Below are positions 1 to 64,000 of a stretch of DNA of 64,000 nt, in pieces. Origin of the DNA: Geodermatophilus aquaeductus (lineage in GTDB: Bacteria; Actinomycetota; Actinomycetes; Mycobacteriales; Geodermatophilaceae); assembly GCF_900182545.1 (NCBI RefSeq), contig NZ_FXTJ01000002.1, positions 248,001 through 312,000 of the forward strand. The letters are read 5' to 3'. Below the pieces are notes generated by a model. The model did no database searches. It had not been told where the DNA came from and worked only from the letters and a program-made list of their open reading frames with translations. A program made the translations under genes and the position numbers. Numbering within the stretch: position 1 is the first letter of the stretch; every line of letters starts with the position of its first letter.

Positions 1-862
1 CGGCGACCATCCCCGGCAGCGCGAGCAGCGGCGGGGTCTGCCCGAGCAGCACGAGCGCCACGAGCAGCGCGCCGGGCACCTCCAGCAGCACCGCGAGCCC
101 CACCACGGTCGGCCCGACGCTGGACAGCACCAGGTTGAGCAGCGTGTGCCCGAGGATCTGCGCGCACACGGTGATCGCCGCGATCAGCCACCAGTCGCGG
201 GCGCTGAACCCGGCGAGCGGGGTGGTGGTCACCAGCGCCGCGACGGCGAGCACGACCGCGCAGGTGGAGTAGCAGACGACGGAGTACGCCGACGTCGCCA
301 GCCGCGTGCGGGCGCGCGCCCCGGCGAGCATGTAGCCGCCCGCGCAGATGGCGCCGAGCAGCGCCAGCCCGTCACCGGCCAGCGCCTCCAGGCTCACCGC
401 GACGTCCACCCCGGCGATCAGGGCGGCCCCGACGACGGCGAGCCCGAGCCCGGCCCACACCTGCCCGGGCAGCCGCACGCCGGAGACGCGCGCGGCCAGC
501 GCCGTCCAGATCGGGGTGGTGGTGACCAGCGCCGTCGACGCCGCGACGGTCGTCATCGACAGGCTGGGCAGCCACGCGGCGAAGTGCGCCGCGAGGAACA
601 GCCCGGCGACCACGGAGCTGCCCAGGTCCCGGGCCCGCAGCCCGGTCAGCGTCGAGCGCTCGCGGCCGAACAGCACGGGGAGCAGCAGCGCCGCGCCGGC
701 CGCGTTGCGCCAGAAGGCGATGGCGAGGAAGGAGGTGGTCACCAGCGCGGTCAGCGGGCCGGAGAACGACACCCCGACGACGGCGACCGCCATCAGCCCG
801 ACCTCGCGGGCGCCCGGGCGGTGGACCGCCCACGGGGACGGCGCGGTCGTCGTCTGGCTCAT
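1..862 (-). CDS. EamA/DMT-family transporter, C-terminus cut by window edge
   Basis: The minus-strand frame is open from an ATG at 862 to the left edge, giving about 287 residues with no stop, so the C-terminus lies outside the window. The translation starts MSQTTTAPSPWAVHR and continues as a run of hydrophobic helices separated by short loops, with the two-fold repeated pattern of the drug/metabolite transporter superfamily (EamA, ten helices). It probably exports a small metabolite across the inner membrane; the substrate cannot be read from sequence. Its ATG overlaps the TGA of the PhzF-like gene (ATGA), so the two are likely translated together. Confidence 0.8.
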   Translation of the reverse strand, partial: MSQTTTAPSPWAVHRPGAREVGLMAVAVVGVSFSGPLTALVTTSFLAIAFWRNAAGAALLLPVLFGRERSTLTGLRARDLGSSVVAGLFLAAHFAAWLPSLSMTTVAASTALVTTTPIWTALAARVSGVRLPGQVWAGLGLAVVGAALIAGVDVAVSLEALAGDGLALLGAICAGGYMLAGARARTRLATSAYSVVCYSTCAVVLAVAALVTTTPLAGFSARDWWLIAAITVCAQILGHTLLNLVLSSVGPTVVGLAVLLEVPGALLVALVLLGQTPPLLALPGMVA

Positions 863-1737
863 GGACGGCGGATGCGGCCGGCGGCCACCGGCACCACCGC
901 GCCGGCCACCGTGGCCGCCGTCGCGCGGCCGGCCTCGGCGGTGACGGTGCAGGACAGCACCGACGGCCGCCCCATCGCCTCGCCCTGCCGCACGGTGTAG
1001 GACGACGTCCCCTCCGGCGCCACCAGCCCGGAGGCGACCAGCCACACGCCGGTGCCCAGCGCCGCGGAGCCGGTGGCCGGGTCCTCGCCCCAGTGCAGGT
1101 CGTTCGCGAAGACGCGCGCGTACGCGGTCGAGCCGTCCCAGGAGAGCACCGAGACGCCCTCCCCCACCCCGAAGGCGGCCAGCGCGGCGGGGTCCGGGGT
1201 CGCGCGGTCGACGACGCCCGGGTGCACGGCGAGGACGGCGAAGGGCAGGCCGCAGCCGGCGACGGACGCGGGCAGCCCGACGACGTCGGCCGCCGACAGT
1301 CCGAGCGCCCGGGCGAGGGCCGCCGGGTCGGGGCCGTCCTCGAGCGTCGGACGCCCGCCGGTCAGGGTGGCGCCGTCCTCGGTGACCTCGATCGGCAGCA
1401 CGCCGGCGCCGCACTCCTGGTGCAGCGTCCCGGCGGGCAGCCGGCCGGTGCGCACCAGCGTGTGCGCGGCGCCGACGCTCGGGTGCCCGGCGAAGGGCAG
1501 CTCGGCGTAGGGCGTGAAGATCCGCACCCGGTAGGAGGCGCCGGGCTCGGTGGGCGCGCAGAGGAACGACGTCTCCGACAGCGCGAACTCGTTGGCCAGC
1601 GCCTGGCACTGCGCGGTGGTCAGGGAGTCGGCGTCGAAGACGACGGCCAGCGGGTTGCCGGCGAAGGCCCGCGACGCGAACACGTCGACGACCTCGTACT
1701 CCACGGACTCGAACTGGCCGGACCCCGGGTTCGCCAC
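859..1737 (-). CDS. PhzF-family isomerase/epimerase
   Basis: A protein of about 292 residues from a GTG at 1737; a second GTG at 1704 would give 281. The N-terminus (EYEVVDVFASRAFAGNPLAV) is the hallmark of the PhzF family, and FALSETSF carries the Glu that acts as acid/base in PhzF and related isomerases. Late in the protein, GEDPATGSAALG is the second conserved family motif. The protein has the two-lobed diaminopimelate-epimerase fold. Most PhzF homologues outside phenazine clusters have unknown substrates, and no phenazine genes are visible here, so a phenazine role is not supported. It overlaps the downstream EamA exporter by four bases and is divergent from the MgtE-N/CBS gene, with only a short gap between starts. 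Confidence 0.85.
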   Translation of the reverse strand: MANPGSGQFESVEYEVVDVFASRAFAGNPLAVVFDADSLTTAQCQALANEFALSETSFLCAPTEPGASYRVRIFTPYAELPFAGHPSVGAAHTLVRTGRLPAGTLHQECGAGVLPIEVTEDGATLTGGRPTLEDGPDPAALARALGLSAADVVGLPASVAGCGLPFAVLAVHPGVVDRATPDPAALAAFGVGEGVSVLSWDGSTAYARVFANDLHWGEDPATGSAALGTGVWLVASGLVAPEGTSSYTVRQGEAMGRPSVLSCTVTAEAGRATAATVAGAVVPVAAGRIRRP

Positions 1738-1761
1738 GGCCCCGACGGTAGCCTCGCGACC

Positions 1762-3000
1762 GTGAGCACGGTGACCAGGGCATACGTCTCCCGGCTCGCC
1801 GGACTCCCCGTCTTCGACCCCAACGGGGACCGCGTCGGGCGGCTGCGCGACGTCGTCGTGGCGCTGCGGGTGGGCACCGCCTGCCCGCGGGCGCTGGGCC
1901 TGGTCGTGGAGGTCGTGGCCCGCCGCCGGATCTTCGTGCCGATGGGCCGGGTGACCAGCATCGACCCGGGCGCGGTGGTGCTCGGCTCGGGCACGCTGAA
2001 CCTCAAGCGCTTCGAGCAGCGGCGCGGCGAGACGCTGGTGCTCGGCGAGCTGCTCGACCGCTCGGTGACCATCCGCGAGTCGGGCCGGCCGGCCACCGTC
2101 GTCGACGCGGGGCTCGAGCAGCTGCGCACCGGCGACTGGGAGATCACCCGCCTCGCCGTCCAGGAGCCCGGCCGCATCGGCCGCCGCGGGCAGCTGCACC
2201 AGCTGACCTGGGCCGAGGTGTCGGGCCTCGCGCTGCCGGAGACCGGCCAGGGCACCGAGACGCTGCTGGCCACCTACCGCGAGCTCAACGCCGCCGACCT
2301 CGCGCACGCGCTGCAGGACCTGCCGATCAAGCGGCGGCACGAGGTGGCCGAGGCGCTCAGCGACCAGCGGCTGGCCGACGTGCTCGGCGAGCTGCCGGAG
2401 ACCGAGCAGATCACCATCCTCGGGACCCTCGAGGAGGCCCGCGCCGCCGACGTCCTCGAGGAGATGGACCCCGACGACGCCGCCGACCTGCTCGCCGAGC
2501 TGTCCAACGTCGACCGCAACCGGCTGCTCGAGCTCATGGAGCCCGGCGAGGCCGAGCCGGTGCGCCAGCTGCTCAAGTACTCCGAGGACACCGCCGGCGG
2601 GATCATGACCAGCGAGCCGGTGATCCTCACGCCCGACGCGACGATCGCCGAGGCGCTGGCCCGCGTCCGGGAGCCCGAGCTGACCCCGGCGCTGGCCAGC
2701 CAGGTCTACGTGTGCCGGCCGCCGTCGGCCACCCCCACCGGGCGCTACCTCGGGCTGGCGCACATCCAGCGGCTGCTGCGCGAGCCGCCCTCGACGCTGG
2801 TCAGCGGTGTGCTCGACGACCTCGAGCCGCTGCGGCCGGAGGCGCCTCTGACCGAGGTCACCCGCTACTTCGCCACCTACAACCTGGTGGCCGCGCCGGT
2901 CGTCGACGAGCAGGGCCGGCTGGTGGGCGCGGTCAGCGTCGACGACGTCCTCGACCACCTGCTGCCCGAGGACTGGCGCGAGCGGGCCCGACGTGGCTGA
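1762..3000 (+). CDS. MgtE N-domain/CBS-pair protein without membrane domain
   Basis: A 412-residue protein from GTG 1762. Residues about 1-190 form a PRC-barrel-like N-terminal part (RLAGLPVFDPNGDRVGRL). The middle holds the MgtE intracellular superhelical domain (DLPIKRRHEVAEAL, EEMDPDDAADLLAEL), followed by two CBS motifs, the second ending GAVSVDDVLDHLLPEDW. It then stops, without the five-helix magnesium channel found in true MgtE. This is the arrangement of mycobacterial Rv1232c-type proteins. A cytosolic Mg2+ or nucleotide sensor acting on a separate partner is a reasonable inference. The stop overlaps the start of the DUF1003 gene by eight bases, which points to that membrane protein as the partner. 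Confidence 0.85.
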   Translation: MSTVTRAYVSRLAGLPVFDPNGDRVGRLRDVVVALRVGTACPRALGLVVEVVARRRIFVPMGRVTSIDPGAVVLGSGTLNLKRFEQRRGETLVLGELLDRSVTIRESGRPATVVDAGLEQLRTGDWEITRLAVQEPGRIGRRGQLHQLTWAEVSGLALPETGQGTETLLATYRELNAADLAHALQDLPIKRRHEVAEALSDQRLADVLGELPETEQITILGTLEEARAADVLEEMDPDDAADLLAELSNVDRNRLLELMEPGEAEPVRQLLKYSEDTAGGIMTSEPVILTPDATIAEALARVREPELTPALASQVYVCRPPSATPTGRYLGLAHIQRLLREPPSTLVSGVLDDLEPLRPEAPLTEVTRYFATYNLVAAPVVDEQGRLVGAVSVDDVLDHLLPEDWRERARRG

Positions 3001-3526
3001 GGGCCGGCGGCTCGACGTCCCCCGCGGCTCGGCGCGCAGCCTCACCAGCTATCTGCGGCTCGATCCCGACGCGGTCGGCCGCTTCGCCGAGGGCATCGCG
3101 CGCTTCCTCGGCACCGGCCGCTTCCTCGCCGTCCAGACGTTCATCGTGATCGTCTGGATCGCCCTGAACGTGTTCGCCGTGCGGCTGCGCTGGGACCCCT
3201 ATCCCTTCATCCTGCTCAACCTGGCCTTCTCCACCCAGGCCGCCTACGCCGCGCCGCTGATCCTGCTGGCACAGAACCGGCAGGCCGACCGCGACCGCGT
3301 GCAGGCCGAGGAGGACCGGGCCCGGGCCGCGCAGACCCGCGCCGACACCGAGTACCTGGCCCGCGAGCTGGCCGCGCTGCGGGTCGCCATCGGCGAGCTG
3401 GCCACCCGCGACTTCATCCGCGGCGAGCTGACCCGGCTGGCCCCCGAGGCCTCCGACGAGGCCGACCGGCGGGAGCGCAAGGCGCGCAAGAAGGCCGAGC
3501 GGGAGCGGCACGAGTCGCTCGGCTGA
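2993..3526 (+). CDS. DUF1003 membrane protein
   Basis: A 177-residue protein starting at GTG 2993 inside the end of the preceding gene. It has the DUF1003 layout: an N-terminal region, a first helix around residues 43-62 (FLAVQTFIVIVWIALNVF), the WDPYPFILLNLAFS segment that leads into a second helix, then LILLAQNRQADRDR and a charged, probably coiled-coil tail rich in Glu, Arg and Lys. The function of DUF1003 is not established. Tight coupling to the MgtE-N/CBS protein, a pairing also seen in mycobacteria, suggests a two-component membrane module linked to divalent cations. Confidence 0.88.
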   Translation: MAEGRRLDVPRGSARSLTSYLRLDPDAVGRFAEGIARFLGTGRFLAVQTFIVIVWIALNVFAVRLRWDPYPFILLNLAFSTQAAYAAPLILLAQNRQADRDRVQAEEDRARAAQTRADTEYLARELAALRVAIGELATRDFIRGELTRLAPEASDEADRRERKARKKAERERHESLG

Positions 3527-3529
3527 GGC

Positions 3530-4165
3530 TCAGCCGAGCAGCGCCTGCAGCAGGTCGAGGCCGCGGGCGGCCAGCCAGGTGGCCGGCGCGAGGAACGCGA
3601 GCGCCCACAGCCGGGTGCGGGCCCGCCGCGGCAGGACGGCGACGAGCACCGCGGCGACGAGCACGTCGGCGCCCGCCTGGACCGGGTGGGCGGCGGCGTC
3701 GCCGAGCACCGCTCCCCCGCCCAGCACGATGCCCGCGGCGCCCGCCAGCAGCGCGCCGGGCAGCGGCCCGTCCCGCCGGGTGGCCCGGTGCACCGCGACG
3801 GCGACGGCCGGGACGGCGGTGAGCGAGAGCACCAGCCAGGCGCCGAGCAGCCGGCTCCAGCCGAAGCCGAGGACGAGGGCCGCCCACGCGTAGTAGGCCA
3901 CGCTCATGACCGCGAAGAAGACAGCCGACCGGGTCGCCGCCGCCCGCGCCGACGGCGCCGCCCGGCCGAGCACGGCGACGGCGAGGACCCACAGCGCCGG
4001 GTAGCTGCCGAGGTCCGCGGCCCACGCCAGGCCCGACTCGTCGGCCGCCTTGGCCGCGACCCCGGCCAGCAGCCCGGCCAGTGCGGCGGCGAGCAGACGG
4101 GGCGGCTCAGCCGGAGAGGTCCTTGGCGAGGTGGACGAGCTCGAGGCCGGCGCTGACCCGTTCAC
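3530..4165 (-). CDS. Hypothetical multi-pass membrane protein
   Basis: A 211-residue hydrophobic protein with about six predicted helices. Helix 1 begins near residue 24 (LLAAALAGLLAGVAAK) and later segments include LWVLAVAVLGR, AVFFAVMSVAYYAW and LVLSLTAVPAVAVAV. It resembles small actinobacterial membrane proteins of the DUF6518 kind, but I am not certain of the family. The only normal start codon is GTG 4165, which makes a 59-base overlap with the chorismate mutase/GNAT gene. A start just after that gene's stop would need CTG. It closes the azlC-azlD-mutase/GNAT operon. Function unknown. Confidence 0.65.
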   Translation of the reverse strand: MNGSAPASSSSTSPRTSPAEPPRLLAAALAGLLAGVAAKAADESGLAWAADLGSYPALWVLAVAVLGRAAPSARAAATRSAVFFAVMSVAYYAWAALVLGFGWSRLLGAWLVLSLTAVPAVAVAVHRATRRDGPLPGALLAGAAGIVLGGGAVLGDAAAHPVQAGADVLVAAVLVAVLPRRARTRLWALAFLAPATWLAARGLDLLQALLG

Positions 4166-4829
4166 GGCGTTCCTCCCGGTAGCCCGCCCGCCGGTACAGG
4201 CGGAGGTCGTCGGCGCCGGTGGAGAGCACCGCCCGGCGGGCGCCCGGCGTCCGCTCCACGGCGGCGAGCAGCGCGCTGCCGACGCCCCGGCCCCGGTGGT
4301 CGGGCGCCACGACCAGGTGGCCCACGGTGAGCACCCCGCCGTCGAGCGCGCCGCGCACCGCGCCCACCACCCGCGGTCCCACCGTGGCGGTCAGGACGGT
4401 ACCGGCGGCGACGGCCGCGGCAACCTCCTCGAGCGTCTCGGCGAGGGGCCGGGTCTGCAGCTGCGCCTCCGAGCCGTGAGCGGCGAGCTGCAGGGTCAGC
4501 ACCTCCCCCGCGCTGCCCGGCGCGGCCGGCCCGACGACGACGCCGTCGGACACCGCCGCGGTCGCGAGCTCGAGGTCGACGAAGGCGCCGATCATCGCCC
4601 GGTACACCCGCTCGACCACCTGCGGGCTGGCGCCGTGGGAGACCGCCCGCTCCCGCGCGCGGGCGACCACCTGCTCGACCCGGCCGGGCGCCCGCACGGC
4701 GGCGCCGTCCGCCTTCAGCCGGCCGGCCGCGCGCACCAGCTCCTCGCGGCGGGCCAGCAGCGCGACGACGTCGTCGTCGAGGCGGTCGATGGCGGCGCGG
4801 ACGGCGGCGAGGTCCCCCGGCTCGGCCAC
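4107..4829 (-). CDS. Chorismate mutase-like domain fused to GNAT acetyltransferase
   Basis: A 240-residue protein from GTG 4829. Residues about 8-90 follow the type II chorismate mutase pattern: AIDRLDDDVVALLARRE, a Lys shortly after, a following Arg, then the GASPQVVERVYRAMIGAFVDLE helix ending in the expected Glu. Residues about 100-235 are a GNAT domain with the acetyl-CoA loop PDHRGRGVGSALL and the YRRAGYREERRE end. The join is in frame with no stop. The chemistry of the fusion is unknown; the mutase half could be an active enzyme, an aromatic sensor or a dimerisation helix bundle. One base separates it from the azlD stop, so it is co-transcribed with an amino-acid exporter. Confidence 0.85.
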   Translation of the reverse strand: MAEPGDLAAVRAAIDRLDDDVVALLARREELVRAAGRLKADGAAVRAPGRVEQVVARARERAVSHGASPQVVERVYRAMIGAFVDLELATAAVSDGVVVGPAAPGSAGEVLTLQLAAHGSEAQLQTRPLAETLEEVAAAVAAGTVLTATVGPRVVGAVRGALDGGVLTVGHLVVAPDHRGRGVGSALLAAVERTPGARRAVLSTGADDLRLYRRAGYREERRERVSAGLELVHLAKDLSG

Positions 4830-4830
4830 G

Positions 4831-5148
4831 TCAGCCCCAGACCACGTGCACGAGGGCCCCGGTGGCGCCGGCCAGCACCAGGACGACGATGAACGGCGCG
4901 CGCAGCGCCAGCGCCACCGCCGCGACCGCGAGCCCGGCCAGGCGCCCGTCGACGACGAGGTCCTGCCCCGAGGCCACCGCCTGCACCGCCACCAGCGCGG
5001 CCAGCAGCGCGGCCGGCACGAAGGTGATCAGCCGGGTGATCCACGGCCGCTCCACCCACGCCGCCGGCACCGAGAGCCCCGCGAGCTTGAGCAGGTAGCA
5101 GCCCACCGACCCGACGAGCACCACCGTCCAGAGCGTGCCGCTGCTCAC
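4831..5148 (-). CDS. azlD: AzlD-family branched-chain amino acid exporter small subunit
   Basis: A 105-residue protein with four hydrophobic helices and the AzlD signature near the end of helix 1 and the following loop (GCYLLKLAGLSVP, RPWITRLITFVPAALLAAL). AzlD works with AzlC to export branched-chain amino acids and their analogues through the inner membrane. The start is GTG 5148, which overlaps the azlC stop by four bases (GTGA), the usual arrangement for this pair. Confidence 0.88.
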   Translation of the reverse strand: MSSGTLWTVVLVGSVGCYLLKLAGLSVPAAWVERPWITRLITFVPAALLAALVAVQAVASGQDLVVDGRLAGLAVAAVALALRAPFIVVLVLAGATGALVHVVWG

Positions 5149-5831
5149 GCCGCCTCCCGTGGCCGCCCGGCGAGCGCCACCGCGACGACGGCGGTCACCA
5201 CCTGCACGCCCGCGGGCACGAACGGCGTGAGCGCCAGCGCCACCACCGCCCCGCCGAGCGCCACCCGCCGGGCGACGGCCGGCTCCTCGGCGCCGGCGCG
5301 CAGCCGCGGCCACAGCAGGGCGAGGAAGGCCGCGGGGACGACGGCGTCCAGCGCCGCCTGCGCGGTCTCCCCCAGCGCGCCGGCCCCGAGCGCGCCGACC
5401 AGCGTGGTGGCGTTCCACACCGCGTAGATGGTGGCGCCGCCGGCGAGGAAGCCCAGACGGGCCAGACCGCGGTCGGGCGCGGCCACGGCCAGTGCCGTCG
5501 TCTCGTCGATGACCCAGTGCGCCAGCCCGAGCCGGCGCAGCAGCCCGCGCGGCGCGAGCAGGGGCGCCAGGCGGACGCCGTAGACGGTGTTGCGGGTGCC
5601 CAGCAGCAGGGCGCTGCCGATGGCCGCCGCCCCGCCGCCGCCGGCGCCCAGGACACCGACCAGCGCGAACTGCGAGGCGCCGGTGAACATCAGCAGCGAC
5701 ATGGCCAGCGCCTGCCAGGGGTCCAGGCCCGCGGCGTCGGCGGCCGCGCCGAAGGCGACGCCGTAGAGGCCGACGGCCACGCCCAGCCCGATCGCGTCGC
5801 GCAGGACGGCGGTCCGGGCGGGGGCGGGCAC
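5145..5831 (-). CDS. azlC: AzlC-family branched-chain amino acid exporter large subunit
   Basis: About 228 residues from GTG 5831; an in-frame start at 5876 would add 15 unconserved residues. Typical AzlC features are the early glycine-rich helix with AFGAAADAAGLDPWQALAMS, the motif FTGASQFALVG, the GTRNTVYGVRLAPLL loop and HWVIDETTALA. With AzlD it forms the exporter for valine, leucine, isoleucine and analogues. It is the first gene of a minus-strand operon azlC-azlD-chorismate mutase/GNAT-membrane protein. No Lrp-type regulator is adjacent. Confidence 0.9.
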   Translation of the reverse strand: MPAPARTAVLRDAIGLGVAVGLYGVAFGAAADAAGLDPWQALAMSLLMFTGASQFALVGVLGAGGGGAAAIGSALLLGTRNTVYGVRLAPLLAPRGLLRRLGLAHWVIDETTALAVAAPDRGLARLGFLAGGATIYAVWNATTLVGALGAGALGETAQAALDAVVPAAFLALLWPRLRAGAEEPAVARRVALGGAVVALALTPFVPAGVQVVTAVVAVALAGRPREAA

Positions 5832-6053
5832 GGGTCCCGAGGCTAGTGACCCGCCCGGCGCCGGGAAGGGAGGCACCCGCCGGGGCGTTGACCTGCGAGG
5901 TGGTCGCGCCGGGTGCGCAGCACATCACCACCGCACCGGGGCGGCACCCGGTGCCCGCCGCCGTACAGTGGCAGGTGGCCCGGAGTGCAGGACGCCGCCG
6001 TGCGCGGCGAGTCGCGAGCCCGGGTCCCCCCGTCGAAGGAGACACATCCCCCC

Positions 6054-7214
6054 ATGTCCGACACGCTGACCGGCTCGCCGGCGCTCGACGCCGTCAATGC
6101 CGCTCTGGCCACCGTCCAGGACCCGGAGATCAACCGTCCGCTGACCGACCTCGGGATGGTCAAGGACGTGCAGATCGGCGTCGGCGGCGACCCGGGCGCC
6201 GTGCGCGTCGAGGTCTACCTCACCGTGGCCGGCTGCCCCATGCGCGAGACCATCACCAACCGGGTGACCACCGCCGTGTCCGCCGTCCCCGGCGTGACGT
6301 CGGTGCAGGTCGGCCTGGACGTCATGAGCGACGAGCAGCGCGCCGAGCTGCGGAGGACCGTCCGCGGCAGCGACACGGCCGAGCCGGTCATCCCCTTCGC
6401 CCAGCCGGGCTCGCTGACCCGCGTCTACGCCGTCGCCTCCGGCAAGGGCGGCGTCGGCAAGTCCAGCGTCACGGTCAACCTGGCCGCCTCGCTGGCCAAG
6501 CGGGGCCTGTCGGTCGGCGTCGTGGACGCCGACATCTACGGCCACTCGGTGCCGCGCATGCTCGGCGTCGAGGACAAGCCGACCCAGGTCGACAACATGA
6601 TCATGCCGCCGCAGTCGATGGGCGTGAAGGTCATCTCGATCGGCATGTTCACCCCGGGCAACACCCCGGTCGTGTGGCGTGGCCCGATGCTGCACCGCGC
6701 GCTGCAGCAGTTCCTCGCCGACGTGTGGTGGGGCGACCTCGACGTCCTGCTGCTCGACCTGCCCCCCGGCACCGGCGACGTCGCGATCTCCATCGCCCAA
6801 CTGCTGCCCAACGCCGAGATCCTCGTGGTGACCACGCCGCAGCAGGCCGCCGCCGAGGTGGCCGAGCGGGCCGGCGCGATCGCCACGCAGACCCACCAGC
6901 AGGTGGTCGGCGTCATCGAGAACATGTCGTGGCTCGAGCTGCCCGACGGCACCCGCATGGAGGTCTTCGGCTCCGGCGGTGGCCAGGCGGTCTCCGACGC
7001 GCTGACCCGCACCCTCGGTGCCCGGGTCCCGCTGCTCGGCCAGATCCCGCTCGACACCCGGCTGCGGGAGGCCGGCGACGCCGGTGCGCCGATCGTGCTC
7101 GCCGACCCCGACACCCCCGCCGCGCAGGCGCTGACGAAGGTCGCCGACTCCCTCGCCGTCCGCCAGCGCGGGTTGTCCGGCATGTCGCTGGGGCTCACCC
7201 CCGTCCGCCGCTGA
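6054..7214 (+). CDS. mrp: Mrp/ApbC-family P-loop ATPase, iron-sulfur carrier
   Basis: A 386-residue protein from ATG 6054, which follows a good ribosome site (GAAGGAGA, about 12 bases upstream). Residues about 8-85 are a MIP18/DUF59 domain (VQDPEINRPLTDLGMV). The ParA/MinD-like ATPase follows with the deviant Walker A GKGGVGKSS near residue 130 and DLPPGTGD later. The family loads or carries Fe-S clusters in the cytosol. The CxxC pair that bridges the cluster in many bacterial Mrp/ApbC proteins is absent; the place is taken by SWLELPDGTRMEVFG, as in actinobacterial relatives. A strong terminator hairpin follows directly. Confidence 0.93.
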   Translation: MSDTLTGSPALDAVNAALATVQDPEINRPLTDLGMVKDVQIGVGGDPGAVRVEVYLTVAGCPMRETITNRVTTAVSAVPGVTSVQVGLDVMSDEQRAELRRTVRGSDTAEPVIPFAQPGSLTRVYAVASGKGGVGKSSVTVNLAASLAKRGLSVGVVDADIYGHSVPRMLGVEDKPTQVDNMIMPPQSMGVKVISIGMFTPGNTPVVWRGPMLHRALQQFLADVWWGDLDVLLLDLPPGTGDVAISIAQLLPNAEILVVTTPQQAAAEVAERAGAIATQTHQQVVGVIENMSWLELPDGTRMEVFGSGGGQAVSDALTRTLGARVPLLGQIPLDTRLREAGDAGAPIVLADPDTPAAQALTKVADSLAVRQRGLSGMSLGLTPVRR

Positions 7215-7226
7215 CGCGCTGAACGA

Positions 7227-7260
7227 GAACGGCCCGGCTCCTCAGGGAGCCGGGCCGTTC
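7227..7260 (+). terminator. Hairpin terminator after mrp
   Basis: A perfect 15-base inverted repeat (GAACGGCCCGGCTCC and its complement) around a four-base TCAG loop, starting 13 bases after the mrp stop. There is no T-run, which is common for actinobacterial terminators. Confidence 0.8.
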
Positions 7261-7281
7261 CGCGTCTAAGGGGCTTTCTGC

Positions 7282-7337
7282 GGGTGTTGCTCGCGCTCCA
7301 GGGGTCCTACAGCACCCATAGAGCGCGAGGAACACCC
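7282..7337. repeat. Intergenic inverted repeat between mrp and tatB
   Basis: Two 17-base arms (7282-7298 and 7321-7337) match in reverse complement at 16 positions around a 22-base centre. It lies in the convergent gap, just beyond the end of tatB and past the mrp terminator. It may end tatB transcription from the other strand or be a copy of a dispersed palindromic element. Confidence 0.6.
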
Positions 7338-7351
7338 CCAGAGCCGACAGA

Positions 7352-7753
7352 TCACGTCGCGTCGACGTCGAAGGGCGGCGGGGCGCTCCGGTCGCGGTCG
7401 ACGACGGCCGGCCGGGTCGCGGGCTTGACCAGGCTCGCCGCGGTCGCGCCCGCCGCCCGGGCCGGCGTCCCGGCGTCACCGCGGCGCACCGGCGGGGCCT
7501 CGTCGTCGTCGAACAGCTGCGCACGGATGAACGTCTTCGGGTGGTACTTGCGCAGGTCGAGGTCGCGCAGGCCGGCGAGGTCGTCACCGAGGGACTCGTC
7601 CACCTGCGCGCGCACCCCGGTGATCGCCTCGCGCACCTTCTTCAGCCCGGCAGCGGCGTCCCGCGCCAGGTGGGGCAACCGCTCGGGCCCGAAGATGAAC
7701 AACGCGGCCAGCGCCAGGACGACGATCTCGCCCCAGCCGATCGAGTCGAACAC
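7352..7753 (-). CDS. tatB: Sec-independent translocase subunit TatB
   Basis: A 133-residue protein with the TatA/B fold: a single N-terminal helix (IGWGEIVVLALAALFIFG), the PERLP hinge, an amphipathic helix (LARDAAAGLKKVREAI) and a charged, disordered tail. Pro at the hinge and the longer tail favour TatB over TatA. TatB recognises twin-arginine signal peptides and passes them to TatC. It sits downstream of sigE-rseA-htrA in the order found in mycobacteria (Rv1221-Rv1224), which ties Tat export to the envelope-stress regulon. Confidence 0.93.
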   Translation of the reverse strand: MFDSIGWGEIVVLALAALFIFGPERLPHLARDAAAGLKKVREAITGVRAQVDESLGDDLAGLRDLDLRKYHPKTFIRAQLFDDDEAPPVRRGDAGTPARAAGATAASLVKPATRPAVVDRDRSAPPPFDVDAT

Positions 7754-7803
7754 GCGTCGCTCCCTCCTCCGCCGGTCCCAGGGTATTCGGCGCGCGATGA
7801 CGG

Positions 7804-9429
7804 TCAGGCCTGGGCGAGGGTCGCCTCGACCGTCGTGGACGAGCCGCCGCGCACCAGCTCCACGGTCACCACGTCCCCGGGGGCGTGCGCGTCGACGGCC
7901 ACGGCGAGCTCCTCGGAGCTGCCCACGGGCTGGTCGTCGACGCCGATGACGACGTCCTGCTCCTGGATGCCGGCGTCGGCCGCGGGGCTGCCCGGCTCCA
8001 CGTTGAGGACCAGCGCGCCGTCGCGGGTGCCGTCGGTCACCGACCGGGTGTTGACCCCGAGGGTGGCGTGCACCGCGCTGCCGGTGGCGATGAGCTGCTC
8101 GGCGATGGTGCGGGCGGTGTCGATCGGGATGGCGAAGCCCAGGCCCACGCTGCCGCCGCCGAGCGAGGCGATCGCGGTGTTGATGCCGATGACCGCGCCG
8201 GTGGCGTCGACCAGCGCGCCGCCGGAGTTGCCCGGGTTGATCGGGGCGTCGGTCTGCACCGCGCTGATGACGGCGTTGGTGTCGCTGCCCTCACCCGCCA
8301 GCCGCACCGGCCGGTCGAGGGCGCTGACGATGCCGCTGGTCACCGTGCCGGCGAGGCCCAGCGGCGAGCCGATGGCCACCACCGGGTCGCCGACGACGAC
8401 GTCGTCGGAGTCGCCGAGCGAGGCGGTGACCAGGCCGGGCTTCTCCACCTTGACGACGGCGATGTCGCTGGCCGGGTCGCGGCCGACGATGCGCGCCGCC
8501 GAACCGCTGCCGTCACTGAACACCGCCCGGATCTCCGCGCCCTCGACGCCGTCGGCGCCGGAGATGACGTGGTTGTTGGTGACGATGTAGCCGTTCTCGC
8601 CGTCGACGACGACGCCGGAGCCGGTGGCGCCGGCGTCGCCGATGCGCACCTCGATGGACACGACGGCCGGCGTCACGGTCTCGGCGATGTCGGACACCGA
8701 GCCCGGCTCGCGGGTGATGCCGTCGTCGGTCTCGGTCAGCGTGGTGCCCGGCGCCAGCAGCGGCGTCTCGCTCGCCTCGCGGGTGAGCAGGTAGCCCACG
8801 CCGCCGCCGAGCGCGCCGGCGAGCAGGACGGCCAGCACGACGAGCACGGCCACGCGCACCGACAGGTCGCGCAGCCGCAGCTTCCTGCGGCCCTTCCGGT
8901 CGACGACGACCGGGCCCTCCTGCTCGGACTCCTCCTCGAACACCGCGGGGCCGGTGAGACCGGCCGGGGCGTGCGGGTCGCGCCAGGGGTCGCTCTTCGC
9001 GTCGGGCTTCCACCACGGACCGGCCGACGTGCGGCGGCGTCCGGGACGGCCGCCGGGCGGCTCCTGCAGCCCGGCCTGTCCGGCCGGCGCGCGGAAGGCG
9101 CGCAGCACGGCCTCCGGCGGCGGCGGGGGTACCGGCCGCGGCGGCAGGCCGGGGCGGTCGCCGGAGAAGCTGCCGGGCACCGCGGCCGGGCGGCCGAAGG
9201 CGGCGGCCTGCGCGGGGCTGGGCTGCTGCTGCGCCGGCGCCGTCGCGGGCCGCGGCTGCTCCGGCGGGTCGAACGGGCCGGTGGCCCCGGCGGGCCGGGC
9301 GAAGACCGCGTCCTGGGCACGCTCGCTCTCGCGGGCGGCGACCGGCGGGCGGACGACGGCCTCGACGGTGCGGTCGCCGTCGCGGGGCTCGGAGGGACCG
9401 GTCTCGCGGGCGTCGTCGGGTGCGGTCAC
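7804..9429 (-). CDS. htrA: HtrA/DegP-type membrane-anchored serine protease with PDZ domain
   Basis: A 541-residue protein. A long Pro/Ala/Gly-rich cytoplasmic N-terminus (to about residue 180) precedes one transmembrane helix (AVLVVLAVLLAGALGGGVGYL). The trypsin-like protease domain follows with His287 (NNHVISG), Asp322 (ASDIAVV) and Ser402 (GNSGGAL), a complete triad. A single PDZ domain covers roughly residues 445-540 (LNVEPGSPAADAGIQ). It degrades or refolds damaged envelope proteins outside the membrane. It is encoded after rseA and sigE on the same strand; in mycobacteria this set is under SigE control. Confidence 0.93.
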   Translation of the reverse strand: MTAPDDARETGPSEPRDGDRTVEAVVRPPVAARESERAQDAVFARPAGATGPFDPPEQPRPATAPAQQQPSPAQAAAFGRPAAVPGSFSGDRPGLPPRPVPPPPPEAVLRAFRAPAGQAGLQEPPGGRPGRRRTSAGPWWKPDAKSDPWRDPHAPAGLTGPAVFEEESEQEGPVVVDRKGRRKLRLRDLSVRVAVLVVLAVLLAGALGGGVGYLLTREASETPLLAPGTTLTETDDGITREPGSVSDIAETVTPAVVSIEVRIGDAGATGSGVVVDGENGYIVTNNHVISGADGVEGAEIRAVFSDGSGSAARIVGRDPASDIAVVKVEKPGLVTASLGDSDDVVVGDPVVAIGSPLGLAGTVTSGIVSALDRPVRLAGEGSDTNAVISAVQTDAPINPGNSGGALVDATGAVIGINTAIASLGGGSVGLGFAIPIDTARTIAEQLIATGSAVHATLGVNTRSVTDGTRDGALVLNVEPGSPAADAGIQEQDVVIGVDDQPVGSSEELAVAVDAHAPGDVVTVELVRGGSSTTVEATLAQA

Positions 9430-9531
9430 GGGTACAGGGTCCTCCCCGGACCTGTCAGCGGACGGGACTGGCGGTGCAGCGCGACGGTACCCGCCGGCGG
9501 ACCGCGGATCCCCGGATCGCCGACCGCGGGC

Positions 9532-10104
9532 TCAGGGAGTGGCGCCGCCGGCGGGCGGCTGCCCGGCCAGGGTGCGCACGACCGGCGGCACGACCTCGGT
9601 GCGCTCGTCGGGCGCGGAGGGCCCCGCCACCGACGGCGGGGTCCCGGTCCGGTCCTCGGCGGGGTCGGGCAGGTTCACCGCGAGGACCGCGACGCCGAGG
9701 CCCAGCCCGGCGAGGGTGCCGGCGACGCTGCGGCGCAGCCAGCGCGCCTGGTGCGGTGAGGAGGGCCGCGTCGGCGGGTCGTCGAGCGAGACGGTCCAGC
9801 GTCCGGAGGACCCGGAGACGGTGAGCTGGCCGGGGCCGGCGGTCACCGTGCCGAGCCCGCCGCCGCCGGGGACGTCGGCGGTGAAGGGGATGGCGCACAA
9901 CCGCGACAGCAGGTCACCGGGGACGGTGACGTCGGAGGCGGCGTGCAGCGCGTCCTTGGCCTCGCGCTGCGCCTGCACGAGCATCCGGCACTCCAGGCAG
10001 CCGGCCAGGTGCCGGGCGGCGCGGGCGGCCGGGCCGCTGGCCAGCTCGCCGTCGACCAGCGCGGCGATGGCCTCCTGGGCCAGGTGGCTCTCCGGCAGGC
10101 TCAT
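9532..10104 (-). CDS. rseA: Anti-sigma factor RseA, zinc-binding type
   Basis: A 190-residue protein. The N-terminal 80 residues form a zinc anti-sigma domain with the H-x3-C-x2-C motif (HLAGCLEC) and an early helix ([15 protein letters not shown]). A hydrophobic stretch around residues 125-145 ([16 protein letters not shown]) could be a membrane helix, followed by a Pro-rich tail. It holds SigE inactive until stress. The start ATG at 10104 overlaps the sigE stop by four bases, so the sigma factor and its inhibitor are made together. A 102-base gap separates it from htrA. Confidence 0.9.
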
Positions 10105-10778
10105 GCGGGAGCTCCCGGTGCCGCCATCCCGCGCGGCGCGAGGTGGGCCAGGGCGGCGCGCAACTGCACCCGGCCGCGGTGGATGCGGCTGCGGACGGTG
10201 CCGAGCTTGATGCCGAGGGTCGCCGCGATCTCCTCGTAGGTGAGGCCCTCGATGTCGCAGAGGACCACGGCCACGCGGAACTCCGGCGACAGCGCGTCGA
10301 GCGCCGCCTGGATCTGCGGGTCGAGGTGGGTGTCGGCGTAGACCTGCTCGGGGCTGGGCGAGGTGCCCGGGAGCCGCTCGGTGTCCTCCGGCAGCGCGTC
10401 GAAGCGGATCCGCTGACGGCGCCGGACCATGTCGAGGAACAGGTTCGTGGTGATGCGGTGCAGCCAGCCCTCGAAGGTGCCGGGCGAGAAGTCGGCGAGG
10501 GAGCGGAAGACCCGGACGAACGTCTCCTGCGTGAGGTCCTCGGCGTCCTGGGCGTTGCCCGAGAGCCGGTACGCGAGGCGGTACACCCGCGCCGAGTGGT
10601 CCCGCACGACCTGCTCCCAGGTCGGGGCCACCCACACCTCGCCGGCGCCGGACGCGGCCGACTGCTGGTCGGCGGCAGGGGGGACGGCGGCCTCGGTCAC
10701 GTCCTCAGTATCGCGGACGCGCACGCTGCCGACCTCCCCCGTGGGATGGACGGGGACGGCGGCACGCTCGGGTGTCAC
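10101..10778 (-). CDS. sigE: ECF RNA polymerase sigma factor SigE
   Basis: A 225-residue ECF sigma factor. Region 2 spans about residues 55-120 ([20 protein letters not shown], then [22 protein letters not shown]) and region 4 about residues 155-215 ([20 protein letters not shown] and [10 protein letters not shown]). The first 50 residues are a low-complexity extension. Position before rseA, htrA and tatB identifies it as the SigE of actinobacterial envelope and surface stress. The GTG start at 10778 is the longest open reading; a start nearer region 2 is possible. Confidence 0.92.
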
Positions 10779-10892
10779 GTCGGCATCAACGGGCGGCGCC
10801 GTGTTCCGTGTTCCCGCCTGCCGGTCTTGCCAGGTTCCTCACAGGTTCGCCTCCCCGGCCACACCCCGTGGTCGCACTACCCTCGCCCGGTG

Positions 10893-11549
10893 ATGAGCGC
10901 CCGGGGACCGTCGCACGCCGGCGGGACCGGGGGCGCCGCCTGGGCCGACCGCTACGCCGCGGAGGACCCCGTGCTCGCCGCGGCGCGCACCCGGGCCGCG
11001 GCCCTCGGCGGACCGCCCCCGCCCGAGCCGTCGGCGGGCGCCACCCTCGCCGTCCTGGCCGCCGGGGCCGGCGCCCGGGCGGTCGTGTCCGTGGGCAGCG
11101 GTGGCGGCGTCGTCGGCCTGTGGCTGCTGCGCGGCATGCGTCCCGACGGCGTCCTCACCGCCCTCGACGGCGACCCCGAGCAGCTGCGCGGCGCACGGCG
11201 GGCCTTCACCGAGGCCGGCGTCCCCGCGGGCCGGACCCGGCTGATCTTCGGCACCCCCGCCGAGGTGCTGCCCCGGCTGTCCCCGGGCGCCTACGACCTC
11301 GTCGTCTGCGCCGGTCCGCCCACCGAGTACGCCGCGCACCTCGCGGCGCTGCTCGGGCTGCTGCGCACCGGCGGGACGCTGGCCTGCCACGGCCTGCTCG
11401 CCGGGGACCGCATCGGTGAGCGCGCGGCCCGCGACCCCGAGACCGTCACCTGGCGCGACCTGGCCCGCAGCGTCCGCGAGGACGAGCAGCTGACCTCCGC
11501 CGTCCTGCCCATCGGGGCCGGCCTGCTGGTGGCCACCCGGCGCGCCTAG
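10893..11549 (+). CDS. SAM-dependent O-methyltransferase family protein
   Basis: About 218 residues from ATG 10893 (GTG 10890 is also in frame). The Rossmann motif VVSVGSGGGVVGLWLL is the SAM-binding loop I, followed by LTALDGDPEQLRGARRAF, where the acidic residue contacts ribose, and YDLVVCAGPP as motif IV. This matches the small O-methyltransferase that sits divergently next to sigE in mycobacteria (Rv1220c). The substrate is unknown. Its 3' end overlaps the convergent RNA-ligase-like gene by four bases. Confidence 0.85.
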   Translation: MSARGPSHAGGTGGAAWADRYAAEDPVLAAARTRAAALGGPPPPEPSAGATLAVLAAGAGARAVVSVGSGGGVVGLWLLRGMRPDGVLTALDGDPEQLRGARRAFTEAGVPAGRTRLIFGTPAEVLPRLSPGAYDLVVCAGPPTEYAAHLAALLGLLRTGGTLACHGLLAGDRIGERAARDPETVTWRDLARSVREDEQLTSAVLPIGAGLLVATRRA

Positions 11550-12103
11550 CCGGCGAACGGGTGCTCGGCGAGCGGCTCCCACGGGCCGCCGAGGTAGCGC
11601 CACAGCCCCAGCCCGCGGGCGGGGACCTCGGCGGGGACGAACTCCGCGGCCAGCCGGTCGCGCAGCGCCCGGGCCACCGCCGGCTCCACCTTGTTCTGCA
11701 CGGTCACGTGCGCCGACAGCCGCTGGCGGTCCTGCGGGGTCAGCCACGGGTCGAACTCCGCCGACAGCCCTGCGTGCAGGGCCGAGAGCTCCGGCGCGGC
11801 CAGCCGGTAGGCCACCCCGCGGCCGAGCAGCTGCACGCCGGTCACGGCGACGGCGAACGGCGGCCGGGTGGCCACCCCGGCGAGCGAGGCGTCGACGGCG
11901 GCGCGCTGCTCGCCGGGCAGGGCGTGGAAGAGCGTCACGTGCGCCGCCAGGTGGTTGCGCCCGGCCGGGAAGTGCTCGGCCCGCAGCCGGTCGAACCGCG
12001 CCTGCGCCTCCGCCTCCAGCAGGAGAGTGACTATCAGAGGTGACGTGCTGGAACGGCCCTCGTGCAGGGGCCCGCTCCGAGCGGAGCGAGGGGTGGGGGG
12101 CAC
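11546..12103 (-). CDS. 2'-5' RNA ligase/2H phosphodiesterase family protein
   Basis: A 185-residue protein with the two H-x-T motifs of the 2H phosphoesterase fold: HVTLFHAL in the first half and HVTVQNKV in the second. These two His/Thr pairs form the catalytic site in LigT-like enzymes that act on 2'-5' or cyclic phosphodiester bonds. The first 20 residues are not conserved in character, so translation may start at a later codon. The physiological substrate is unknown. It ends against the O-methyltransferase gene. Confidence 0.82.
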   Translation of the reverse strand: MPPTPRSARSGPLHEGRSSTSPLIVTLLLEAEAQARFDRLRAEHFPAGRNHLAAHVTLFHALPGEQRAAVDASLAGVATRPPFAVAVTGVQLLGRGVAYRLAAPELSALHAGLSAEFDPWLTPQDRQRLSAHVTVQNKVEPAVARALRDRLAAEFVPAEVPARGLGLWRYLGGPWEPLAEHPFAG

Positions 12104-12115
12104 GGGGGTCCTTCG

Positions 12116-13336
12116 TCAGACGTGGGCCCGGGCTCCCTTGCCGAGGACGGTCACGCCGCCCGCACTGACGTGGTAGTGGGCGCGGTCGCCCTCGGTGTCG
12201 ACGCCGATGCGCGCCCACGGCGGCACGACGACGTTCTTGTCGAGGATCGCCCGCCGGACGTAGGCGCCCTCGCCGATCTGGACGCCGTCCATGAGCACGC
12301 TGTCCTCGACCCGGGCGCCGCGGTCGACGCGCACGCCGGGCGAGACCACGGAGTTGTGCACCGACCCGCCGCCGATGATCGCGCCGGCGCTGACCATCGA
12401 CTCCTCGGCCCGCCCGCCCAGCACGAACTTCGCCGGCGGCTGCTGCGGCGGCAGGGTGAGGATCGGCCAGCGGTCGTTGTAGAGGTTGAACACCGGCGTC
12501 ACCGACACCAGGTCCATGTGCGCGTCGAAGTAGGAGTCGATCGTCCCGACGTCGCGCCAGTAGCCGTGGTCGCGGTCGCTGGCGCCCGGGACGATGTTGG
12601 TGGAGAAGTCGTAGACGTAGGCCTCACCGGCGTCGGCCAGCATCGGCATGATCGAGCCGCCCATGTCGTGCGCGGAGTCGGCGTCCTCGGCGTCGGCGCG
12701 CAGGGCCTCCAGCAGCGCGTCGGTGGTGAAGACGTAGTTGCCCATGGAGGCGAAGGACTCCTCCGGGCTGTCCGGCAGTCCCGGCGGGTCGGCCGGCTTC
12801 TCGAGGAAGCCGCGGACCCTGCCGTCGGCGGCCGCGTCGATGACGCCGAACTCGGTGGCCTCGTGCCGCGGCACCCGCAGCCCGGCGATGGTCACGCCCG
12901 CCCCGGTCTGCACGTGCTGGTCGATCATCTGACCCGGGTCCATCCGGTAGACGTGGTCGGCGCCGAAGACGACGACGATGTCGGGCCGCGCGTCGTAGAT
13001 GAGGTTCAGGCTCTGCAGGATCGCGTCGGCGCTGCCGGTGTACCAGCGCGGGCCGAGCCGCTGCTGCGCCGGCACCGGGGTGATGAAGTTGCCCAGCAGG
13101 TTCGACATCCGCCACGTGGTGGTGATGTGCCGGTCGAGGCTGTGGCTCTTGTACTGCGTGAGGACGGCGATCTGCCGGATCTCGGCGTTGACCAGGTTGG
13201 ACAGCACGAAGTCGATGAGCCGGTAGTTGCCGCCGAAGGGCACCGCCGGCTTGGCGCGGTCCTGGGTCAGGGGCGCCAGGCGCTTGCCCTCACCACCGGC
13301 CAGGACGATGCCGAGCACTCGAGGACCGCCACGCAT
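12116..13336 (-). CDS. glgC: Glucose-1-phosphate adenylyltransferase
   Basis: A 406-residue protein from ATG 13336. The nucleotidyltransferase domain starts [24 protein letters not shown] and includes [20 protein letters not shown] and [10 protein letters not shown]. The C-terminal third is a left-handed beta-helix ([20 protein letters not shown]). The enzyme makes ADP-glucose from ATP and glucose-1-phosphate for glycogen or alpha-glucan synthesis. It is divergent from glgA with about 64 bases between starts, the usual actinobacterial arrangement, so both are probably driven from that short gap. A longer reading to 13429 adds a Gly/Pro-rich stretch and is unlikely. Confidence 0.95.
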
Positions 13337-13400
13337 GTCAGGAACGTAGCCGCTGGGCGGGGTCCGCGTCCCCCCACCTCCACCCGCCCTGCCCCCTAGG

Positions 13401-14582
13401 GTGACCGGCGTGCGCATCGGCATCGTCACCCGCGAGTGGCCACCGGACGTCTACGGCGGTGCCGGCGTGCACGTCGAGCACCTCGTCGCTGCCCTCCGCT
13501 CGCTGCCGGCGGGGCCCGACCTGGAGGTGCACGCCTTCGGCGGTCCGCGCACCGACGCCCGCGGCTGGGCCGTCCCGCCAGGCCTCGCCGAGGCCAACGG
13601 CGCGCTGCAGGCGCTCGGCACCGACGTCGAGATCGCCGCGGCGCTCGGCGGGGTCGACCTCGTGCACAGCCACACCTGGTACGCCAACGGCGCGGGCCTG
13701 CTGGCCGCCCTCGTGCACGGCGTTCCGCACGTGGTGACCGCGCACTCGCTGGAGCCGCGCCGGCCCTGGAAGGCCGACCAGCTCGGCGGCGGCTACCGGC
13801 TCTCCTCCTGGGTGGAGCGCACGGCCTACCTCGCCGCCGACGCGGTGGTCGCGGTCAGCAACGGCATGCGTGCCGACGTCCTCGACGCCTATCCCGACCT
13901 CGACCCGGCCCGCGTGCACGTCGTCGGCAACGGGGTCGACGCCGAGGCCTACCGGCCCACGCCGGCGCCCGACGTCGTCCGCTCGCTCGGGGTGGACCCC
14001 GACCGGCCGTACGCGCTGTTCGTCGGCCGGATCACGCGGCAGAAGGGCGTCGTCCACCTGCTCCGGGCCGCCGAGCAGCTGCCGCCCGACGCCGGGCTGG
14101 TGCTGTGCGCCGGCGCCGCCGACACCCCGGCCGAGCGCCAGCAGGTCGCCGACGCGGTGGCCGAGCTGCAGGCCCGCCGGCCGGGCGTCGTCTGGATCGA
14201 GGCGATGCTGCCGCGCGAGCAGCTCGTGCCGCTGATCACCGGCGCGACGGTGTTCGTCGTCCCGTCGGTCTACGAGCCGCTGGGCATCGTCAACCTCGAG
14301 GCCGCCGCCTGCGGCACCGCGGTGGTCGCGAGCGCCGTCGGCGGGATCCCGGAGGTCGTCGCCGACGGCGAGACCGGCCTGCTGGTCCCCTACGACCCCG
14401 ACGACGTCGCCGCGTTCGAGGCCGGTCTCGCCGCGCGCGTCACCGAGCTGCTGCACGACCCCGCGCGCGCCGCGCGGATGGGCGCCGCCGGCCGCGAGCG
14501 GGTGCTGTCGGAGTTCGGCTGGCCGGCGATCGCCCAGCAGACCGTGCAGGTGTACTCGGCCGTGCTGGAGGCCCGCGGCTGA
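13401..14582 (+). CDS. glgA: GT4-family glycogen synthase (GlgA/GlgM type)
   Basis: About 393 residues from GTG 13401 (GTG 13410 also fits, giving [19 protein letters not shown]). The GT-B fold begins with the glycine-rich donor loop and ends with the retaining-enzyme motif [18 protein letters not shown], where the Glu pair contacts the nucleotide sugar. This short form is the actinobacterial GT4 enzyme, distinct from the longer GT5 GlgA of E. coli. In mycobacteria the corresponding enzyme (Rv1212c, GlgM) mainly makes maltose-1-phosphate from ADP-glucose for the GlgE pathway, so that reaction should be considered. It acts with divergent glgC. Confidence 0.9.
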
Positions 14583-14616
14583 ACCCGCCGGGCGCCGGAT
14601 GGGAAGCTGTCCCGTC

Positions 14617-15717
14617 GTGACCGCCGCCCGACCGTCGCCCGCCGGACCGTCTTCCGCCGGAGCGGACGCCGCACCGGCCGACGTCGTCGTCGGGCTCGTG
14701 GCCGCGCCCGGCGCCCCGGCCGAGCTGGCCGGCGAGCTGGCCGCCGACCTGACCGGCGCGCTGCGCGAGCGCCACCCCGACGTCGCGTGGGACCTGCGGG
14801 TGGTCGAGGACGGCCTGGTCCGGCCCCCGGCCGACGACGCGGAGATCGTCGGCGCCGCTCGCGACCGGCTGCTGGCCGAGGAGTGGGACCTCGCCGTCGT
14901 CGTCACCGACCTGCCGCTGTCGGTGGACCGGCGGACGGTCGTGGCCCACGCCAGCCCGGTGCACGGCGTCGCAGTGCTGTCACTGCCGGCCCTGGGTGCG
15001 GTGGGCCGGCGCCGGCGCGCGCTGCAGACGACGCTCGGGCTGGTCCGCACCCTGCTCGGTGACGACGCCGACGGCGAGGGCGACCCGGCCGCGCTGCGCC
15101 GCCGGGTGCGCGAACTGGCCGCCGACCCCGCCGACACCGCCGAGGGCGTGCGGTTCACCGCCCGGGTCCTCACGGGCAACCTGCGGCTGCTCGTCGGCAT
15201 GGTGCGCGCCAACCGGCCGTGGCGGCTGACCATCCAGCTGTCCCGCGCGCTGACGGCGGCGGTCGCGGCCGGCGTGTTCGCCCTGGTGACCGCCGACATC
15301 TGGCGGCTGGCCGACCGGTTCGGCCTGCTGCGCCTGTCGGCGGTCGGGCTCGGCTCGGTGGTGGCGATCTGCGCGACCCTCGTGGTCGGCGCGGAGCTGT
15401 GGGAGCGGACCCGCTCGCGGCGGGTGCGCAAGCAGGTGGCGCTGTTCAACCTGGCCACCACCGCGACCGTGGTCATCGGGGTGCTGACGTTCTACGCCGC
15501 GCTGTTCGCCCTCGCTCTGGCCGGGTCCCTGCTGCTGGTGCCCGCGGGCCTGTTCGCCGAGGGCCTGGGGCACCCGGCGCGGATCGGCGACTACCTGGAG
15601 CTGGCCTGGCTGACCAGCTCGCTGGCGACCGTCGGCGGCGCGCTGGGCGCGGGCCTGGAGTCCGACGAGGCGGTCCGCGGGGCCGCCTACACGCACCGGC
15701 CCGACGCGGCAGGGTGA
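14617..15717 (+). CDS. Hypothetical membrane protein
   Basis: About 366 residues from GTG 14617. The first 200 residues are soluble, with an alternating alpha/beta character (DVVVGLVAAPGAPAELAGEL, LAVVVTDLPLSVDRRTVVAH). The rest holds about four hydrophobic helices (RALTAAVAAGVFALVTADIW, LSAVGLGSVVAICATLVVGA, VVIGVLTFYAALFALALAG). Actinobacterial relatives exist as uncharacterised membrane proteins; I do not recognise a function. It follows glgA in the same direction with a 34-base gap, but a link to glycogen is not evident. Confidence 0.75.
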   Translation: MTAARPSPAGPSSAGADAAPADVVVGLVAAPGAPAELAGELAADLTGALRERHPDVAWDLRVVEDGLVRPPADDAEIVGAARDRLLAEEWDLAVVVTDLPLSVDRRTVVAHASPVHGVAVLSLPALGAVGRRRRALQTTLGLVRTLLGDDADGEGDPAALRRRVRELAADPADTAEGVRFTARVLTGNLRLLVGMVRANRPWRLTIQLSRALTAAVAAGVFALVTADIWRLADRFGLLRLSAVGLGSVVAICATLVVGAELWERTRSRRVRKQVALFNLATTATVVIGVLTFYAALFALALAGSLLLVPAGLFAEGLGHPARIGDYLELAWLTSSLATVGGALGAGLESDEAVRGAAYTHRPDAAG

Positions 15718-15757
15718 CCGACGTGGTCCGGGGGGCCGACACGGGCGAGGATGACGT

Positions 15758-16492
15758 GTGACCATCGCCACACGGTTCGCCGCCGCGCTCGACGCGGAGA
15801 CCTCCCGTGGCCCCGGACCGTCCGAGCTGCTCCCCGTCCGGCTGGCCCGGGCGTGCGTCACCACGCTGGGCGTCGACGGCGCGGGACTGTCGGTGGTCGA
15901 CGCCTCCGGCACCCGCATCCCGCTCGGGTCGAGCACCACCCACGCCGCGTGCGCCGAACGGCTGCAGTTCACCGTCGGCGCGGGGCCGTGCTGGGAGGCC
16001 TCGGCGACCCGGCAGCCGGTCTTCGCCCTGCACGAGGACCTGCGGCGCCGCTGGGCGGCCTTCGCCGACCTGCTCACCACCGAGACGCCGTTCCGCGCGA
16101 TCGTGGCCCTCCCGCTGCGCGAGGACCTCGCCGGGGCCGGGGCGCTGGACCTCTACTTCACCGACGACGCGCGGGTGCCCGGCCTCGACGTCTTCGCGGC
16201 CATGGCCGTCGGCGAGCTCGTCACCGCCGCCCTGAGCGAGGCCGCCGTCTGGTCGGAGTGGCCGGCCGACCGCGGACCCGACTGGCTGCACGGTCCCGAT
16301 GCCCGCCGCCGGGCCGCCGTGCTGCGGGCCGCCGGCCGGGCGGCGATGGCGCTGGAGACCGACCCGGCCACCGCGCTGGACCTCCTGCGCGCCGCCGCCT
16401 ACGCCGAGGGGCGCAGCCTCGAGGACGTCGCCGAGGACCTCGAGCACGGCCGGCTCGACGTCGCCCGGCTCGCGCCCGGCCGCGGCCCCTGA
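15758..16492 (+). CDS. GAF domain plus ANTAR-like regulatory protein
   Basis: A 244-residue protein. Residues about 10-165 form a GAF domain (ACVTTLGVDGAGLSVVDA, FTVGAGPCWEA, FRAIVALPL). Residues about 185-235 match the ANTAR helical RNA-binding pattern (AVLRAAGRAAMALETDPATA, then LLRAAAYAEGRSLEDVAEDL). Such GAF-ANTAR proteins sense a ligand or redox state and act as antiterminators on nascent RNA. The target is unknown. It precedes the SPL-like gene by 70 bases on the same strand. Confidence 0.82.
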   Translation: MTIATRFAAALDAETSRGPGPSELLPVRLARACVTTLGVDGAGLSVVDASGTRIPLGSSTTHAACAERLQFTVGAGPCWEASATRQPVFALHEDLRRRWAAFADLLTTETPFRAIVALPLREDLAGAGALDLYFTDDARVPGLDVFAAMAVGELVTAALSEAAVWSEWPADRGPDWLHGPDARRRAAVLRAAGRAAMALETDPATALDLLRAAAYAEGRSLEDVAEDLEHGRLDVARLAPGRGP

Positions 16493-16562
16493 CGCCGGCC
16501 GTGTGACCGTTCCCGCAGGTCAGCCGCGGAATCCGGGCCTCCGGGCGGGTGCTGTACCTGCC

Positions 16563-17690
16563 GTGACCGCCGCGCCCTCGACGTCTCCCGTGTCCGCGCC
16601 CCCGCCGCCGGCCCCGGCCCCCGTCCCCTCCCCCACGCGCCTGCTCGACGTCCGCACCGTCTACGCCGAGCCGGCCGCGATCGACTCCGCCCGCGGCCGC
16701 GAGGTGCTCGCCCGCTTCCCCGGTGCCGAGGTCGTCGAGGTGCCCTCGCACTGGCAGATCCCCGAGCTCCACGGCAACGAGGGCAACGTCGAGCGGTGGG
16801 TGCGGGTCAAGACCGAGACGCTGGTGCTCGGGGTGAAGAAGTCCCTGTCGGCCCGGCCCAACAGCCGCTCGTCGAACTGGATCGCCCCCTCGACGGCGAA
16901 CGGTTGCGCCATGGCCTGCGCATACTGCTACGTCCCGCGGCGCAAGGGCTTCGCCAACCCCATCACGGTGTTCACCAACATCGAGCAGATCACCGGCTAC
17001 CTGCGCCGGCACGTCGCGCGGCAGGGCCCCAAGACCGAGCCCGACCAGTGCGACCCGGTCAGCTGGGTCTACGACATCGGCGAGAACAGCGACTGCTCGG
17101 TCGACGCGCTGGTGAGCGACAACGTCGCCGACCTGGTGGCCACCTTCCGCGGGCTGCCGACCGCCAAGGCCTCCTTCGCCACCAAGTACGTCAACCGCGA
17201 GCTGCTCGACCTGGACCCGCAGGGCCGCACCCGCATCCGGTTCTCCCTCATGCCCGACGCCGACTCCCGGGTGATCGACGTGCGCACCAGCCGCATCGCC
17301 GAGCGCGTCGCCGCCGTCGACGACTTCGTCGAGGCCGGCTACGAGGTGCACCTCAACCTCTCGCCGGTGGTGCTGCGCGACGGGTGGGAGGCCGACTGGG
17401 CGCAGCTGCTGCGGCAGCTCGACGACACCCTCTCCCCCGCGGCCAAGGCCCAGGCGGCGGCCGAGGTGATCATGCTGACCCACAACCGGGACCTGCACGA
17501 GGTCAACCTCGGCTGGCACCCGAAGGCCGAGGACCTGCTGTGGCGGCCGGACCTGCAGCAGCCCAAGCGCAGCCAGAACGGGCAGTGGAACGTGCGCTAC
17601 CGCAACGACGTCAAGCGGGCCGGTGTCGAGCGGCTGCAGGAGCTCGTCGCCCACCACGCGCCCTGGCTGCGCATCCGCTACGCGTTCTGA
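16563..17690 (+). CDS. Spore photoproduct lyase-like radical SAM protein
   Basis: About 375 residues from GTG 16563. A Pro/Ala-rich leader of about 30 residues precedes the core. The radical SAM cluster motif is Cys115-x3-Cys119-x2-Cys122 (CAMACAYC). A further Cys at about 178 (ENSDCSVD) sits where SPL enzymes carry their extra hydrogen-donor cysteine region. Relatives are annotated as SPL family in non-sporulating actinobacteria. In spore formers SPL repairs 5-thyminyl-dihydrothymine. Whether this protein repairs a DNA photoproduct is not shown by sequence. The next gene starts inside its stop codon (TGATG). Confidence 0.87.
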   Translation: MTAAPSTSPVSAPPPPAPAPVPSPTRLLDVRTVYAEPAAIDSARGREVLARFPGAEVVEVPSHWQIPELHGNEGNVERWVRVKTETLVLGVKKSLSARPNSRSSNWIAPSTANGCAMACAYCYVPRRKGFANPITVFTNIEQITGYLRRHVARQGPKTEPDQCDPVSWVYDIGENSDCSVDALVSDNVADLVATFRGLPTAKASFATKYVNRELLDLDPQGRTRIRFSLMPDADSRVIDVRTSRIAERVAAVDDFVEAGYEVHLNLSPVVLRDGWEADWAQLLRQLDDTLSPAAKAQAAAEVIMLTHNRDLHEVNLGWHPKAEDLLWRPDLQQPKRSQNGQWNVRYRNDVKRAGVERLQELVAHHAPWLRIRYAF

Positions 17691-18670
17691 TGCGCCTCTC
17701 GCTGCTCGACCGTTCCCGCACCCGCGCCGGTGAGCCGGACGCGGCGGCGCTGCGCGGCACCGTCGAGCGGACCGTGTCCGCGGAGCGGCTGGGCTACCGG
17801 CGGTTCTGGGTGGCCGAGCACCACGGCGTCCCCGGGATCGCCGGGGCCGCACCCGCGGTCCTGCTGGCCGCGGTCGCCGCACGCACGTCGGCGATCCGGC
17901 TGGGCTCGGCCGGCGTCATGCTGCCGCACCACCAGCCGCTGGTCGTGGCCGAGCAGTTCGCCGTCCTGACGGCGTTCGCGCCCGGCCGGGTCGACCTCGG
18001 ACTGGGCCGCTCCCCCGGCTTCACCGCGCCGGTGCGCCGGGCGCTGCGGGAGACCGAGCGGGACTTCGCCGCCGACCTCGCCGAGCTGCGCGCCCACCTC
18101 ACCGGGACGGCGGAGATCACCATGCACCCGCGCCCCCACGGGGACGTGCGGATGGTCGTCCTGGCCACCGGCGCCGGCCTCGACGTCGCCGCGCGGCTGG
18201 GCCTGCCGGTGGTCGTGGGCGGGCCGCTGCTCGGGGTGGCCGGCGACCCGGAGCCGGGGCGCGAGGCGCTGGCCCGCTACCGCCGCACCTACCGGCCCTC
18301 GCCGCAGGCGCCCGAGCCGGAGGTCGCGATCAGCCTCGACGTGCTGGTCGCCGACACCGCGGCCGAGGCCGCCGACCTGCTGCTGCCCGAGGCGTGGGCG
18401 ATGGCGCAGGCGCGCACCACCGGCGTCTTCCCGCCGTTGGAGCCGGTCGCGGCGGTGCGCGCGGCCCGGATGACCGCGGTGCAGCGGCGGCACGCCGAGC
18501 GCACCGCGGCGATGGCGGTGGCCGGCACGGCCGCGCAGGTGGGTGCCCGGCTGGCGGAGCTGGCCGAGCGCACCGGCGCGGCGGAGCTGGTGGCGGCGGG
18601 CAGCACGCACGACCGCGCGGCGCTGGCCGCCTCCGACGAGGCGCTGGCCCGGTTGTTCGGCGCCGGCTGA
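17690..18670 (+). CDS. LLM-class flavin-dependent oxidoreductase
   Basis: A 326-residue luciferase-like monooxygenase-fold protein. Markers are the early RFWVAEHHGVPGIAG, the GSAGVMLPHHQPLVVAEQF strand-helix, and FAPGRVDLGLGRSPG, which shapes the flavin pocket. It belongs to the group that uses FMN or F420; which cofactor is used cannot be read reliably. The ATG overlaps the stop of the SPL-like gene by one base, so the two are translationally coupled. This raises the possibility that the flavoprotein reduces a product or partner in the same process. Confidence 0.87.
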   Translation: MRLSLLDRSRTRAGEPDAAALRGTVERTVSAERLGYRRFWVAEHHGVPGIAGAAPAVLLAAVAARTSAIRLGSAGVMLPHHQPLVVAEQFAVLTAFAPGRVDLGLGRSPGFTAPVRRALRETERDFAADLAELRAHLTGTAEITMHPRPHGDVRMVVLATGAGLDVAARLGLPVVVGGPLLGVAGDPEPGREALARYRRTYRPSPQAPEPEVAISLDVLVADTAAEAADLLLPEAWAMAQARTTGVFPPLEPVAAVRAARMTAVQRRHAERTAAMAVAGTAAQVGARLAELAERTGAAELVAAGSTHDRAALAASDEALARLFGAG

Positions 18671-18674
18671 GGGG

Positions 18675-19358
18675 TCAGCCGGTGGCGCCGGTGTCGTGGT
18701 GCGAGGCGCCCACCGGCTTGGACTCCGGCGAGCCGCGCTGGCGCAGGTAGACGGCGAACACCGCCATCGAGCCGACGGCGAGCATCTCCGACTGCCAGTT
18801 CTGGAAGGTGCGGTTCCAGAAGTCGGCCTCGCCGAGGTAGGCGACCCAGCTCACCGGGTCGGCGTGCGACTGCAGCTGCTCGACGTTGTACGCCGCCCAG
18901 CCGGCGACCGAGCTGGCCGCCCACGTGAGCAGGAAGAGCCCGCCGAAGAGCAGGCCGAGCGAGCGGGAGAACAGCGTCGTCCGCCACCCGCCGGCGCGCA
19001 CCCACGGCGGTGAGTCCTCGCGGGCGTGCGAGCCCACGCGCTGCTCCTCGTCGCTCTCGGTCCCGACCGCGTGCAGCTCCTTGGACTCCGGCGACCCGCG
19101 CTGCACCAGCCACACGGTGGCGAACACGTAGAGGGCGAACTGCAGGTACTCCGACTGCCAGTTCTCCATGACGTCCACGGCGAACGACGACGACGTCAGG
19201 TACTGCACGAGGCTCACCGGCTCGAGCCCCTCGGCCTGCCGGTCCTCGTTCATCTGGGCCGCCCCGGCCAGCGCCTGGCCGGCCAGGCTGAGCAGGAACA
19301 GCAGGCCGAAGCCCAGGCTGAGCGAGTTCTCCCGGACGAAGCGCCGCACGCCGCTCAC
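18675..19358 (-). CDS. DUF6766 membrane protein with internal duplication
   Basis: A 227-residue protein built from two homologous halves. Half 1 has a helix (SLGFGLLFLLSLAGQALAG), a soluble stretch, ENWQSEYLQFALYVFATVWL and the end QRGSPESK. Half 2 repeats this as LGLLFGGLFLLTWAASSVAG, QNWQSEMLAVGSMAVFAVYL and QRGSPESK. Four membrane helices are predicted, with a charged linker between halves. This matches what I know as DUF6766; the function is unknown. The start GTG 19358 overlaps the stop of a 30-residue membrane peptide gene. Confidence 0.8.
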   Translation of the reverse strand: MSGVRRFVRENSLSLGFGLLFLLSLAGQALAGAAQMNEDRQAEGLEPVSLVQYLTSSSFAVDVMENWQSEYLQFALYVFATVWLVQRGSPESKELHAVGTESDEEQRVGSHAREDSPPWVRAGGWRTTLFSRSLGLLFGGLFLLTWAASSVAGWAAYNVEQLQSHADPVSWVAYLGEADFWNRTFQNWQSEMLAVGSMAVFAVYLRQRGSPESKPVGASHHDTGATG

Positions 19359-19447
19359 CGCCCGAGCAGCGCCAGGACGACGCAGTAGGCCACGCCGCCG
19401 AACACGGTCAGCAGGTAGGCGACGAAGACGACCCGGACGTGTCTCAC
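19355..19447 (-). CDS. 30-residue single-helix membrane peptide
   Basis: A GTG start at 19447 overlaps the lipoprotein gene stop by four bases, and the TGA at 19355-19357 overlaps the start of DUF6766 by four bases. The peptide begins VRHVRVVFVAYLLTVFGG and is almost entirely one hydrophobic helix after three basic residues. Tight double overlap is the main evidence that it is real. It may be a small partner of the DUF6766 protein. No family recognised. Confidence 0.55.
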   Translation of the reverse strand: MRHVRVVFVAYLLTVFGGVAYCVVLALLGR

Positions 19448-19818
19448 GAGCCCTCCACCAGGCAGTCGTAGCGCCCCTGGCCGGAGGCCTCGCAGCCGGC
19501 CGCGGCCACCCGCCAGCCGTCGGCCGTCCGGCTCAGGAACAGCGTGTCGTCGGTGAGCTGCACCTGCGCCTCCTGGCCCCACACCTGCGCGGAGACGACG
19601 CCGCCCGCGCCGAGCGGGAGCTCCTCGAGCGCCACCGGGCAGCCGGTGGGCTCCTCGTGCTCCACGGCCCGCACCGCGGCCTCGGTGAGCAGGTCGCAGC
19701 GGGTCACCGGGTCACCGGCCGCGAAGTCCGAGGCCACCTGCTGGGCCTCGGGGAGGTGCACGTCCGAGCACCCGGCCAGCACAACCAGCACCGCTGCCCA
19801 ACGCACCGCGGTCCGCAC
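19444..19818 (-). CDS. Small secreted lipoprotein
   Basis: About 124 residues from GTG 19818. A signal peptide with basic start, hydrophobic core and lipobox (VLVVLAGC) places Cys near residue 17 as the lipid-modified residue. The mature part contains three further Cys (TRCDLL, PTGCPV, AAGCEA and one near the end, RYDCLVEG), which may form disulfides outside the cell. The overall pattern (TADGWRVAAAGC) resembles small actinobacterial exported proteins of unknown function. It heads a three-gene set with the membrane peptide and DUF6766, and is divergent from the CrtI-like gene. Confidence 0.75.
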   Translation of the reverse strand: MRTAVRWAAVLVVLAGCSDVHLPEAQQVASDFAAGDPVTRCDLLTEAAVRAVEHEEPTGCPVALEELPLGAGGVVSAQVWGQEAQVQLTDDTLFLSRTADGWRVAAAGCEASGQGRYDCLVEGS

Positions 19819-19947
19819 GGGTCGTCGCCCTCCGTCGCAGTCCCCGCGTGGGCTCAGCAGGTGCTCACATCCTGTGCCGGGACCCCGCCCGCCGCCACCG
19901 GGGGTGATCACCCGTTCGGGGTGTGAGCTGCGCACTACGGTGACGGA

Positions 19948-21450
19948 GTGGCACGGGTGGTGGTCGTCGGCGCGGGGCTCGGCGGCCTCGCCGCCGCCGC
20001 GCGGCTGGGCGCGCTGGGGCACCGGGTGACGGTGCTGGAACAGTCCGGCGACGTCGGCGGCAAGCTCGGCTGGTACGCCCGCGACGGCCACGCCTTCGAC
20101 ACCGGTCCCAGCCTGGTGACGCTGCCCCAGGTGCTGCGCGACCTGTTCGACGCCACCGGCGGCCCGCTCGAGGAGGCCGTCGACCTCGTCCGGCTGGATC
20201 CCGCCGTCGACTACCGGTTCGCCGACGGCACCCGGCTGGCGGTGCCCGGGCACCTCGACGCGGTGCCCGGCGCGCTCGACGACGCCCTGGGCGAGGGCAG
20301 CGGCGCGCAGTGGACCGCGCTGCTCGCGCGCGCCGAGGCGATGTGGGCGATCACCGAGCAGCCCTTCCTGCGCTCACCGCTGCGCGGGGCGGCCACCCTC
20401 GCCCGGCTGGCCCGCGACCCCGCCGACGTCGCCGCCGTCGCGCCCTGGCAGACGCTGCGCGGCCTCGGCGCGCGCTACCTGCGCGACCCGCGGCTGCGGG
20501 TGCTGCTCGACCGCTACGCCACCTACTCCGGCTCCGACCCGCGGCGCGCGCCCGCGGTGCTCGCCACCGTCCCCTACGTCGAGCAGGCGTTCGGCTCCTG
20601 GTACGTCCGCGGCGGGCTGCACCGGCTGGCCGAGGCGGTGGCCGACCGGGCCCGCGGGCACGGCGCCGACGTCCGCACCGGCACCCCGGTCCGGCGGGTG
20701 CTGCGCGACGGCGGCCGGGTGTCCGGGGTGGAGCTGGTCGAGGGCGGCGAGATGACCGCCGACGTCGTCGTCTCCGGCGCCGACGCCACCGCCCTCTACG
20801 CCGGGCTGCTGCCGCCGGACCGGCGCACCCGCGCGGTGCGCCGCGGGCTGACCCGGGCGACACCGTCGCTGTCGGGATTCGTGCTGCTGCTGGCGCTTCG
20901 CGGCCGCACGCCGGGCCTGGCGCACCACACCGTCGCCTTCCCGGCCGACTACGACGCCGAGTTCGACGCGGTCTTCGGCACCGGCCGGCACCGCGGCCTG
21001 CCCTGCCCGGTGCCCGACCCGACCGTCTACGTCAGCGCCCCCGACGACCCCGCGACCCGGCCCGACGACGACAGCGAGTCGTGGTTCGTGCTGGTCAACG
21101 CGCCGCGGCACGACCCCGACGGCGGCGTCGACTGGGACACCCCCGGGCTGGCCGACCGCTACGCCACCCGGGTGCTGGAGGTGATGGCCGCGCGCGGGCT
21201 CGACGTCCGCTCCCGCGTGCGCTGGTGCGTGGCGCGCACGCCGGCCGACCTCGCGCGCGAGACCGGCAGCGTCGGCGGCTCGATCTACGGCACGTCGAGC
21301 AACGGCGCCCGCGCCGCGTTCCTCCGCCCGGGCAACGCCGCGCCGGTGCGGGGGCTGTACCTGGTGGGCGGCTCCTCGCACCCCGGCGGCGGGCTGCCGC
21401 TGGTCACCCTGTCGGCCGAGATCGTCGCGGGGCTGGTCGGCCCCGCCTGA
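19948..21450 (+). CDS. Phytoene desaturase (CrtI)-family FAD oxidoreductase
   Basis: A 500-residue protein from GTG 19948. The FAD-binding GxGxxG motif is VVVVGAGLGGLAAAARLG, followed by the CrtI-type VLEQSGDVGGKLG and FDTGPSLVTLP. The C-terminal motif GLYLVGGSSHPGGGLPLV is diagnostic for carotenoid desaturases and related ketolases. It probably dehydrogenates a carotenoid or other isoprenoid chain at the membrane. No crtB or crtE lies in the window, so the exact substrate is open. A stand-alone relative such as a C-3',4' desaturase is as likely as phytoene desaturase itself. Confidence 0.85.
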   Translation: MARVVVVGAGLGGLAAAARLGALGHRVTVLEQSGDVGGKLGWYARDGHAFDTGPSLVTLPQVLRDLFDATGGPLEEAVDLVRLDPAVDYRFADGTRLAVPGHLDAVPGALDDALGEGSGAQWTALLARAEAMWAITEQPFLRSPLRGAATLARLARDPADVAAVAPWQTLRGLGARYLRDPRLRVLLDRYATYSGSDPRRAPAVLATVPYVEQAFGSWYVRGGLHRLAEAVADRARGHGADVRTGTPVRRVLRDGGRVSGVELVEGGEMTADVVVSGADATALYAGLLPPDRRTRAVRRGLTRATPSLSGFVLLLALRGRTPGLAHHTVAFPADYDAEFDAVFGTGRHRGLPCPVPDPTVYVSAPDDPATRPDDDSESWFVLVNAPRHDPDGGVDWDTPGLADRYATRVLEVMAARGLDVRSRVRWCVARTPADLARETGSVGGSIYGTSSNGARAAFLRPGNAAPVRGLYLVGGSSHPGGGLPLVTLSAEIVAGLVGPA

Positions 21451-22233
21451 TCAGGCGACGCCGGTGCCGTGCCGGCCCTCGCCGGCGGCGAAGCGGGCGG
21501 CGCCGGGCAGCGCGTCGACGGCGAGCGAGGTCAGCCCGTGGCGGAACTCGTTGGCCAGCGCCGCCGCCTCGTCCAGGCCCTCCTGCTCCAGCAGCGAGGC
21601 GCGGTCCTCCCGCATGCAGGTCTGCGGGAAGGCCGCCAGCCGGCGGGCCAGCTCCTGCGCGGTGGCCAGCGCCTGCCCGGCCGGGACGACCTGCGTGACC
21701 AGGCCGATCCGCAGCGCCTCGTCGGCGTCGACCGACCGGCCGGTGAGCACCAGGTCCATCGCACGGCCGGCACCGACGATCCGGGGCAGGCGGACGGTCC
21801 CGCCGTCGATCAGCGGCACCCCCCAGCGGCGGCAGTAGACGCCGAACACCGCGGTCTCGTCGGCGACCCGCAGGTCGCACCACAGCGCCAGCTCCAGGCC
21901 GCCCGCGACGGCGTGCCCGGCGACCGCGGCCACGACCGGCTTGGACAGCCGCATCCGGGAGGGGCCCATCGGCCCGTCGCCGTCCACCTCGGTCCGGTTG
22001 CCGGTCGGCGTGCCCACCGCGCGCAGGTCGGCGCCGGCGCAGAAGGTGCCGCCCTCCCCGTGCAGCACCGCGACGGCGGCGTCCGGGTCGGCATCGAACG
22101 CGCGGAAGGCGTCGGCGAGCGCGGCGGCGGTGGGCCCGTCGACGGCGTTGCGCGCGTGCGGCCGGGACAGCCGGACGGTCGTCACCGGCCCGTCCCGCTC
22201 GACGGTGACGGCGTCGGCGCCCGTCGGCCTCAC
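21451..22233 (-). CDS. Enoyl-CoA hydratase/isomerase (crotonase) family protein
   Basis: About 260 residues from GTG 22233, chosen because it overlaps the acyl-CoA ligase stop as GTGA. The oxyanion-hole segment is GGTFCAGADL, and GHAVAGGLELALWCDLRVA contains one of the two catalytic Glu positions of classical hydratase. The second position, usually in a PE-x-x-x-G motif, reads YCRRWGVPLIDGG and lacks Glu. The enzyme may therefore be an isomerase, or a hydratase with altered chemistry. It probably acts on the CoA ester made by the adjacent ligase. Confidence 0.85.
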   Translation of the reverse strand: MRPTGADAVTVERDGPVTTVRLSRPHARNAVDGPTAAALADAFRAFDADPDAAVAVLHGEGGTFCAGADLRAVGTPTGNRTEVDGDGPMGPSRMRLSKPVVAAVAGHAVAGGLELALWCDLRVADETAVFGVYCRRWGVPLIDGGTVRLPRIVGAGRAMDLVLTGRSVDADEALRIGLVTQVVPAGQALATAQELARRLAAFPQTCMREDRASLLEQEGLDEAAALANEFRHGLTSLAVDALPGAARFAAGEGRHGTGVA

Positions 22234-23762
22234 CGGGACACCCCCGCCCACAGCGGCTCGCGCAGCGCCCGGCGCAGCACCTTGCCCACCGGGGACAGCG
22301 GCAGCGCGTCGACGACGTGCACCGCCTTGGGCACCTTGTAGCCGGCCACCGCGGAGCGGACGGCGTCGCGCAGTTCCTCCTCGGACACCCGCGCGCCGGG
22401 GCGCAGCGTGACGAACGCGGTGACCGCCTCCACCCAGGTCGGGTCGGGCGCGGCCACCACCGCGGCCCCGGACACCGCCGGGTGGGCCATGAGGACGTCC
22501 TCGACCTCGCGCGGGTACACGTTGTAGCCGCCGGTGATGATCATGTCGCTGGTGCGGTCGACGAGGATCAGGTAGCCGCGGTCGTCGGAGCGGGCGAGGT
22601 CGCGGGTGCGGATCCAGCCGTCGGAGGTGACCGTCTCGGCGGTCAGGTCCGGGGCGCCGTCGTAGCGCGCCATCCCGAACGGGGCGCGCACCCGCAGCTC
22701 GCCGACCTCACCGGCCGGCACGGGCGCGCCGTCGGCGTCGGTCAGCAGCACCTCCGCGTCCACGGACGGCTGGCCGCAGGAGCCGGCCAGCGAGGGGTCC
22801 GTGTGGTCCTGCGCGCCGAGCACGGTGATCGCCAGCGGCGCCTCGGTCTGCCCGTAGTACTGGACCAGCCGCGGCCCCCAGAGCTCCATCGTCTCGGCGA
22901 GGACCGGCCCGGGCATCGGGCTCGCCCCGTAGACGGCGGTCCGCAGGCTCGAGACGTCGGCCCGCTCCGCCGCGCCGGAGGTGAGCAGCATGCCGAGCAT
23001 CGTCGGCACGAGGTTGATCTCCGTGGCCCGGTGGCGGGCCAGCGCGTCGAGGTAGCTGCCGGGGTCGAAGCCGGGCAGCACCGCCGCCGCTCCCCCGCGG
23101 ATCCAGTACGGCAGCACGAACGTGCCGCTCGCGTGGATGAGCGAGGCCGCGTGCAGCATCACCGAGTCGCGGCCGGGCGAGACCAGGTTGGCCAGGATGT
23201 TCGCGCAGACGGCGGCGTAGCTGGCCTGGGTGTGCACGACCGCCTTGAGGGCGCCGGTGGTGCCCGACGTGTAGAGCACGAGCACCGGGTCCTCCGGCGC
23301 GGCCGGCAGCATCGGGTCGGCGCTGCTGGCCTCCCCGGCCGCGGCCAGCAGGTCCAGCGCCTCGACGTCGGCCACCGGCCCCAGCGCCACCAGGCGCAGG
23401 CCCTCCACCCGGCCGGCGAGGTCGGCGGCGCGCTCGGCGAGGGCCGGCCCGAAGACCAGGACGCCGACGCCGGTGGCCCGCAGCATCCGGGCCTGCTCGT
23501 CGGCGGAGAGCCGGGCATTCAGCGGCACCCGCGCGGCGGCGGCCTTGAGGCAGGCGAAGTCGACGGGCACCGACCACAGGCCGTTGTCGACCAGCAGCCC
23601 CACCCGCGACCCCGGCGTCACCCCGGTGCCGGCCAGCACGTGGGCCATGCGGTTGGCCCACTCGTCCACCTCGCGGAACGTCAGCGACCGGTCCCCGCTG
23701 AGCACCGCCGTCCGGCCGGCGTGCTGCCGTGCGCCACGCCGCACCAACTCCGTCGTCAGCAC
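22230..23762 (-). CDS. AMP-dependent acyl-CoA synthetase (FadD-like)
   Basis: A 510-residue member of the ANL superfamily. The ATP-binding loop is LYTSGTTGALKAV, the adenylate-binding region contains YYGQTEAPLA, the hinge region is SDMIITGGYNVYPREVEDVL, and the catalytic Lys lies near the end (LSPVGKVLRRAL). It activates a carboxylic acid as acyl-AMP and transfers it to CoA; chain length cannot be told. It forms a two-gene operon with the crotonase and is divergent from a TetR regulator, which likely controls both. Confidence 0.9.
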   Translation of the reverse strand: MLTTELVRRGARQHAGRTAVLSGDRSLTFREVDEWANRMAHVLAGTGVTPGSRVGLLVDNGLWSVPVDFACLKAAAARVPLNARLSADEQARMLRATGVGVLVFGPALAERAADLAGRVEGLRLVALGPVADVEALDLLAAAGEASSADPMLPAAPEDPVLVLYTSGTTGALKAVVHTQASYAAVCANILANLVSPGRDSVMLHAASLIHASGTFVLPYWIRGGAAAVLPGFDPGSYLDALARHRATEINLVPTMLGMLLTSGAAERADVSSLRTAVYGASPMPGPVLAETMELWGPRLVQYYGQTEAPLAITVLGAQDHTDPSLAGSCGQPSVDAEVLLTDADGAPVPAGEVGELRVRAPFGMARYDGAPDLTAETVTSDGWIRTRDLARSDDRGYLILVDRTSDMIITGGYNVYPREVEDVLMAHPAVSGAAVVAAPDPTWVEAVTAFVTLRPGARVSEEELRDAVRSAVAGYKVPKAVHVVDALPLSPVGKVLRRALREPLWAGVSR

Positions 23763-23802
23763 CGCGGACCACCTCCTCCGAGTAGGCCTGCGAAGTTACA
23801 GT

Positions 23803-23814
23803 CCGTCCAGACGG
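23803..23814. promoter_or_regulatory. Candidate TetR operator (short palindrome)
   Basis: CCGTCCAGACGG is a 12-base inverted repeat (five-base arms, CA centre) in the divergent space between the ligase and TetR genes. A second overlapping inverted repeat, ACGGTA and TACCGT spaced by ten bases, runs to 23832. The position suits autoregulation and control of the ligase operon. This is inference from symmetry only. Confidence 0.4.
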
Positions 23815-23839
23815 TATGTCGACGGCTACCGTCCCCGGC

Positions 23840-24391
23840 ATGCCGACGCAGCAGGAGCGCCGGGCCGACACCCGCGCCCGGCTGCTGGCGGCCACGCTCG
23901 ACTGCCTCGTCGGGCACGGCTACGCCGGGACGACGACGCAGCGGGTGCAGGACCGCGCGGGCCTGTCCCGCGGCGCGCTGCTGCACCACTTCGCCACCAA
24001 GGACGATCTGCTCGTGGCCGCCGTCTCGGAGGTCGCCGACCGGCAGGTCGCCCGGCTGCGCGCGCAGGCCGGCGCCGGGACCGACCCGGTGGAGCTGCTG
24101 CGCGGGGTCATGTCCGGCCCGCTGTTCCTCGCCGGTCTCGAGCTGTGGCAGGCGGCGCGCACCGAGCCGGTGCTGCGCGCCGCCCTGCTTCCGGCTGAGC
24201 GCCGGGTGGGCGCCGCCGTCCGGGACGTCCTGACCGACCTCTTCCCCGCCGCGCACGCCGGGCGCGCCGACGTCGAGGGGCTGCTCGCGCTGCACCGCGG
24301 GCTGGCACTGACCAGCGTCCTGCGCAGCGACCCGGAGCTCGAGCGGCAGGTGGTGCGGCTGTGGGTGGACCGGGTGATGGGCGGCCGCTGA
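23840..24391 (+). CDS. TetR-family transcriptional regulator
   Basis: About 183 residues from ATG 23840; an ATG at 23816 would add eight residues but would run through the candidate operator. The N-terminal helix-turn-helix is canonical: RARLLAATLDCLVGHGYAGT, TTQRVQDRAGLSRGALLHHF and ATKDDLL. The C-terminal ligand domain is all helical and not assignable. It most likely represses the adjacent acyl-CoA ligase/crotonase operon and responds to an acyl-CoA or free acid, by analogy with fatty-acid regulators in actinobacteria. Confidence 0.88.
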   Translation: MPTQQERRADTRARLLAATLDCLVGHGYAGTTTQRVQDRAGLSRGALLHHFATKDDLLVAAVSEVADRQVARLRAQAGAGTDPVELLRGVMSGPLFLAGLELWQAARTEPVLRAALLPAERRVGAAVRDVLTDLFPAAHAGRADVEGLLALHRGLALTSVLRSDPELERQVVRLWVDRVMGGR

Positions 24392-24462
24392 CCGGACCGG
24401 TCCCCGCTACTCCCGGTGGCACCGTGCGGCCGGTGTCAGCCGGGCGTGCGAGGGTCCCCGTC

Positions 24463-24972
24463 GTGCGCACCGACCCGCCGCAGGCCGGCGACGAGACGAC
24501 GCTCCTGACCGCCTACCTGGCCTACCAGCGCGAGACGCTGCTGCTGAAGACCGACGGGCTGTCCCGCGACCAGCTGGCACGGGCGCACCCGCCGTCGTCG
24601 CTCACCCTGGCCGGCCTGCTGCACCACCTCGCGCTGGTCGAGGAGTCCTGGGCCGTGGAGCGGTTCGCCGGGCAGCCGATGCCGGAGCCGTGGGCGGCGG
24701 TCGACTGGGACGCGACCCCCGACTGGGAGTTCGACACCGCCGTCGACCTGGAGCCGGAGGTGCTGCGCGAGCGCTACCGGGAGGCCGGCCGGCGCACCGA
24801 CGCCGTCGTCGCCGCGACCGGCGACCTCGACGCGCTCTCGGCGCAGCCGCTGCGCGACGGCACCCGGTTCAGCCTGCGCTGGATGCTGCTGCACCTGGTC
24901 GAGGAGACCGCGCGCCACGCCGGCCACGCCGACCTGCTGCGCGAGGCGGTCGACGGCGTCGTGGGCGAGTGA
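24463..24972 (+). CDS. DinB-family (DUF664) four-helix metal-binding protein
   Basis: About 169 residues from GTG 24463. It shows the actinobacterial DinB/DUF664 pattern: an N-terminal helix (TLLTAYLAYQRETLLLKTDG), GLLHHLALVEESW with the first metal His, and MLLHLVEETARHAGHADLLRE with the second His pair. The fold is shared with mycothiol- and bacillithiol-dependent S-transferases. mshB in this window shows mycothiol is made, so a mycothiol-linked detoxification role is plausible but unproven. Confidence 0.85.
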   Translation: MRTDPPQAGDETTLLTAYLAYQRETLLLKTDGLSRDQLARAHPPSSLTLAGLLHHLALVEESWAVERFAGQPMPEPWAAVDWDATPDWEFDTAVDLEPEVLRERYREAGRRTDAVVAATGDLDALSAQPLRDGTRFSLRWMLLHLVEETARHAGHADLLREAVDGVVGE

Positions 24973-24981
24973 GCCCCCGGC

Positions 24982-26445
24982 TCAGCCCCGCGCCGCCCCG
25001 AGCCCGAGCACCGCGGCCAGCCCGAGCGCGCTGCGCGGCGCGTAGGCCGCCCGCCACAGCCCGCCGTGGACGGCGGCGTACGCCTCGTCCTGCCACGGCT
25101 GGTCGTGCCGGGGGCCGCCGTCGGTGTGCAGGTCGTGCACCAGCAGCGCGGCCATGAGCACGTTCGACGTCGCCGGCTCGAACACCTCGACGCCGAAGCG
25201 GTGCGCCCCGGCGTAGGCGGCGGCCAGTGCCCGGTTCTTCACCACCGAGCGGGTGCGCGTGGGCGGCGCGACGTTCATCGACACCGTCACCCCGGAGGCC
25301 CGCGCGACGGTCGCCCGCCACCGCTGCAGCCGCTTGGCCAGCGCGTAGTTCGGGCCCTGCTGGGCGACCAGGCTGTCGCTGATCCCCGGGTCGGCGCCGG
25401 GCACGTAGGCGCGCCGCAGCAGCCGGCCGGCCGACAGCGTGCGCAGCGGGCGGCCGAGCAGCTTGCCGGCGCGCGAGCGGCCGGCGTAGGCGCGCACCGA
25501 CTGCTCGACGGCGTCGCCGGGGACGGCGAACACGTCGGTGGGCGTGGCGAGGAAGGCCAGCGCGAGGTCGGGGCGCTCGCGCTGCAGCCGGAGGGTGAGC
25601 GCGTCGACGGCCGCCGAGACGCGCACGTTGGTGGCGCCGTCGGCGTAGACGTAGTCGCCGAGCACCGGGTCGCCGGGCAGCTCCGCCACCCAGTCGGCGA
25701 CCGCAGGGACCTCGCGCACCAGGTCCGCGCCCGCGGTGGTGGCGAGGTCGCCGTCGCCGGGGCCGGCGGGCACGAGCAGCCGGCCGGCGCCGCGGCGGGC
25801 GGTGTCGAGGACCCGCCGCCACAGGTCCGGCCGCGGCAGGTCCACGCCGGCCACGGTGGCGCCCCAGCGCAGCAGCGCGGTCAGCGGCCCCATCTCCGCA
25901 CCGGCGCCGAGCACGACGACGGTGCGCCCGGGTAGCGCCAGCCACTCCGGGTGCGCGGCCACGGTGCGCACCGCGTCGGCCAGCGTCGGCTCGGCGATCC
26001 CGCGCTCGACCCAGGAGTCGACCTGGCGCAACAGGTCGTCGCCGCGCAGCCGCCTGCCGTGGAAGGGCAGGGTGAACTCCCGCTCGGGCTCGGCGGTGCC
26101 GGTGACCTCGCGGGTGGCCGGCGTCCGCCCGGCCGGGGCGTCCGGGAGCGTCCGCAGCGGCTGCTCGCCGCCGTCGCCGGCCACCTGCAGCCGGGCGTGC
26201 ACGGCGCCGAGCCCGGCGCCGGCGACGGTGAGCGCCGCCTGCGGGGAGGCCAGCCCGGCCTCGACGAGGCGGCGGAAGTGCACGAGGTAGCCGGCCCGCC
26301 AGTTGGTCTCGCTCTCGGCGGCGCGGGCGCCGGTGGGGTCGACCGGGCGCAGCGCGTCGGCGACCACGGCCCGCCCGACCGCCGCGGTGCTGCGCCGCCC
26401 GTCGGGTCCGGCCGGGAAGACGACGCCGGTGTCGTCGGTGCTCAC
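24982..26445 (-). CDS. Uncharacterised Rossmann-type protein, 487 aa
   Basis: I do not recognise a characterised family. Around residues 165-195 there is a nucleotide-binding-like strand-loop-helix, VVVLGAGAEMGPLTALLRWG, followed by a strand ending in Asp (ATVAGVDLPRPDLW), the usual Rossmann layout. Other conserved-looking blocks are LGDYVYADGATNVRVSAAVD, ISDSLVAQQGPNYALAKRLQ and NRALAAAYAGAHRFGVEVFE. There is no signal peptide or clear membrane helix. It is encoded ten bases after the pepA stop on the same strand, so it is likely co-transcribed with the aminopeptidase. A dehydrogenase or SAM-type fold are both possible. Confidence 0.75.
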   Translation of the reverse strand: MSTDDTGVVFPAGPDGRRSTAAVGRAVVADALRPVDPTGARAAESETNWRAGYLVHFRRLVEAGLASPQAALTVAGAGLGAVHARLQVAGDGGEQPLRTLPDAPAGRTPATREVTGTAEPEREFTLPFHGRRLRGDDLLRQVDSWVERGIAEPTLADAVRTVAAHPEWLALPGRTVVVLGAGAEMGPLTALLRWGATVAGVDLPRPDLWRRVLDTARRGAGRLLVPAGPGDGDLATTAGADLVREVPAVADWVAELPGDPVLGDYVYADGATNVRVSAAVDALTLRLQRERPDLALAFLATPTDVFAVPGDAVEQSVRAYAGRSRAGKLLGRPLRTLSAGRLLRRAYVPGADPGISDSLVAQQGPNYALAKRLQRWRATVARASGVTVSMNVAPPTRTRSVVKNRALAAAYAGAHRFGVEVFEPATSNVLMAALLVHDLHTDGGPRHDQPWQDEAYAAVHGGLWRAAYAPRSALGLAAVLGLGAARG

Positions 26446-26455
26446 GCGGGGGCTC

Positions 26456-27973
26456 CTAGTCCGTGGTGGTCGGGGGTGGGTCGACCGGTGCTCCGGCCTC
26501 CAGCCAGCGCAGCAGCGTGCGCACGCCGTACCCGGTGCCGCCCTTGACCACCTCGGCGTCGTCGGAGCCGGCCCGTGCGGGACCGGCGACGTCGAGGTGG
26601 GCCCAGGGCAGGTCGCCGGCGAACGGGCGCAGGAAGAGTGCGGCGGTGGTCCCGCCGGGGTTGCCGGGGGCGTTGTTGGCGTCGGCGACGTCGCTGTGCA
26701 GCTGCTCGGCGTACTCGCCGTCCAGCGGCATGCGCCAGACCCGCTCGCCGGCGTGCAGCGCGGCGGTGGACAGCGCGGTGGCCAGGCCGTCGGTGGTGGC
26801 GTAGAGCCCCGCCGTCCGGGCGCCGAGCGCGACCTTCGTCGCGCCGGTCAGCGTGGCGACGTCGACCAGCACCGTGGCGCCCAGGCGCAGGCGGGCGTGG
26901 GCCAGGGCGTCGGCGAGGACCACGCGGCCCTCGGCGTCGGTGTTCTGCACCTCGGTGGTCCGCCCGCCGACGTGCCGGACGACGTCGGCCGGCCGGTAGG
27001 ACGACCCGGACACCGCGTTCTCCGCGACCGGGACGACGACCGTCACCGCGACGGGCAGCCCGAGGCGGGCGGCGGCGTCGAGCGCGGCGAGCACCGCCGC
27101 TCCCCCGGCCATGTCGGTCTTCATGTCGCGCATGCCGGGACCGTGCTTGATCTGGATGCCGCCGGTGTCGAAGGTGATGCCCTTGCCGACCAGCACCGGC
27201 CGGGCGGGATCCGCGCCGGGCGGCTCGTAGGCGGCGACGACGACCCGCGGCGGGGACGCCGAACCGCCGCCGACGGCGAGCACGCCGCCGAAGCCGCCGG
27301 CGGTGAGCTCCTCGGGGCCGAGCACGGTGACGGTCACGTGCGGCAGGCCGGACAGCCGCGCGACGGCCTGCCCGGCCAGCCAGGCGGGGTCGGCGGTGTT
27401 CGGCGGGGTGTTGACCAGGTCGCGGGCCCAGGCGACGGCGGCGGCGGCGGCCTGTCCGGCCCGCGCCGCGGCGACGACGGCGGGGTCCTGCGCGTCGGTG
27501 GCGACGACGGTGACGGTGGCCAGCCGCGGCGGGGGTGGCCGGCTGCTGTCGCGGAAGCGGTAGCCGGCCAGCAGCGCGGCCTCGACGGCGGCGCGGACCT
27601 CGTCGGCCCCGGCGGGTGCGACGGCACCGTCGAGGGGCAGGACGAGGCGGGTGGCGCCGTGCTCGGCGAGGGTCTGCGCGCGGCGCACCGCGGTGGCGAC
27701 GTAGCCGCGCAGGTGCGGCAGCGTCTCGTCACCCGTCCCGACGGCGACGACGCTGCGCGGGCGGCGGCCGGGGACCGGCAGGTGGGTGATGGCGCCGGCC
27801 CTGCCGGTGTTGCCGGTGTCGGCCAGCGCGCCGGTCAGCAGCCGCGCGGGGACGGGCGGGAGGGTGCCGAAGGCCGGTGCGGTCAGCCAGGGCGGCAGCG
27901 TGCCGCCCGTCCCGACCGGGACCGCGAGCACGTCGTCCTCGCCCAGGCGGGGCAGCGCGGCGAGCAGCTCCAC
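26456..27973 (-). CDS. pepA: Leucyl aminopeptidase, M17 family
   Basis: About 505 residues from GTG 27973 (a TTG three codons earlier is also in frame). The M17 catalytic domain is complete: VGKGITFDTGGIQIK holds the first metal Lys/Asp, DMKTDMAGGA the next, and QNTDAEGRVVLADAL the signature NTDAEGR with the catalytic Arg. The enzyme removes N-terminal residues from peptides in the cytosol, usually as a hexamer with two metal ions. A variable N-terminal domain covers the first 180 residues. Confidence 0.93.
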   Translation of the reverse strand: MELLAALPRLGEDDVLAVPVGTGGTLPPWLTAPAFGTLPPVPARLLTGALADTGNTGRAGAITHLPVPGRRPRSVVAVGTGDETLPHLRGYVATAVRRAQTLAEHGATRLVLPLDGAVAPAGADEVRAAVEAALLAGYRFRDSSRPPPPRLATVTVVATDAQDPAVVAAARAGQAAAAAVAWARDLVNTPPNTADPAWLAGQAVARLSGLPHVTVTVLGPEELTAGGFGGVLAVGGGSASPPRVVVAAYEPPGADPARPVLVGKGITFDTGGIQIKHGPGMRDMKTDMAGGAAVLAALDAAARLGLPVAVTVVVPVAENAVSGSSYRPADVVRHVGGRTTEVQNTDAEGRVVLADALAHARLRLGATVLVDVATLTGATKVALGARTAGLYATTDGLATALSTAALHAGERVWRMPLDGEYAEQLHSDVADANNAPGNPGGTTAALFLRPFAGDLPWAHLDVAGPARAGSDDAEVVKGGTGYGVRTLLRWLEAGAPVDPPPTTTD

Positions 27974-28071
27974 CCGTGGCAAGGACGCGGCCCCGGTCGC
28001 CGGCGTGCTGCCGGCGGCCGGGGCCGCGTCGTCCCGCGCGGGGCTGCCCGGGGGCAGGCTCGCGGAGACGT

Positions 28072-28239
28072 TCAGCTGGTCGCGCCCTTCAGGGCCTCCG
28101 AGAGCGCCGCGGCCTCGTCGGGCGACAGCTCGACGACGAGGCGACCGCCGCCCTCGAGCGGCACCCGCATGACCAGGCCGCGCCCCTCCTTGGTGACCTC
28201 CAGGGGACCTTCACCCGTGCGCGGCTTCATGGCCGCCAT
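28072..28239 (-). CDS. DUF3117 small conserved actinobacterial protein
   Basis: A 55-residue protein, MAAMKPRTGEGPLEV at the start and ending LSEALKGATS, preceded by a near-perfect ribosome site AGGAGG five bases before the ATG at 28239. The centre GRGLVMRVPLEGGGRLVVE is the highly conserved core of DUF3117, found next to tag in mycobacteria (Rv1211 beside Rv1210). The function is unknown. Conservation of such a short protein and its neighbourhood supports that it is real. Confidence 0.92.
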   Translation of the reverse strand: MAAMKPRTGEGPLEVTKEGRGLVMRVPLEGGGRLVVELSPDEAAALSEALKGATS

Positions 28240-28314
28240 GCGTGCCTCCTTCGCCGACCACCCGCAAGCCCTGTGCGGCTGCGGTGTGGCTGTGTCTCGG
28301 TGCAGTGAGCTCCG

Positions 28315-28935
28315 CTACCCATGATCCCGTATCCCCGCTGCGGAACCAACCTGAGCCCCCGGGCGGGTGGCGCGGAAGCAGGTGGCGACGTGGTCGTCGA
28401 CCATGCCCGTGGCCTGCATGAGCGCGTAGGCGGTGGTGGGTCCGACGAAGACGAAGCCCCGCCGCTTGAGCTCCTTGGCCATCGCCGTGGACTCAGCGGT
28501 GGTGGCCGGGACGTCGGCCATCGTGGCCGGGCGGGGCCGCGGCGCGGCAGGGGCGAAGGACCACAGCAGCGCCGACAACCCCTCCGGGACCTCCTGGGCG
28601 GCCCGGGCGTTGCGGACGGCGGCGGCGATCTTGGCTCGGTTGCGGACGATGCCGGCGTCGGCCATCAGCCGCGCCTCGTCGTCGGCGGTGAACGCGGCGA
28701 CGGCGTCGATGCGGAAGCCGGCGAAGGCGGCGCGGAAGGCGGGCCGCTTGCGCAGGATCGTGATCCAGGACAGGCCCGACTGGAACGCCTCGAGGCACAG
28801 CCGCTCGAAGAGCGCGTCGTCGCCGTGCAGCGGGGTGCCCCACTCCTCGTCGTGGTAGGTGACGTACTCGGGGGCGCTGTCCCCCCAGGCGCAGCGCACG
28901 CGGTCGTCGGTCGGCACGGGCTCCACGGCGCGCAC
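28315..28935 (-). CDS. tag: DNA-3-methyladenine glycosylase I
   Basis: About 206 residues from GTG 28935. It matches TagI throughout: the N-terminal Cys (RCAWGDSAPEYVTYHDEEWG) and His, the FERLCLEAFQSGLSWITIL helix, GIVRNRAKI, and the C-terminal DDHVATCF with the His-x3-Cys pair. Together these give the Cys/His zinc site known in E. coli Tag. The enzyme excises 3-methyladenine from alkylated DNA. A later GTG in the first few codons could also be used. Confidence 0.93.
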   Translation of the reverse strand: MRAVEPVPTDDRVRCAWGDSAPEYVTYHDEEWGTPLHGDDALFERLCLEAFQSGLSWITILRKRPAFRAAFAGFRIDAVAAFTADDEARLMADAGIVRNRAKIAAAVRNARAAQEVPEGLSALLWSFAPAAPRPRPATMADVPATTAESTAMAKELKRRGFVFVGPTTAYALMQATGMVDDHVATCFRATRPGAQVGSAAGIRDHG

Positions 28936-28989
28936 GCTAGCGCCGTCCACCGACGGGACGGGTCGTCGACCGCTGCGGTGGGCCCGGTT

Positions 28990-29038
28990 CGTGCACACGC
29001 CGCGGCGGACCGGTCCGGGGGACCGCGTCGTGTGCACG
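28990..29038. terminator. Imperfect hairpin between EamA exporter and tag
   Basis: Ten-base arms CGTGCACACG (28990-28999) and its complement (29029-29038) enclose inner paired blocks CGCGG/CCGCG and a GGACCGGTCC core. It lies just after the end of the minus-strand EamA gene and before tag, a position suited to ending the exporter transcript. Confidence 0.5.
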
Positions 29039-29066
29039 CAGCGCGGCCGGGCCGTCCGCGCGACCC

Positions 29067-29957
29067 TCACGGCACCGCGGCGCCCTCCGGCTCGGGCGCG
29101 GGTGCGTTGCGGCGGGTGGCGAGCACGCAACCGGCGAGCACCAGCGGCAGGCCGACGGCGAGGCCGAGGGTGAAGGGCTCGTCGAGCAGCAGGACGCCGG
29201 CGAGCACCGCGACCGCCGGGTTGACGAAGGTGATCACCAGCGCGCGCTGCGGGCCCACCTCGCGGATGAGGGCGAAGAACAGCACCATGGCCAGCGCCGT
29301 GCACACCACCCCGAGGGCGGCGAGCGAGGCCAGCGCAGGGGCCGGCGTTGCGGTCACCTCCCCGAGCCGCGGGATCGCGAACGGCGCGTAGACGACCGCG
29401 GTGACCACCAGCGCGATCGAGCTGACCGCCACCCCGGGGACGTCGGCGAGGGCCCGGCTGGCCACCAGTGGCGCCGTCCCGTAGCCGATGACGACGAGCA
29501 CCACCGCGAGCACCGGCAGCAGCGCGACGCCCTCGACGTCGAGGCCGAGCAGCGCGGCGATGCCCACGACGCCGAGCCCCATCCCCGCGAGCCGCACCGT
29601 GGTCAGCCGCTCCTCGTCCCCGAGCAGCCGCGCGGCCAGCGCCGCGACGAAGGGCACCGAGGCCACCAGCAGCCCGGTGAGCGAGCTCGACAGCGACGTC
29701 TCGGCGTAGGACAGCAGCAGCCACGGCGCGGTCATCTCCAGCACGGTGAACAGCAGCAGCGCCCGCCAGTGCCGCAGCGCCGGGCGGATCTGCCCGCGGG
29801 CCAGCGTCCACGGCAGCAGCAGCGCCGCCCCGATCACGCACCGGGCGAAGACGACGACCACCGGCGAGGTCTCCTCGACCGCCACCTTGATCAGCAGGTA
29901 CGGCACGCCCCAGATGACCGACATCGCCAGGAACAGCACCCATCCGCGACGGCTCAC
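29067..29957 (-). CDS. EamA/DMT-family transporter
   Basis: A 296-residue protein from GTG 29957 with ten predicted helices in two EamA repeats. The first repeat opens GWVLFLAMSVIWGVPYLLIK, a typical EamA start, and the second contains LIREVGPQRALVITFVNPAV, the conserved end-of-domain motif. It is likely a metabolite exporter of the inner membrane. The substrate is unknown. It stands alone, with the hairpin at 28990-29038 downstream. Confidence 0.88.
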   Translation of the reverse strand: MSRRGWVLFLAMSVIWGVPYLLIKVAVEETSPVVVVFARCVIGAALLLPWTLARGQIRPALRHWRALLLFTVLEMTAPWLLLSYAETSLSSSLTGLLVASVPFVAALAARLLGDEERLTTVRLAGMGLGVVGIAALLGLDVEGVALLPVLAVVLVVIGYGTAPLVASRALADVPGVAVSSIALVVTAVVYAPFAIPRLGEVTATPAPALASLAALGVVCTALAMVLFFALIREVGPQRALVITFVNPAVAVLAGVLLLDEPFTLGLAVGLPLVLAGCVLATRRNAPAPEPEGAAVP

Positions 29958-30041
29958 CGCGCCATCCTCCCCGCCCCCGGCACAGGCCCGGACGCGCCCT
30001 GCCGTTGCGCATCCCCCGGCACCGGGGTTGGACTGCCTGGC

Positions 30042-30377
30042 GTGGATCCCGCGCAGCGCTTCGCCCTCCTGGCGGAGACCCTGTCCACCCGGCCCGGCGT
30101 CGGCCCGCCCGGCGCGGGCGGACGACGGGGCTTCGGCTCCGCCGCGCTCACCGTGGAGGGGTCGATCTTCGCGATGCTCGTCGGCGGCGCACTGGTGTTC
30201 AAGCTGCCGCGGCACCGCGTGGAGGGGCTGGTCACCGCCGGCACCGGCCTGCCGTTCGCCGCGGCCAACGGCACCCCGATGCGCGAGTGGGTGGCCCTCG
30301 ACCACGGCACGCCGGAGTCCGACCTCGCCCTCGCCGAGGAGGCCATGCGCTTCGTCGCCGGGAGCCGCCGCGCCTGA
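30042..30377 (+). CDS. TfoX N-terminal/MmcQ-like small protein
   Basis: A 111-residue protein from GTG 30042. The pattern GSIFAMLVGGALVFKLPRHR, then TGLPFAAANGTPMREWVAL and a final helix (LALAEEAMRFVAGS), resembles the TfoX N-terminal or YjbR/MmcQ fold. Family assignment is by overall pattern, so moderate. Function in actinobacteria is unknown; a competence role cannot be inferred. It lies 31 bases before the LysE gene on the same strand. Confidence 0.7.
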   Translation: MDPAQRFALLAETLSTRPGVGPPGAGGRRGFGSAALTVEGSIFAMLVGGALVFKLPRHRVEGLVTAGTGLPFAAANGTPMREWVALDHGTPESDLALAEEAMRFVAGSRRA

Positions 30378-30407
30378 GTCGTCCGGGCCGCTGGCTACCG
30401 TTCCGGC

Positions 30408-31037
30408 ATGGGCTGGTCGGGATACGGGACCTTCGTCGTCCTCGCGGTGGTGCTGGTGCTCGTGCCGGGGCCCGACGTCGCGGTCGTCCTCCGCAACACC
30501 CTGGCCGGGGGCCGGGCCCGCGGGTCGTGGAGCGCCGTCGGCATCACCGTCTCCAACGTCCTGCAGGGGACGGCGGCCGCCACCGGTCTCGCCGCGATCG
30601 TCGTCCGCGTGGAGCCGCTGTTCCAGGCCATCCGCTGGGCCGGCGTCGCCTACCTGACCTACCTGGCGCTGCAGGCGTTCCGGTCGGCCGTGCGCGGCCG
30701 CTACCCCGACCTCGACGCCGGCGGCCCGGCGACCGGGCGGGCCGCGCTGACCGGCCTGCGGCAGGGGTTCCTGAGCAACGTGACCAACCCGAAGGTGCTC
30801 GCCTTCTACCTCGCGGTCCTGCCGCAGTTCCTCGCGCCGGGCACCCCCGTCCCGGTCCTGCTGGCCTACGCGCTCACCCACGCGGCGGTGGGCCTGGTCT
30901 GGCTGCTGCTGCTCGCGGCCGGCCTGTCCCGGGCGCGGCGCGTGCTGGCCCGCCGCCCCGTCCGCCGGGCGCTCGACGCGTTCACCGGCTGTGCGCTGCT
31001 CGCCTTCGGCGCCCGGCTGGCCGTCTCCCGGAGCTGA
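30408..31037 (+). CDS. LysE/RhtB-family amino acid exporter
   Basis: A 209-residue membrane protein with the LysE/RhtB opening (FVVLAVVLVLVPGPDVAVVL, where PGPD/PGPN is diagnostic), the G-rich first loop, and the LRQGFLSNVTNPKVLAFYLA block with the conserved NPK. Six helices are predicted. It exports amino acids or related compounds from the cytosol. The converging MerR gene ends two bases away, so shared regulation is not implied. Confidence 0.9.
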   Translation: MGWSGYGTFVVLAVVLVLVPGPDVAVVLRNTLAGGRARGSWSAVGITVSNVLQGTAAATGLAAIVVRVEPLFQAIRWAGVAYLTYLALQAFRSAVRGRYPDLDAGGPATGRAALTGLRQGFLSNVTNPKVLAFYLAVLPQFLAPGTPVPVLLAYALTHAAVGLVWLLLLAAGLSRARRVLARRPVRRALDAFTGCALLAFGARLAVSRS

Positions 31038-31038
31038 G

Positions 31039-31851
31039 TCAGGCCACCGGCCAGGCCACCTCGACGTGCGGGGTGTCCGGGTCGACATCGCGGTCGCCGA
31101 GGTAGACCTCCGCCGGGCTGCCGGTCCGCTCGAGGCCCCGCGCGTCGATCCACGCGCCCACGGCGTCGTAGGCGCCGAGGATGCCGGGGAACTCCGCCCG
31201 GCCGCGGGACAGGCAGGTCACCGCCTCGCGGCCGGCCTGCTGCAGCCGGATGCGCAGCTCGCCGGCCGGCTCCACCCGGCCGGTGAAGGCCTGCACCACC
31301 TCCACCGGTCCGTCACCGTCCTCGGTGACCATGCCGTGGTAGACGACCCGCAGCGGACCGTCGACCACAGCACCCGACCGGGCCAGGTGCGCCGCGATCT
31401 CGTCGGCCGCCCCGGCGATGAAGCCGTCCAGCTCCTCGACGGTCAGCCGCCGCTCGGCGGTCAGCACCCTCGCCTCGGGCACCTCGCGCAGGGACACCTC
31501 GTACACGTGCTCCTCCTCCTCGGCCGGTTCGGCGGTCAGGGCGTCCACCAGGACGCGGCGCCGGCGGACGTCGGCCTCGACGCCGGCCCACCAGCGCGCC
31601 ACGGCGGCGCGCCGCCGCGGCGGGTCCAGGTCGACGACGTCGCGCACGCGGGCCAGCGGCATGCCCGCGCGGCGCAGCGCGGCGATGAGCCGGGCCCGCT
31701 CGACCTGCCCGGCCGCGTAGCCGCGGTAGCCGCTGGAGGGGTCGACGTCGTCGGGCAGCAGCAGCCCCTGCTCGGCGTAGAGCCGCAGCGCCTTCGCCGA
31801 CAGCCGGGTGCGCCGCAGGAACTCGCCGGGCCGCAGCAGGGGGTCGCTCAC
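31039..31851 (-). CDS. MerR-family regulator with GyrI-like ligand domain
   Basis: A 270-residue protein from GTG 31851. The N-terminal winged helix is GEFLRRTRLSAKALRLYAEQ followed by GLLLPDDVDPSSGYRGYA, typical of MerR. A dimerisation helix follows. The C-terminal 150 residues (VSLREVPEARVLTAERRL onward, ending EVYLGDRDVDPDTPHVEVAW) match the GyrI/BmrR effector domain, which binds bulky hydrophobic or cationic compounds. It probably activates an efflux gene by realigning a promoter. Target not evident; it is divergent from the DUF2243 gene. Confidence 0.87.
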   Translation of the reverse strand: MSDPLLRPGEFLRRTRLSAKALRLYAEQGLLLPDDVDPSSGYRGYAAGQVERARLIAALRRAGMPLARVRDVVDLDPPRRRAAVARWWAGVEADVRRRRVLVDALTAEPAEEEEHVYEVSLREVPEARVLTAERRLTVEELDGFIAGAADEIAAHLARSGAVVDGPLRVVYHGMVTEDGDGPVEVVQAFTGRVEPAGELRIRLQQAGREAVTCLSRGRAEFPGILGAYDAVGAWIDARGLERTGSPAEVYLGDRDVDPDTPHVEVAWPVA

Positions 31852-31959
31852 GCGGCCAGCCTGCGCCGTGCCCCAGGGGCACGGTCCAGTCGAGCCGCCC
31901 GGTTTCCGCCGGCGGCGGTCCGGGCAGCGCCCGGGGACCTGCGAGGACGGGAGGCCCGG

Positions 31960-32427
31960 ATGGCCGACGCACTCCCCCGGCCCGCGCCCCGGCGCCGGCT
32001 GCTGGTCTCCGGCCTGCTGCTCGGGGCGGGCACCGCCGGGGCGGTCGACGAGATCGTGTTCCACCAGCTCCTGCACTGGCACCACTTCTACGACCGGGCC
32101 AGCGGCGACGCCGGACTGGTCTCCGACGGCCTGCTGCACGCCGCCACCTTCTCCGCCGCGGTCGCGGGCCTCGCGCTGCTCGCCGACGCCCGCCGCCGGG
32201 GACCGTTCCCCGCGGTCCTGTGGTGGGGCGCGGTGCTCACCGGGGCGGGCGCCTTCCAGCTGTGGGACGGCCTGGGCAACCACAAGCTGCTGCGCCTGCA
32301 CCAGGTCCGCTACGGCGTCGACCCGACCGGCTACGACGTCGCGTGGGTGCTGCCCGGCGCGGCGCTGCTGCTGGCGGGCGTCGCGCTGCTCGTGCGGTCG
32401 CGGAGCCGGCCGGTGCCGCGCCCGTGA
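31960..32427 (+). CDS. DUF2243 membrane protein
   Basis: A 155-residue protein with four helices and the DUF2243 signature GAVDEIVFHQLLHWHHFYD, rich in His, then a second conserved His segment (WDGLGNHKLLRLHQVRYG). The His clusters suggest metal or heme contact, but the function is unknown. Its stop overlaps the CtaG-like gene start by four bases. This pairing is common in actinobacteria and suggests a joint role in respiratory-complex or copper handling. Confidence 0.88.
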   Translation: MADALPRPAPRRRLLVSGLLLGAGTAGAVDEIVFHQLLHWHHFYDRASGDAGLVSDGLLHAATFSAAVAGLALLADARRRGPFPAVLWWGAVLTGAGAFQLWDGLGNHKLLRLHQVRYGVDPTGYDVAWVLPGAALLLAGVALLVRSRSRPVPRP

Positions 32428-33149
32428 CCGCCCTGCTCGCCCTCCTGCTCGCCGCGGCGGCCGGCTACGTCGCCGCCACCTGGCGCTGCCGCGCCCCCTG
32501 GCCGCTGACGCGGACCGCCGCGTGGCTGGCCGGTCTGGCGGCCGCGGCGGTCGCCGTCGCAGGACCGGGCGCGGCGCATGCCGACCTGCACGCCCACATG
32601 GCCGCCCATCTGCTGCTCGGCATGGCCGCCCCGGTGCTGCTCGTGCTCGCCGCCCCGGTGACCCTCGTCCTGCGGGCGCTACCGCCGCCGGCCGCGCGCC
32701 GGCTGTCCCGGGTGCTGCGCAGCGCACCCGCACGCTGGGCCACCGACCCGCTGGTCGCCGTCCCGGTCAACGCCGCCGGGCTGTGGCTGCTCTACGGCAC
32801 CGGTCTGCACACCGCGCTCGCGCACCGGCCGGCGCTCGCCGCGCTGGTCTGGCTGCACCTGCTCGTCAGCGGCTACCTCGCCACGGCCGCGGTGCTCGCC
32901 GTCGACCCCGCACCCCACCGGCGGTCGGTGGGCGTCCGGGCGCTCGCGCTGGCCGGCGGTGCCGCCGCGCACGACGTCCTCGCCAAGGTCCTCTACGCGT
33001 ACCCGCCCGCGGGCACGGTGGGGGCCGAGGAGGGCGCGCGGCTCATGTACGACGGCGGCACCGTGGTGACCCTGGCGACGGCGGCGCTGCTGTGGCGGCG
33101 CTGGTACGTCAGCCGCGCCGCCGTGCGGGCGGCCGCTCAGCCGGCCTGA
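32424..33149 (+). CDS. CtaG-like cytochrome c oxidase assembly membrane protein
   Basis: A 241-residue protein from GTG 32424 with about seven helices. HADLHAHMAAHLLLGMAAPV is the His-rich segment of the caa3-type CtaG family, which aids copper insertion into cytochrome c oxidase. A second His-containing helix (ALVWLHLLVSGYL) and the HDVLAKVLYAYPP loop fit as well. Overlap with DUF2243 makes an operon. No oxidase subunits are nearby, so the assembly role is from family knowledge. Confidence 0.83.
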   Translation: MTALLALLLAAAAGYVAATWRCRAPWPLTRTAAWLAGLAAAAVAVAGPGAAHADLHAHMAAHLLLGMAAPVLLVLAAPVTLVLRALPPPAARRLSRVLRSAPARWATDPLVAVPVNAAGLWLLYGTGLHTALAHRPALAALVWLHLLVSGYLATAAVLAVDPAPHRRSVGVRALALAGGAAAHDVLAKVLYAYPPAGTVGAEEGARLMYDGGTVVTLATAALLWRRWYVSRAAVRAAAQPA

Positions 33150-33601
33150 GTGCGGGCGTACCGGGCGAACCGGCGCAGCGAGATCCGGAAGCCCAGCAGC
33201 ACGAACGGCTTCACCAGCGGCCAGCCGACGACCCCGAGCAGGCCGAAGGGCAGCCACAGCCGCTCGGTCCAGACGAGGTCGGTGCCGTGCGGTGCCGGCG
33301 TCAGCTCGAAGATCCCGGGCCCGCGCACGATCCGGCCGGTGTGCTGCACGACCACGCGGCGCGGCGGGTCCCACTCGGTGACGACCATCGTGTCCAGCAC
33401 GCCGAAGTGCCGGCCGCGCCGCCACGGCAGCGGAACGCCGGTGCGGGCGGCCAGCCGCACACCCACGCCCTCGTCGTGCGGGCTGACCACCTCGACGTCG
33501 GTGGCCGGCATCCAGCGGCCCTGCGACCGCCAGTCGGTGAGCGCGGCCCACACCGCCTCCGGTGGCGCCTCGACGGCCACCGGCAGCACGAGATCAGGCA
33601 C
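33137..33601 (-). CDS. SRPBCC-family (START-like) protein
   Basis: A 154-residue protein with the helix-grip pattern: an opening strand VAVEAPPEAVWAALTDWRSQ, central strands (TMVVTEWDPPRRVVVQHTG) and a final helix (LRRFARYARTQAG). The family binds hydrophobic ligands in a cavity. The ligand is unknown. It follows the DivIVA-like gene with an eight-base overlap and converges on the CtaG gene end. Confidence 0.82.
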   Translation of the reverse strand: MPDLVLPVAVEAPPEAVWAALTDWRSQGRWMPATDVEVVSPHDEGVGVRLAARTGVPLPWRRGRHFGVLDTMVVTEWDPPRRVVVQHTGRIVRGPGIFELTPAPHGTDLVWTERLWLPFGLLGVVGWPLVKPFVLLGFRISLRRFARYARTQAG

Positions 33602-34013
33602 CGTTCCCCGCTCCTCCGGTCACGTCCGGTCCTTCGCCCCGCGCCGCCGTGCCGGATGCGGTCGCCCCGGACGCCGGCAGGATCAGCCCGGGATCGGTGT
33701 CGGCGTCGGCGGCCCCGGCCGGCCGCTCGGCCCGCAGCGCCGCGATCACCTCGTCGCGCTCGTCGAGCGCCAGCGCCAGCTGCTCGAGCAGCCAGTCCAC
33801 CTCGGTCATCCGGTAGCCGCGGACGGCCACCGACACCTGCAGCCCGCGCACGTCCTCCCCGGTCACCGGCCGCTCGTCGGGCAGCTCGACCGGCGAGCGC
33901 TCGAGGTCGGCCGGTGGCTGCGTCTCGCCGCGGCCGAGCAGGAACGAGCCGCCGAGGAACAGCAGCGCCCCGACGACGGCGACCGCGGCGATCCCGACGA
34001 GGAGGGACAGCAC
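33594..34013 (-). CDS. DivIVA-domain-like membrane-anchored protein
   Basis: A 139-residue protein. An N-terminal helix (LLVGIAAVAVVGALLFLGGS) anchors it. After a Pro-rich linker, the segment VRGYRMTEVDWLLEQLALAL followed by DERDEVIAAL matches the short DivIVA-type motif (GYRxxEVD) plus coiled coil. The tail is low-complexity. A similar small protein lies near tag in mycobacteria (Rv1209). A role in pole or septum localisation is possible. It is downstream of the LOG-family gene on the same strand. Confidence 0.75.
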   Translation of the reverse strand: MLSLLVGIAAVAVVGALLFLGGSFLLGRGETQPPADLERSPVELPDERPVTGEDVRGLQVSVAVRGYRMTEVDWLLEQLALALDERDEVIAALRAERPAGAADADTDPGLILPASGATASGTAARGEGPDVTGGAGNGA

Positions 34014-34021
34014 GGCTCGCC

Positions 34022-34864
34022 TCAGCCCTCGACCGGCTCGACCGGGCCCGTCAGCGGCGCCCGCATGCCGCCGCCGCCGTCACCGGGGGCACCGGCGGCC
34101 TCGGCCGCGCGGATCAGCCGGAGCACCTCGTCGACGTCGTCGGTGACGGTGAACAGGTCGAGGTCGCGCGCGCTGATCGTCCCGGACTCGAGCAGGCTGC
34201 CGCGGATCCAGTCGACCAGCCCCGACCAGTACTGCGTGCCGAAGAGGACGACCGGGAAGCGGGTGACCTTGCGGGTCTGCACCAGCGTGAGCGCCTCGAA
34301 CAGCTCGTCGAGCGTGCCGAACCCACCGGGCAGGATCACGAAGGCCTGCGCGTACTTCACGAACATCGTCTTGCGCACGAAGAAGTAGCGGAAGCTGATG
34401 CCGACGTCGACCCACTCGTTGAGCTCCTGCTCGAACGGCAGCTCGATGCCCAGGCCCACCGACAGCCCGCCGGCCTCCGACGCGCCGCGGTTGGCCGCCT
34501 CCATCGCCCCGGGCCCGCCGCCGGTGATGACGGCGTACCCGGCCCGCGCGAGCGCCGCGCCGATGCGCACGCCGGCCTCGTAGTGCGGGTGGTCGGGCCT
34601 GGTGCGGGCGCTGCCGAAGACGCTCACCGCGCGCGGCAGCTCGGCGAGCAGGCCGAACCCCTCGACGAACTCCGACTGGATCCGCAGCACCCGCCACGGG
34701 TCGGTGTGCACCCAGTCGGTGGGCCCGCGGCGGTCGAGCAGCCGCTGGTCGGTCGTCGTCCCGACCGTCTGCGGGTCCGGCTCGCCACCGCGCAGCAGCA
34801 CCGGGCCGCGGTGACGCGTCGGGCGCGGCCTCCGGGCGCCGTCGGGCGGGGGGATGGTCGTCAT
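34022..34864 (-). CDS. LOG-family Rossmann protein (TIGR00730 type)
   Basis: A 280-residue protein from ATG 34864, which overlaps the dapE stop by four bases. The two LOG signatures are intact: [20 protein letters not shown] and [20 protein letters not shown] (PGGxGTxxE). LOG proteins hydrolyse cytokinin riboside monophosphates or other nucleotide 5'-monophosphates at the N-glycosidic bond. The mycobacterial counterpart Rv1205 has this activity. The first 60 residues are a basic, less conserved extension. A physiological role next to dapE is not clear. Confidence 0.9.
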
Positions 34865-35967
34865 GCACTGCCTCCGGTCAGATAGGCGGTCAGGGCGTCC
34901 TCGGCCGGCTGCAGGCGCTCGACCAGCACGTGCTCCTCGCGGGTGTGCGCCAGCGTCGGGTCGCCGGGGCCGTAGTTGACCGCCGGGATGCCGAGCGCGG
35001 CGAAGCGGGCGACGTCGGTCCAGCCGAGCTTGGCCCGCGCCGGGCGGCCGACGGCGGCGACGAACGCCGCGGCCGCGGGCTCGCGCAGCCCCGGCAGCGC
35101 GCCGCCGGCGTTGTCGACGACGGTCAGCGTGGCCCCGGCGTCCATCGCGCCGGCGAACACCTCGCGGACGTGCGCCTCGGCGGCGTCCTCGTCGCGGTCG
35201 GGCGCGTAGCGGAAGTTGACCGTCACCCGGCACAGGTCCGGGACGACGTTGCCGGCCACGCCGCCCTCGATGCCGACCGCGTTGAGCCCCTCGCGGTAGG
35301 TGCAGCCGTCGATCTCGACCTCGCGGGCGAGGTAGCCGGCCAGCGTGGCGAGGATGCCCGCCGCGCCGTGGATCGCGTTGACGCCCAGCCAGCTGCGCGC
35401 CGAGTGCGCCCGGTGGCCGGGCACCTCCAGCACCGCGCGCAGGGTGCCCTGGCAGCCGGCCTCGATCTCGCCGTCGGTGGGCTCGAGCAGCACGGCCAGG
35501 TCGCCGTAGAGCCAGCCGCGCCGCTCGCGGACCACCCGGCCGAGGCCGCTCTTCGCCGACTCGACCTCCTCGTTGTCGTAGAAGACGAGGGTGAGGTCGT
35601 GCGCGGGCTCCGCGCCCGGGACGCCGAAGCGGCCGGCCAGCCGCAGCATGACGGCGTCGCCGGACTTCATGTCGCTGGTGCCGCAGCCGGACAGCCGCCC
35701 GTCCTCCAGCCGGCTGGGCACGTTGTCCGCGATCGGCACGGTGTCCAGGTGCCCGGCGAGGACGACGCGGGTGTCGCGGCCCAGGTTCGTGCGCGCCAGC
35801 ACCGTGTCGCCGACCCGCTCCACCTCGAGCCCGCCGAGCGCCCGCAGCGCGGCCTCGACGGCGTCGGCCAGGGCCCGCTCGTCGCCGGAGACCGAGGGGG
35901 TGTCCACCAGGACGCGGGTGAGGGTCAGGACATCGGCGGAGAGGTCCAGGTCGGGCGCGCCGGTCAC
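34861..35967 (-). CDS. dapE: Succinyl-diaminopimelate desuccinylase
   Basis: A 368-residue M20-family metallohydrolase. Metal ligands are visible in order: LAGHLDTVP (His), [11 protein letters not shown] (Asp), DNEEVES (Glu pair), [10 protein letters not shown] (Glu) and the C-terminal HTREEHV (His). It removes succinate from N-succinyl-LL-diaminopimelate in lysine and peptidoglycan precursor synthesis. It is divergent from dapD across a 109-base gap, with dapC 3 kb away, so three of the succinylase-branch genes are clustered here. Confidence 0.94.
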
Positions 35968-36076
35968 GGTGCCCGAGCCTACGGCGAAAGGACCTCGTCC
36001 TCCTCACCGCTCGCGAGCTCGCGGCGAGCCTCGGGACGAGGCCGAACGGCAAGCTCGGTTGGGTAGCGTCCGGAGC

Positions 36077-37060
36077 GTGACCGCTCCCGCCGCCCGCTCC
36101 GCCTCCGCCGCCGGCATCGCGACCATCACCTCCTCCGGCACCGTCCTGGACACCTGGTACCCGTCCCCCGCCCTCGGCGGGGACCGCGGGGCGGCCGGGA
36201 CCCACCAGCTCGGCACGCTGGAGCTCGGCAGCGAGCTCGGCCACGAGTTCTCCGGCCTGGTGCGCACCGACGACACCCGCGGCGTGGAGGTGGTCGGCGT
36301 CCGCACGGTGATCGCCGACCTCGACGCCCCGCCGGTCGACACCCACGACGTCTACCTGCGGCTTCACCTGCTCTCGCACCGCCTGGTCCGCCCGCGCGAG
36401 CTGAACCTCGACGGTGTCTTCGGCCTGCTGGCCAACGTCGCGTGGACGAGCGCCGGCCCGGTCCTGGCCACCGACCTGACGCCGGCCCGGCGGGCGACCC
36501 TGCGCGCCGCGCACGGGAGCCTGACCGTGCTCTCGGTGGACAAGTTCCCGCGGATGGTCGACTACGTGCTGCCCGCCGGCGTGCGGGTGGCCGACGCCGA
36601 CCGGGTGCGGCTGGGCGCCCACCTGGCCGAGGGGACGACGGTCATGCACGAGGGCTTCGTCAACTACAACGCCGGGACGCTGGGCCCCTCGATGGTGGAG
36701 GGCCGGATCAGCGCGGGCGTCGTCGTCGGCGCCGACAGCGACATCGGCGGCAGCGCGTCGATCATGGGCACGCTGTCCGGCGGCGGCAAGGAGGTCGTGT
36801 CGATCGGCAGCGGCTGCCTGCTGGGCGCCAACGCCGGCATCGGCATCTCCCTCGGCGACGGCTGCGTCGTCGAGGCCGGCTGCTACGTCACCGCCGGCTC
36901 GCGCGTGACCCTGCCCGACGGCTCGGTGGTCAAGGCCCGCGAGCTCTCCGGCCGCGACGGGTTGCTGTTCCGCCGCAACAGCGTCTCCGGCGCGCTCGAG
37001 GCGCTGCCGCGCTCGGGTGACTGGGGCGCGCTCAACGCCGCCCTGCACGCCAACGACTGA
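36077..37060 (+). CDS. dapD: Tetrahydrodipicolinate N-succinyltransferase
   Basis: About 327 residues from GTG 36077. This is the longer actinobacterial DapD form. The N-terminal domain is followed by a left-handed beta-helix ([40 protein letters not shown] and [20 protein letters not shown]). It transfers succinate from succinyl-CoA to tetrahydrodipicolinate. Its TGA stop is the first three bases of a perfect 24-base inverted repeat. Confidence 0.94.
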
Positions 37061-37110
37061 GGTGCATCTCCGCGGAAGTGCACCGCGCACTTCCGCGGAG
37101 ATGCACCTCA
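37058..37110. terminator. Perfect 24-bp palindrome between convergent genes
   Basis: Arms 37058-37081 and 37087-37110 are exact reverse complements around a five-base ACCGC loop. The dapD stop codon forms the outer end of one arm and the hydrolase stop codon forms the outer end of the other. This can end transcription from both sides with no other intergenic sequence. Confidence 0.8.
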
Positions 37111-38214
37111 GGTGAGGTTCGCGGGTTCCGTGGCGGGCGCGTCGAGGTGCTCGAGCAGCGCGACGACGAACTCCTGCGGCCGCTCGACGTGCGGCGAGTG
37201 CCCGACGCCGGGCAGCACGACCTCGCGGTAGGCGCCGCCGGAGGCCGCGTAGCGGTCGAGCACCGCGCGGGTCTGGGTGACCATCGGCTGCGGCGGGCAG
37301 ACCTCCGCGCCCGGCCAACCCGGCACCGCGCCGAGCTGCCCGAGGAAGGCCAGGTCGAACACCGAGGTGTCGGAGACGATCGCGTCGGCGTCGCCGCGGA
37401 TCCAGAGCACCGGCGGCTTGGCGGGCAGGTCCACGACGCCGGAGACGTCGAACACCGTCGGCGCCATCGTGTTGAGCACCCCGCGCGGGCCGGGTGCCGT
37501 GCCGGGCCAGGTCTCGCTCGGGACGGCGTCGCCCGGGTAGTTGTCGGTGCCGGTACGGGTGGACAGCATCGAGTCGACGAAGACGTCCTCCAGCGCCGGG
37601 TCCAGCGGCAGCGAGCCGGGCGCCACGTAGTAGGTCCGCAGGATCGAGCGCGGGCTGGTGGCGGCCGCGTCGGTGGTGTCGCCGGCGGCGATGGCCGCCA
37701 CGAACTCTGGGTTGGCCGCGCCACCGCCGGAGCCGGCGCCGTCGTCGGCCAGCAGCCGGCCCTCGGCGCCGACGGTGCCGCCGAAGCCGTAGGGCGACAC
37801 GGGCGCCACGAGCGTCACCGAGGCGACACGGCCGGGCGCGTCGAGCAGGTGCCGCAGGACCACGCCGGCACCCATGCTCCAGCCGACCAGGTGCACCCGG
37901 TCGAGGCCGAGGGTGTCGAGCAGCGCACCGAGGTCGTCGGCCCAGTCGCCGACCCCGCGGCGGGCGTCGACCGGCAGCGGGTCGGTGCCGCCGTAGCCGC
38001 GCAGGTCGACGGCGAGCACCCGGTGCCGGCCGGTGTCGTGCACCGCCAGCATCGTCTGCTGCCAGAACAGCGCGGAGCTCACGTTGCCGTGGACGAACAG
38101 CAGCGCCTCGCCGGGCCCCGCCGGGTCGACGCCCTCCGGGTGCAGCACGTTCTGGGTGAGCCGCGCGGTGGGCACGCGGGTCGCTGCGATCCCGGGCAGC
38201 AGGACGTCGGGCAT
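37108..38214 (-). CDS. Alpha/beta hydrolase
   Basis: A 368-residue protein. The oxyanion region is LLFVHGNVSSALFWQQ, the nucleophile elbow is HLVGWSMGAGV (G-x-S-x-G), and the C-terminal His lies in VVLPGVGHSPHVERPQEFV. The catalytic acid is probably in the IRGDADAIVSDTSVFD region. A cap domain spans roughly residues 140-260. Relatives include epoxide hydrolases, esterases and haloalkane-type enzymes; the substrate cannot be assigned. The start could be a later codon, near VLLPGI. Confidence 0.85.
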   Translation of the reverse strand: MPDVLLPGIAATRVPTARLTQNVLHPEGVDPAGPGEALLFVHGNVSSALFWQQTMLAVHDTGRHRVLAVDLRGYGGTDPLPVDARRGVGDWADDLGALLDTLGLDRVHLVGWSMGAGVVLRHLLDAPGRVASVTLVAPVSPYGFGGTVGAEGRLLADDGAGSGGGAANPEFVAAIAAGDTTDAAATSPRSILRTYYVAPGSLPLDPALEDVFVDSMLSTRTGTDNYPGDAVPSETWPGTAPGPRGVLNTMAPTVFDVSGVVDLPAKPPVLWIRGDADAIVSDTSVFDLAFLGQLGAVPGWPGAEVCPPQPMVTQTRAVLDRYAASGGAYREVVLPGVGHSPHVERPQEFVVALLEHLDAPATEPANLT

Positions 38215-38340
38215 GCGGGTCTCCTGGGAGGGTCGGCGGGGAGGCGGGCGTCACCGTAGCGACCGCACCCGTCCCACGACACCCGTGTGTTCCCGCGGGA
38301 TCCGGGGTCCGGCCGGGGAGCCCACCTACAGTCGTCGGCG

Positions 38341-39042
38341 ATGACCAGCGCACGGACGGCCCCGCCCCGCCGCCCGGCTCCCCAGCGGTCCCCGGCGAAG
38401 CGGCCCGCGCCGAAGCGGGCCGCGCCGAAGCGGGCCGCGCCGAAGCGGGCCGGGGCCGGCCGGCCCGCCGCCAAGCGCCCTCCCGGCCGCCGGGGCGGCG
38501 CCGCGGCGCTGCGGACCTGGTGGCCGGCCTACGTGCTGGCCGTCGTCGTGGTGTTCGCGCTGTCCTGGCGCGCCGACGGGTCCGAGGCCGCCGAGCCCCC
38601 GCCGACCACGGCGCTGTGCACCGTCCCGGCCACCTCGGTGACCCTCGCCGCCGACCAGTGGGCCAACGCCCGCACCATCGCCGACGTCGCCCGGCAGCGC
38701 GGACTGCCCGAGCGGGCGATCGTCATCGCGCTGGCCACGGCGATGCAGGAGTCGACGCTGCACAACCTCGACTACGGCGACCGGGACTCCCTGGGCCTGT
38801 TCCAGCAGCGGCCCTCGCAGGGCTGGGGCACGCCGCAGCAGGTGCAGGACCCGGTCTACGCGGCCGGCCAGTTCTACGACCGGCTGGTGCGGGTGCCCGG
38901 GTGGGACACGATGCGCCTCACCGACGCCGCGCAGATCGTGCAGCGCTCCGGCTTCCCCGAGGCCTACCAGCGCTGGGACGGCTTCGCTCAGTCGCTCACG
39001 GTGGCGCTGCGCTCCGACGACCGCGAGCGCAACTGCGGCTGA
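38341..39042 (+). CDS. Membrane-anchored lysozyme-like protein
   Basis: A 233-residue protein from ATG 38341. The first 60 residues are very basic and Pro/Ala-rich with an APKRA repeat. One membrane helix follows (WWPAYVLAVVVVFALSW). The outside domain has the transglycosylase-like pattern: IALATAMQESTLHNLDYGDR, DSLGLFQQRPSQGWGTPQQV and DPVYAAGQFYDRLV, with a Glu (MQES) in the place of the catalytic residue of lytic enzymes. It probably binds or cuts peptidoglycan outside the membrane. Confidence 0.82.
   Translation: MTSARTAPPRRPAPQRSPAKRPAPKRAAPKRAAPKRAGAGRPAAKRPPGRRGGAAALRTWWPAYVLAVVVVFALSWRADGSEAAEPPPTTALCTVPATSVTLAADQWANARTIADVARQRGLPERAIVIALATAMQESTLHNLDYGDRDSLGLFQQRPSQGWGTPQQVQDPVYAAGQFYDRLVRVPGWDTMRLTDAAQIVQRSGFPEAYQRWDGFAQSLTVALRSDDRERNCG
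38407..38451 (+). repeat. Three perfect 15-base tandem repeats in coding sequence
   Basis: The unit GCGCCGAAGCGGGCC occurs three times without change and encodes APKRA. It lies in the basic cytoplasmic tail of the lysozyme-like protein. Repeat number may vary between strains by slippage, in steps that keep the frame. Confidence 0.85.
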
Positions 39043-39043
39043 G

Positions 39044-39208
39044 TCAGTGCACGCGGTTGCGGCCCTTGCCGTAGAGCTCGGGGCGGTCGAAGGCCGTCGG
39101 CATCCCCGCCGAGCCGGCGAGGCTGCGGTTGCGGTGCAGGCGCGCCTCGAGGGCGAGCAGCGCGACGAGGACGGCGACGGGGAACAGCAGGAACAGCACG
39201 AGGAACAC
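39044..39208 (-). CDS. Small single-pass membrane protein
   Basis: A 54-residue protein from GTG 39208, chosen because GGAGG lies about seven bases upstream. The longer reading to 39259 adds only Arg/Pro-rich sequence. One helix (FLVLFLLFPVAVLVALLAL) is followed by a basic tail ending in PELYGKGRNRVH. No family recognised. It converges on the lysozyme-like gene. Confidence 0.6.
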   Translation of the reverse strand: MFLVLFLLFPVAVLVALLALEARLHRNRSLAGSAGMPTAFDRPELYGKGRNRVH

Positions 39209-39327
39209 GGCAGGGCCTCCGCGACGGGCCGGGCGGACTGCCCGGCGGGGTGCGACCACCGTGTCGCGGAGCCCTTGCGGTGCTCTGGCGCAGGACTGAC
39301 GGCCGCTTGCGGCCGGCTAGCAGGGGC

Positions 39328-40446
39328 TCAGGCGGTGAGGCGCTGCACCGCGGCGTCGATGCGCTCGTCGGTGGCGGTCAGCGCCATGCGCACGTGCCGT
39401 GAGCCGGCCGGGCCGTAGAAGGAGCCGGGCGCCGGGACGATGCCGAGGCCGGCCAGCCAGTCGACCGTCGTCCAGCAGTCCTCGTCGCGGGTGACCCACA
39501 GGTACAGGCCCGCCTCGGAGTGGTCGATCCGCGCGCCCGTGGCGCGCACCGCGGCGGCCAGCCGCTCCCGGCGGCCGCGGTAGCGCTCGCGCTGGGCGTC
39601 GACGTGCGCGTCGTCGGCGAGCGCGGCGGTCATCGCCGCCTGGACCGGGCCGGGCACCAGGAGCCCGAGGTGCCGGCGCACCTCCCAGACCTGCCGGACC
39701 AGCCCGGGGTCCCCCGACAGCAGCCCGGCGCGGTAGCCGGCCGCCGTGGACTGCTTGGACAGCGAGTGCACCGCGAGCAGGCCGGTGTGGTCCTCCCCCG
39801 CGACCTCGGGGTGCAGCAGCGAGCGCGGCTGCACGTCCCAGCCCAGCGTCGCGTAGCACTCGTCGGCGACGACCGGCACGCCGTGCGCGCGGCCCCACGC
39901 CGCCCAGGTGCGCAGCTCGTCGTCGGACAGCACCCGCCCGTGCGGGTTGCCCGGGGAGTTCAGCCAGACCAGGACCACGCCGGCGGCGTCGTCGGGCGGG
40001 GTGTCCGTGCGGCGCACGGCCAGGCCGGACAGGACCGCGCCGACCTCGTAGGTCGGGTAGGCGACCTCCGGGATGAGGACGGTGCCCTCGCGCAGTCCCA
40101 GCAGCGTGGGCATCAGCGCCACGAGTTCCTTGGAGCCGATCGTCGGGATGACCGACGGGTCGCCGGCGAGCGGGTCGGCGACGGTCACGCCGAGGCGGCG
40201 CCGCAGCCACGCCGCGGCCGCCTCGCGCAGCTCACGGGTGCCCAGGGCCGGCGGGTAGCCCGGTGAGTCCCCGGCGGCGGCCAGCGCGGCGCGCAGCACC
40301 TCCGGGGTCTCGTCGACCGGCGTCCCGATGGACAGGTCGACGATGCCGTCCGGGTGCTGCGAGGCGCGGGCCCGGGCAGCCTCGAGGGCGTCCCAGGGGA
40401 AGTCGGGCAGCCGGTGGCCGGCCGCCGTCCCCGGGGTGGCCGTCAG
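39328..40446 (-). CDS. dapC: N-succinyldiaminopimelate aminotransferase
   Basis: About 372 residues. The N-terminus LPDFPWDALEAARARA and DLSIGTPVDETPEVLRAAL, then SPGNPHGRVLSDDELR and the PLP Lys region VHSLSKQSTAAGYRAGLL, identify an actinobacterial DapC of fold-type I. It makes N-succinyl-diaminopimelate from the keto acid. No ATG, GTG or TTG exists in frame near the conserved beginning. The only plausible start is CTG at 40446, which overlaps the ferredoxin stop as CTGA. The fdx-dapC pairing matches mycobacteria (Rv1177-Rv1178). Confidence 0.9.
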   Translation of the reverse strand: MTATPGTAAGHRLPDFPWDALEAARARASQHPDGIVDLSIGTPVDETPEVLRAALAAAGDSPGYPPALGTRELREAAAAWLRRRLGVTVADPLAGDPSVIPTIGSKELVALMPTLLGLREGTVLIPEVAYPTYEVGAVLSGLAVRRTDTPPDDAAGVVLVWLNSPGNPHGRVLSDDELRTWAAWGRAHGVPVVADECYATLGWDVQPRSLLHPEVAGEDHTGLLAVHSLSKQSTAAGYRAGLLSGDPGLVRQVWEVRRHLGLLVPGPVQAAMTAALADDAHVDAQRERYRGRRERLAAAVRATGARIDHSEAGLYLWVTRDEDCWTTVDWLAGLGIVPAPGSFYGPAGSRHVRMALTATDERIDAAVQRLTA

Positions 40447-40769
40447 TGTCCCTCGCCCTGCGGCGGGAGGGCCGCCACCAGCGGGTGGTCCTTGGCGATC
40501 TTCCCGGTCTTGGCCGCGCCGCCGGGGCTGCCGAGGTCGGAGAAGAACTCCACGTTGGCATTGTAGAAGTCCTTCCACTTGTCCGGGACGTCGTCCTCGT
40601 AGTAGATGGCCTCCACCGGGCACACCGGCTCGCACGCACCGCAGTCGACGCACTCGTCGGGGTGGATGTAGAGCATCCGCTCGCCCTCGTAGATGCAGTC
40701 CACCGGGCACTCGTCGATGCACGCCTTGTCGAGGACGTCGACGCAGGCCTGGGTGATCACGTAGGTCAC
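40443..40769 (-). CDS. fdxA: 7Fe-type ferredoxin
   Basis: A 108-residue ferredoxin. Cluster ligands are in CVDVLDKACIDECPVDC (3Fe-4S type spacing) and CVDCGACEPVCPVEA (4Fe-4S). The C-terminal 50 residues form the usual actinobacterial extension (DDVPDKWKDFYNANVEFF). It carries electrons in the cytosol; a role with the sirA-type sulfite reductase elsewhere in the window is possible. Its stop overlaps the CTG start of dapC. Confidence 0.94.
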   Translation of the reverse strand: MTYVITQACVDVLDKACIDECPVDCIYEGERMLYIHPDECVDCGACEPVCPVEAIYYEDDVPDKWKDFYNANVEFFSDLGSPGGAAKTGKIAKDHPLVAALPPQGEGH

Positions 40770-40929
40770 GGTGGGTCCTCCCGGGGGACGTGCGGGCAGC
40801 GGTCCGGCCGCCCGCCGGACTGCGCGTGTCTGACGTCAGTATGGCCCTGCCGGGCGCGGTGGGACGCGACGGGTGGACCCGGCCGCCCCCGGTCGGGGGA
40901 GCCCGGAGCGGACCCCGCAGGATCGGTTC

Positions 40930-41679
40930 ATGGGACAGAGCCGCTCGCCCCTCGGTGTCGCCGACCTGGAACGGCTCGCCGCCCGCGGCTGGCGCGGCGC
41001 CGACGAGGAGCCGCTCGGCGGGTGGCTGCTGCGGGCCGGGGGCGGGTTCACCGGCCGGGCGAACACCGTGCTGGTCACCGGCGACCCCGGCCGGCCCCTG
41101 CCGGAGGCGGTCGGGGTGGTGGCCGCCTGGTACCGCGACCGCGGCCTGCGGCCCGGTGCCGCCCTGCCCGGCGTCCAGGCACGGACCGCCGACGCGGCCT
41201 TCGCCGACGCCGGCTGGACCCGCGACGAGGACGTCCTCGTGCTCACCGCTCCCCTGGTCCCCGGCCCCGGTCCCGCCGTTCCCGTGGAGCTCTCCCCCGG
41301 CCCGGACGACGGCTGGCTCGGCGCCTACCGGCACCTGGGCAACGCGCTCCCGGACACGGCGCGCGCCGTCCTGGTCAACGCCCCCGACGCCGTCTTCGCG
41401 GCCGTGCGACCCGACCCGGACGCCGCACCGGTCGCCGTCGGGCGCGGCGTGGTCACCGACGACTGGCTGGGCGTCAGCGCGGTCACCGTCGCCGAGGACG
41501 CCCGCCGCCGCGGCCTGGCCACCGCGGTGATGGCGGCCCTGACCCGGTGGGGTGCGCAGCGCGGGGCGCGCTGGGTCTACCTGCAGGTGACGGCGTCCAA
41601 CGCGGCGGCGCGGGCGCTGTACCGGCGGTCGGGCTACGTCGAGCACCACCGCTACCACTACCGGTGGGCACCGGACTGA
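40930..41679 (+). CDS. GNAT-family N-acetyltransferase
   Basis: A 249-residue protein from ATG 40930. The N-terminal half (GWRGADEEPLGGWLLRAGGG, FTGRANTVL) is the less conserved half seen in actinobacterial two-part acetyltransferases. The C-terminal half is a clear GNAT domain: LGVSAVTVAEDARRRGLATA is the acetyl-CoA loop, followed by VYLQVTASNAAARALYRRSG. The substrate is unknown. Confidence 0.85.
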   Translation: MGQSRSPLGVADLERLAARGWRGADEEPLGGWLLRAGGGFTGRANTVLVTGDPGRPLPEAVGVVAAWYRDRGLRPGAALPGVQARTADAAFADAGWTRDEDVLVLTAPLVPGPGPAVPVELSPGPDDGWLGAYRHLGNALPDTARAVLVNAPDAVFAAVRPDPDAAPVAVGRGVVTDDWLGVSAVTVAEDARRRGLATAVMAALTRWGAQRGARWVYLQVTASNAAARALYRRSGYVEHHRYHYRWAPD

Positions 41680-41756
41680 CGGTCGTCCCACCCCGCGCGA
41701 GGGGGACGAGTGCTCCACGTCTCAAGGGATCCGGAACGCGGCCGATCACAACCGAC

Positions 41757-44606
41757 GTGACCGATCGGACCTCTCCCCGGGGACCGGTGCCGGTGTGGCC
41801 CGTCTCGCCCTTCGACGCCGAGGCCGCGCTGGAGCACCGGCTCTGCTCGCTGCGCCTCGCCCTGGGCGCCGACCGCGTCTCCGTCTGGTTCCACGAGGCC
41901 GACACCGACCTCGGCGTGCCGTTCGCCCAGTCCGTCGGCGAGGGCGGCACGCCGCGCAACGCCACCGTGCGCGTCCCGCTCGCCGTCAGCCGGTCGCCCT
42001 TCCTGACCACCCTCGTGCGCGACCGCCGGCGGCTGGTCGTGCAGCCCGGCGACCGGGGCCCGGAGGCCACCGAGCTCGCCGCCCTGGGCGTGCACGACGC
42101 CGCGGGCACGCCCGTGGTGTGTGGGACCCGCGGCGTCCTCGGCGTCCTGGTCGTGGAGCCCGCCCGCTGCGGCGACGACGTGCGCGTGGAGCGGACCGCG
42201 GCCGCGCTGGCGCAGCCGCTGGCCGACGCCTGGGCCCGCCGGGCCGAGCGCCGCCGGCTGGACTCCGCCGAGACCCTGCTGGAGATTGTCGAGGCTGCCA
42301 CCCAGGCCCCCTCCGTCGACGCCCTGCTCGCCACCGCCTGCCAGCGCCTGGCCGCGCTCGGCGGCGTCGACCGCGCCTGCGTGTTCCTTCTCGAGGACGG
42401 CCGGCTCGTGCCGCGCATGGCCCGCTACGCCGACGGCCGCCGCGACCGCGCCACCTGGCGGCGGTTCCGCAGCGCCCCGGCGGCCATGGGCCTGGTCGAG
42501 CGGGTGCTGCGCACCGGGGAGCCGGCCTCGGCCGACCGCGGCAGCGAGCTGCTCCCCGACTGGTGGGTCGAGGCGTTCTCGATCGGCTCGCTGCTCGCCG
42601 TGCCGCTGGGCCGTGCGCCCGGGGCGGTCGGCGTCCTGACCCTCGACAGCACCGAGCTGCGCCCCTTCTCCGAGGAGGTGCGCCGGCTCGCCTCCGCCGC
42701 GGGCGCGCACCTCGGCGGGGTGGTCGAGCAGGCGCGCGCGGCGCAGGCCCGCGCCGACGAGCTCGTCGTCGCCTCCGCCGTCCGCCGGCTGCTGGTCGAC
42801 GGCGCCGGCGCCACCGGCGTGGCCGAGGCCGCCGAGGTGCTCGCTGCCGCCGTCCAGGGACTGGCCGGGACCGACCGCGGCGCGGCCTACCTCGTCGACG
42901 ACGAGGGCCGCGTGGACGGGATCCGGCTGGTCGGCTGGTCGCCCGAGGCACGCGACGTGCTCACCGCGCGGGTCGGCGGCCGGCCGGTGGGCGATGTGCC
43001 GCTGTGGCGGCGGATCGCCGAGGAGCGCCGTCCCGTCTTCGTCGAGGACGCCGCGGCCTGCGACCTGCTCCCGGCCGACCTCGTCGCCTCCCTCGGCCTG
43101 CGCTCCTACGTCACCGTCCCGCTGCTGGCCGGCGGCAAGCTGCTGGGGATGGTCGTCTCCGGCTCGGTGGGCCGCTCGCACCACTGGTCCCCGGCGGTCC
43201 GCGAGGCGGTGCACCGCGTGACGCTCGAGGGCGCCCTCGTGGTGGAGAACGCCGCGCTGCGGGCCGTGGAGCAGCTGCGGCTGGCCCAGCTCGCCAGCGA
43301 GGCCCACCACGACCCGCTGACCGGGCTGGCCAACCGGCGCCGGTTCACCGAGCTGGTCGAGCGGACGATCTACGCCGAGCCGCACCGCTCGTGCGCCGTC
43401 CTGATGATCGACCTCGACCGCTTCAAGGAGATCAACGACAGCTTCGGCCACAGCGTCGGCGACGACCTGCTCTGCCTGGTCGGCCCGCGGCTGGAGCGGG
43501 CGCTGGCGCCCGGCGACCTGCTGGCCCGGATGGGCGGTGACGAGTTCGCCGTCCTGCTACCCGACGCCGACGAGGCCCGCGCCCGCGACGTCGCCGAGCG
43601 GCTCGGCGGCGCGCTGCGCGAGGCGTTCGTCCTCGACGGCCAGCCGCTGCACGTCGACGCCAGCATCGGCGTCGCCCTGTGCCCGCAGCACGGCCGGGAC
43701 CGCTCGTTGCTGCTGGCCCGCGCCGACACCGCCATGTACCGCGCCAAGCGCGGCCGGCACGGCGCCCGCGTCTGGACGCCGGAGGGCACCACCGACTCCC
43801 GCGACCGGCTGCGCACCCTCGAGGAGCTGCGCGCGGCGCTCGACACCGAGGAGCTGGTCCCCCACCACCAGCCCAAGCTCGACCTGCGCACCGGCCGGGT
43901 GACCGGCGTCGAGGCGCTGGTGCGGTGGGAGCACCCCACCCGCGGGCTGCTGACCCCCGACGTGTTCCTGCCGCTGGCCGAGCAGGCCGGCCTGATGCGC
44001 CGCCTCACGCTGCGGGTGCTCGAGCGCTCGCTGCTCGACGTCCGCGCCTGGCGCGACGCCGGGCACGACCTGTCGCTGGCGGTGAACCTGTCGGTGTCGA
44101 ACCTGCAGGACCTCGCGCTGCCCGACCAGGTGGCTCTGCTGCTGGAGACCCGCGGCGTGCCGGCGGAGGCGCTGGTCCTGGAGATCACCGAGGACGTCCT
44201 CATGGCCGACGCCGCGCGCAGCCAGCAGGTGCTGGCCGACCTGCGCCGGCTGGGCGTGCGGCTGTCGGTGGACGACTACGGGACCGGCTACTCCTCGCTG
44301 ACCTACCTGCGGGCGCTCCCGGTCGACGAGCTCAAGCTCGACCGCAGCTTCGTCACCTCGCTGACCCGGGACCCGCGGGCCGCGGCGATCGTGCGCAGCA
44401 CCCGGCAGCTGGCCCGTGACCTGGGGATGACCTTCGTCGTCGAGGGCGTGGAGGACGCCGCGACGCTGGAGGCGGTGCGCCGGATGGGCTGCGACGTCGC
44501 GCAGGGCTGGCACGTCGCCCGCCCCATGCCGGCGGAGCGGTTCCCCGCCTGGCTGGCCGGCGCCGCGGTGCGCGGCGCGGTGCCGCGGCAGCGCACCCCG
44601 GGCTGA
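41757..44606 (+). CDS. Three-GAF, GGDEF and EAL cyclic-di-GMP signalling protein
   Basis: About 949 residues from GTG 41757, with no membrane helix. Three GAF-type regions cover roughly residues 20-160, 170-325 and 340-505. The diguanylate cyclase domain has an intact GGDEF at 593-597, but the inhibitory I-site five residues before it reads APGD instead of RxxD. The EAL domain has E719-A-L and the other metal and catalytic motifs: LEITEDVLM, VDDYGTGYSSL, DELKLDRSF and VEGVEDAATL. Both activities look possible. The GAF regions probably sense small ligands or redox state in the cytosol. Confidence 0.93.
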   Translation: MTDRTSPRGPVPVWPVSPFDAEAALEHRLCSLRLALGADRVSVWFHEADTDLGVPFAQSVGEGGTPRNATVRVPLAVSRSPFLTTLVRDRRRLVVQPGDRGPEATELAALGVHDAAGTPVVCGTRGVLGVLVVEPARCGDDVRVERTAAALAQPLADAWARRAERRRLDSAETLLEIVEAATQAPSVDALLATACQRLAALGGVDRACVFLLEDGRLVPRMARYADGRRDRATWRRFRSAPAAMGLVERVLRTGEPASADRGSELLPDWWVEAFSIGSLLAVPLGRAPGAVGVLTLDSTELRPFSEEVRRLASAAGAHLGGVVEQARAAQARADELVVASAVRRLLVDGAGATGVAEAAEVLAAAVQGLAGTDRGAAYLVDDEGRVDGIRLVGWSPEARDVLTARVGGRPVGDVPLWRRIAEERRPVFVEDAAACDLLPADLVASLGLRSYVTVPLLAGGKLLGMVVSGSVGRSHHWSPAVREAVHRVTLEGALVVENAALRAVEQLRLAQLASEAHHDPLTGLANRRRFTELVERTIYAEPHRSCAVLMIDLDRFKEINDSFGHSVGDDLLCLVGPRLERALAPGDLLARMGGDEFAVLLPDADEARARDVAERLGGALREAFVLDGQPLHVDASIGVALCPQHGRDRSLLLARADTAMYRAKRGRHGARVWTPEGTTDSRDRLRTLEELRAALDTEELVPHHQPKLDLRTGRVTGVEALVRWEHPTRGLLTPDVFLPLAEQAGLMRRLTLRVLERSLLDVRAWRDAGHDLSLAVNLSVSNLQDLALPDQVALLLETRGVPAEALVLEITEDVLMADAARSQQVLADLRRLGVRLSVDDYGTGYSSLTYLRALPVDELKLDRSFVTSLTRDPRAAAIVRSTRQLARDLGMTFVVEGVEDAATLEAVRRMGCDVAQGWHVARPMPAERFPAWLAGAAVRGAVPRQRTPG

Positions 44607-44609
44607 GGG

Positions 44610-45005
44610 TCACGTCCGCGGGACGACCGGCCCGCGGGGTGTGGCGAGCACCCGGCCGACGGCGACCGCCGCGGCCAGCACGCCCAGGCCGAGGAAGGCG
44701 AGGGTGACCGCCCCGAGCCCGCCCCCGCCGACGGCGACCAGGTCCCCCTCGGGCCGGCGCATCGTGGCGCCCACCGCCACCACCAGCCAGACGACGGCCG
44801 GCAGCACCGCGACGGCGCGCGAGCCGGTGAGCCGCAGCGCGCCGACGACGAGCAGGTAGTTGCCGACGACGGCGACCAGCACCGACAGCGGCACGAGGAC
44901 GCCGGCCACCCGCAGCGGCAGCCAGAACACCTCGACCAGCGCCAGCCAGCCGGCGGCGAGCACCGCCCCGAGGGCGCCGAGGACCAGCCGGAGCGGCCCG
45001 CTCAC
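44610..45005 (-). CDS. Hypothetical four-helix membrane protein
   Basis: A 131-residue protein from GTG 45005, which overlaps the mshB stop by four bases. Four hydrophobic segments are visible ([52 protein letters not shown] and [18 protein letters not shown]). A protein of this kind follows mshB in mycobacteria (Rv1171). Function unknown. Confidence 0.78.
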
Positions 45006-45898
45006 GCGTCCAGACCGGCGAAGAGGTCGTCCTCCCAGCCGTGCGGCGCGTCGCCGGCCGGCCCGCGCTCCCCGCGCACCAGCCGGTAGTGCTCGATGCC
45101 CAGCACCTCCTGGCCGAAGTTGTTCGACAGCGCGAAGAACGGCCCGTCGACGGTGATCTGGGTGGCGTGCGCGCGCATGGCGGCGTCCTTGCGGCCGGCG
45201 TACGGGCGGCCGTCGACGGCGGCGGTCACCAGCTCGTCGGGGACGGCGAAGGGGATCTCGTCGATCTCGCCGAGCTGCTCGAACGGCGAGGCCTCCCCCA
45301 GCCACGCCATCGCCTCGGCGCCCTCCCGCAGCACCGAGCGCGGCGTGCAGCACCAGTAGACCTTGACGACGTCCCAGGCCTCCCCCAGCTCCGGGCGCCA
45401 GGCGGGGTCGGCGGCGCGCTCGACGGCGGCCATCGCGACCCGGTGGGCCTGGATGTGGTCGGGGTGGCCGTAGCCGCCGTTCTCGTCGTAGGTGACCACG
45501 ACCTGCGGCCGGACCTCGCGGACGACGGCGACCGCGTGGCCCACCGCCTCGTCGAGGTCGGCGTTCCAGAAGGCGCGCGGCTTGCCGTTGGCCGGCGTCC
45601 CCATCATCCCGGAGTCGCGGTAGCGGCCCGGGCCGCCGAGGAACCGCCAGTCGGTCACGCCGAGCGCCTCCATGGCCGCCCGGAGCTCCGCGATGCGGTA
45701 GCCGCCGAGCTGGTCGGCCTGGTCGGGTGCCAGCTGCGCCAGCTCGGGGACGAGGACCTCGCCCTCCTCGCCCAGGGTGCAGGTGAGCAGCGTGACCTGC
45801 GCCCCCTCGGCGGCGTATCGGGCCATCGTGGCGCCGTTGTTGATCGTCTCGTCGTCGGGGTGGGCGTGCACGAGCAGCAGGCGGCGGTCGGCGGTCAC
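45002..45898 (-). CDS. mshB: Mycothiol biosynthesis deacetylase MshB
   Basis: About 298 residues from GTG 45898 (an in-frame GTG at 45916 would add six residues). The LmbE-like zinc motifs AHPDDE and GYGHPDH are present, with [15 protein letters not shown] and [20 protein letters not shown] further on. It removes acetate from GlcNAc-inositol in mycothiol synthesis, the main low-molecular thiol of actinobacteria. The related mycothiol S-conjugate amidase has the same fold, but the neighbourhood favours MshB. Confidence 0.92.
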
Positions 45899-45931
45899 GG
45901 GAAGGCAGTGTCCCACCGCGACCGGGAACGC

Positions 45932-45973
45932 CGACGGAGCGGTGACCGTCCGAGGACGGTCACCGCTCCGTCG
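45932..45973 (-). terminator. Strong terminator after the opp operon
   Basis: Perfect 20-base arms (45932-45951 and 45954-45973) with only two bases between them, starting six bases after the oppF stop on the minus strand. It separates the opp operon from mshB. Confidence 0.85.
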
Positions 45974-45979
45974 ACCGGA

Positions 45980-47119
45980 TCACTCGGCGTCGACCGGGAC
46001 GACCGTGCGGGCCTCGGCGAAGTGGCAGGCCGAGGGGTGGCCCTGCCCGCGGTCGACCAGCGCCGGCGGGTCGGTGGCGCAGACGTCCTGCGCCTTCCAG
46101 CAGCGGGTGCGGAACCGGCAGCCCGAGGGCGGGTCGGCCGGGCTGGGCACGTCGCCCTGCAGCAGGATGCGGTCCTTCTGCCCCCGCAGGTGCGGCTCGT
46201 GCAGCGGCACCGACGACAGCAGCGCCTGGGTGTAGGGGTGCGACGGCGCGGAGTAGACCTCCTCCGCGGTGCCCTCCTCGACGATGCTGCCCAGGTACAT
46301 GACCGCGACCCGGTCGGAGATGTGCCGCACCACCGACAGGTCGTGGGCGATGAACAGGTAGGACAGCCCGAGCTCGTCCTGCAGGTCCTCGAGCAGGTTG
46401 ACCACCTGGGCCTGCACCGAGACGTCGAGCGCCGAGACCGGCTCGTCGCAGACGATGACCTCCGGCTGCAGCGCCAGGGCCCGGGCGATGCCGATGCGCT
46501 GCCGCTGGCCGCCGGAGAACTGGTGCGGGTAGCGGTTGACGTAGTCGGGGTTGAGGCCGACGCGGTCGAGCAGCTCCTGGGTGCGCTTGAGCCGGCCCTT
46601 CTTCGGGGCGACGTCGGAGTGCACCGACCAGCCCTCGGCGACGATGTCGCCGACGGTCATGCGCGGGTTCAGCGACGCGTAGGGGTCCTGGAAGATGATC
46701 TGCACCTCGCGCCGGTACTCCTTGAGCGCGCGGCCGCCCATGCGAGCGACGTCCTTGCCCTTGAAGAAGATCGACCCGGCGGTCGGCCGCTCGAGCGCCA
46801 CGATCAGCTTCGACACCGTCGACTTGCCGCAGCCGGACTCGCCGACCAGGCCGACGGTCTCGCCGCGGCGCAGGGTGAGGTCGACGCCGTCGACGGCGCG
46901 CACGTGGCCGACGGTGCGCTTGAAGACGATGCCCTGGGTCAGCGGGAAGTGCTTCTGCAGCCCGCGGACCTCCAGCAGTGCCTCCCCCATCTCGCCCCGG
47001 GAGCCGGTCGCCGCTCCGCCGGACGTCAGCTTGGTCAGGGACGAGTGCACGTGGTCGCCCGGGACGGCCGCCGGCAGGGACGACGCCGCGGTGGCGCCGT
47101 GCTCACTGGGCTCGGACAC
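45980..47119 (-). CDS. oppF: Oligopeptide ABC transporter ATP-binding protein OppF
   Basis: About 379 residues from GTG 47119, which overlaps the end of oppD by 17 bases; an ATG at 46990 would remove a 43-residue unconserved leader. Walker A is [12 protein letters not shown], the ABC signature [17 protein letters not shown], and Walker [14 protein letters not shown]. The C-terminal oligopeptide-transporter domain has Cys residues ([16 protein letters not shown]) that in this family bind a Fe-S cluster or metal. It drives import with OppD. Confidence 0.93.
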
Positions 47120-48164
47120 CCAGCACCTCCTCGCTGTAGTGGCACGCCGCCTCGCGGCCCGGGACGACCAGCCGCAGCGGCGGGACGTCGGTCGAGCACT
47201 CGCGGCCGGGCGCGGCCTCCGCGCCCAGCCGGCGCCGCGAGCAGCGCGGGTGGAACGGGCAGCCGCTGGGGATGCGGGCCAGGTTCGGCGGCTGGCCGAC
47301 AATCGGCTGCAGCCGTCCGCCCTTGGCCTCGACCTGCGGCACCGAGCTCATGAGGCCGTCGGTGTAGGGGTGGGCCGGGCGGGTGAAGACGTCGTCGACG
47401 GTGCCCCGCTCGACGATCTCGCCGGCGTACATGACCGCCACGTTGTCGGCGACCTCGTTGACCACGCCGAGGTCGTGGGTGATGAGGATCAGCCCCATCC
47501 CCGTCTCTGCCTGCAGGTCCTTGAGCAGGTCCATGACCTGCGCCTGCACGGTGACGTCGAGGGCGGTGGTGGGCTCGTCGGCGATGAGGATCCGCGGGTC
47601 CAGCGCGATGGCCATGGCGATCATGACGCGCTGGCGCATGCCGCCGGAGAACTGGTGCGGGAAGTCGTCGACGCGGCGCGCGGCGGCCGGGATGCGCACC
47701 CGGTCCATGAGCTCGATGGCCCGCTTGCGGGCGTCCTTCTTGCTCATCCCCCGGTGGGCCCGGAACATCTCGCCGATCTGGAAACCCACGCTGTAGACGG
47801 GGTTCAGCGACGACAGCGCGTCCTGGAAGATCATCGAGATGCCGGGGCCGCGGACCTTGCGCTGCTCCTCCTCCGGCTGGGTGAGCAGGTCCGTGCCCTC
47901 GAACCAGATCCCGCCGCCGGTGATGACCGCCGGAGGACTGTCGAGGATCCCCATGATGGCCTGTGCCGAGACCGACTTGCCTGATCCGGACTCCCCGAGG
48001 ATGGCGAGGGTCTCGCCTTGCGTGAGGCTGTAGCTCACACCGTTGACCGCGTGCACGACGCCTGATCGGGTCCGGAACTCGACGTGCAGGTCGTCGACCT
48101 CGAGGACGGGCCTCCCGTCGGCCGGAACGGGAGCGGTCGCCTTGGACAGGTCGGGTCGGGTCAT
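47103..48164 (-). CDS. oppD: Oligopeptide ABC transporter ATP-binding protein OppD
   Basis: A 353-residue ATPase. Walker A is [10 protein letters not shown], the signature is [17 protein letters not shown], and Walker B is [12 protein letters not shown]. The C-terminal region has the Cys pattern of Opp/Dpp ATPases ([15 protein letters not shown], then REC and ACHYSEE). It pairs with OppF on the cytosolic face of the OppBC channel. Its start overlaps the oppC stop by four bases. Confidence 0.94.
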
Positions 48165-49111
48165 GCGCGCTGCCTCGGGTCCAGGGCGTCACGCAGAGCG
48201 TCGCCCATCATGATGAAGGCCATCACGGTCAGGGTCAGGATGATGCTGGGGAACAACACCAGGTGCGGCGAGGTGCGCAGCAGCGACTGACCGGCGCTGA
48301 TCTGCAGGCCCCAGGAGATCGCCGGCCGCTGCAGGCCCACCCCCAGGTAGGTCAGCGTGGCCTCGGCAGCGATCAGCACCCCGATCGTGATGGTCGTGTA
48401 GACGAGCACCGGCGCCACCGCGTTGGGCAGGATGTGCCGGATGAGGATGCGCCCGTTGGACGCCCCCATCGCCCGGGCCGCTGCGACGTAGTCCGAGGAC
48501 TTCACGGCGATCACCTGCGAACGCACGAGCCGCATCGCCGTCATCCAGCCGAAGATGGCGAGCGCGACCGCCACCGCGGCGACGCCTCGGCCGAGGAAAC
48601 CGCTGCGGAGGACGACGATCGCACCCAGGATGAACGGCACCGCGTAGAAGATGTCCGTCAACCGGGAGAGCAGGCTGTCGAGCAGCCCTCCGTAGAAGCC
48701 CGTGACCGCCCCGACGAGGAGACCGAGCACGAGGATCACCAACACGGCCAGCAGGCCGATGATGAGGGAGTTGCGCGCACCGTAGACGACGTTGGCCAGG
48801 TAGTCACAGCCCTGCTGGTCGAACCCGAACCAGTGCTCGGCCGACGGCTTCTGCTGGCTGTTCGACAGGTTGCACGCCCGGGGGTCGGCGCCGCGCGCGA
48901 ACACCTGCGGGACGATGGCCATCAGGAGGAACACCAGGCCCAGGACGGCGCCGATCCAGAACAGCGGGTTGCGCTTGAGGTGTCCCCAGGCGTCGCTCCA
49001 CAGGCTGTTCTGCCGCTCCTTGGTGACGTCGACCGACGGACTGGCCAGGCCGGTCGTCGTTCCTGCCTCGACCTCGTCGTGGAGCAGGTCGGCCTGCTGC
49101 TGATCAGTCAT
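48161..49111 (-). CDS. oppC: Oligopeptide ABC transporter permease OppC
   Basis: A 316-residue permease with an N-terminal cytosolic stretch, a first helix (LFWIGAVLGLVFLLMAIVPQ), a periplasm-side loop with Cys residues (ACNLSNSQQ, QQGCDYL), and five further helices. The EAA loop for contact with the ATPases is VAAARAMGASNGRILIRHIL. It forms the membrane channel with OppB. The eight-base overlap with oppB shows tight coupling. Confidence 0.93.
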   Translation of the reverse strand: MTDQQQADLLHDEVEAGTTTGLASPSVDVTKERQNSLWSDAWGHLKRNPLFWIGAVLGLVFLLMAIVPQVFARGADPRACNLSNSQQKPSAEHWFGFDQQGCDYLANVVYGARNSLIIGLLAVLVILVLGLLVGAVTGFYGGLLDSLLSRLTDIFYAVPFILGAIVVLRSGFLGRGVAAVAVALAIFGWMTAMRLVRSQVIAVKSSDYVAAARAMGASNGRILIRHILPNAVAPVLVYTTITIGVLIAAEATLTYLGVGLQRPAISWGLQISAGQSLLRTSPHLVLFPSIILTLTVMAFIMMGDALRDALDPRQRA

Positions 49112-50027
49112 AGCGGATCCTCGGGTCGAGGACGGCGTACAGGACGTCGACCACCAGGTTGAAGAAGACGAAGAAGAAGACGAGCAGCGTCACGATCCCG
49201 ACGACGACCGCTCCCTCCTGGGCACGGACCGAGTCGAAGATGGCTCGGCCGACGCCCGGCAGGTTGAAGACGGACTCGGTCACGATCGCGCCACCCATCA
49301 GCGTGCCGATGTCGGCTCCGATGAAGGTGACCACCGGGATGAGGCTGTTGCGCAAGGTGTGACGGAGGATGACCGTTCGCCTGGGGAGGCCCTTGGCCCG
49401 CGCCGTCCGGACGTAGTCAGCACGCATGTTCTCGGCAACGCTCGTCCGCGTCAGACGGGCGACGTAGGCCAGAGAACCCGCGGCGAGCACCAGGCCGGGC
49501 AGCAGGTAGCTGTACCACCCCTCGTTGATGCCCGAGACGGGGAACCAGCCGAACTGGAGACCCAGGACGTACTGGCCCACGAAGGCGAGTACCAGGATCG
49601 GGACCGACACCACGATGGTGCTCGAGACGAGCACCAGGTTGTCCAGGAAGCCGTTGCGGCGGATGCCGGCCAGGACGCCAGCGACGATGCCGATGACGGT
49701 CTCGATCAGGATCGCGACCACGGTCAGCTTGATGGTGACCGGGAGGCGCTGGCTGATCGTGTCGAGCACCTCACGCCCACGGAAGTCCGTGCCAAGGTCG
49801 CCCTGGATCAGGTCACCGAGGTACTTGACGTACTGGACGACCAGCGGGTCGTTCAGGTTGAACTCTTCGCGCAGCTGGGCGACGACCGCCGGCGACAGCG
49901 GCCGATCTCCGCCGAGCGCACGGATGGGGTCACCCGGAAGCGCGTACACCATCGCGAAGATCAAGAAAGACGCGCCGAGCAAGACCGGGATGGTGAGAAG
50001 CAGGCGGCGCGCGACGTAGCGGCCCAT
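49104..50027 (-). CDS. oppB: Oligopeptide ABC transporter permease OppB
   Basis: A 307-residue permease with the classic OppB start (YVARRLLLTIPVLLGASFLI), the DPLVVQYVKYLGDLIQGDLG loop and the EAA motif YVRTARAKGLPRRTVILRHT. Six helices are predicted. It combines with OppC. It is separated from oppA by 143 bases holding a strong hairpin that may reduce read-through, so the binding protein could be made in excess over the permeases. Confidence 0.94.
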   Translation of the reverse strand: MGRYVARRLLLTIPVLLGASFLIFAMVYALPGDPIRALGGDRPLSPAVVAQLREEFNLNDPLVVQYVKYLGDLIQGDLGTDFRGREVLDTISQRLPVTIKLTVVAILIETVIGIVAGVLAGIRRNGFLDNLVLVSSTIVVSVPILVLAFVGQYVLGLQFGWFPVSGINEGWYSYLLPGLVLAAGSLAYVARLTRTSVAENMRADYVRTARAKGLPRRTVILRHTLRNSLIPVVTFIGADIGTLMGGAIVTESVFNLPGVGRAIFDSVRAQEGAVVVGIVTLLVFFFVFFNLVVDVLYAVLDPRIRYD

Positions 50028-50105
50028 GTCCCCCCTCGAGTCGACGTGGCACCACGCGGGGTGGCGACACGTGGTTCATCGTGCCCCTGGCGAGGAGCAC
50101 GCGCG

Positions 50106-50147
50106 CCGCCGGGGGCGACCGTCCTGTCCGGACGGCGCCCCCGGCGG
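50106..50147 (-). terminator. Hairpin between oppA and oppB (possible partial terminator)
   Basis: Arms CCGCCGGGGGC-GA-CCGTCC and GGACGG-C-GCCCCCGGCGG pair almost fully, with a five-base loop. It sits 23 bases after the oppA stop on the minus strand. In many binding-protein operons such a hairpin stabilises the binding-protein mRNA and lowers downstream expression. Confidence 0.6.
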
Positions 50148-50170
50148 GTCGTGCGGGTCCTGCGAGAGGG

Positions 50171-51829
50171 TCAGCCGACGACCGTGACCTCAGCGGCCTC
50201 GATGCGGCCGAACGCGTTGATGATCACGTTGTCGACCCGCTCCGAGTGGGCACCCTGGTTGAGGCGGTACCACAGCGGGGCCTCCGGCATGTCGCGGACG
50301 AGGAGGTCCTCCGCCGCCTGGTAGGCGGCGATGGCGTCCTCGTCGTCCGCAGCCGCGTTGCCCTGCTGCAGCAGAGCGTCGAACTCGGGGTTGCTGTAGA
50401 AGCTCGTGTTCGACCCGGCAGGCGCCAGCGCGGCGGTGGAGTAGATCGGGCCGAGGAAGTTCTCGGCGACCGGGTAGTCCATGATCCAGCCGTCTCGGAA
50501 CGGGCCGGTCATGCCCTTCGCGTCGCGCAGCGGCAGGTACTCGGAGAAGTCGAGGTTGCCCTGGAGGACGTACTCGATGCCGAGGTTCTCCCGCAGCTGG
50601 TTGCCGATGGCCTCCATCCACGCGTCGTGACCTGCACCCGCGTTGAACCACAGGTCCACCGGCTGGCTGCGGTCGAAGCCGGCCTCGTCAAGCAGTCGGT
50701 TGGCCTCGTCGACGTCGAGCTCGCAGGCGTCGCAGGCGTCGTCGCGGTGACCCGGGACGACCGGGCTGATGAACGACGTCGCCGGGGTGCGCGTACCGCT
50801 GAAGATCGCCTCGGTGATCGCCTCACGGTCGATCGCCATCGAGAAGGCGCGGCGCACGTTGGGGTCGGCGAACCGCGCGTCGTAGGTCGGGAAGCCGAGG
50901 GAGGTGATGTCGCCCTGCTCCGTCTCGATGTAGCGGTCACCGAACTCGGACTCGGCCGAGGCGATGGCGTCCGGCGGCAGGGTGTCGACGATGTCGAGGT
51001 TGCCGCCCTGGAGGTCGGTGTACGCGGTGTCCAGCTCGGCGTAGACGACGTAGTCGACCGAGTCCGCGTTGGCGGGCTGATCGCCGCCGTAGTCGTCGTA
51101 CCGGGTCAGGGTGATGCCCTGGCCGGGCACGAAGGCCTCCTCGGCCTGGAACGGACCGTTGCCGACCGGCTGCTCACCGAAGCCCGCGGGGTCCTCAAAG
51201 AAGGACGGGGGCAGCGGGTAGAAGGCCGTGTAGCCGGTGGTGGTCGGCCACTGCGCGTACGGGCTGCTGAGCTGGACGGTGAAGGTCAGGTCATCGACGA
51301 CCTGCAGGCCGCTCATCGCGTTGGCCGCCGGCTCGCCGGTCGGGTTGCCGTCCGCGTCCGTCGGCGCCTGCAGTTCGTCGTAGCCGACGATGTTCGAGAA
51401 GAAGTAGCTGTTCCCCTGGGCGTTGGGGCTGTACGCCGTGTAGTTCCACGCGTCGACGAACGACTGCGCGTTGACCGGGCTGCCGTCGTGGAAGGTCCAA
51501 CCGTCCTTCAGCGTGACCGTCCAGGTGGTCGCGTCATCGGACTCGATCGACTCGGCGACACCGGTGAAGGCGGCCGCATTGGTCTCGGTGTCGTACTCGA
51601 TCAGGCCCGTCCACAGTGAGTCGACGACCTGGCCACCCTCGGTCTCGCTCGTGTTCCCCGGGATCAGCGGGTTCTCCGGCTCACCGATGTAGATGCTGAA
51701 GGAACCACCCTCGCCGCCACCGGAGCCCTCACCGGACCCGCTGTCGTCGCTGCCCCCACAGGCGGACAGCAGCAGCGCACCGGACAGGCCGGCCGCCAGG
51801 AGCGCCGACCGGCGCTTGCTCAACTTCAC
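50171..51829 (-). CDS. oppA: Oligopeptide-binding lipoprotein OppA
   Basis: A 552-residue solute-binding protein (SBP family 5) from GTG 51829, with GAGGGAGG upstream (51838-51845). The signal peptide KRRSALLAAGLSGALLLSAC ends in a lipobox with the lipidated Cys, followed by a Gly/Ser/Glu linker. The family motif region VADPNVRRAFSMAIDREAI is recognisable as FADPNVRRAFSMAIDREAIT, and WTVTLKDGWTFHDGSPVNAQ is typical. It captures peptides outside the membrane for OppBCDF. The family also binds nickel, dipeptides or opines, so the exact substrate is open. Confidence 0.93.
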   Translation of the reverse strand: MKLSKRRSALLAAGLSGALLLSACGGSDDSGSGEGSGGGEGGSFSIYIGEPENPLIPGNTSETEGGQVVDSLWTGLIEYDTETNAAAFTGVAESIESDDATTWTVTLKDGWTFHDGSPVNAQSFVDAWNYTAYSPNAQGNSYFFSNIVGYDELQAPTDADGNPTGEPAANAMSGLQVVDDLTFTVQLSSPYAQWPTTTGYTAFYPLPPSFFEDPAGFGEQPVGNGPFQAEEAFVPGQGITLTRYDDYGGDQPANADSVDYVVYAELDTAYTDLQGGNLDIVDTLPPDAIASAESEFGDRYIETEQGDITSLGFPTYDARFADPNVRRAFSMAIDREAITEAIFSGTRTPATSFISPVVPGHRDDACDACELDVDEANRLLDEAGFDRSQPVDLWFNAGAGHDAWMEAIGNQLRENLGIEYVLQGNLDFSEYLPLRDAKGMTGPFRDGWIMDYPVAENFLGPIYSTAALAPAGSNTSFYSNPEFDALLQQGNAAADDEDAIAAYQAAEDLLVRDMPEAPLWYRLNQGAHSERVDNVIINAFGRIEAAEVTVVG

Positions 51830-52196
51830 GTGCGATGCCTCCCTCGTCCCGCGTCTGCGGGGGGATCGGACAGGTCTGCGTGCCGGGCCACTGCGCACCC
51901 GGGCGCACTGGCCGGGAACCGGCGCCCTCCGGGTGAACTCCACGGAACGGATCCGGAACGCCGTGGCGACCCTAGGCACGCCTGACGGAGACCGTCCACG
52001 TCCGCAACCGATTTGTGACCGAGGCTCACGAGTGCCGCCGTCGTCCCACAACAGCGACGGTCGACGGAGCCACGCACCGCATGAGTTGCGGTCCGCAGTC
52101 GTCCACCCCGGAGGACTTCCGCCACTCGGGCGACCCGGGTGTAACGACCCTACGCCCGGGTAACCGACGGTGAGCACCGAGGGAGAGGAGCTCACC
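51830..52196. promoter_or_regulatory. Divergent control region between oppA and csbD
   Basis: These 367 bases hold no convincing gene. The oppA ribosome site lies at 51838-51845. Near csbD, 52135-52166 contains CCGGGTGTAACGACCC and then CCGGGTAACC, two CCGGGT blocks; GGGTAA resembles the -10 box (GGGTAT) of SigB-type general-stress promoters, which often drive csbD genes. No matching GTTT -35 is clear, so this is only suggestive. I see no other structure. Confidence 0.4.
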
Positions 52197-52367
52197 ATGA
52201 GCGGCATCGACAAGCTCAAGAACAAGGCCCAGGAAGTCACGGGCGAGGGCAAGGAGCGCGTCGGCGAGGCCACGGGTGACCGCGACCTGCAGGCCGAGGG
52301 CGCCAACGACAAGGCCGCCGGCAACCTCAAGCAGGCCGGCGAGAAGGTCAAGGACGTCTTCAAGTAG
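52197..52367 (+). CDS. csbD: CsbD-family stress protein
   Basis: A 56-residue, highly charged helical protein from ATG 52197 with a clear ribosome site (GAGAGGAG) upstream. KNKAQEVTGEGKERVGEATG and QAEGANDKAAGNLKQAGEKV are the typical CsbD repeats. CsbD proteins are abundant in general stress under SigB-type factors in Gram-positive bacteria; the molecular role is unknown. An in-frame earlier GTG would add nine residues and is unlikely given the ribosome site. Confidence 0.93.
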   Translation: MSGIDKLKNKAQEVTGEGKERVGEATGDRDLQAEGANDKAAGNLKQAGEKVKDVFK

Positions 52368-52384
52368 GCCGTCCCCGCACCTCA

Positions 52385-52422
52385 CCAGAGGCGCCGTCCC
52401 CGACCGGGAACGGCGCCTCTGG
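52385..52422 (+). terminator. Hairpin terminator after csbD
   Basis: Perfect 13-base arms CCAGAGGCGCCGT (52385-52397) and complement (52410-52422) around a 12-base loop, starting 18 bases after the csbD stop. Confidence 0.8.
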
Positions 52423-52455
52423 CGCGTTCAGGGGGCGACGTTCACGACGCGAGGT

Positions 52456-53214
52456 TCAGGAGGCGAGGACCGCCCGCACGGCGGGCAGCAACGGGCGGTC
52501 GGCGGCGATCCAGTCGAGCTCCTCGAGGTCGGCGGCGCACGCCCACCGCAGCTCCCGGTGCTCGCGGGCCACCGGCTCGCCGTCGGCCAGCCGCACTGAC
52601 CACACGCGCAGGGTCGAGCTCCCCGGCACCCCGCCGGCCACGGAGCCGTCCAGCAGCACCTCGCCGAGGAAGTCCTGCGGCACGACGACGACCCCGAGTT
52701 CCTCGGCGCACTCGCGCGCCAGGGCGGCGAGGTGGTCCTCCCCCGGCTCGACCTTGCCGCCGGGGAACTCCCACAGGCCGGCCAGCGGCCCGGACCCGCG
52801 CTGGGCGACCAGCACCCGGTCCCCCCGGACGACGGCGGCGCCCACCACCTGGACGACGTCGAGGGCGCGCACCGCGGCCGCGGCGGCGTAGCCGTCGAGG
52901 TGCCGGTGCATGGCGCGGCGGACCCTCCGGCGCAGGACCGCCCGGTCGGCGAGGCGGCCGAGGACGCCCGGCAGCCCGGTCTCCCAGGCCACCTCCTCCT
53001 CGACGACGGTGCCGGCGCCGGTGGCGGTGAACCGCCGCTCGTGGGTGAGCCGGCGCAGGCCGCGACGGGGGCCGGCGGCGTAGAGGTCGCGCACCGGGCG
53101 GACCGACTCGACCTCCTGCAGCGGGAACGGCCAGGGCCGGCCGAGGGCCCGTGCGACGTCGAACGCCACGGTCAGCGGCGCCGCCACGACGGTGGTGAAG
53201 CGCAACCGGTACAC
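52456..53214 (-). CDS. SRPBCC-like domain fused to NUDIX hydrolase (MutT type)
   Basis: A 252-residue protein. Residues 1-110 look like a SRPBCC/START-type polyketide-cyclase fold (FTTVVAAPLTVAFDVARAL, HERRFTATGAGTVVEEEVAW). Residues about 120-250 are a NUDIX domain with a complete box, GGKVEPGEDHLAALARE followed by CAEELGV, and the MutT-like GPLAGLWEFPGG. The NUDIX half probably hydrolyses 8-oxo-dGTP or a related nucleotide. The join is in frame without a break. Fusion of a lipid-binding-type fold to MutT is unusual; the N-terminal part may give specificity or localisation. Confidence 0.85.
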   Translation of the reverse strand: MYRLRFTTVVAAPLTVAFDVARALGRPWPFPLQEVESVRPVRDLYAAGPRRGLRRLTHERRFTATGAGTVVEEEVAWETGLPGVLGRLADRAVLRRRVRRAMHRHLDGYAAAAAVRALDVVQVVGAAVVRGDRVLVAQRGSGPLAGLWEFPGGKVEPGEDHLAALARECAEELGVVVVPQDFLGEVLLDGSVAGGVPGSSTLRVWSVRLADGEPVAREHRELRWACAADLEELDWIAADRPLLPAVRAVLAS

Positions 53215-53249
53215 ACCGTCACCCTCGCAGACCAGGCAGGATGGCCCCC

Positions 53250-53720
53250 GTGCGCATCACAGCCCGGGTCGACTACGCCGTCCGCGCGGCCGTGGAGCTG
53301 GCCGCGGCGGCGCCGGGTGCCCTGACCTGCGACCGCATCGCCACCAACCAGGGCCTGCCCTCACGCTTCCTGCAGGGGATCCTCGGCGACCTGCAGCACG
53401 CCCGGCTGGTCACCAGCCAGCGCGGCCGGGAGGGCGGCTACCGCCTGGCGCTGCCGCCGTCGGAGATCTCGATCGCCCGGGTCATGCGGGTGGAGCAGGG
53501 CTTCCTGGCCGAGGTGCACGGCCAGCGCCCCGAGGACGTGAGCTACCCCGGCGCCGCGGAGGAGCTGGCCAGCGTGTGGGTCGCCGCGCGCGCCGCGTAC
53601 CGGCGGGTGCTCGAGGAGGTCACCCTCGCCGACGTCGTCGCCGGGAAGCTGCCGGGGCACGTCGCCGAGCTCGCCGCCGTCGAGAGCGCGTGGCGCTCCT
53701 TCGGCGACGAGCCCGCCTGA
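53250..53720 (+). CDS. Rrf2-family transcriptional regulator
   Basis: About 156 residues from GTG 53250 (VRITARVDYAVRAAVELAAA), the usual Rrf2 beginning; an ATG at 53241 is also in frame. The winged helix continues with IATNQGLPSRFLQGILGDLQ and GREGGYRLALPPSEISIARV. The three-Cys Fe-S motif of IscR-type members is absent, as in CymR-like regulators of cysteine metabolism. It precedes the sulfite reductase/APS reductase genes on the same strand, so it is probably their regulator. Confidence 0.88.
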   Translation: MRITARVDYAVRAAVELAAAAPGALTCDRIATNQGLPSRFLQGILGDLQHARLVTSQRGREGGYRLALPPSEISIARVMRVEQGFLAEVHGQRPEDVSYPGAAEELASVWVAARAAYRRVLEEVTLADVVAGKLPGHVAELAAVESAWRSFGDEPA

Positions 53721-53762
53721 GCGCGCACCGGCTCTCGCCCCGCGTGTGAGACCATCGGGGGC

Positions 53763-53849
53763 GTGACGGATCGCGGCAGTCTGCTCGTCGCGCGTCTGCA
53801 CATCGACCTCGCCCTGGTCAGCAGCGCCGCCTGTCGCGCCGCGCGCTGA
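53763..53849 (+). CDS. 28-residue cysteine-type leader peptide
   Basis: GTG 53763 to TGA 53849 encodes VTDRGSLLVARLHIDLALVS followed by SAACRAAR. The LHIDL and AACR elements are the pattern of the short putative leader peptides found before sulfur-metabolism operons across actinobacteria. In mycobacteria such uORFs control downstream genes by ribosome stalling at Cys codons when cysteine is low. It lies 96 bases before sirA, the correct place for attenuation. Confidence 0.75.
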   Translation: MTDRGSLLVARLHIDLALVSSAACRAAR

Positions 53850-53945
53850 CCACCAGTCCTCCCTGCGGCCCCCGGCCGCGAACCGACCTGGCAGCGCCTC
53901 CGCGCGGGTGCAGACCGGCGCGGCCGGCGCAGAGAGAAGTGCACC

Positions 53946-55619
53946 GTGTCCGCTCCTCCGCGTACGAGCAACCGGCCCCAGCGGGGCCAGGGCCAGTGGG
54001 CGCTCGGCTACCGGGAGCCGCTGAACCCCAACGAGCGGATGAAGAAGGACTCCGACGGGCTCGAGGTCCGTCAGCGCATCCTCGACATCTACTCCAAGAC
54101 CGGCTTCGACGGCATCGACCCCGGTGACCTGCGCGGGCGCATGCGCTGGATGGGCCTCTACACCCAGCGCGCCCAGGGCATCCCCGGCGGCAAGACCGCC
54201 GTGCTGGAGCCCGAGGAGCTCGAGGACTCCTACTTCATGATGCGGGCCCGCATCGACGGCGGGCAGCTGACCAGCGACGCGCTCCGGGTCCTCGGCGGCA
54301 TCAGCACCGAGTTCGGCCGCGACGTCGCCGACGTCACCGACCGGCAGAACGTGCAGTACCACTGGATCCGCATCGAGGACGTGCCCGAGATCTGGCGGCG
54401 GCTGGAGTCGGTGGGCCTGAGCACGATGGAGGCCTGCGGCGACGTGCCGCGCGTCATGCTCGGCTGCCCGCTCGCCGGCATCCTCGAGGACGAGGTCATC
54501 GACGCCACCGACGTCATCAGCGAGACCGTCGCCAAGTACGTCGGCAACCCCGAGTTCAGCAACCTGCCGCGCAAGTGGAAGACGTCGATGTCCGGCTGCG
54601 TCGACCACTGCACCGAGCCCGAGATCGACGACGTCTCGTTCGTCGGCGTGGTGAACGAGGCGGGCGAGGCCGGCTACGACCTGTGGGTCGGCGGCGGCCT
54701 GTCCACCAACCCGATGTTCGCCCAGCGGATCGGCGTGTTCGTCCGGCCCGACCAGGTCACCGACGTGTGGGCCGCCTGCACCTCGATCTTCCGGGACTAC
54801 GGCTACCGCCGGCAGCGCAACCGCGCCCGGATCAAGTTCCTCATGGCCGACTGGGGCCCGGAGAAGTTCCGCCAGGTGCTGCAGGACGAGTACGTGAAGG
54901 AGGCGCTGCCCGACGGCCCGGCGCCCGCGCCGGCGAAGCACGACCAGCGCGACCACGTCGGCGTCTCGAGGCAGAAGGACGGCCACAACGCCGTCGGCTT
55001 CGCGCTGCGCACCGGCCGGATCAGCGGCTCGCTGCTCACCACGATCGCCGACCTCGCCGACCGCTACGGGCAGGGCCGCATCCGGACGACGACGCAGCAG
55101 AAGCTGGTCATCCTCGACGTGCCCGACGAGCAGGTCGAGGAGCTGGTCGAGGCCCTCGCCGAGCACGACCTGCAGGTGCGGCCGAGCGCCTTCCGCCGCG
55201 GGACCATGGCCTGCACGGGCCTGGAGTTCTGCAAGCTGGCGATCGTCGAGACCAAGCAGCACGCGCAGGACCTCTACGCGGAGCTGGAGAAGCGGCTCCC
55301 GGACTTCGACACGCCCATCGGGATCAACGTCAACGGCTGCCCGAACAGCTGCGCCCGGTTCCAGACCGCCGACATCGGCTTCAAGGGCTCGATGGTCCGC
55401 GACGACAACGGCGAGATGGTCGAGGGCTTCCAGGTGCACCTCGGCGGGCACCTCGGCGTGGAGGCCACCTTCGGCCGCAAGTTCCGTGGCCACAAGGTGA
55501 CCAAGGCCGAGACCGCCGACTACTGCGAGCGGCTGCTGCGCGGCTTCCTCGAGCGGCGCACCCCCGGCGAGTCCTTCGCCCACTACGTCTCCCGCGCCGA
55601 GGAGGCCTGGTTGCTGTGA
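53946..55619 (+). CDS. sirA: Ferredoxin-dependent sulfite reductase (SirA/NirA family)
   Basis: A 557-residue siroheme enzyme from GTG 53946. The [4Fe-4S]/siroheme Cys ligands are in ACTGLEFCKLAI (C-x5-C) and NGCPNSCARF (C-x3-C). The two ferredoxin-like halves are each present, and siroheme-phosphate-binding Arg/Lys residues are plentiful. Tyr72 and Cys164 align, by equal offset, with the Tyr69-Cys161 pair that forms a covalent crosslink near the active site in M. tuberculosis NirA. With cysH next door the function is sulfite to sulfide. Electrons probably come from ferredoxin. Confidence 0.95.
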   Translation: MSAPPRTSNRPQRGQGQWALGYREPLNPNERMKKDSDGLEVRQRILDIYSKTGFDGIDPGDLRGRMRWMGLYTQRAQGIPGGKTAVLEPEELEDSYFMMRARIDGGQLTSDALRVLGGISTEFGRDVADVTDRQNVQYHWIRIEDVPEIWRRLESVGLSTMEACGDVPRVMLGCPLAGILEDEVIDATDVISETVAKYVGNPEFSNLPRKWKTSMSGCVDHCTEPEIDDVSFVGVVNEAGEAGYDLWVGGGLSTNPMFAQRIGVFVRPDQVTDVWAACTSIFRDYGYRRQRNRARIKFLMADWGPEKFRQVLQDEYVKEALPDGPAPAPAKHDQRDHVGVSRQKDGHNAVGFALRTGRISGSLLTTIADLADRYGQGRIRTTTQQKLVILDVPDEQVEELVEALAEHDLQVRPSAFRRGTMACTGLEFCKLAIVETKQHAQDLYAELEKRLPDFDTPIGINVNGCPNSCARFQTADIGFKGSMVRDDNGEMVEGFQVHLGGHLGVEATFGRKFRGHKVTKAETADYCERLLRGFLERRTPGESFAHYVSRAEEAWLL

Positions 55620-55629
55620 CGGTGCTCCT

Positions 55630-55800
55630 GTGACCGAGGAGGAGCCGGCGCCGTCGGGAAGGCAGCGCCAGCTTCCCGTGTTCCACTGCCCGTACTGCGG
55701 CGACGAGGACCTGACCCCGCACGACGAGGGCGGGTGGCGCTGCGGTGCCTGTCTGCGGGCCTTCTCGGTCCGCCTGATCGCGACGGGGGTGCAGGAGTGA
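55630..55800 (+). CDS. 56-residue zinc-ribbon peptide between sirA and cysH
   Basis: GTG 55630 to TGA 55800, with two C-x2-C knuckles (FHCPYCGDED and WRCGACLRAF) as in a zinc ribbon. It begins ten bases after sirA, and its stop overlaps the cysH start by four bases. The same small gene occurs at this position in Streptomyces-type sulfur clusters, as I recall. The role is unknown; a metallochaperone, Fe-S assembly helper or regulator are all possible. Confidence 0.8.
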   Translation: MTEEEPAPSGRQRQLPVFHCPYCGDEDLTPHDEGGWRCGACLRAFSVRLIATGVQE

Positions 55801-56522
55801 CGGCTGCAGGAACGGCCAGGGCCATCCAGGCGACGCCGGAGCTCGCCGCCGACGCCGACGCCCGGTTCGAGGGCATCGCCGACCCGGTCGAGCAGGCCCT
55901 CGCCGTGCTGCGCTGGGCCGGGGAGACGTTCGGCGACGACTTCGCCGTCACCTCCTCGATGGCCGACGGGCTGCTCGCGCACCTGGCCTCCCGCGCGGTG
56001 CCCGGCGTGCACGTGGTCTTCCTCGACACCGGCTACCACTTCGCCGAGACGATCGGCACGCGGGACTGGATCAGCAGCGTCCTGCCCATCACGCTGATGA
56101 ACGTGACACCGCCGCGGACGGTCGCCGAGCAGGACGCCGAGCACGGCCCGGCGCTGCACGACCGCGACCCGGACCTGTGCTGCTCGCTGCGCAAGGTGCA
56201 GCCGCTGGCCGCCGCGCTGGCCGGCTACACCGCGTGGGGCTCGGGCGTGCGCCGCGACGAGGCGGCCACCCGCGCCGGCACGCGGGTCGTCGACTGGGAC
56301 GCCAAGCGCGGGATGGTCAAGGTCAACCCGCTGGCGGCCTGGACGCAGGACGACGTCGACGCCTACATCGCCGAGCACCAGGTGCCGGTCAACCCGCTGC
56401 AGGAGATCGGGTACGCCTCGATCGGCTGCGCCCCGTGCACCCGTCCGGTCGCGCCGGGCGAGGACCCGCGCGCGGGCCGCTGGGCCGGCCGCGGCAAGAC
56501 CGAGTGCGGCCTGCACGTCTAG
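55797..56522 (+). CDS. cysH: Adenylyl-sulfate (APS) reductase CysH
   Basis: About 241 residues from GTG 55797. The PAPS/APS reductase fold shows DDFAVTSSMADGLLAHLA (substrate loop) and VFLDTGYHFAET. Fe-S ligands typical of the APS-using form are present: DLCCSLRKVQPL (Cys-Cys) and IGCAPCTRPV (C-x2-C), and the C-terminal ECGLH holds the catalytic Cys. It reduces APS to sulfite for sirA. This cluster-containing form uses APS directly and does not need CysC. Confidence 0.94.
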   Translation: MTAAGTARAIQATPELAADADARFEGIADPVEQALAVLRWAGETFGDDFAVTSSMADGLLAHLASRAVPGVHVVFLDTGYHFAETIGTRDWISSVLPITLMNVTPPRTVAEQDAEHGPALHDRDPDLCCSLRKVQPLAAALAGYTAWGSGVRRDEAATRAGTRVVDWDAKRGMVKVNPLAAWTQDDVDAYIAEHQVPVNPLQEIGYASIGCAPCTRPVAPGEDPRAGRWAGRGKTECGLHV

Positions 56523-56524
56523 GA

Positions 56525-56824
56525 GTGCCTGACGTGCCCCGGCCCCCGCGCCTGTCCCCCGACGAGGTCACGGCGGGCCTGCGCGCCCTGCCGCAGTGGT
56601 CCGGGGACGTCACCGGCCTGCACCGGACGGTCGAGCTGTCCTCGTTCCGCGCCGCGGTGGCGGGCATCGTGGCGATCGCCGACGTCGCCGAGGAGATGGA
56701 CCACCACCCCGACGTCGACCTGCGCTGGCGGACGCTGCACCTGACGCTGGTCAGCCACTCCGCGGGCGGCGTGAGCGCCCTCGACCTCGAGCTCGCCCGC
56801 CGGATCGACGAGCTGCTCCCCTAG
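56525..56824 (+). CDS. Pterin-4a-carbinolamine dehydratase
   Basis: A 99-residue protein from GTG 56525 (GTG 56534 possible). The family motif EEMDHHPDVDLRWRTLHLTL holds the catalytic His pair, followed by VSHSAGGVSALDLELARRID. It dehydrates 4a-hydroxytetrahydrobiopterin and, in many bacteria, also stabilises transcription factors. It lies directly after cysH, in the same direction, but a link with sulfur is not obvious. The next gene is convergent and overlaps by four bases. Confidence 0.9.
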   Translation: MPDVPRPPRLSPDEVTAGLRALPQWSGDVTGLHRTVELSSFRAAVAGIVAIADVAEEMDHHPDVDLRWRTLHLTLVSHSAGGVSALDLELARRIDELLP

Positions 56825-57213
56825 TCCGAGACGGGCAGGACCAGCAGGCGCAGCAGGCGGTCGGCCTCGGCGTCGGGGTCCTCGGTGAGGCCGGTGTGCA
56901 CCGGGCCGGGCTGCACGACCGTGCTGCGGGGCGCGGTGAGCCAGCGGAAGCGCGAGCCGAGCGCCTCCCGCCCGGCGGCGCCGGCCGCGGGGTCGGCGGC
57001 GCAGACGTCGGCGGCGGCCTGCAGCGCCCGCCCGATGGCGGCGGGGTCGGCCGTCGGGTCCAGCGCGCGCAGCCGGTCGACGTCGAGGTGCACGCGGCTG
57101 CCCAGGTAGTCGCGCTGGCGGCAGTAGACGAGGACGCCGGCGTTGAGCGCCTCGCCCCGCTCCACCCGCGGCACCACCCGCAGGACGGCGTACTCGAAGG
57201 TCTCCCGGCTCAC
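56821..57213 (-). CDS. DUF3037 protein
   Basis: A 130-residue protein from GTG 57213, overlapping the kinase-like gene stop by four bases. The start FEYAVLRVVPRVERGEALNA and GVLVYCRQRDYLGSRVHLD are the DUF3037 hallmarks. The function is unknown. Across many bacteria DUF3037 is encoded beside a HipA-like kinase gene, as here, which suggests a partner or substrate relation. Confidence 0.87.
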   Translation of the reverse strand: MSRETFEYAVLRVVPRVERGEALNAGVLVYCRQRDYLGSRVHLDVDRLRALDPTADPAAIGRALQAAADVCAADPAAGAAGREALGSRFRWLTAPRSTVVQPGPVHTGLTEDPDAEADRLLRLLVLPVSD

Positions 57214-58064
57214 CGCTGCCGCACCCCCTCGGGCGGGGGCGGGCCGAGCCACGCCGGCCGGTTCTCCCCGCGCGGCGCCCGGCGGCGGCCTCCCCCGGCG
57301 GCGGCCGCGGCCACCACGCCGGGCAGCCAGGCGTCGCGGGCGGCGAGGCGGGCCAGCAGTTGCGCGACGTAGCGCTCGCGGACGGCGGCCGGCGGCTCGT
57401 CGGGCTCGGGGCCCTCCAGCCAGTCGTCGGGCACCTGCGCCAGCACCCGCTCCAGCAGCGCCCGGCTGACCCGCGGCGCGAGGTCGGCGTCGGCGGCCCG
57501 CAGGTCGGGCGCGCACTCGAGGAGGGCGTGCTGCGCGGCGTCGTAGGGCCGCGCGACGGCGGCCGGCGCGCCCGGCCAGTGGTGGTGGAACGTCAGCGCG
57601 GCGCCGTGGTCGATGAGCTGGAGCCGGCCGTGCCAGAACAGCATGTTGGGGTTGCGCCAGGACCGGTCGACGTTGCCCACGAGCGCGTCGAACCACAGCA
57701 CCCGCCCGGCCAGCTCGGGCTCGACCTCGCCCACGCCGGCCTCGAAGTCCAGCGCACCGGGCAGGTAGTCCAGCCCGAGGTTGCGCCCGGCCGAGCGCTG
57801 CAGCAGCTCCTGCACCTCCGGGTCGGGCTCGCCGACGGCCAGCTCCGGGACGACGTCGACGGTGACCAGCGCGGGCACCGGCAGCGCCAGCGCCCGGGCC
57901 AGCTCGCCGCACACCACCTCGGCCACCAGCACCCGCACGCCCTGCCCGGCCGCCCGCCACTTGACCACGTAGGTCCCGAGGTCGTCGGCCTCCATGAGCC
58001 CGGGCAGCGAGCCGCCCTCGCGCAGCGGGGTGACGTAGCGGGTGGCGGTGACGGCGGGCAACAC
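57210..58064 (-). CDS. HipA-like kinase without HipB partner
   Basis: About 284 residues from GTG 58064. The catalytic core of the HipA/PI4K-like fold is visible: TYVVKWRAAGQGVRVLVAEV has the ATP-binding Lys, VLWFDALVGNVDRSWRNPNM contains the catalytic Asp and the Asn that binds magnesium, and LQLIDHGAALTF has the metal-binding Asp. No HipB-type helix-turn-helix gene is adjacent; DUF3037 takes that position. Whether it phosphorylates a protein or a small molecule is unknown. Confidence 0.87.
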   Translation of the reverse strand: MLPAVTATRYVTPLREGGSLPGLMEADDLGTYVVKWRAAGQGVRVLVAEVVCGELARALALPVPALVTVDVVPELAVGEPDPEVQELLQRSAGRNLGLDYLPGALDFEAGVGEVEPELAGRVLWFDALVGNVDRSWRNPNMLFWHGRLQLIDHGAALTFHHHWPGAPAAVARPYDAAQHALLECAPDLRAADADLAPRVSRALLERVLAQVPDDWLEGPEPDEPPAAVRERYVAQLLARLAARDAWLPGVVAAAAAGGGRRRAPRGENRPAWLGPPPPEGVRQR

Positions 58065-58100
58065 AGTGCCGGACAACCTACGCCGGTCCAGACTGGGCCC

Positions 58101-58649
58101 ATGGGCCTGTTCCGGGTCGTGTCGCCCGAGGGCCTGCGCGACGTGCCGCTCACCTACGCCGAGGTCGGCGCCACGCGCGCCGCCGAGCTCCCGGCCAGCT
58201 ACCTGCCCGGCGAGTGGACCGAGGTGGTCGGCACCGGGCGGGAGACGTTCGAGCGGGTCTCGGCGGCGATCTTCGCCTGGACACCGCAGCGCAGCACGGG
58301 CCTGCGTGTCCGCGCCACCGGCTCCCCGGGTGAGGTCGGCACGGTCGTCGTCCTCACCGCCGGGCTGCCGAAGCTGGGCTACGACATCCCGTGCCGCGTC
58401 GTGTGGGCGTCCACGACCGGTGACGAGCGCGGCTTCGCCTACGGCACGCTGCCCGGCCACCCGGAGAGCGGCGAGGAGTGCTTCACCGTGCGGCTCACCG
58501 ACGGCGGCGACGTCGTCGTCACCATCCGGGTGTTCTCCCGGCTGGCCACGCCGGCCGCCCGCGCCCTGCCCCCGGTGAGCCGGGCCGTGCAGGGCCTGGC
58601 GACCCGCCGCTACCTGTCCGCGCTGCGCCGGGCCGCCCGCGACCGATGA
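58101..58649 (+). CDS. DUF1990 protein
   Basis: A 182-residue protein from ATG 58101. It contains the DUF1990 patterns PLTYAEVGATRAAELPASYL and PCRVVWASTTGDERGFAYGT, with a repeating beta-strand layout similar to START-like folds. Its function is unknown. The TGA overlaps the ATG of the serine hydrolase, so they are coupled. Confidence 0.87.
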   Translation: MGLFRVVSPEGLRDVPLTYAEVGATRAAELPASYLPGEWTEVVGTGRETFERVSAAIFAWTPQRSTGLRVRATGSPGEVGTVVVLTAGLPKLGYDIPCRVVWASTTGDERGFAYGTLPGHPESGEECFTVRLTDGGDVVVTIRVFSRLATPAARALPPVSRAVQGLATRRYLSALRRAARDR

Positions 58650-59827
58650 GCGCGGGCTCCCGCGCCGGTCGACAGGACATGGGACTGGCCGAGGAGATCG
58701 AGCAGGTGGTGGCCGACGCGGTGGCGGCCGGGGCGGTGCCGGGCGCCGCGTGGCTGGTGCGGCGCGACGGCGAGGTGGCCCGGGGCGCGGCGGGCACGCA
58801 CACCCCGGGCGGCGGGGACCCGGTGCGGCCCGACACCGTCTTCCGCCTCTCCTCGGTGACCAAGCCCGTGGTGGCCACGGCCGCGCTGACCCTCGTCGAC
58901 GACGGCACGCTGACCCTCGACGAACCGGTGGACCGGCTGCTGCCCGAACTGGCCGGCCGCGTGGTGCTGGCCGACCCCGCCGACGCCGGCGCCGGGACCG
59001 TTCCCGCACGGCGGCCGATCACCGTCCGCGACGTCCTCACCTTCCGGCTGGGGCTCGGCATCGACTTCACCGCGCCGTGGCCCACGCCGACCGTGGCCGC
59101 GCTGGGCGAGACCGGGCTGCCGGCCGGGCCGCCGCAGCCGCAGGCCGCTCCTCCGCCCGATGAGTGGCTGCGCCGGGTGGCCGGCGTGCCGCTGGCGTAC
59201 CAGCCCGGCGAGCGCTGGCTCTACCACGTGGGCGCGAGCGTGCTCGGCGTCCTCGTGGCCCGCGCCGCCGGCCGGCCCCTGCCCGACGTGCTCGCCGAGC
59301 GGGTGCTCACCCCGCTCGGGATGACCGATACCGGCTTCGGCGTGCCCGCAGCCGCGCGCGACCGCCTCGGGCCGCACTGGACGCCGCCGGGCGACGACGG
59401 CTCCCGCGAGCTCTACGACGCCGCCGACGGCCAGTGGGCCGCCCCGCCGGCCTTCCCCGACGGCGGTGACGGGCTGGTGTCCACCGTTGACGACCTCGCC
59501 GTCCTCGCGCGGGTGCTGCTGGCCGGTGGCGAGCCGGTGCTCCACGAGGACACGGTGGCGGCGATGCTCACCGAGCAGGCCGGCCCGGTCGACGACGAGG
59601 GCGGCGGGTGGGGCCTGGGCCTGGGCGTCCGCCGCACCGACGAGCCCGGCGGGCGGCACGCCTGGTCCTTCGGCTGGGACGGCGGCCTGGGCAGCACCTG
59701 GTGGACCGACCCGGTCACCGGCACCACCGCGGTGCTGCTCACCAACCAGATGTGGTCCTCCCCCGCGCCTCCGGAGGTGTTCGACGCCTTCCGTGAGGTG
59801 GCGTTCCGCTCGGCCACCTTCGCTTAA
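58646..59827 (+). CDS. Beta-lactamase-fold serine hydrolase
   Basis: About 393 residues from ATG 58646. The SxxK nucleophile is S70-V-T-K73 (FRLSSVTKPVV), the Tyr motif is YHVGASVLGV with Tyr as base, and the third motif region is SFGWDGGLGS in place of KTG. This is the class C penicillin-binding/esterase type. No signal peptide is evident, so it may act in the cytosol as an esterase. It is the last normal high-GC gene before the composition change. Confidence 0.88.
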   Translation: MSAGSRAGRQDMGLAEEIEQVVADAVAAGAVPGAAWLVRRDGEVARGAAGTHTPGGGDPVRPDTVFRLSSVTKPVVATAALTLVDDGTLTLDEPVDRLLPELAGRVVLADPADAGAGTVPARRPITVRDVLTFRLGLGIDFTAPWPTPTVAALGETGLPAGPPQPQAAPPPDEWLRRVAGVPLAYQPGERWLYHVGASVLGVLVARAAGRPLPDVLAERVLTPLGMTDTGFGVPAAARDRLGPHWTPPGDDGSRELYDAADGQWAAPPAFPDGGDGLVSTVDDLAVLARVLLAGGEPVLHEDTVAAMLTEQAGPVDDEGGGWGLGLGVRRTDEPGGRHAWSFGWDGGLGSTWWTDPVTGTTAVLLTNQMWSSPAPPEVFDAFREVAFRSATFA

Positions 59828-59925
59828 CCGCCGCGGATCCCGATGCCACCGAATTGGCAGGACGCACGCCGAGACCTAAGCACGGACTTGGGCCCCAGAT
59901 CGATCGCCGCCTGCCCCCCACTCGC
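59828..59925. other. Junction between high-GC core and low-GC island
   Basis: These 98 bases separate the last codon of the serine hydrolase from the end of the adenosine-deaminase-like gene. GC falls quickly across it. I found no direct repeat, tRNA end or integrase remnant here, so the mechanism of insertion is unclear. Confidence 0.5.
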
Positions 59926-62145
59926 TCAACCGGACAATGCGCGGTAGGCCATGTGGCTCTTCGCGACTCCGCCAGCGCAATGTTTCACCGAGTCGCGAGC
60001 CACCTGTTCTACGCGGTTACGGCGGCCCAGCATTAACATTGACGCATATTCGCTGATGATGTTGACCCCAAAGATCAATGGGTCGTCAGTGCTCACCGTG
60101 ACCGCCAAGCCCTCGTCGAGCCAATCCCAGAGTGGGTGCTCCCCCATACTGGAGAGTCCACTCAGTCGAAGATTTGATGTGGGACAGGCCTCGATCACCA
60201 CCCCCAGCGCCTTCATCTCATCCAGCACGGCCGCTCGAGCATCAGGATAGGCGTTTCGGTGCAAGTCGCTAATTGCGGTGGAGAGGTCCACATCAATCGG
60301 TGCAGACCAATCAACGTCAACTCGAGCTGCGGTACCCATTGCAAGTGAGACAAGGGCAGCGTCCATCAAGTCATCACTCGAACGCCACTCAAGGATCTCC
60401 GCGTTGGTCGGCACAACGAACGAGCCATCAACTTCCAAAACCAATCCGACCCTCCGTAACTCCTCAAAGTTGAATAGAGCCTGATACGCCTCAACCCAAG
60501 TCTCAGGACCGATGCTACGGCCACCATTCACCGTCTCAACGGCACGGTAAAGAAGAGAACGAACTTCATTCGACCGCTCGGGCAAGCGCTGAGCTAGCCA
60601 GCAAAGATCCATCACGGCAGCCAGGCGCGGCCACCCTTCGTTGACAGGCAATGCGACTTGCGATGCCATCCGCGGCGAAAGCGCGAGGGCGTGGCCGATA
60701 CGAGCGGCCGCCACTGGACCACTCACGGCTTCATCGATACTACGGAGGCCGTTCAACCCAGTATAGAAGGCTTCACCCGCATGCACGGTTAGCGGGAAGT
60801 CCAAGCCGGCCTCACGTAGGACGGACGCTGCAATGACGTACGGCCAGTTCTCGGACATCAATTCGTCCCCTACAACATCGAGAGCGGTAACAAGAGTCCT
60901 CAATTCGGCGGGCCGGGTCGAGGAAACCTCCCGCAACGCACCTACCAGCACCATCGCCGATCGCAACTCGGCAATGGGCGAGTAAGAATCTTCCAGCTGG
61001 TAGAGGCGACGGGTAAAGCAAACCGGCATGGAGAGAGCCGCCACCCTCCCCTCGCGATGAAGAAAGGCGCTGAACGCTCGCGAGTGATACTTGAGACTGT
61101 CAGCGAGCTTGCTGCGAGCAGCAGCCCGCGTACGGGCAGCCACCGTCTTCCGGAATTCCGCCCCGACCACCTCACGACTTATGAGGACGTTGGACAGAGC
61201 CTCGGACATAAGCCTGTCCTTGAGACTCGCGTCCGAGCCGTCGGAGAATATTGCGTCACGCAAGTCCCCGACCCTCTCAAAGCGCTCCGCGAAGGCGCTC
61301 AGCCCTTCGCCGGGATCAGATTCGACGGCACACGAGAAAAGCCAAAGCATTCGAACCAGGTCGCAAAGCCAAGCTGACGCATGGGGCAAGTCCGGATCCT
61401 GAGCACAAGACCACAGCAGTTCGCTCAGCGAAGGACATACTCCCAGATCCGAGTAGGTAGTCTCCCGCATCTCCCCCAGCAGAATCTGCTCAATGGGGTC
61501 GTTAGTAAGCATTTCCTTACGCACCGACGCCCAGAAGGTTCCCTCTTCAATATGACGCAAGAGTAGCGGCGTCTCACTGAGATACGCCGCAAGTCGACCC
61601 GTCTCCGCCTCCCAGAGAAGACGCACAGACCACCGCAGTGCATCTATCACGTGAAGCAATCGGAACTCCGCGCCGCGATTGGAGATCACAAGATCTTTGA
61701 GTGCCGCAGTGTCCCGACGCCAAGGACGCTCCGCCAGTCCCCGCAACAGGGCCTCCAGATTGATTGATGCACCTGAATGCAAGTGAGCATCTGCCACACG
61801 AAGCTCTAGTTTCGGTACAGAAACCTCGGATTGATTGGCGAGGAGTCGATGCACGGAGTGCCAAGAAACCGAACCGCTCACTGGAGCGGTGCGCAGAAGG
61901 TTCAACGGATTTTCAGATGACTCCAAGATGACATGCCGTACATCCGAGTTAAGTCCGGGACGGCCAATTGTGGGCGCCTGACGTCTCAACGCTGTGCCTA
62001 TTGCGTTGGCATTACCCTCGGTCCATCCAAGTCCGAAGTCGTTGACCTGAGTTCCAGCCCCAAGGGCTGCCACATCGCCAAATACTAGATTGACTAGCGC
62101 CGCTCGGACATTATGGCGAATCTCGTCAGGCTCACTCACCGGCAC
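59926..62145 (-). CDS. rdrB: RdrB-like adenosine deaminase of a RADAR-type defence system
   Basis: A 739-residue protein from GTG 62145 (GTG 62139 also possible). All adenosine-deaminase active-site elements are present: zinc ligands H121-x-H123 (DAHLHSGAS), H455 with catalytic E458 (TVHAGEAF), H485 (RIGHAL), EACPTSN 652-658 and D687-D688 (STDDPL). Normal deaminases are about 350 residues; here some 330 residues separate the first and second zinc motifs. This size and spacing fit RdrB, which deaminates adenosine or ATP to inosine forms during phage infection. GC content and codon use differ sharply from the core. It overlaps the NTPase-like gene by 14 bases. Confidence 0.78.
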   Translation of the reverse strand: MPVSEPDEIRHNVRAALVNLVFGDVAALGAGTQVNDFGLGWTEGNANAIGTALRRQAPTIGRPGLNSDVRHVILESSENPLNLLRTAPVSGSVSWHSVHRLLANQSEVSVPKLELRVADAHLHSGASINLEALLRGLAERPWRRDTAALKDLVISNRGAEFRLLHVIDALRWSVRLLWEAETGRLAAYLSETPLLLRHIEEGTFWASVRKEMLTNDPIEQILLGEMRETTYSDLGVCPSLSELLWSCAQDPDLPHASAWLCDLVRMLWLFSCAVESDPGEGLSAFAERFERVGDLRDAIFSDGSDASLKDRLMSEALSNVLISREVVGAEFRKTVAARTRAAARSKLADSLKYHSRAFSAFLHREGRVAALSMPVCFTRRLYQLEDSYSPIAELRSAMVLVGALREVSSTRPAELRTLVTALDVVGDELMSENWPYVIAASVLREAGLDFPLTVHAGEAFYTGLNGLRSIDEAVSGPVAAARIGHALALSPRMASQVALPVNEGWPRLAAVMDLCWLAQRLPERSNEVRSLLYRAVETVNGGRSIGPETWVEAYQALFNFEELRRVGLVLEVDGSFVVPTNAEILEWRSSDDLMDAALVSLAMGTAARVDVDWSAPIDVDLSTAISDLHRNAYPDARAAVLDEMKALGVVIEACPTSNLRLSGLSSMGEHPLWDWLDEGLAVTVSTDDPLIFGVNIISEYASMLMLGRRNRVEQVARDSVKHCAGGVAKSHMAYRALSG

Positions 62146-64000
62146 TCAGCTGACGCAAGACTTCGAGACCACGTTCGAGCAGCGCTCGGCCTCTTTCGGA
62201 TTCTTCCTTCGCGAACCGATTTCGAGAGGAAGGATTTGACTCAACCGTCAACGGGAATACAACCGCTTCTGCGGCTTGGTCTGTCACGAGCAGTCTCTGC
62301 CATTCAGGCCAGACCGCCGCTAAACGATCGGCATAACGCGAGCCCAGTTCGCGTGCTACTGGATAAAGTCCTCCCAACCAAGTGGGGGCTGCACCCCTGT
62401 CAGGGTCGAGTGCCGGTCGAATTGCGCGGTCAAAGAACTCCAACTGCTGGTCTCCACTGCGAATGGAAGCGGCCCGCATATCTGATGCGGCTCCCAGGGT
62501 CGCTCGATGCCTTCGGGCTCGCATCACGGCCAATTGTTCCGATACAAATGCCGTGTGCCAATGCAAGGGCACAAAGTTTTCAAACCAGACGCAATAGGCA
62601 TCGTCACGTGATGCGCTCGAGTCGACGGCGTCTCGGTACTGGCGGCTCGCCATTTCGTACAATTCGTCGTATCGTTGTTTATCGAAGCTCGACCGGCTAA
62701 GGCGATTCAATCCCCTTCGGAAGGCCATGCCGAGAGCCAGATGAGCCCGCGCTATAGTGTCGATGTCCGCAGCATCAATCTGCAGGTCTACCATCGAGTT
62801 CCACAGGTCTGCTAGTAAACAGATGTCACTGAATGTAAAGCCCGGTGGCGCAAGAAAGAAGCTACTGCTGGCCGACTGCCCGGCGAGCCGCGTCGTCTGC
62901 AGAAAGCGCCAATCATCCTCGCCGAGATACGAAAGGTACGGCTGATCCCGTCTAGGCGTGACGGCAAGTGCGAGTTCCTGGAGCGCCAGGAAAGCAGATA
63001 GGGCTTCCTGAGCAAGTCTCGTACGATCGCGGTCGTCAACCCTGACGTCGGCATAGATGCCCGTCAACCTCGCCATTTGGACAGAGGTGGCAGGAGCGCC
63101 CGCCTGTTCTAGTGGCCGCTGTCGAGCCACAATAAGTGAAACCGCGGCGCGTGTAGTGAGGTGAGCTTGAAGAAGGGAATCCTCACCCCCACTAGTCGCC
63201 TCTTCGACCAACTCCACCGTTTCGCGATCCGTCGCCAAAAGTGCACCGAGGTCATCCAGCAACGGGCGTTCGACCAGGCGAATTATCCGTTGCATTAACG
63301 TCAGAGCTACTTGAGTTCGGCTTCCCGCTATACGGGCTCCGGGACTAAGCGTCTCCCAGAGTTGCACAAGAGATCGGGGATTATTGGGTAGCGGAGACGT
63401 AAGGCCCCGCATGTAGCGAGGGGCGCGAAGCCATTGTTCAAAATGCAGCTGACTTCCCGTGAGCTGTCCCAGTGCATCGGAGAAGTCCTGCAATAGTGCA
63501 GCGAGACTGTCGCGCTCGCCAGCGGGACGGAAGGCTGCGCGTTCATATACTGAGAGTGGGCGAAGGTCAAAACGGTACTTGTAGGGAAAGACCTTATCGA
63601 GCTCTTTCTCGATCTGCCTAGACAGCGTGCCGGCGGGGAGCCAATCGTATCTCTGCCTCCGCTTGGCCAGGAGTTCCAGTTGTAGGTCAGCCATGCTGAA
63701 ACAAGCCACAGGTACGACGCCAGGAATGGAGGCCAGCGTTCTGATGTCGGCCAGGATGGTCGTTATAAGCTCTGGCGCCAAGTCTGGATCGTCGATCGGA
63801 ACGATTACAAGCCTCACGGGGGCGTCCGGCGGTTTCACCACTTCGCTCATGAGTGCGTGCAGCTCGTCGGAGAGAGCCACTGAGGAACGGGCGACGGATA
63901 ACGCATCCTCGGCGTAGTCGACGGGGCTGGCACTCGTTTCCAGTGCACGCTCGGGCGTTCTGCTCATTGCGTAGGTTCTCGCCGCCCGAGCGATTGCTGT
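62132..64000 (-). CDS. rdrA: RdrA-like P-loop NTPase, N-terminus beyond window edge
   Basis: At least 622 residues; the frame is open to the right edge, so the true start and the Walker A region are outside. The ATG at 63967 is internal or only a possible start. The visible part opens with a Walker B-like strand VRLVIVPIDDPDLAPELI and then ADIRTLASIPGVVPVACFSM, a pattern of KAP/STAND-type ATPases. The remaining residues are mostly helical, without known motifs. Overlap with the RdrB-like gene and the rdrA-rdrB order match RADAR. Identification rests on context and the Walker B form, so it is less certain than RdrB. Confidence 0.65.
   Translation of the reverse strand, partial: TAIARAARTYAMSRTPERALETSASPVDYAEDALSVARSSVALSDELHALMSEVVKPPDAPVRLVIVPIDDPDLAPELITTILADIRTLASIPGVVPVACFSMADLQLELLAKRRQRYDWLPAGTLSRQIEKELDKVFPYKYRFDLRPLSVYERAAFRPAGERDSLAALLQDFSDALGQLTGSQLHFEQWLRAPRYMRGLTSPLPNNPRSLVQLWETLSPGARIAGSRTQVALTLMQRIIRLVERPLLDDLGALLATDRETVELVEEATSGGEDSLLQAHLTTRAAVSLIVARQRPLEQAGAPATSVQMARLTGIYADVRVDDRDRTRLAQEALSAFLALQELALAVTPRRDQPYLSYLGEDDWRFLQTTRLAGQSASSSFFLAPPGFTFSDICLLADLWNSMVDLQIDAADIDTIARAHLALGMAFRRGLNRLSRSSFDKQRYDELYEMASRQYRDAVDSSASRDDAYCVWFENFVPLHWHTAFVSEQLAVMRARRHRATLGAASDMRAASIRSGDQQLEFFDRAIRPALDPDRGAAPTWLGGLYPVARELGSRYADRLAAVWPEWQRLLVTDQAAEAVVFPLTVESNPSSRNRFAKEESERGRALLERGLEVLRQLSAGE

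Follow-up and report, generated by a model that had tools for sequence, protein, structure and literature searches.

The window analyzed here, a stretch of 64,000 nucleotides from Geodermatophilus aquaeductus, carries at its right end two adjacent genes on the minus strand, located in an insert of low GC content. The first codes for an AAA+ ATPase resembling RdrA and the second for an adenosine-deaminase-fold protein resembling RdrB, the two partners of the RADAR anti-phage system. The features of this region are the following:

59813..64000, strand not assigned: in-window part of the low-GC insert, which measures 5242 bp (1813-7054 of the host locus L002) and ends 1054 bases past the window
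59926..62145, minus strand: rdrB-like adenosine-deaminase-fold gene, 739 aa, GTG start
60082..60087, minus strand: DD of the STDDP motif (D687, D688), found in 36/36 canonical rows
60172..60183, minus strand: PTSN motif, residues 655-658
60691..60702, minus strand: RIGH, residues 482-485, with the last catalytic histidine H485; the third insertion comes after it
60742..60783, minus strand: HAGEAFYTGLNGLR, the RdrB-type HxGExFxxxxxGxR motif, residues 455-468, containing the zinc ligand H455 and the catalytic E458
61777..61785, minus strand: HxH zinc ligands H121 and H123, both kept in 36/36 canonical rows
62132..64000, minus strand: in-window part of the rdrA-like AAA+ ATPase gene, which runs off the right edge
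63782..63793, minus strand: Walker B DDPD (within IDDPD), residues 192-195, with D192, D193 and D195 in 35/35 canonical RdrA rows

The initial annotation had described a deaminase with complete active-site motifs overlapped by an upstream NTPase-like gene, in the RdrA-RdrB order and within a low-GC island, and each of these observations holds: HxH, HAGE, RIGH, PTSN and DD are all present in the 739-aa protein, the rdrA-like gene comes first on the same strand, and the two reading frames overlap by 14 nt in the ORF list of the window. Extension of the contig to the right, which it had also proposed, completed the ATPase gene (744 aa, L002 4132-6366), whose start lies 366 bases past the window, and revealed an accessory gene of the DUF5663 family. 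The latter codes for 114 aa (L002 6370-6714) and lies entirely outside the window, 3 bases upstream of the ATPase gene, such that the operon reads DUF5663, rdrA-like, rdrB-like and its three genes fill the 5.24-kb insert. The insert has a GC content of 58.7% vs. 77.5% in the left flank and 74.3% in the right flank; in 1-kb steps the island stays at 57-59%, compared with 66-80% across 20 kb of left-hand sequence and 69-79% on the right-hand side. An empty site is found at the insert position in both congeners examined, G708 (L116) and G703 (L117), and the cassette looks like a recent, horizontal acquisition. The GC content of the host genome, 75%, is in line with an actinobacterium. Scans of the region returned four promoter sites (1.4 expected) and one terminator site (4.2 expected), and the fold of the 3′ flank had a z-score of -0.09; these results carry no weight in the interpretation.

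A phage or plasmid origin of the operon was considered and rejected, the ATPase having no match in plasmid and phage records. Likewise, the ATPase of the second operon described below (L019) had no match in plasmids and its deaminase none in phages. No confirmed relative was found in viral contigs searched with single proteins and with two-member alignments; alignments including canonical RdrBs retrieved 6 loci in one case and 3 in the other, with canonical loci as the best matches, and the canonical RdrA alignment retrieved 0 loci. The plasmid search with the deaminase returned five records: an RdrB from Pantoea and four matches limited to a short C-terminal stretch.

The same three-gene operon occurs in another genome, at locus L019, with 27-30% identity to the host operon and a gap of 3 nt between its rdrA-like and rdrB-like genes. 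The proteins are of comparable size in the host and L019, 744 and 776 aa for the RdrA-like ATPases and 739 and 752 aa for the RdrB-like deaminases. The three-gene variant is known from these two members only. No further member was found, the two known genomes aside, in 394 genomes of the class, 112 of the family, 396 of the phylum and 299 of the family of L019, samples that overlap and whose first pass scored few candidates per genome (2 in two of these searches), so that weak relatives could slip through. In a scan of genome contigs, an ORF with the RdrB motif was found in 49 of the 80 best among 305 confirmed relatives, a scan which members lacking both search peptides would escape. A large ORF lies within 200 bp upstream of 51 of the 52 RdrB-motif ORFs longer than 650 aa, L019 among them.

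The deaminase is recognized by Pfam A_deaminase (61.3 bits, cut-off 27), and its C-terminal stretch 639-703 matches adenosine deaminases (ADAs) well. Its active site is intact, H121, H123, H455, H485 and E458 being invariant across the 38 rows of the RdrB alignment (36 of them canonical), and spacing separates it from ADAs. From HxH to HAGE (residues 455-458) both new members count 334 aa, canonical RdrBs mostly 312-395, and 17/19 short-spaced ADA ORFs 179-186; from HAGE to TSN the two members count 200 and 198 aa, with a canonical median of 208 and 49 aa in 19/19 short-spaced ADA ORFs. With ~120 aa ahead of HxH in addition, the three insertions that distinguish RdrB from ADA are matched in the deaminase, as judged by length only. 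When ORFs were sorted by spacing alone, HxGExFxxxxxGxR was present in 52/59 long-spaced and 0/19 short-spaced ORFs. Among the seven long-spaced exceptions, five are deaminases of 430-635 aa with 127-133 aa between HAGE and TSN, L070 is a mis-picked site with the motif elsewhere, and in L094 the last R of the motif is replaced by K. The motif is also invariant in seven RdrB-like rows found without using it, as well as in the L019 protein; its presence in the canonical RdrB rows (sets of 36 and 44) is no evidence, because these rows were picked as ORFs carrying it.

Profile comparisons of the deaminase depend on how much of the family is brought in. NCBIfam RdrB gives 55.5 bits against a curated cut-off of 800, generic adenosine deaminase models score higher than RdrB for both the host and L019 proteins, and a single-sequence search of the PDB places ordinary ADAs on top. 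With a profile, chains 8fnw/8fnv, the deaminase of the RADAR complex, come first (1.2e-12), and hhalign of the two-sequence profile against the canonical RdrB profile yields 99.9% over 411 columns (E 7e-35, one comparison), with 0.1% for the crossed control. The canonical profiles were built from 50 canonical pairs thinned to 44. Identity to canonical members is 15-24%, varying with the alignment.

The ATPase points in the same direction. Its Walker A, GDRGTGKT (residues 57-64), is intact and lies just past the window edge. The GxRGxGK[TS] type is found in it and in 48 of the 51 adjacent ATPases, L019 included. The L021 RdrA has no P-loop and is probably either a truncated protein or the wrong ORF; in L009 and L010 the first glycine of the pattern is missing. 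Across the 37 rows of the RdrA alignment (35 of them canonical, L021 left out), G57, R59, G60, G62, K63, P89, D192, D193 and D195 are invariant, and R209, K258 and R331 nearly so. Walker A and DDxD are separated by 135 and 144 aa in the two members and by 134-177 aa in 41 canonical rows; for the RdrA crown insertion between strands 2 and 3, this comparison concerns length only. The top NCBIfam match of the complete ATPase is RdrA (NF041743, 1.6e-8), at 33.5 bits against a curated cut-off of 600; a canonical-like pair (L007) likewise stays under this cut-off, at 33.6 bits. PADLOC ranks PifA (1.2e-8) above RdrA (2.7e-4) for the host ATPase, with the same ranking for that of L019, and a KAP_NTPase match reaches 20.1 bits (cut-off 20). 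A profile search of the PDB returned as its top chain an ATPase which we take to be RdrA. With hhalign, the two-sequence profile matches the canonical RdrA profile at 99.2% over 229 columns (E 6e-20, one comparison). Identity to canonical members is 10-27%, depending on the alignment, and the portion past Walker A falls ~140-160 residues short of the canonical median. The searches against RdrA and RdrB profiles called for by the initial annotation thus returned matches to both, far under the cut-offs, which we treat as annotation thresholds and not as biological criteria. The two findings that it had named as fatal to a RADAR assignment were an ATPase with neither Walker A nor RdrA match and a deaminase clustering with ordinary ADAs; the former is contradicted by the results above and the latter by the tree described below.

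The DUF5663 assignment of the small protein (PF18908) passes the Pfam cut-off of 23.7 by 0.1 bit, at 23.8 bits; the L019 copy scores 53.1 bits, and the two proteins share 31% identity over 58 aa (E 5e-7, one comparison). A two-sequence profile found the gene in none of the canonical RADAR loci examined. Its count of 0/296 in genomes of the phylum at E 1e-5 is uninformative, as the host's own copy also falls under this threshold and no control was detected. One DUF5663 match on a Rhodococcus plasmid adjoins a DUF87 gene, with no evident defence context. In the literature searched, no description of DUF5663 as a RADAR component was found, and the word is absent from the papers.

Compared with standalone rdrAB, the operon has the same gene order with touching or overlapping genes, the same Walker A type, DDxD Walker B and spacing between both, and the same RdrB zinc ligands, catalytic glutamate and HxGExFxxxxxGxR, with the second and third insertions alike in length. 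It differs in its RdrA-like proteins, shorter past Walker A than canonical ORFs of 796-1092 aa (median 927), in the replacement of RdrA IDPT by RPE, in residue 459 after HxGE, which is D in 36/36 canonical rows and A or H in the two new members, and in the DUF5663 gene upstream of rdrA; its RdrB-like proteins compare with canonical ones of 727-975 aa (median 836). RADAR types with extra genes, rdrABC (Csx27) and rdrABCD (SLATT), have been described (PMC7699616) and likewise combine the RADAR core with small extra genes. Here, the extra gene is DUF5663 and lies 5′ of rdrA, whereas a SLATT-annotated gene in L011 lies downstream of rdrB. Cad1, the CARF-adenosine deaminase of type III CRISPR systems, also brings an adenosine deaminase fold into immunity (PMC11645235). 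The PADLOC CARF_ADA model does match the deaminase (8e-11), but its best stretch is limited to 641-701, and the partner here is an AAA+ ATPase.

We consider, with a probability of about 0.78, that the cassette was acquired horizontally and represents a RADAR-type anti-phage operon that has diverged strongly, because each of the two partners matches its equivalent in RADAR, the gene order is the same, and insertion sizes, motif and Walker A type agree. The initial annotation had left the choice between a diverged RADAR subtype and a new ATPase-deaminase pair; the former is now the better supported and the latter less so. A separate defence pair, one that evolved without RADAR ancestry out of an adenosine deaminase plus a KAP/AAA+ ATPase and whose likeness to RADAR is functional only, would agree with the higher scores of generic ADA models and of PifA, as well as with the tree, in which the two deaminases form a starred clade of their own (99/94) between RdrB (92/86) and ADA (83/40), neither of the latter being starred. 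This tree, in which the ADA rows were drawn from the motif-lacking set, retains odd distances (one canonical row at 48, ADA rows up to 143) and leaves out one ADA-like own-genome row that lacks a TSN motif; it does not place the pair inside canonical RdrB, nor among ordinary adenosine deaminases. An independent origin is nonetheless unlikely, as it would have to account for two partners that each match a RADAR counterpart in the same order, for insertion sizes and a motif (F460, G466, R468) that fit RdrB and not ADA, and for a Walker A of RdrA type; the resemblance to KAP-family NTPases and PifA concerns the P-loop region, whereas the deaminase partner and the ATPase residues from G57 to D195, R209, K258 and R331 fit RdrA.

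Somewhat less improbable is a RADAR-type machine whose deaminase acts on a different substrate, for example some other adenine nucleotide, a signal nucleotide or RNA. The loss of D459 beside the catalytic glutamate would fit a change of substrate, as would the position of HxH at residue 121/123 vs. mostly 152-225 in canonical RdrB; moreover, RNA editing was the first activity proposed for RADAR (PMC7699616). Against this, all zinc ligands, the catalytic glutamate and the DD are kept, and E. coli RdrB uses ATP and dATP, not AMP, adenosine or hairpin RNA, as reported in PMC9994260. That a decayed, non-functional remnant of a mobile defence cassette is all that persists is very improbable: the lone cassette has a 75-bp piece of a gene of the beta-lactamase family beside it, but the three coupled reading frames are intact and contain all catalytic motifs. 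An ordinary metabolic adenosine deaminase next to an unrelated ATPase is scarcely credible despite the good fit of the C-terminal stretch, and was rejected on spacing (200 aa from HAGE to TSN), motif and operon linkage; the host already has such an enzyme (303 bits, HAGEAAG, 56 aa from HAGE to TSN), and two distant genomes keep the ATPase and deaminase genes coupled, with the spacing and motif of RdrB.

Judged by its sequence, the diverged RADAR-type operon is not textbook RADAR, with scores far below the cut-offs and its own clade in the tree; it extends a rare defence family without amounting to an entirely new type of system. By analogy with known RADAR, we infer ATP-to-ITP chemistry and phage defence. 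The RdrA-like protein would assemble into an AAA+ ring, detect infection and attach through its crown to a shell of the RdrB-like protein; the deaminase would then turn (d)ATP into (d)ITP, and the poisoned nucleotide pool would stop phage growth. The most speculative step concerns the small DUF5663 protein, which may have a dedicated role as sensor, adaptor or brake, an idea suggested by the shortening of RdrA past Walker A and by the proposal that the RdrA C-terminal domain is the sensor (PMC9994260). We tentatively entertain, as a doubtful possibility, a so far undescribed class of RADAR whose sensing function has partly moved out of the shortened C-terminal part of RdrA and into a separate DUF5663 protein, which would gate or activate the ATPase-deaminase assembly.

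If true, DUF5663 gating would provide a genetically separable trigger for RADAR. A piecewise comparison with this variant, in which RdrA has a reduced C-terminal part and a small protein is added, could reveal what triggers RADAR. Similar systems may be overlooked, because with NCBIfam the operon falls far short of both the RdrA and the RdrB cut-off and with PADLOC its scores are weak. Finally, the ancestry of the operon bears on the origin of RdrB from adenosine deaminases.

The adenosine deaminase-fold protein that the initial annotation had described as overlapping an upstream NTPase-like gene is 739 aa long, and the two frames overlap by 14 nt. The window spans bases 248001-312000 of host contig C2. 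The upstream frame leaves it, as had been noted, and was completed from the host contig (stretch L002, where position equals window position minus 58000), which yielded a 744-aa ATPase and an additional DUF5663 gene. The DUF5663 frame is separated by 3 bases from that of the ATPase and lies on its upstream side, so that the operon order is DUF5663, ATPase, deaminase:

Window 59926-62145, minus strand: RdrB-like deaminase, adenosine deaminase fold, 739 aa (Pfam A_deaminase 61.3 bits, cut-off 27)
L002 4132-6366, minus strand: RdrA-like ATPase, 744 aa
ATPase residues 57-64: Walker A, GDRGTGKT
ATPase residues 191-195: Walker B, IDDPD
L002 6370-6714: DUF5663 gene, 114 aa (Pfam DUF5663 23.8 bits, cut-off 23.7)

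The low-GC island recognized from the sequence (57–59% GC in the operon, 66–80% around it) corresponds to an insert of 5242 bp with a GC content of 58.7%, between flanks of 77.5% and 74.3%. A right-flank search gave matches in 14 of the 26 genomes of the genus, from which congeners G708 and G703 were chosen because their matches covered almost all of the query at 90% or higher. In both, the flanks stand side by side and the operon is absent: L002 1-1812 and 7055-9158 align at 93% with segments that directly adjoin each other in L116 (G708), and L117 (G703) has the same flank arrangement at about 90%. Two convergent genes border the insert, one of the beta-lactamase family (Pfam 220 bits) and the other a DUF1801 gene (41.8 bits). 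The only frames of at least 200 aa wholly within it are the two large genes, and no integrase or transposase was recognized in its ORF lists (inspected by eye, DUF5663 being the one smaller frame searched with models). Just past the right edge of the window, 75 bp (L002 6954-7027) share 83–84% identity with an internal segment of the congeners' version of the beta-lactamase-family gene that forms the left flank, which suggests that a fragment of a related copy of this gene arrived together with the insert. A protein search of the family with the ATPase matched 1 of 112 genomes, the host itself.

Standard annotation models point towards RADAR without calling it. The Walker A motif and RdrA match on which the initial proposal hinged are both present, and searches with the RdrA and RdrB profiles matched both proteins, at scores far below the family cut-offs. 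Among NCBIfam models, RdrA matches the full-length ATPase best (1.6e-8, 33.5 bits, cut-off 600); the deaminase matches RdrB at 3.8e-15 (55.5 bits, cut-off 800), behind three generic adenosine deaminase models. With PADLOC, RdrB (4.5e-10) comes directly behind a CARF_ADA model for the deaminase, and PifA (1.2e-8) ranks over RdrA (2.7e-4) for the ATPase. At 1e-5, the RdrA model matched 2 genomes out of 296 from the host's phylum, namely the host and a distant genome whose locus L007 (4412-9725) holds a canonical-like RdrA-RdrB pair of 903 and 871 aa with a 14-nt overlap. The L007 RdrA scores 33.6 bits on the NCBIfam model, and thus a canonical-like pair also falls under the cut-off.

When genome contigs were scanned with the host deaminase aligned to two canonical RdrBs, 437 stretches emerged as candidates and 305 relatives were confirmed, the best 80 of which were retained. 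The best match, L019 (E 3e-43), carries three genes in the host order, coding for a DUF5663 protein of 117 aa (53.1 bits) and for RdrA-like and RdrB-like proteins of 776 and 752 aa, respectively. Over the alignments, the host and L019 proteins are 27% (ATPase), 30% (deaminase) and 27% (DUF5663) identical, with BLASTP E values, each for a single comparison, of 4e-24, 1e-46 and 5e-7, respectively. That the trio has stayed together across so wide a divergence is an argument for joint function of its genes, although the cases number only two. The kilobases of the L019 operon have a GC content of 57–60%, and those outside it 65–72%; the record is entitled Planococcus sp. APC 4015, a genus for which the latter values would be atypical, so that the label may be wrong. 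Synteny with relatives' contigs starts only to the right of the L019 operon, at 11116-11160, and is clear in L125 and L127; the third contig, L126, ends shortly past this point.

Canonical pairs collected from plasmids, L007 and the genome-contig scan (50, thinned to 44) served as reference. Profile-profile comparison of the two members with these pairs gave 99.2% for RdrA (229 AAA+ columns, E 6e-20) and 99.9% for RdrB (411 columns, E 7e-35), each E value being for one comparison, and 0.1% for a crossed control. In PDB profile searches, the deaminase matched 8fnw and 8fnv first (1.2e-12), with ordinary adenosine deaminases (ADAs) close behind (3.5e-12 and on), and the ATPase matched 8fnu first (0.0097), with 8hr7 (0.25) and 8fnt (0.35) lower; these entries are RADAR structures, and 8fnw and 8hr7 occur in both lists. 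A single-sequence PDB search with the deaminase placed ordinary ADAs on top. The Walker A form GxRGxGK[TS] is found in 48 of 51 adjacent ATPases and likewise in that of the host.

A tree built from the two members, 44 canonical RdrBs and 22 ADAs places the members in a starred clade (99/94) between RdrB (92/86) and ADA (83/40), both unstarred. This topology is consistent with the members being sister to canonical RdrB, without proving it, and taken alone would also be compatible with a deaminase that arose from ADA apart from RADAR. Such an origin is, however, less likely in view of the motif common with RdrB, the insertion sizes and the RdrA-type partner. The motif HxGExFxxxxxGxR is invariant in 7 rows gathered without using it and also present in the L019 protein; when ORFs were sorted by spacing alone, none of the 19 with short spacing carried it, against 52 of the 59 with long spacing, later canonical rows being left uncounted because they were selected by that motif. 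The HxH-HAGE spacing is 334 aa in both members, mostly 312–395 in canonical RdrB and 179–186 in 17 of the 19 short-spaced ADA ORFs; the HAGE-TSN spacing is 200 and 198 aa in the members, with a canonical median of 208 and 49 in all 19 short-spaced ORFs. Judged by length, insertions 2 and 3 reported for E. coli RdrB (PMC9994260) are therefore present. Together with the profile comparisons, these features support the operon as a diverged RADAR variant, one of the two readings offered by the initial annotation, whose observation is confirmed.

The variant nevertheless differs from canonical RADAR. Zinc ligands and the catalytic Glu, which the members retain, are conserved in 36 of 36 canonical rows, as is D459 after HxGE, which is replaced by A and H in the members, a contrast to which sampling may add since one of two search peptides allowed D or A only. 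In RdrA, the IDPT motif (D in 30 of 35) is RPE in both members. Their Walker A to DDxD distances (135 and 144 residues) fall within the canonical 134–177, so an insertion of crown size is probably kept, and counted from Walker A onwards the remainder of the protein spans 688 and 710 residues, vs. a canonical median of 847. Whereas the RADAR types described in PMC7699616 are rdrAB, rdrABC with Csx27 and rdrABCD with SLATT, the members carry DUF5663. The main text of a survey of actinobacterial antiviral systems does not contain the term RADAR (PMC10482375). Titles and abstracts retrieved for RADAR and RdrA describe no such variant, and no report on DUF5663 was found in print, the word being absent from every paper of the library searched. 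A profile from its two copies, small enough for distant forms to escape, had no further match among 8093 ORFs of 98 loci. The Pfam entry states no function, and a part in the operon is a proposal only. On a conjugative Rhodococcus ruber plasmid (L118 6538-9216), a DUF5663 gene directly follows a DUF87 gene, possibly another large partner and ATPase candidate; DUF5663 is thus not restricted to RADAR. On the Rhizobium leguminosarum plasmid pRLN3 (L009 8339-9940), a canonical RADAR pair is followed downstream by a gene annotated as adenylosuccinate synthetase; this enzyme uses IMP and is possibly tied to inosine nucleotide handling.

E. coli RADAR is described as an RdrA ring and an RdrB shell that convert (d)ATP to (d)ITP upon infection (PMC9994260). 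By analogy, the RdrA-like protein would form a ring and the RdrB-like protein a shell, and infection would lead to (d)ATP to (d)ITP conversion by the deaminase. The operon is of interest because it scores under current annotation cut-offs, adds DUF5663 as a new candidate component and, with its smaller RdrA, offers a means to dissect RADAR sensing.
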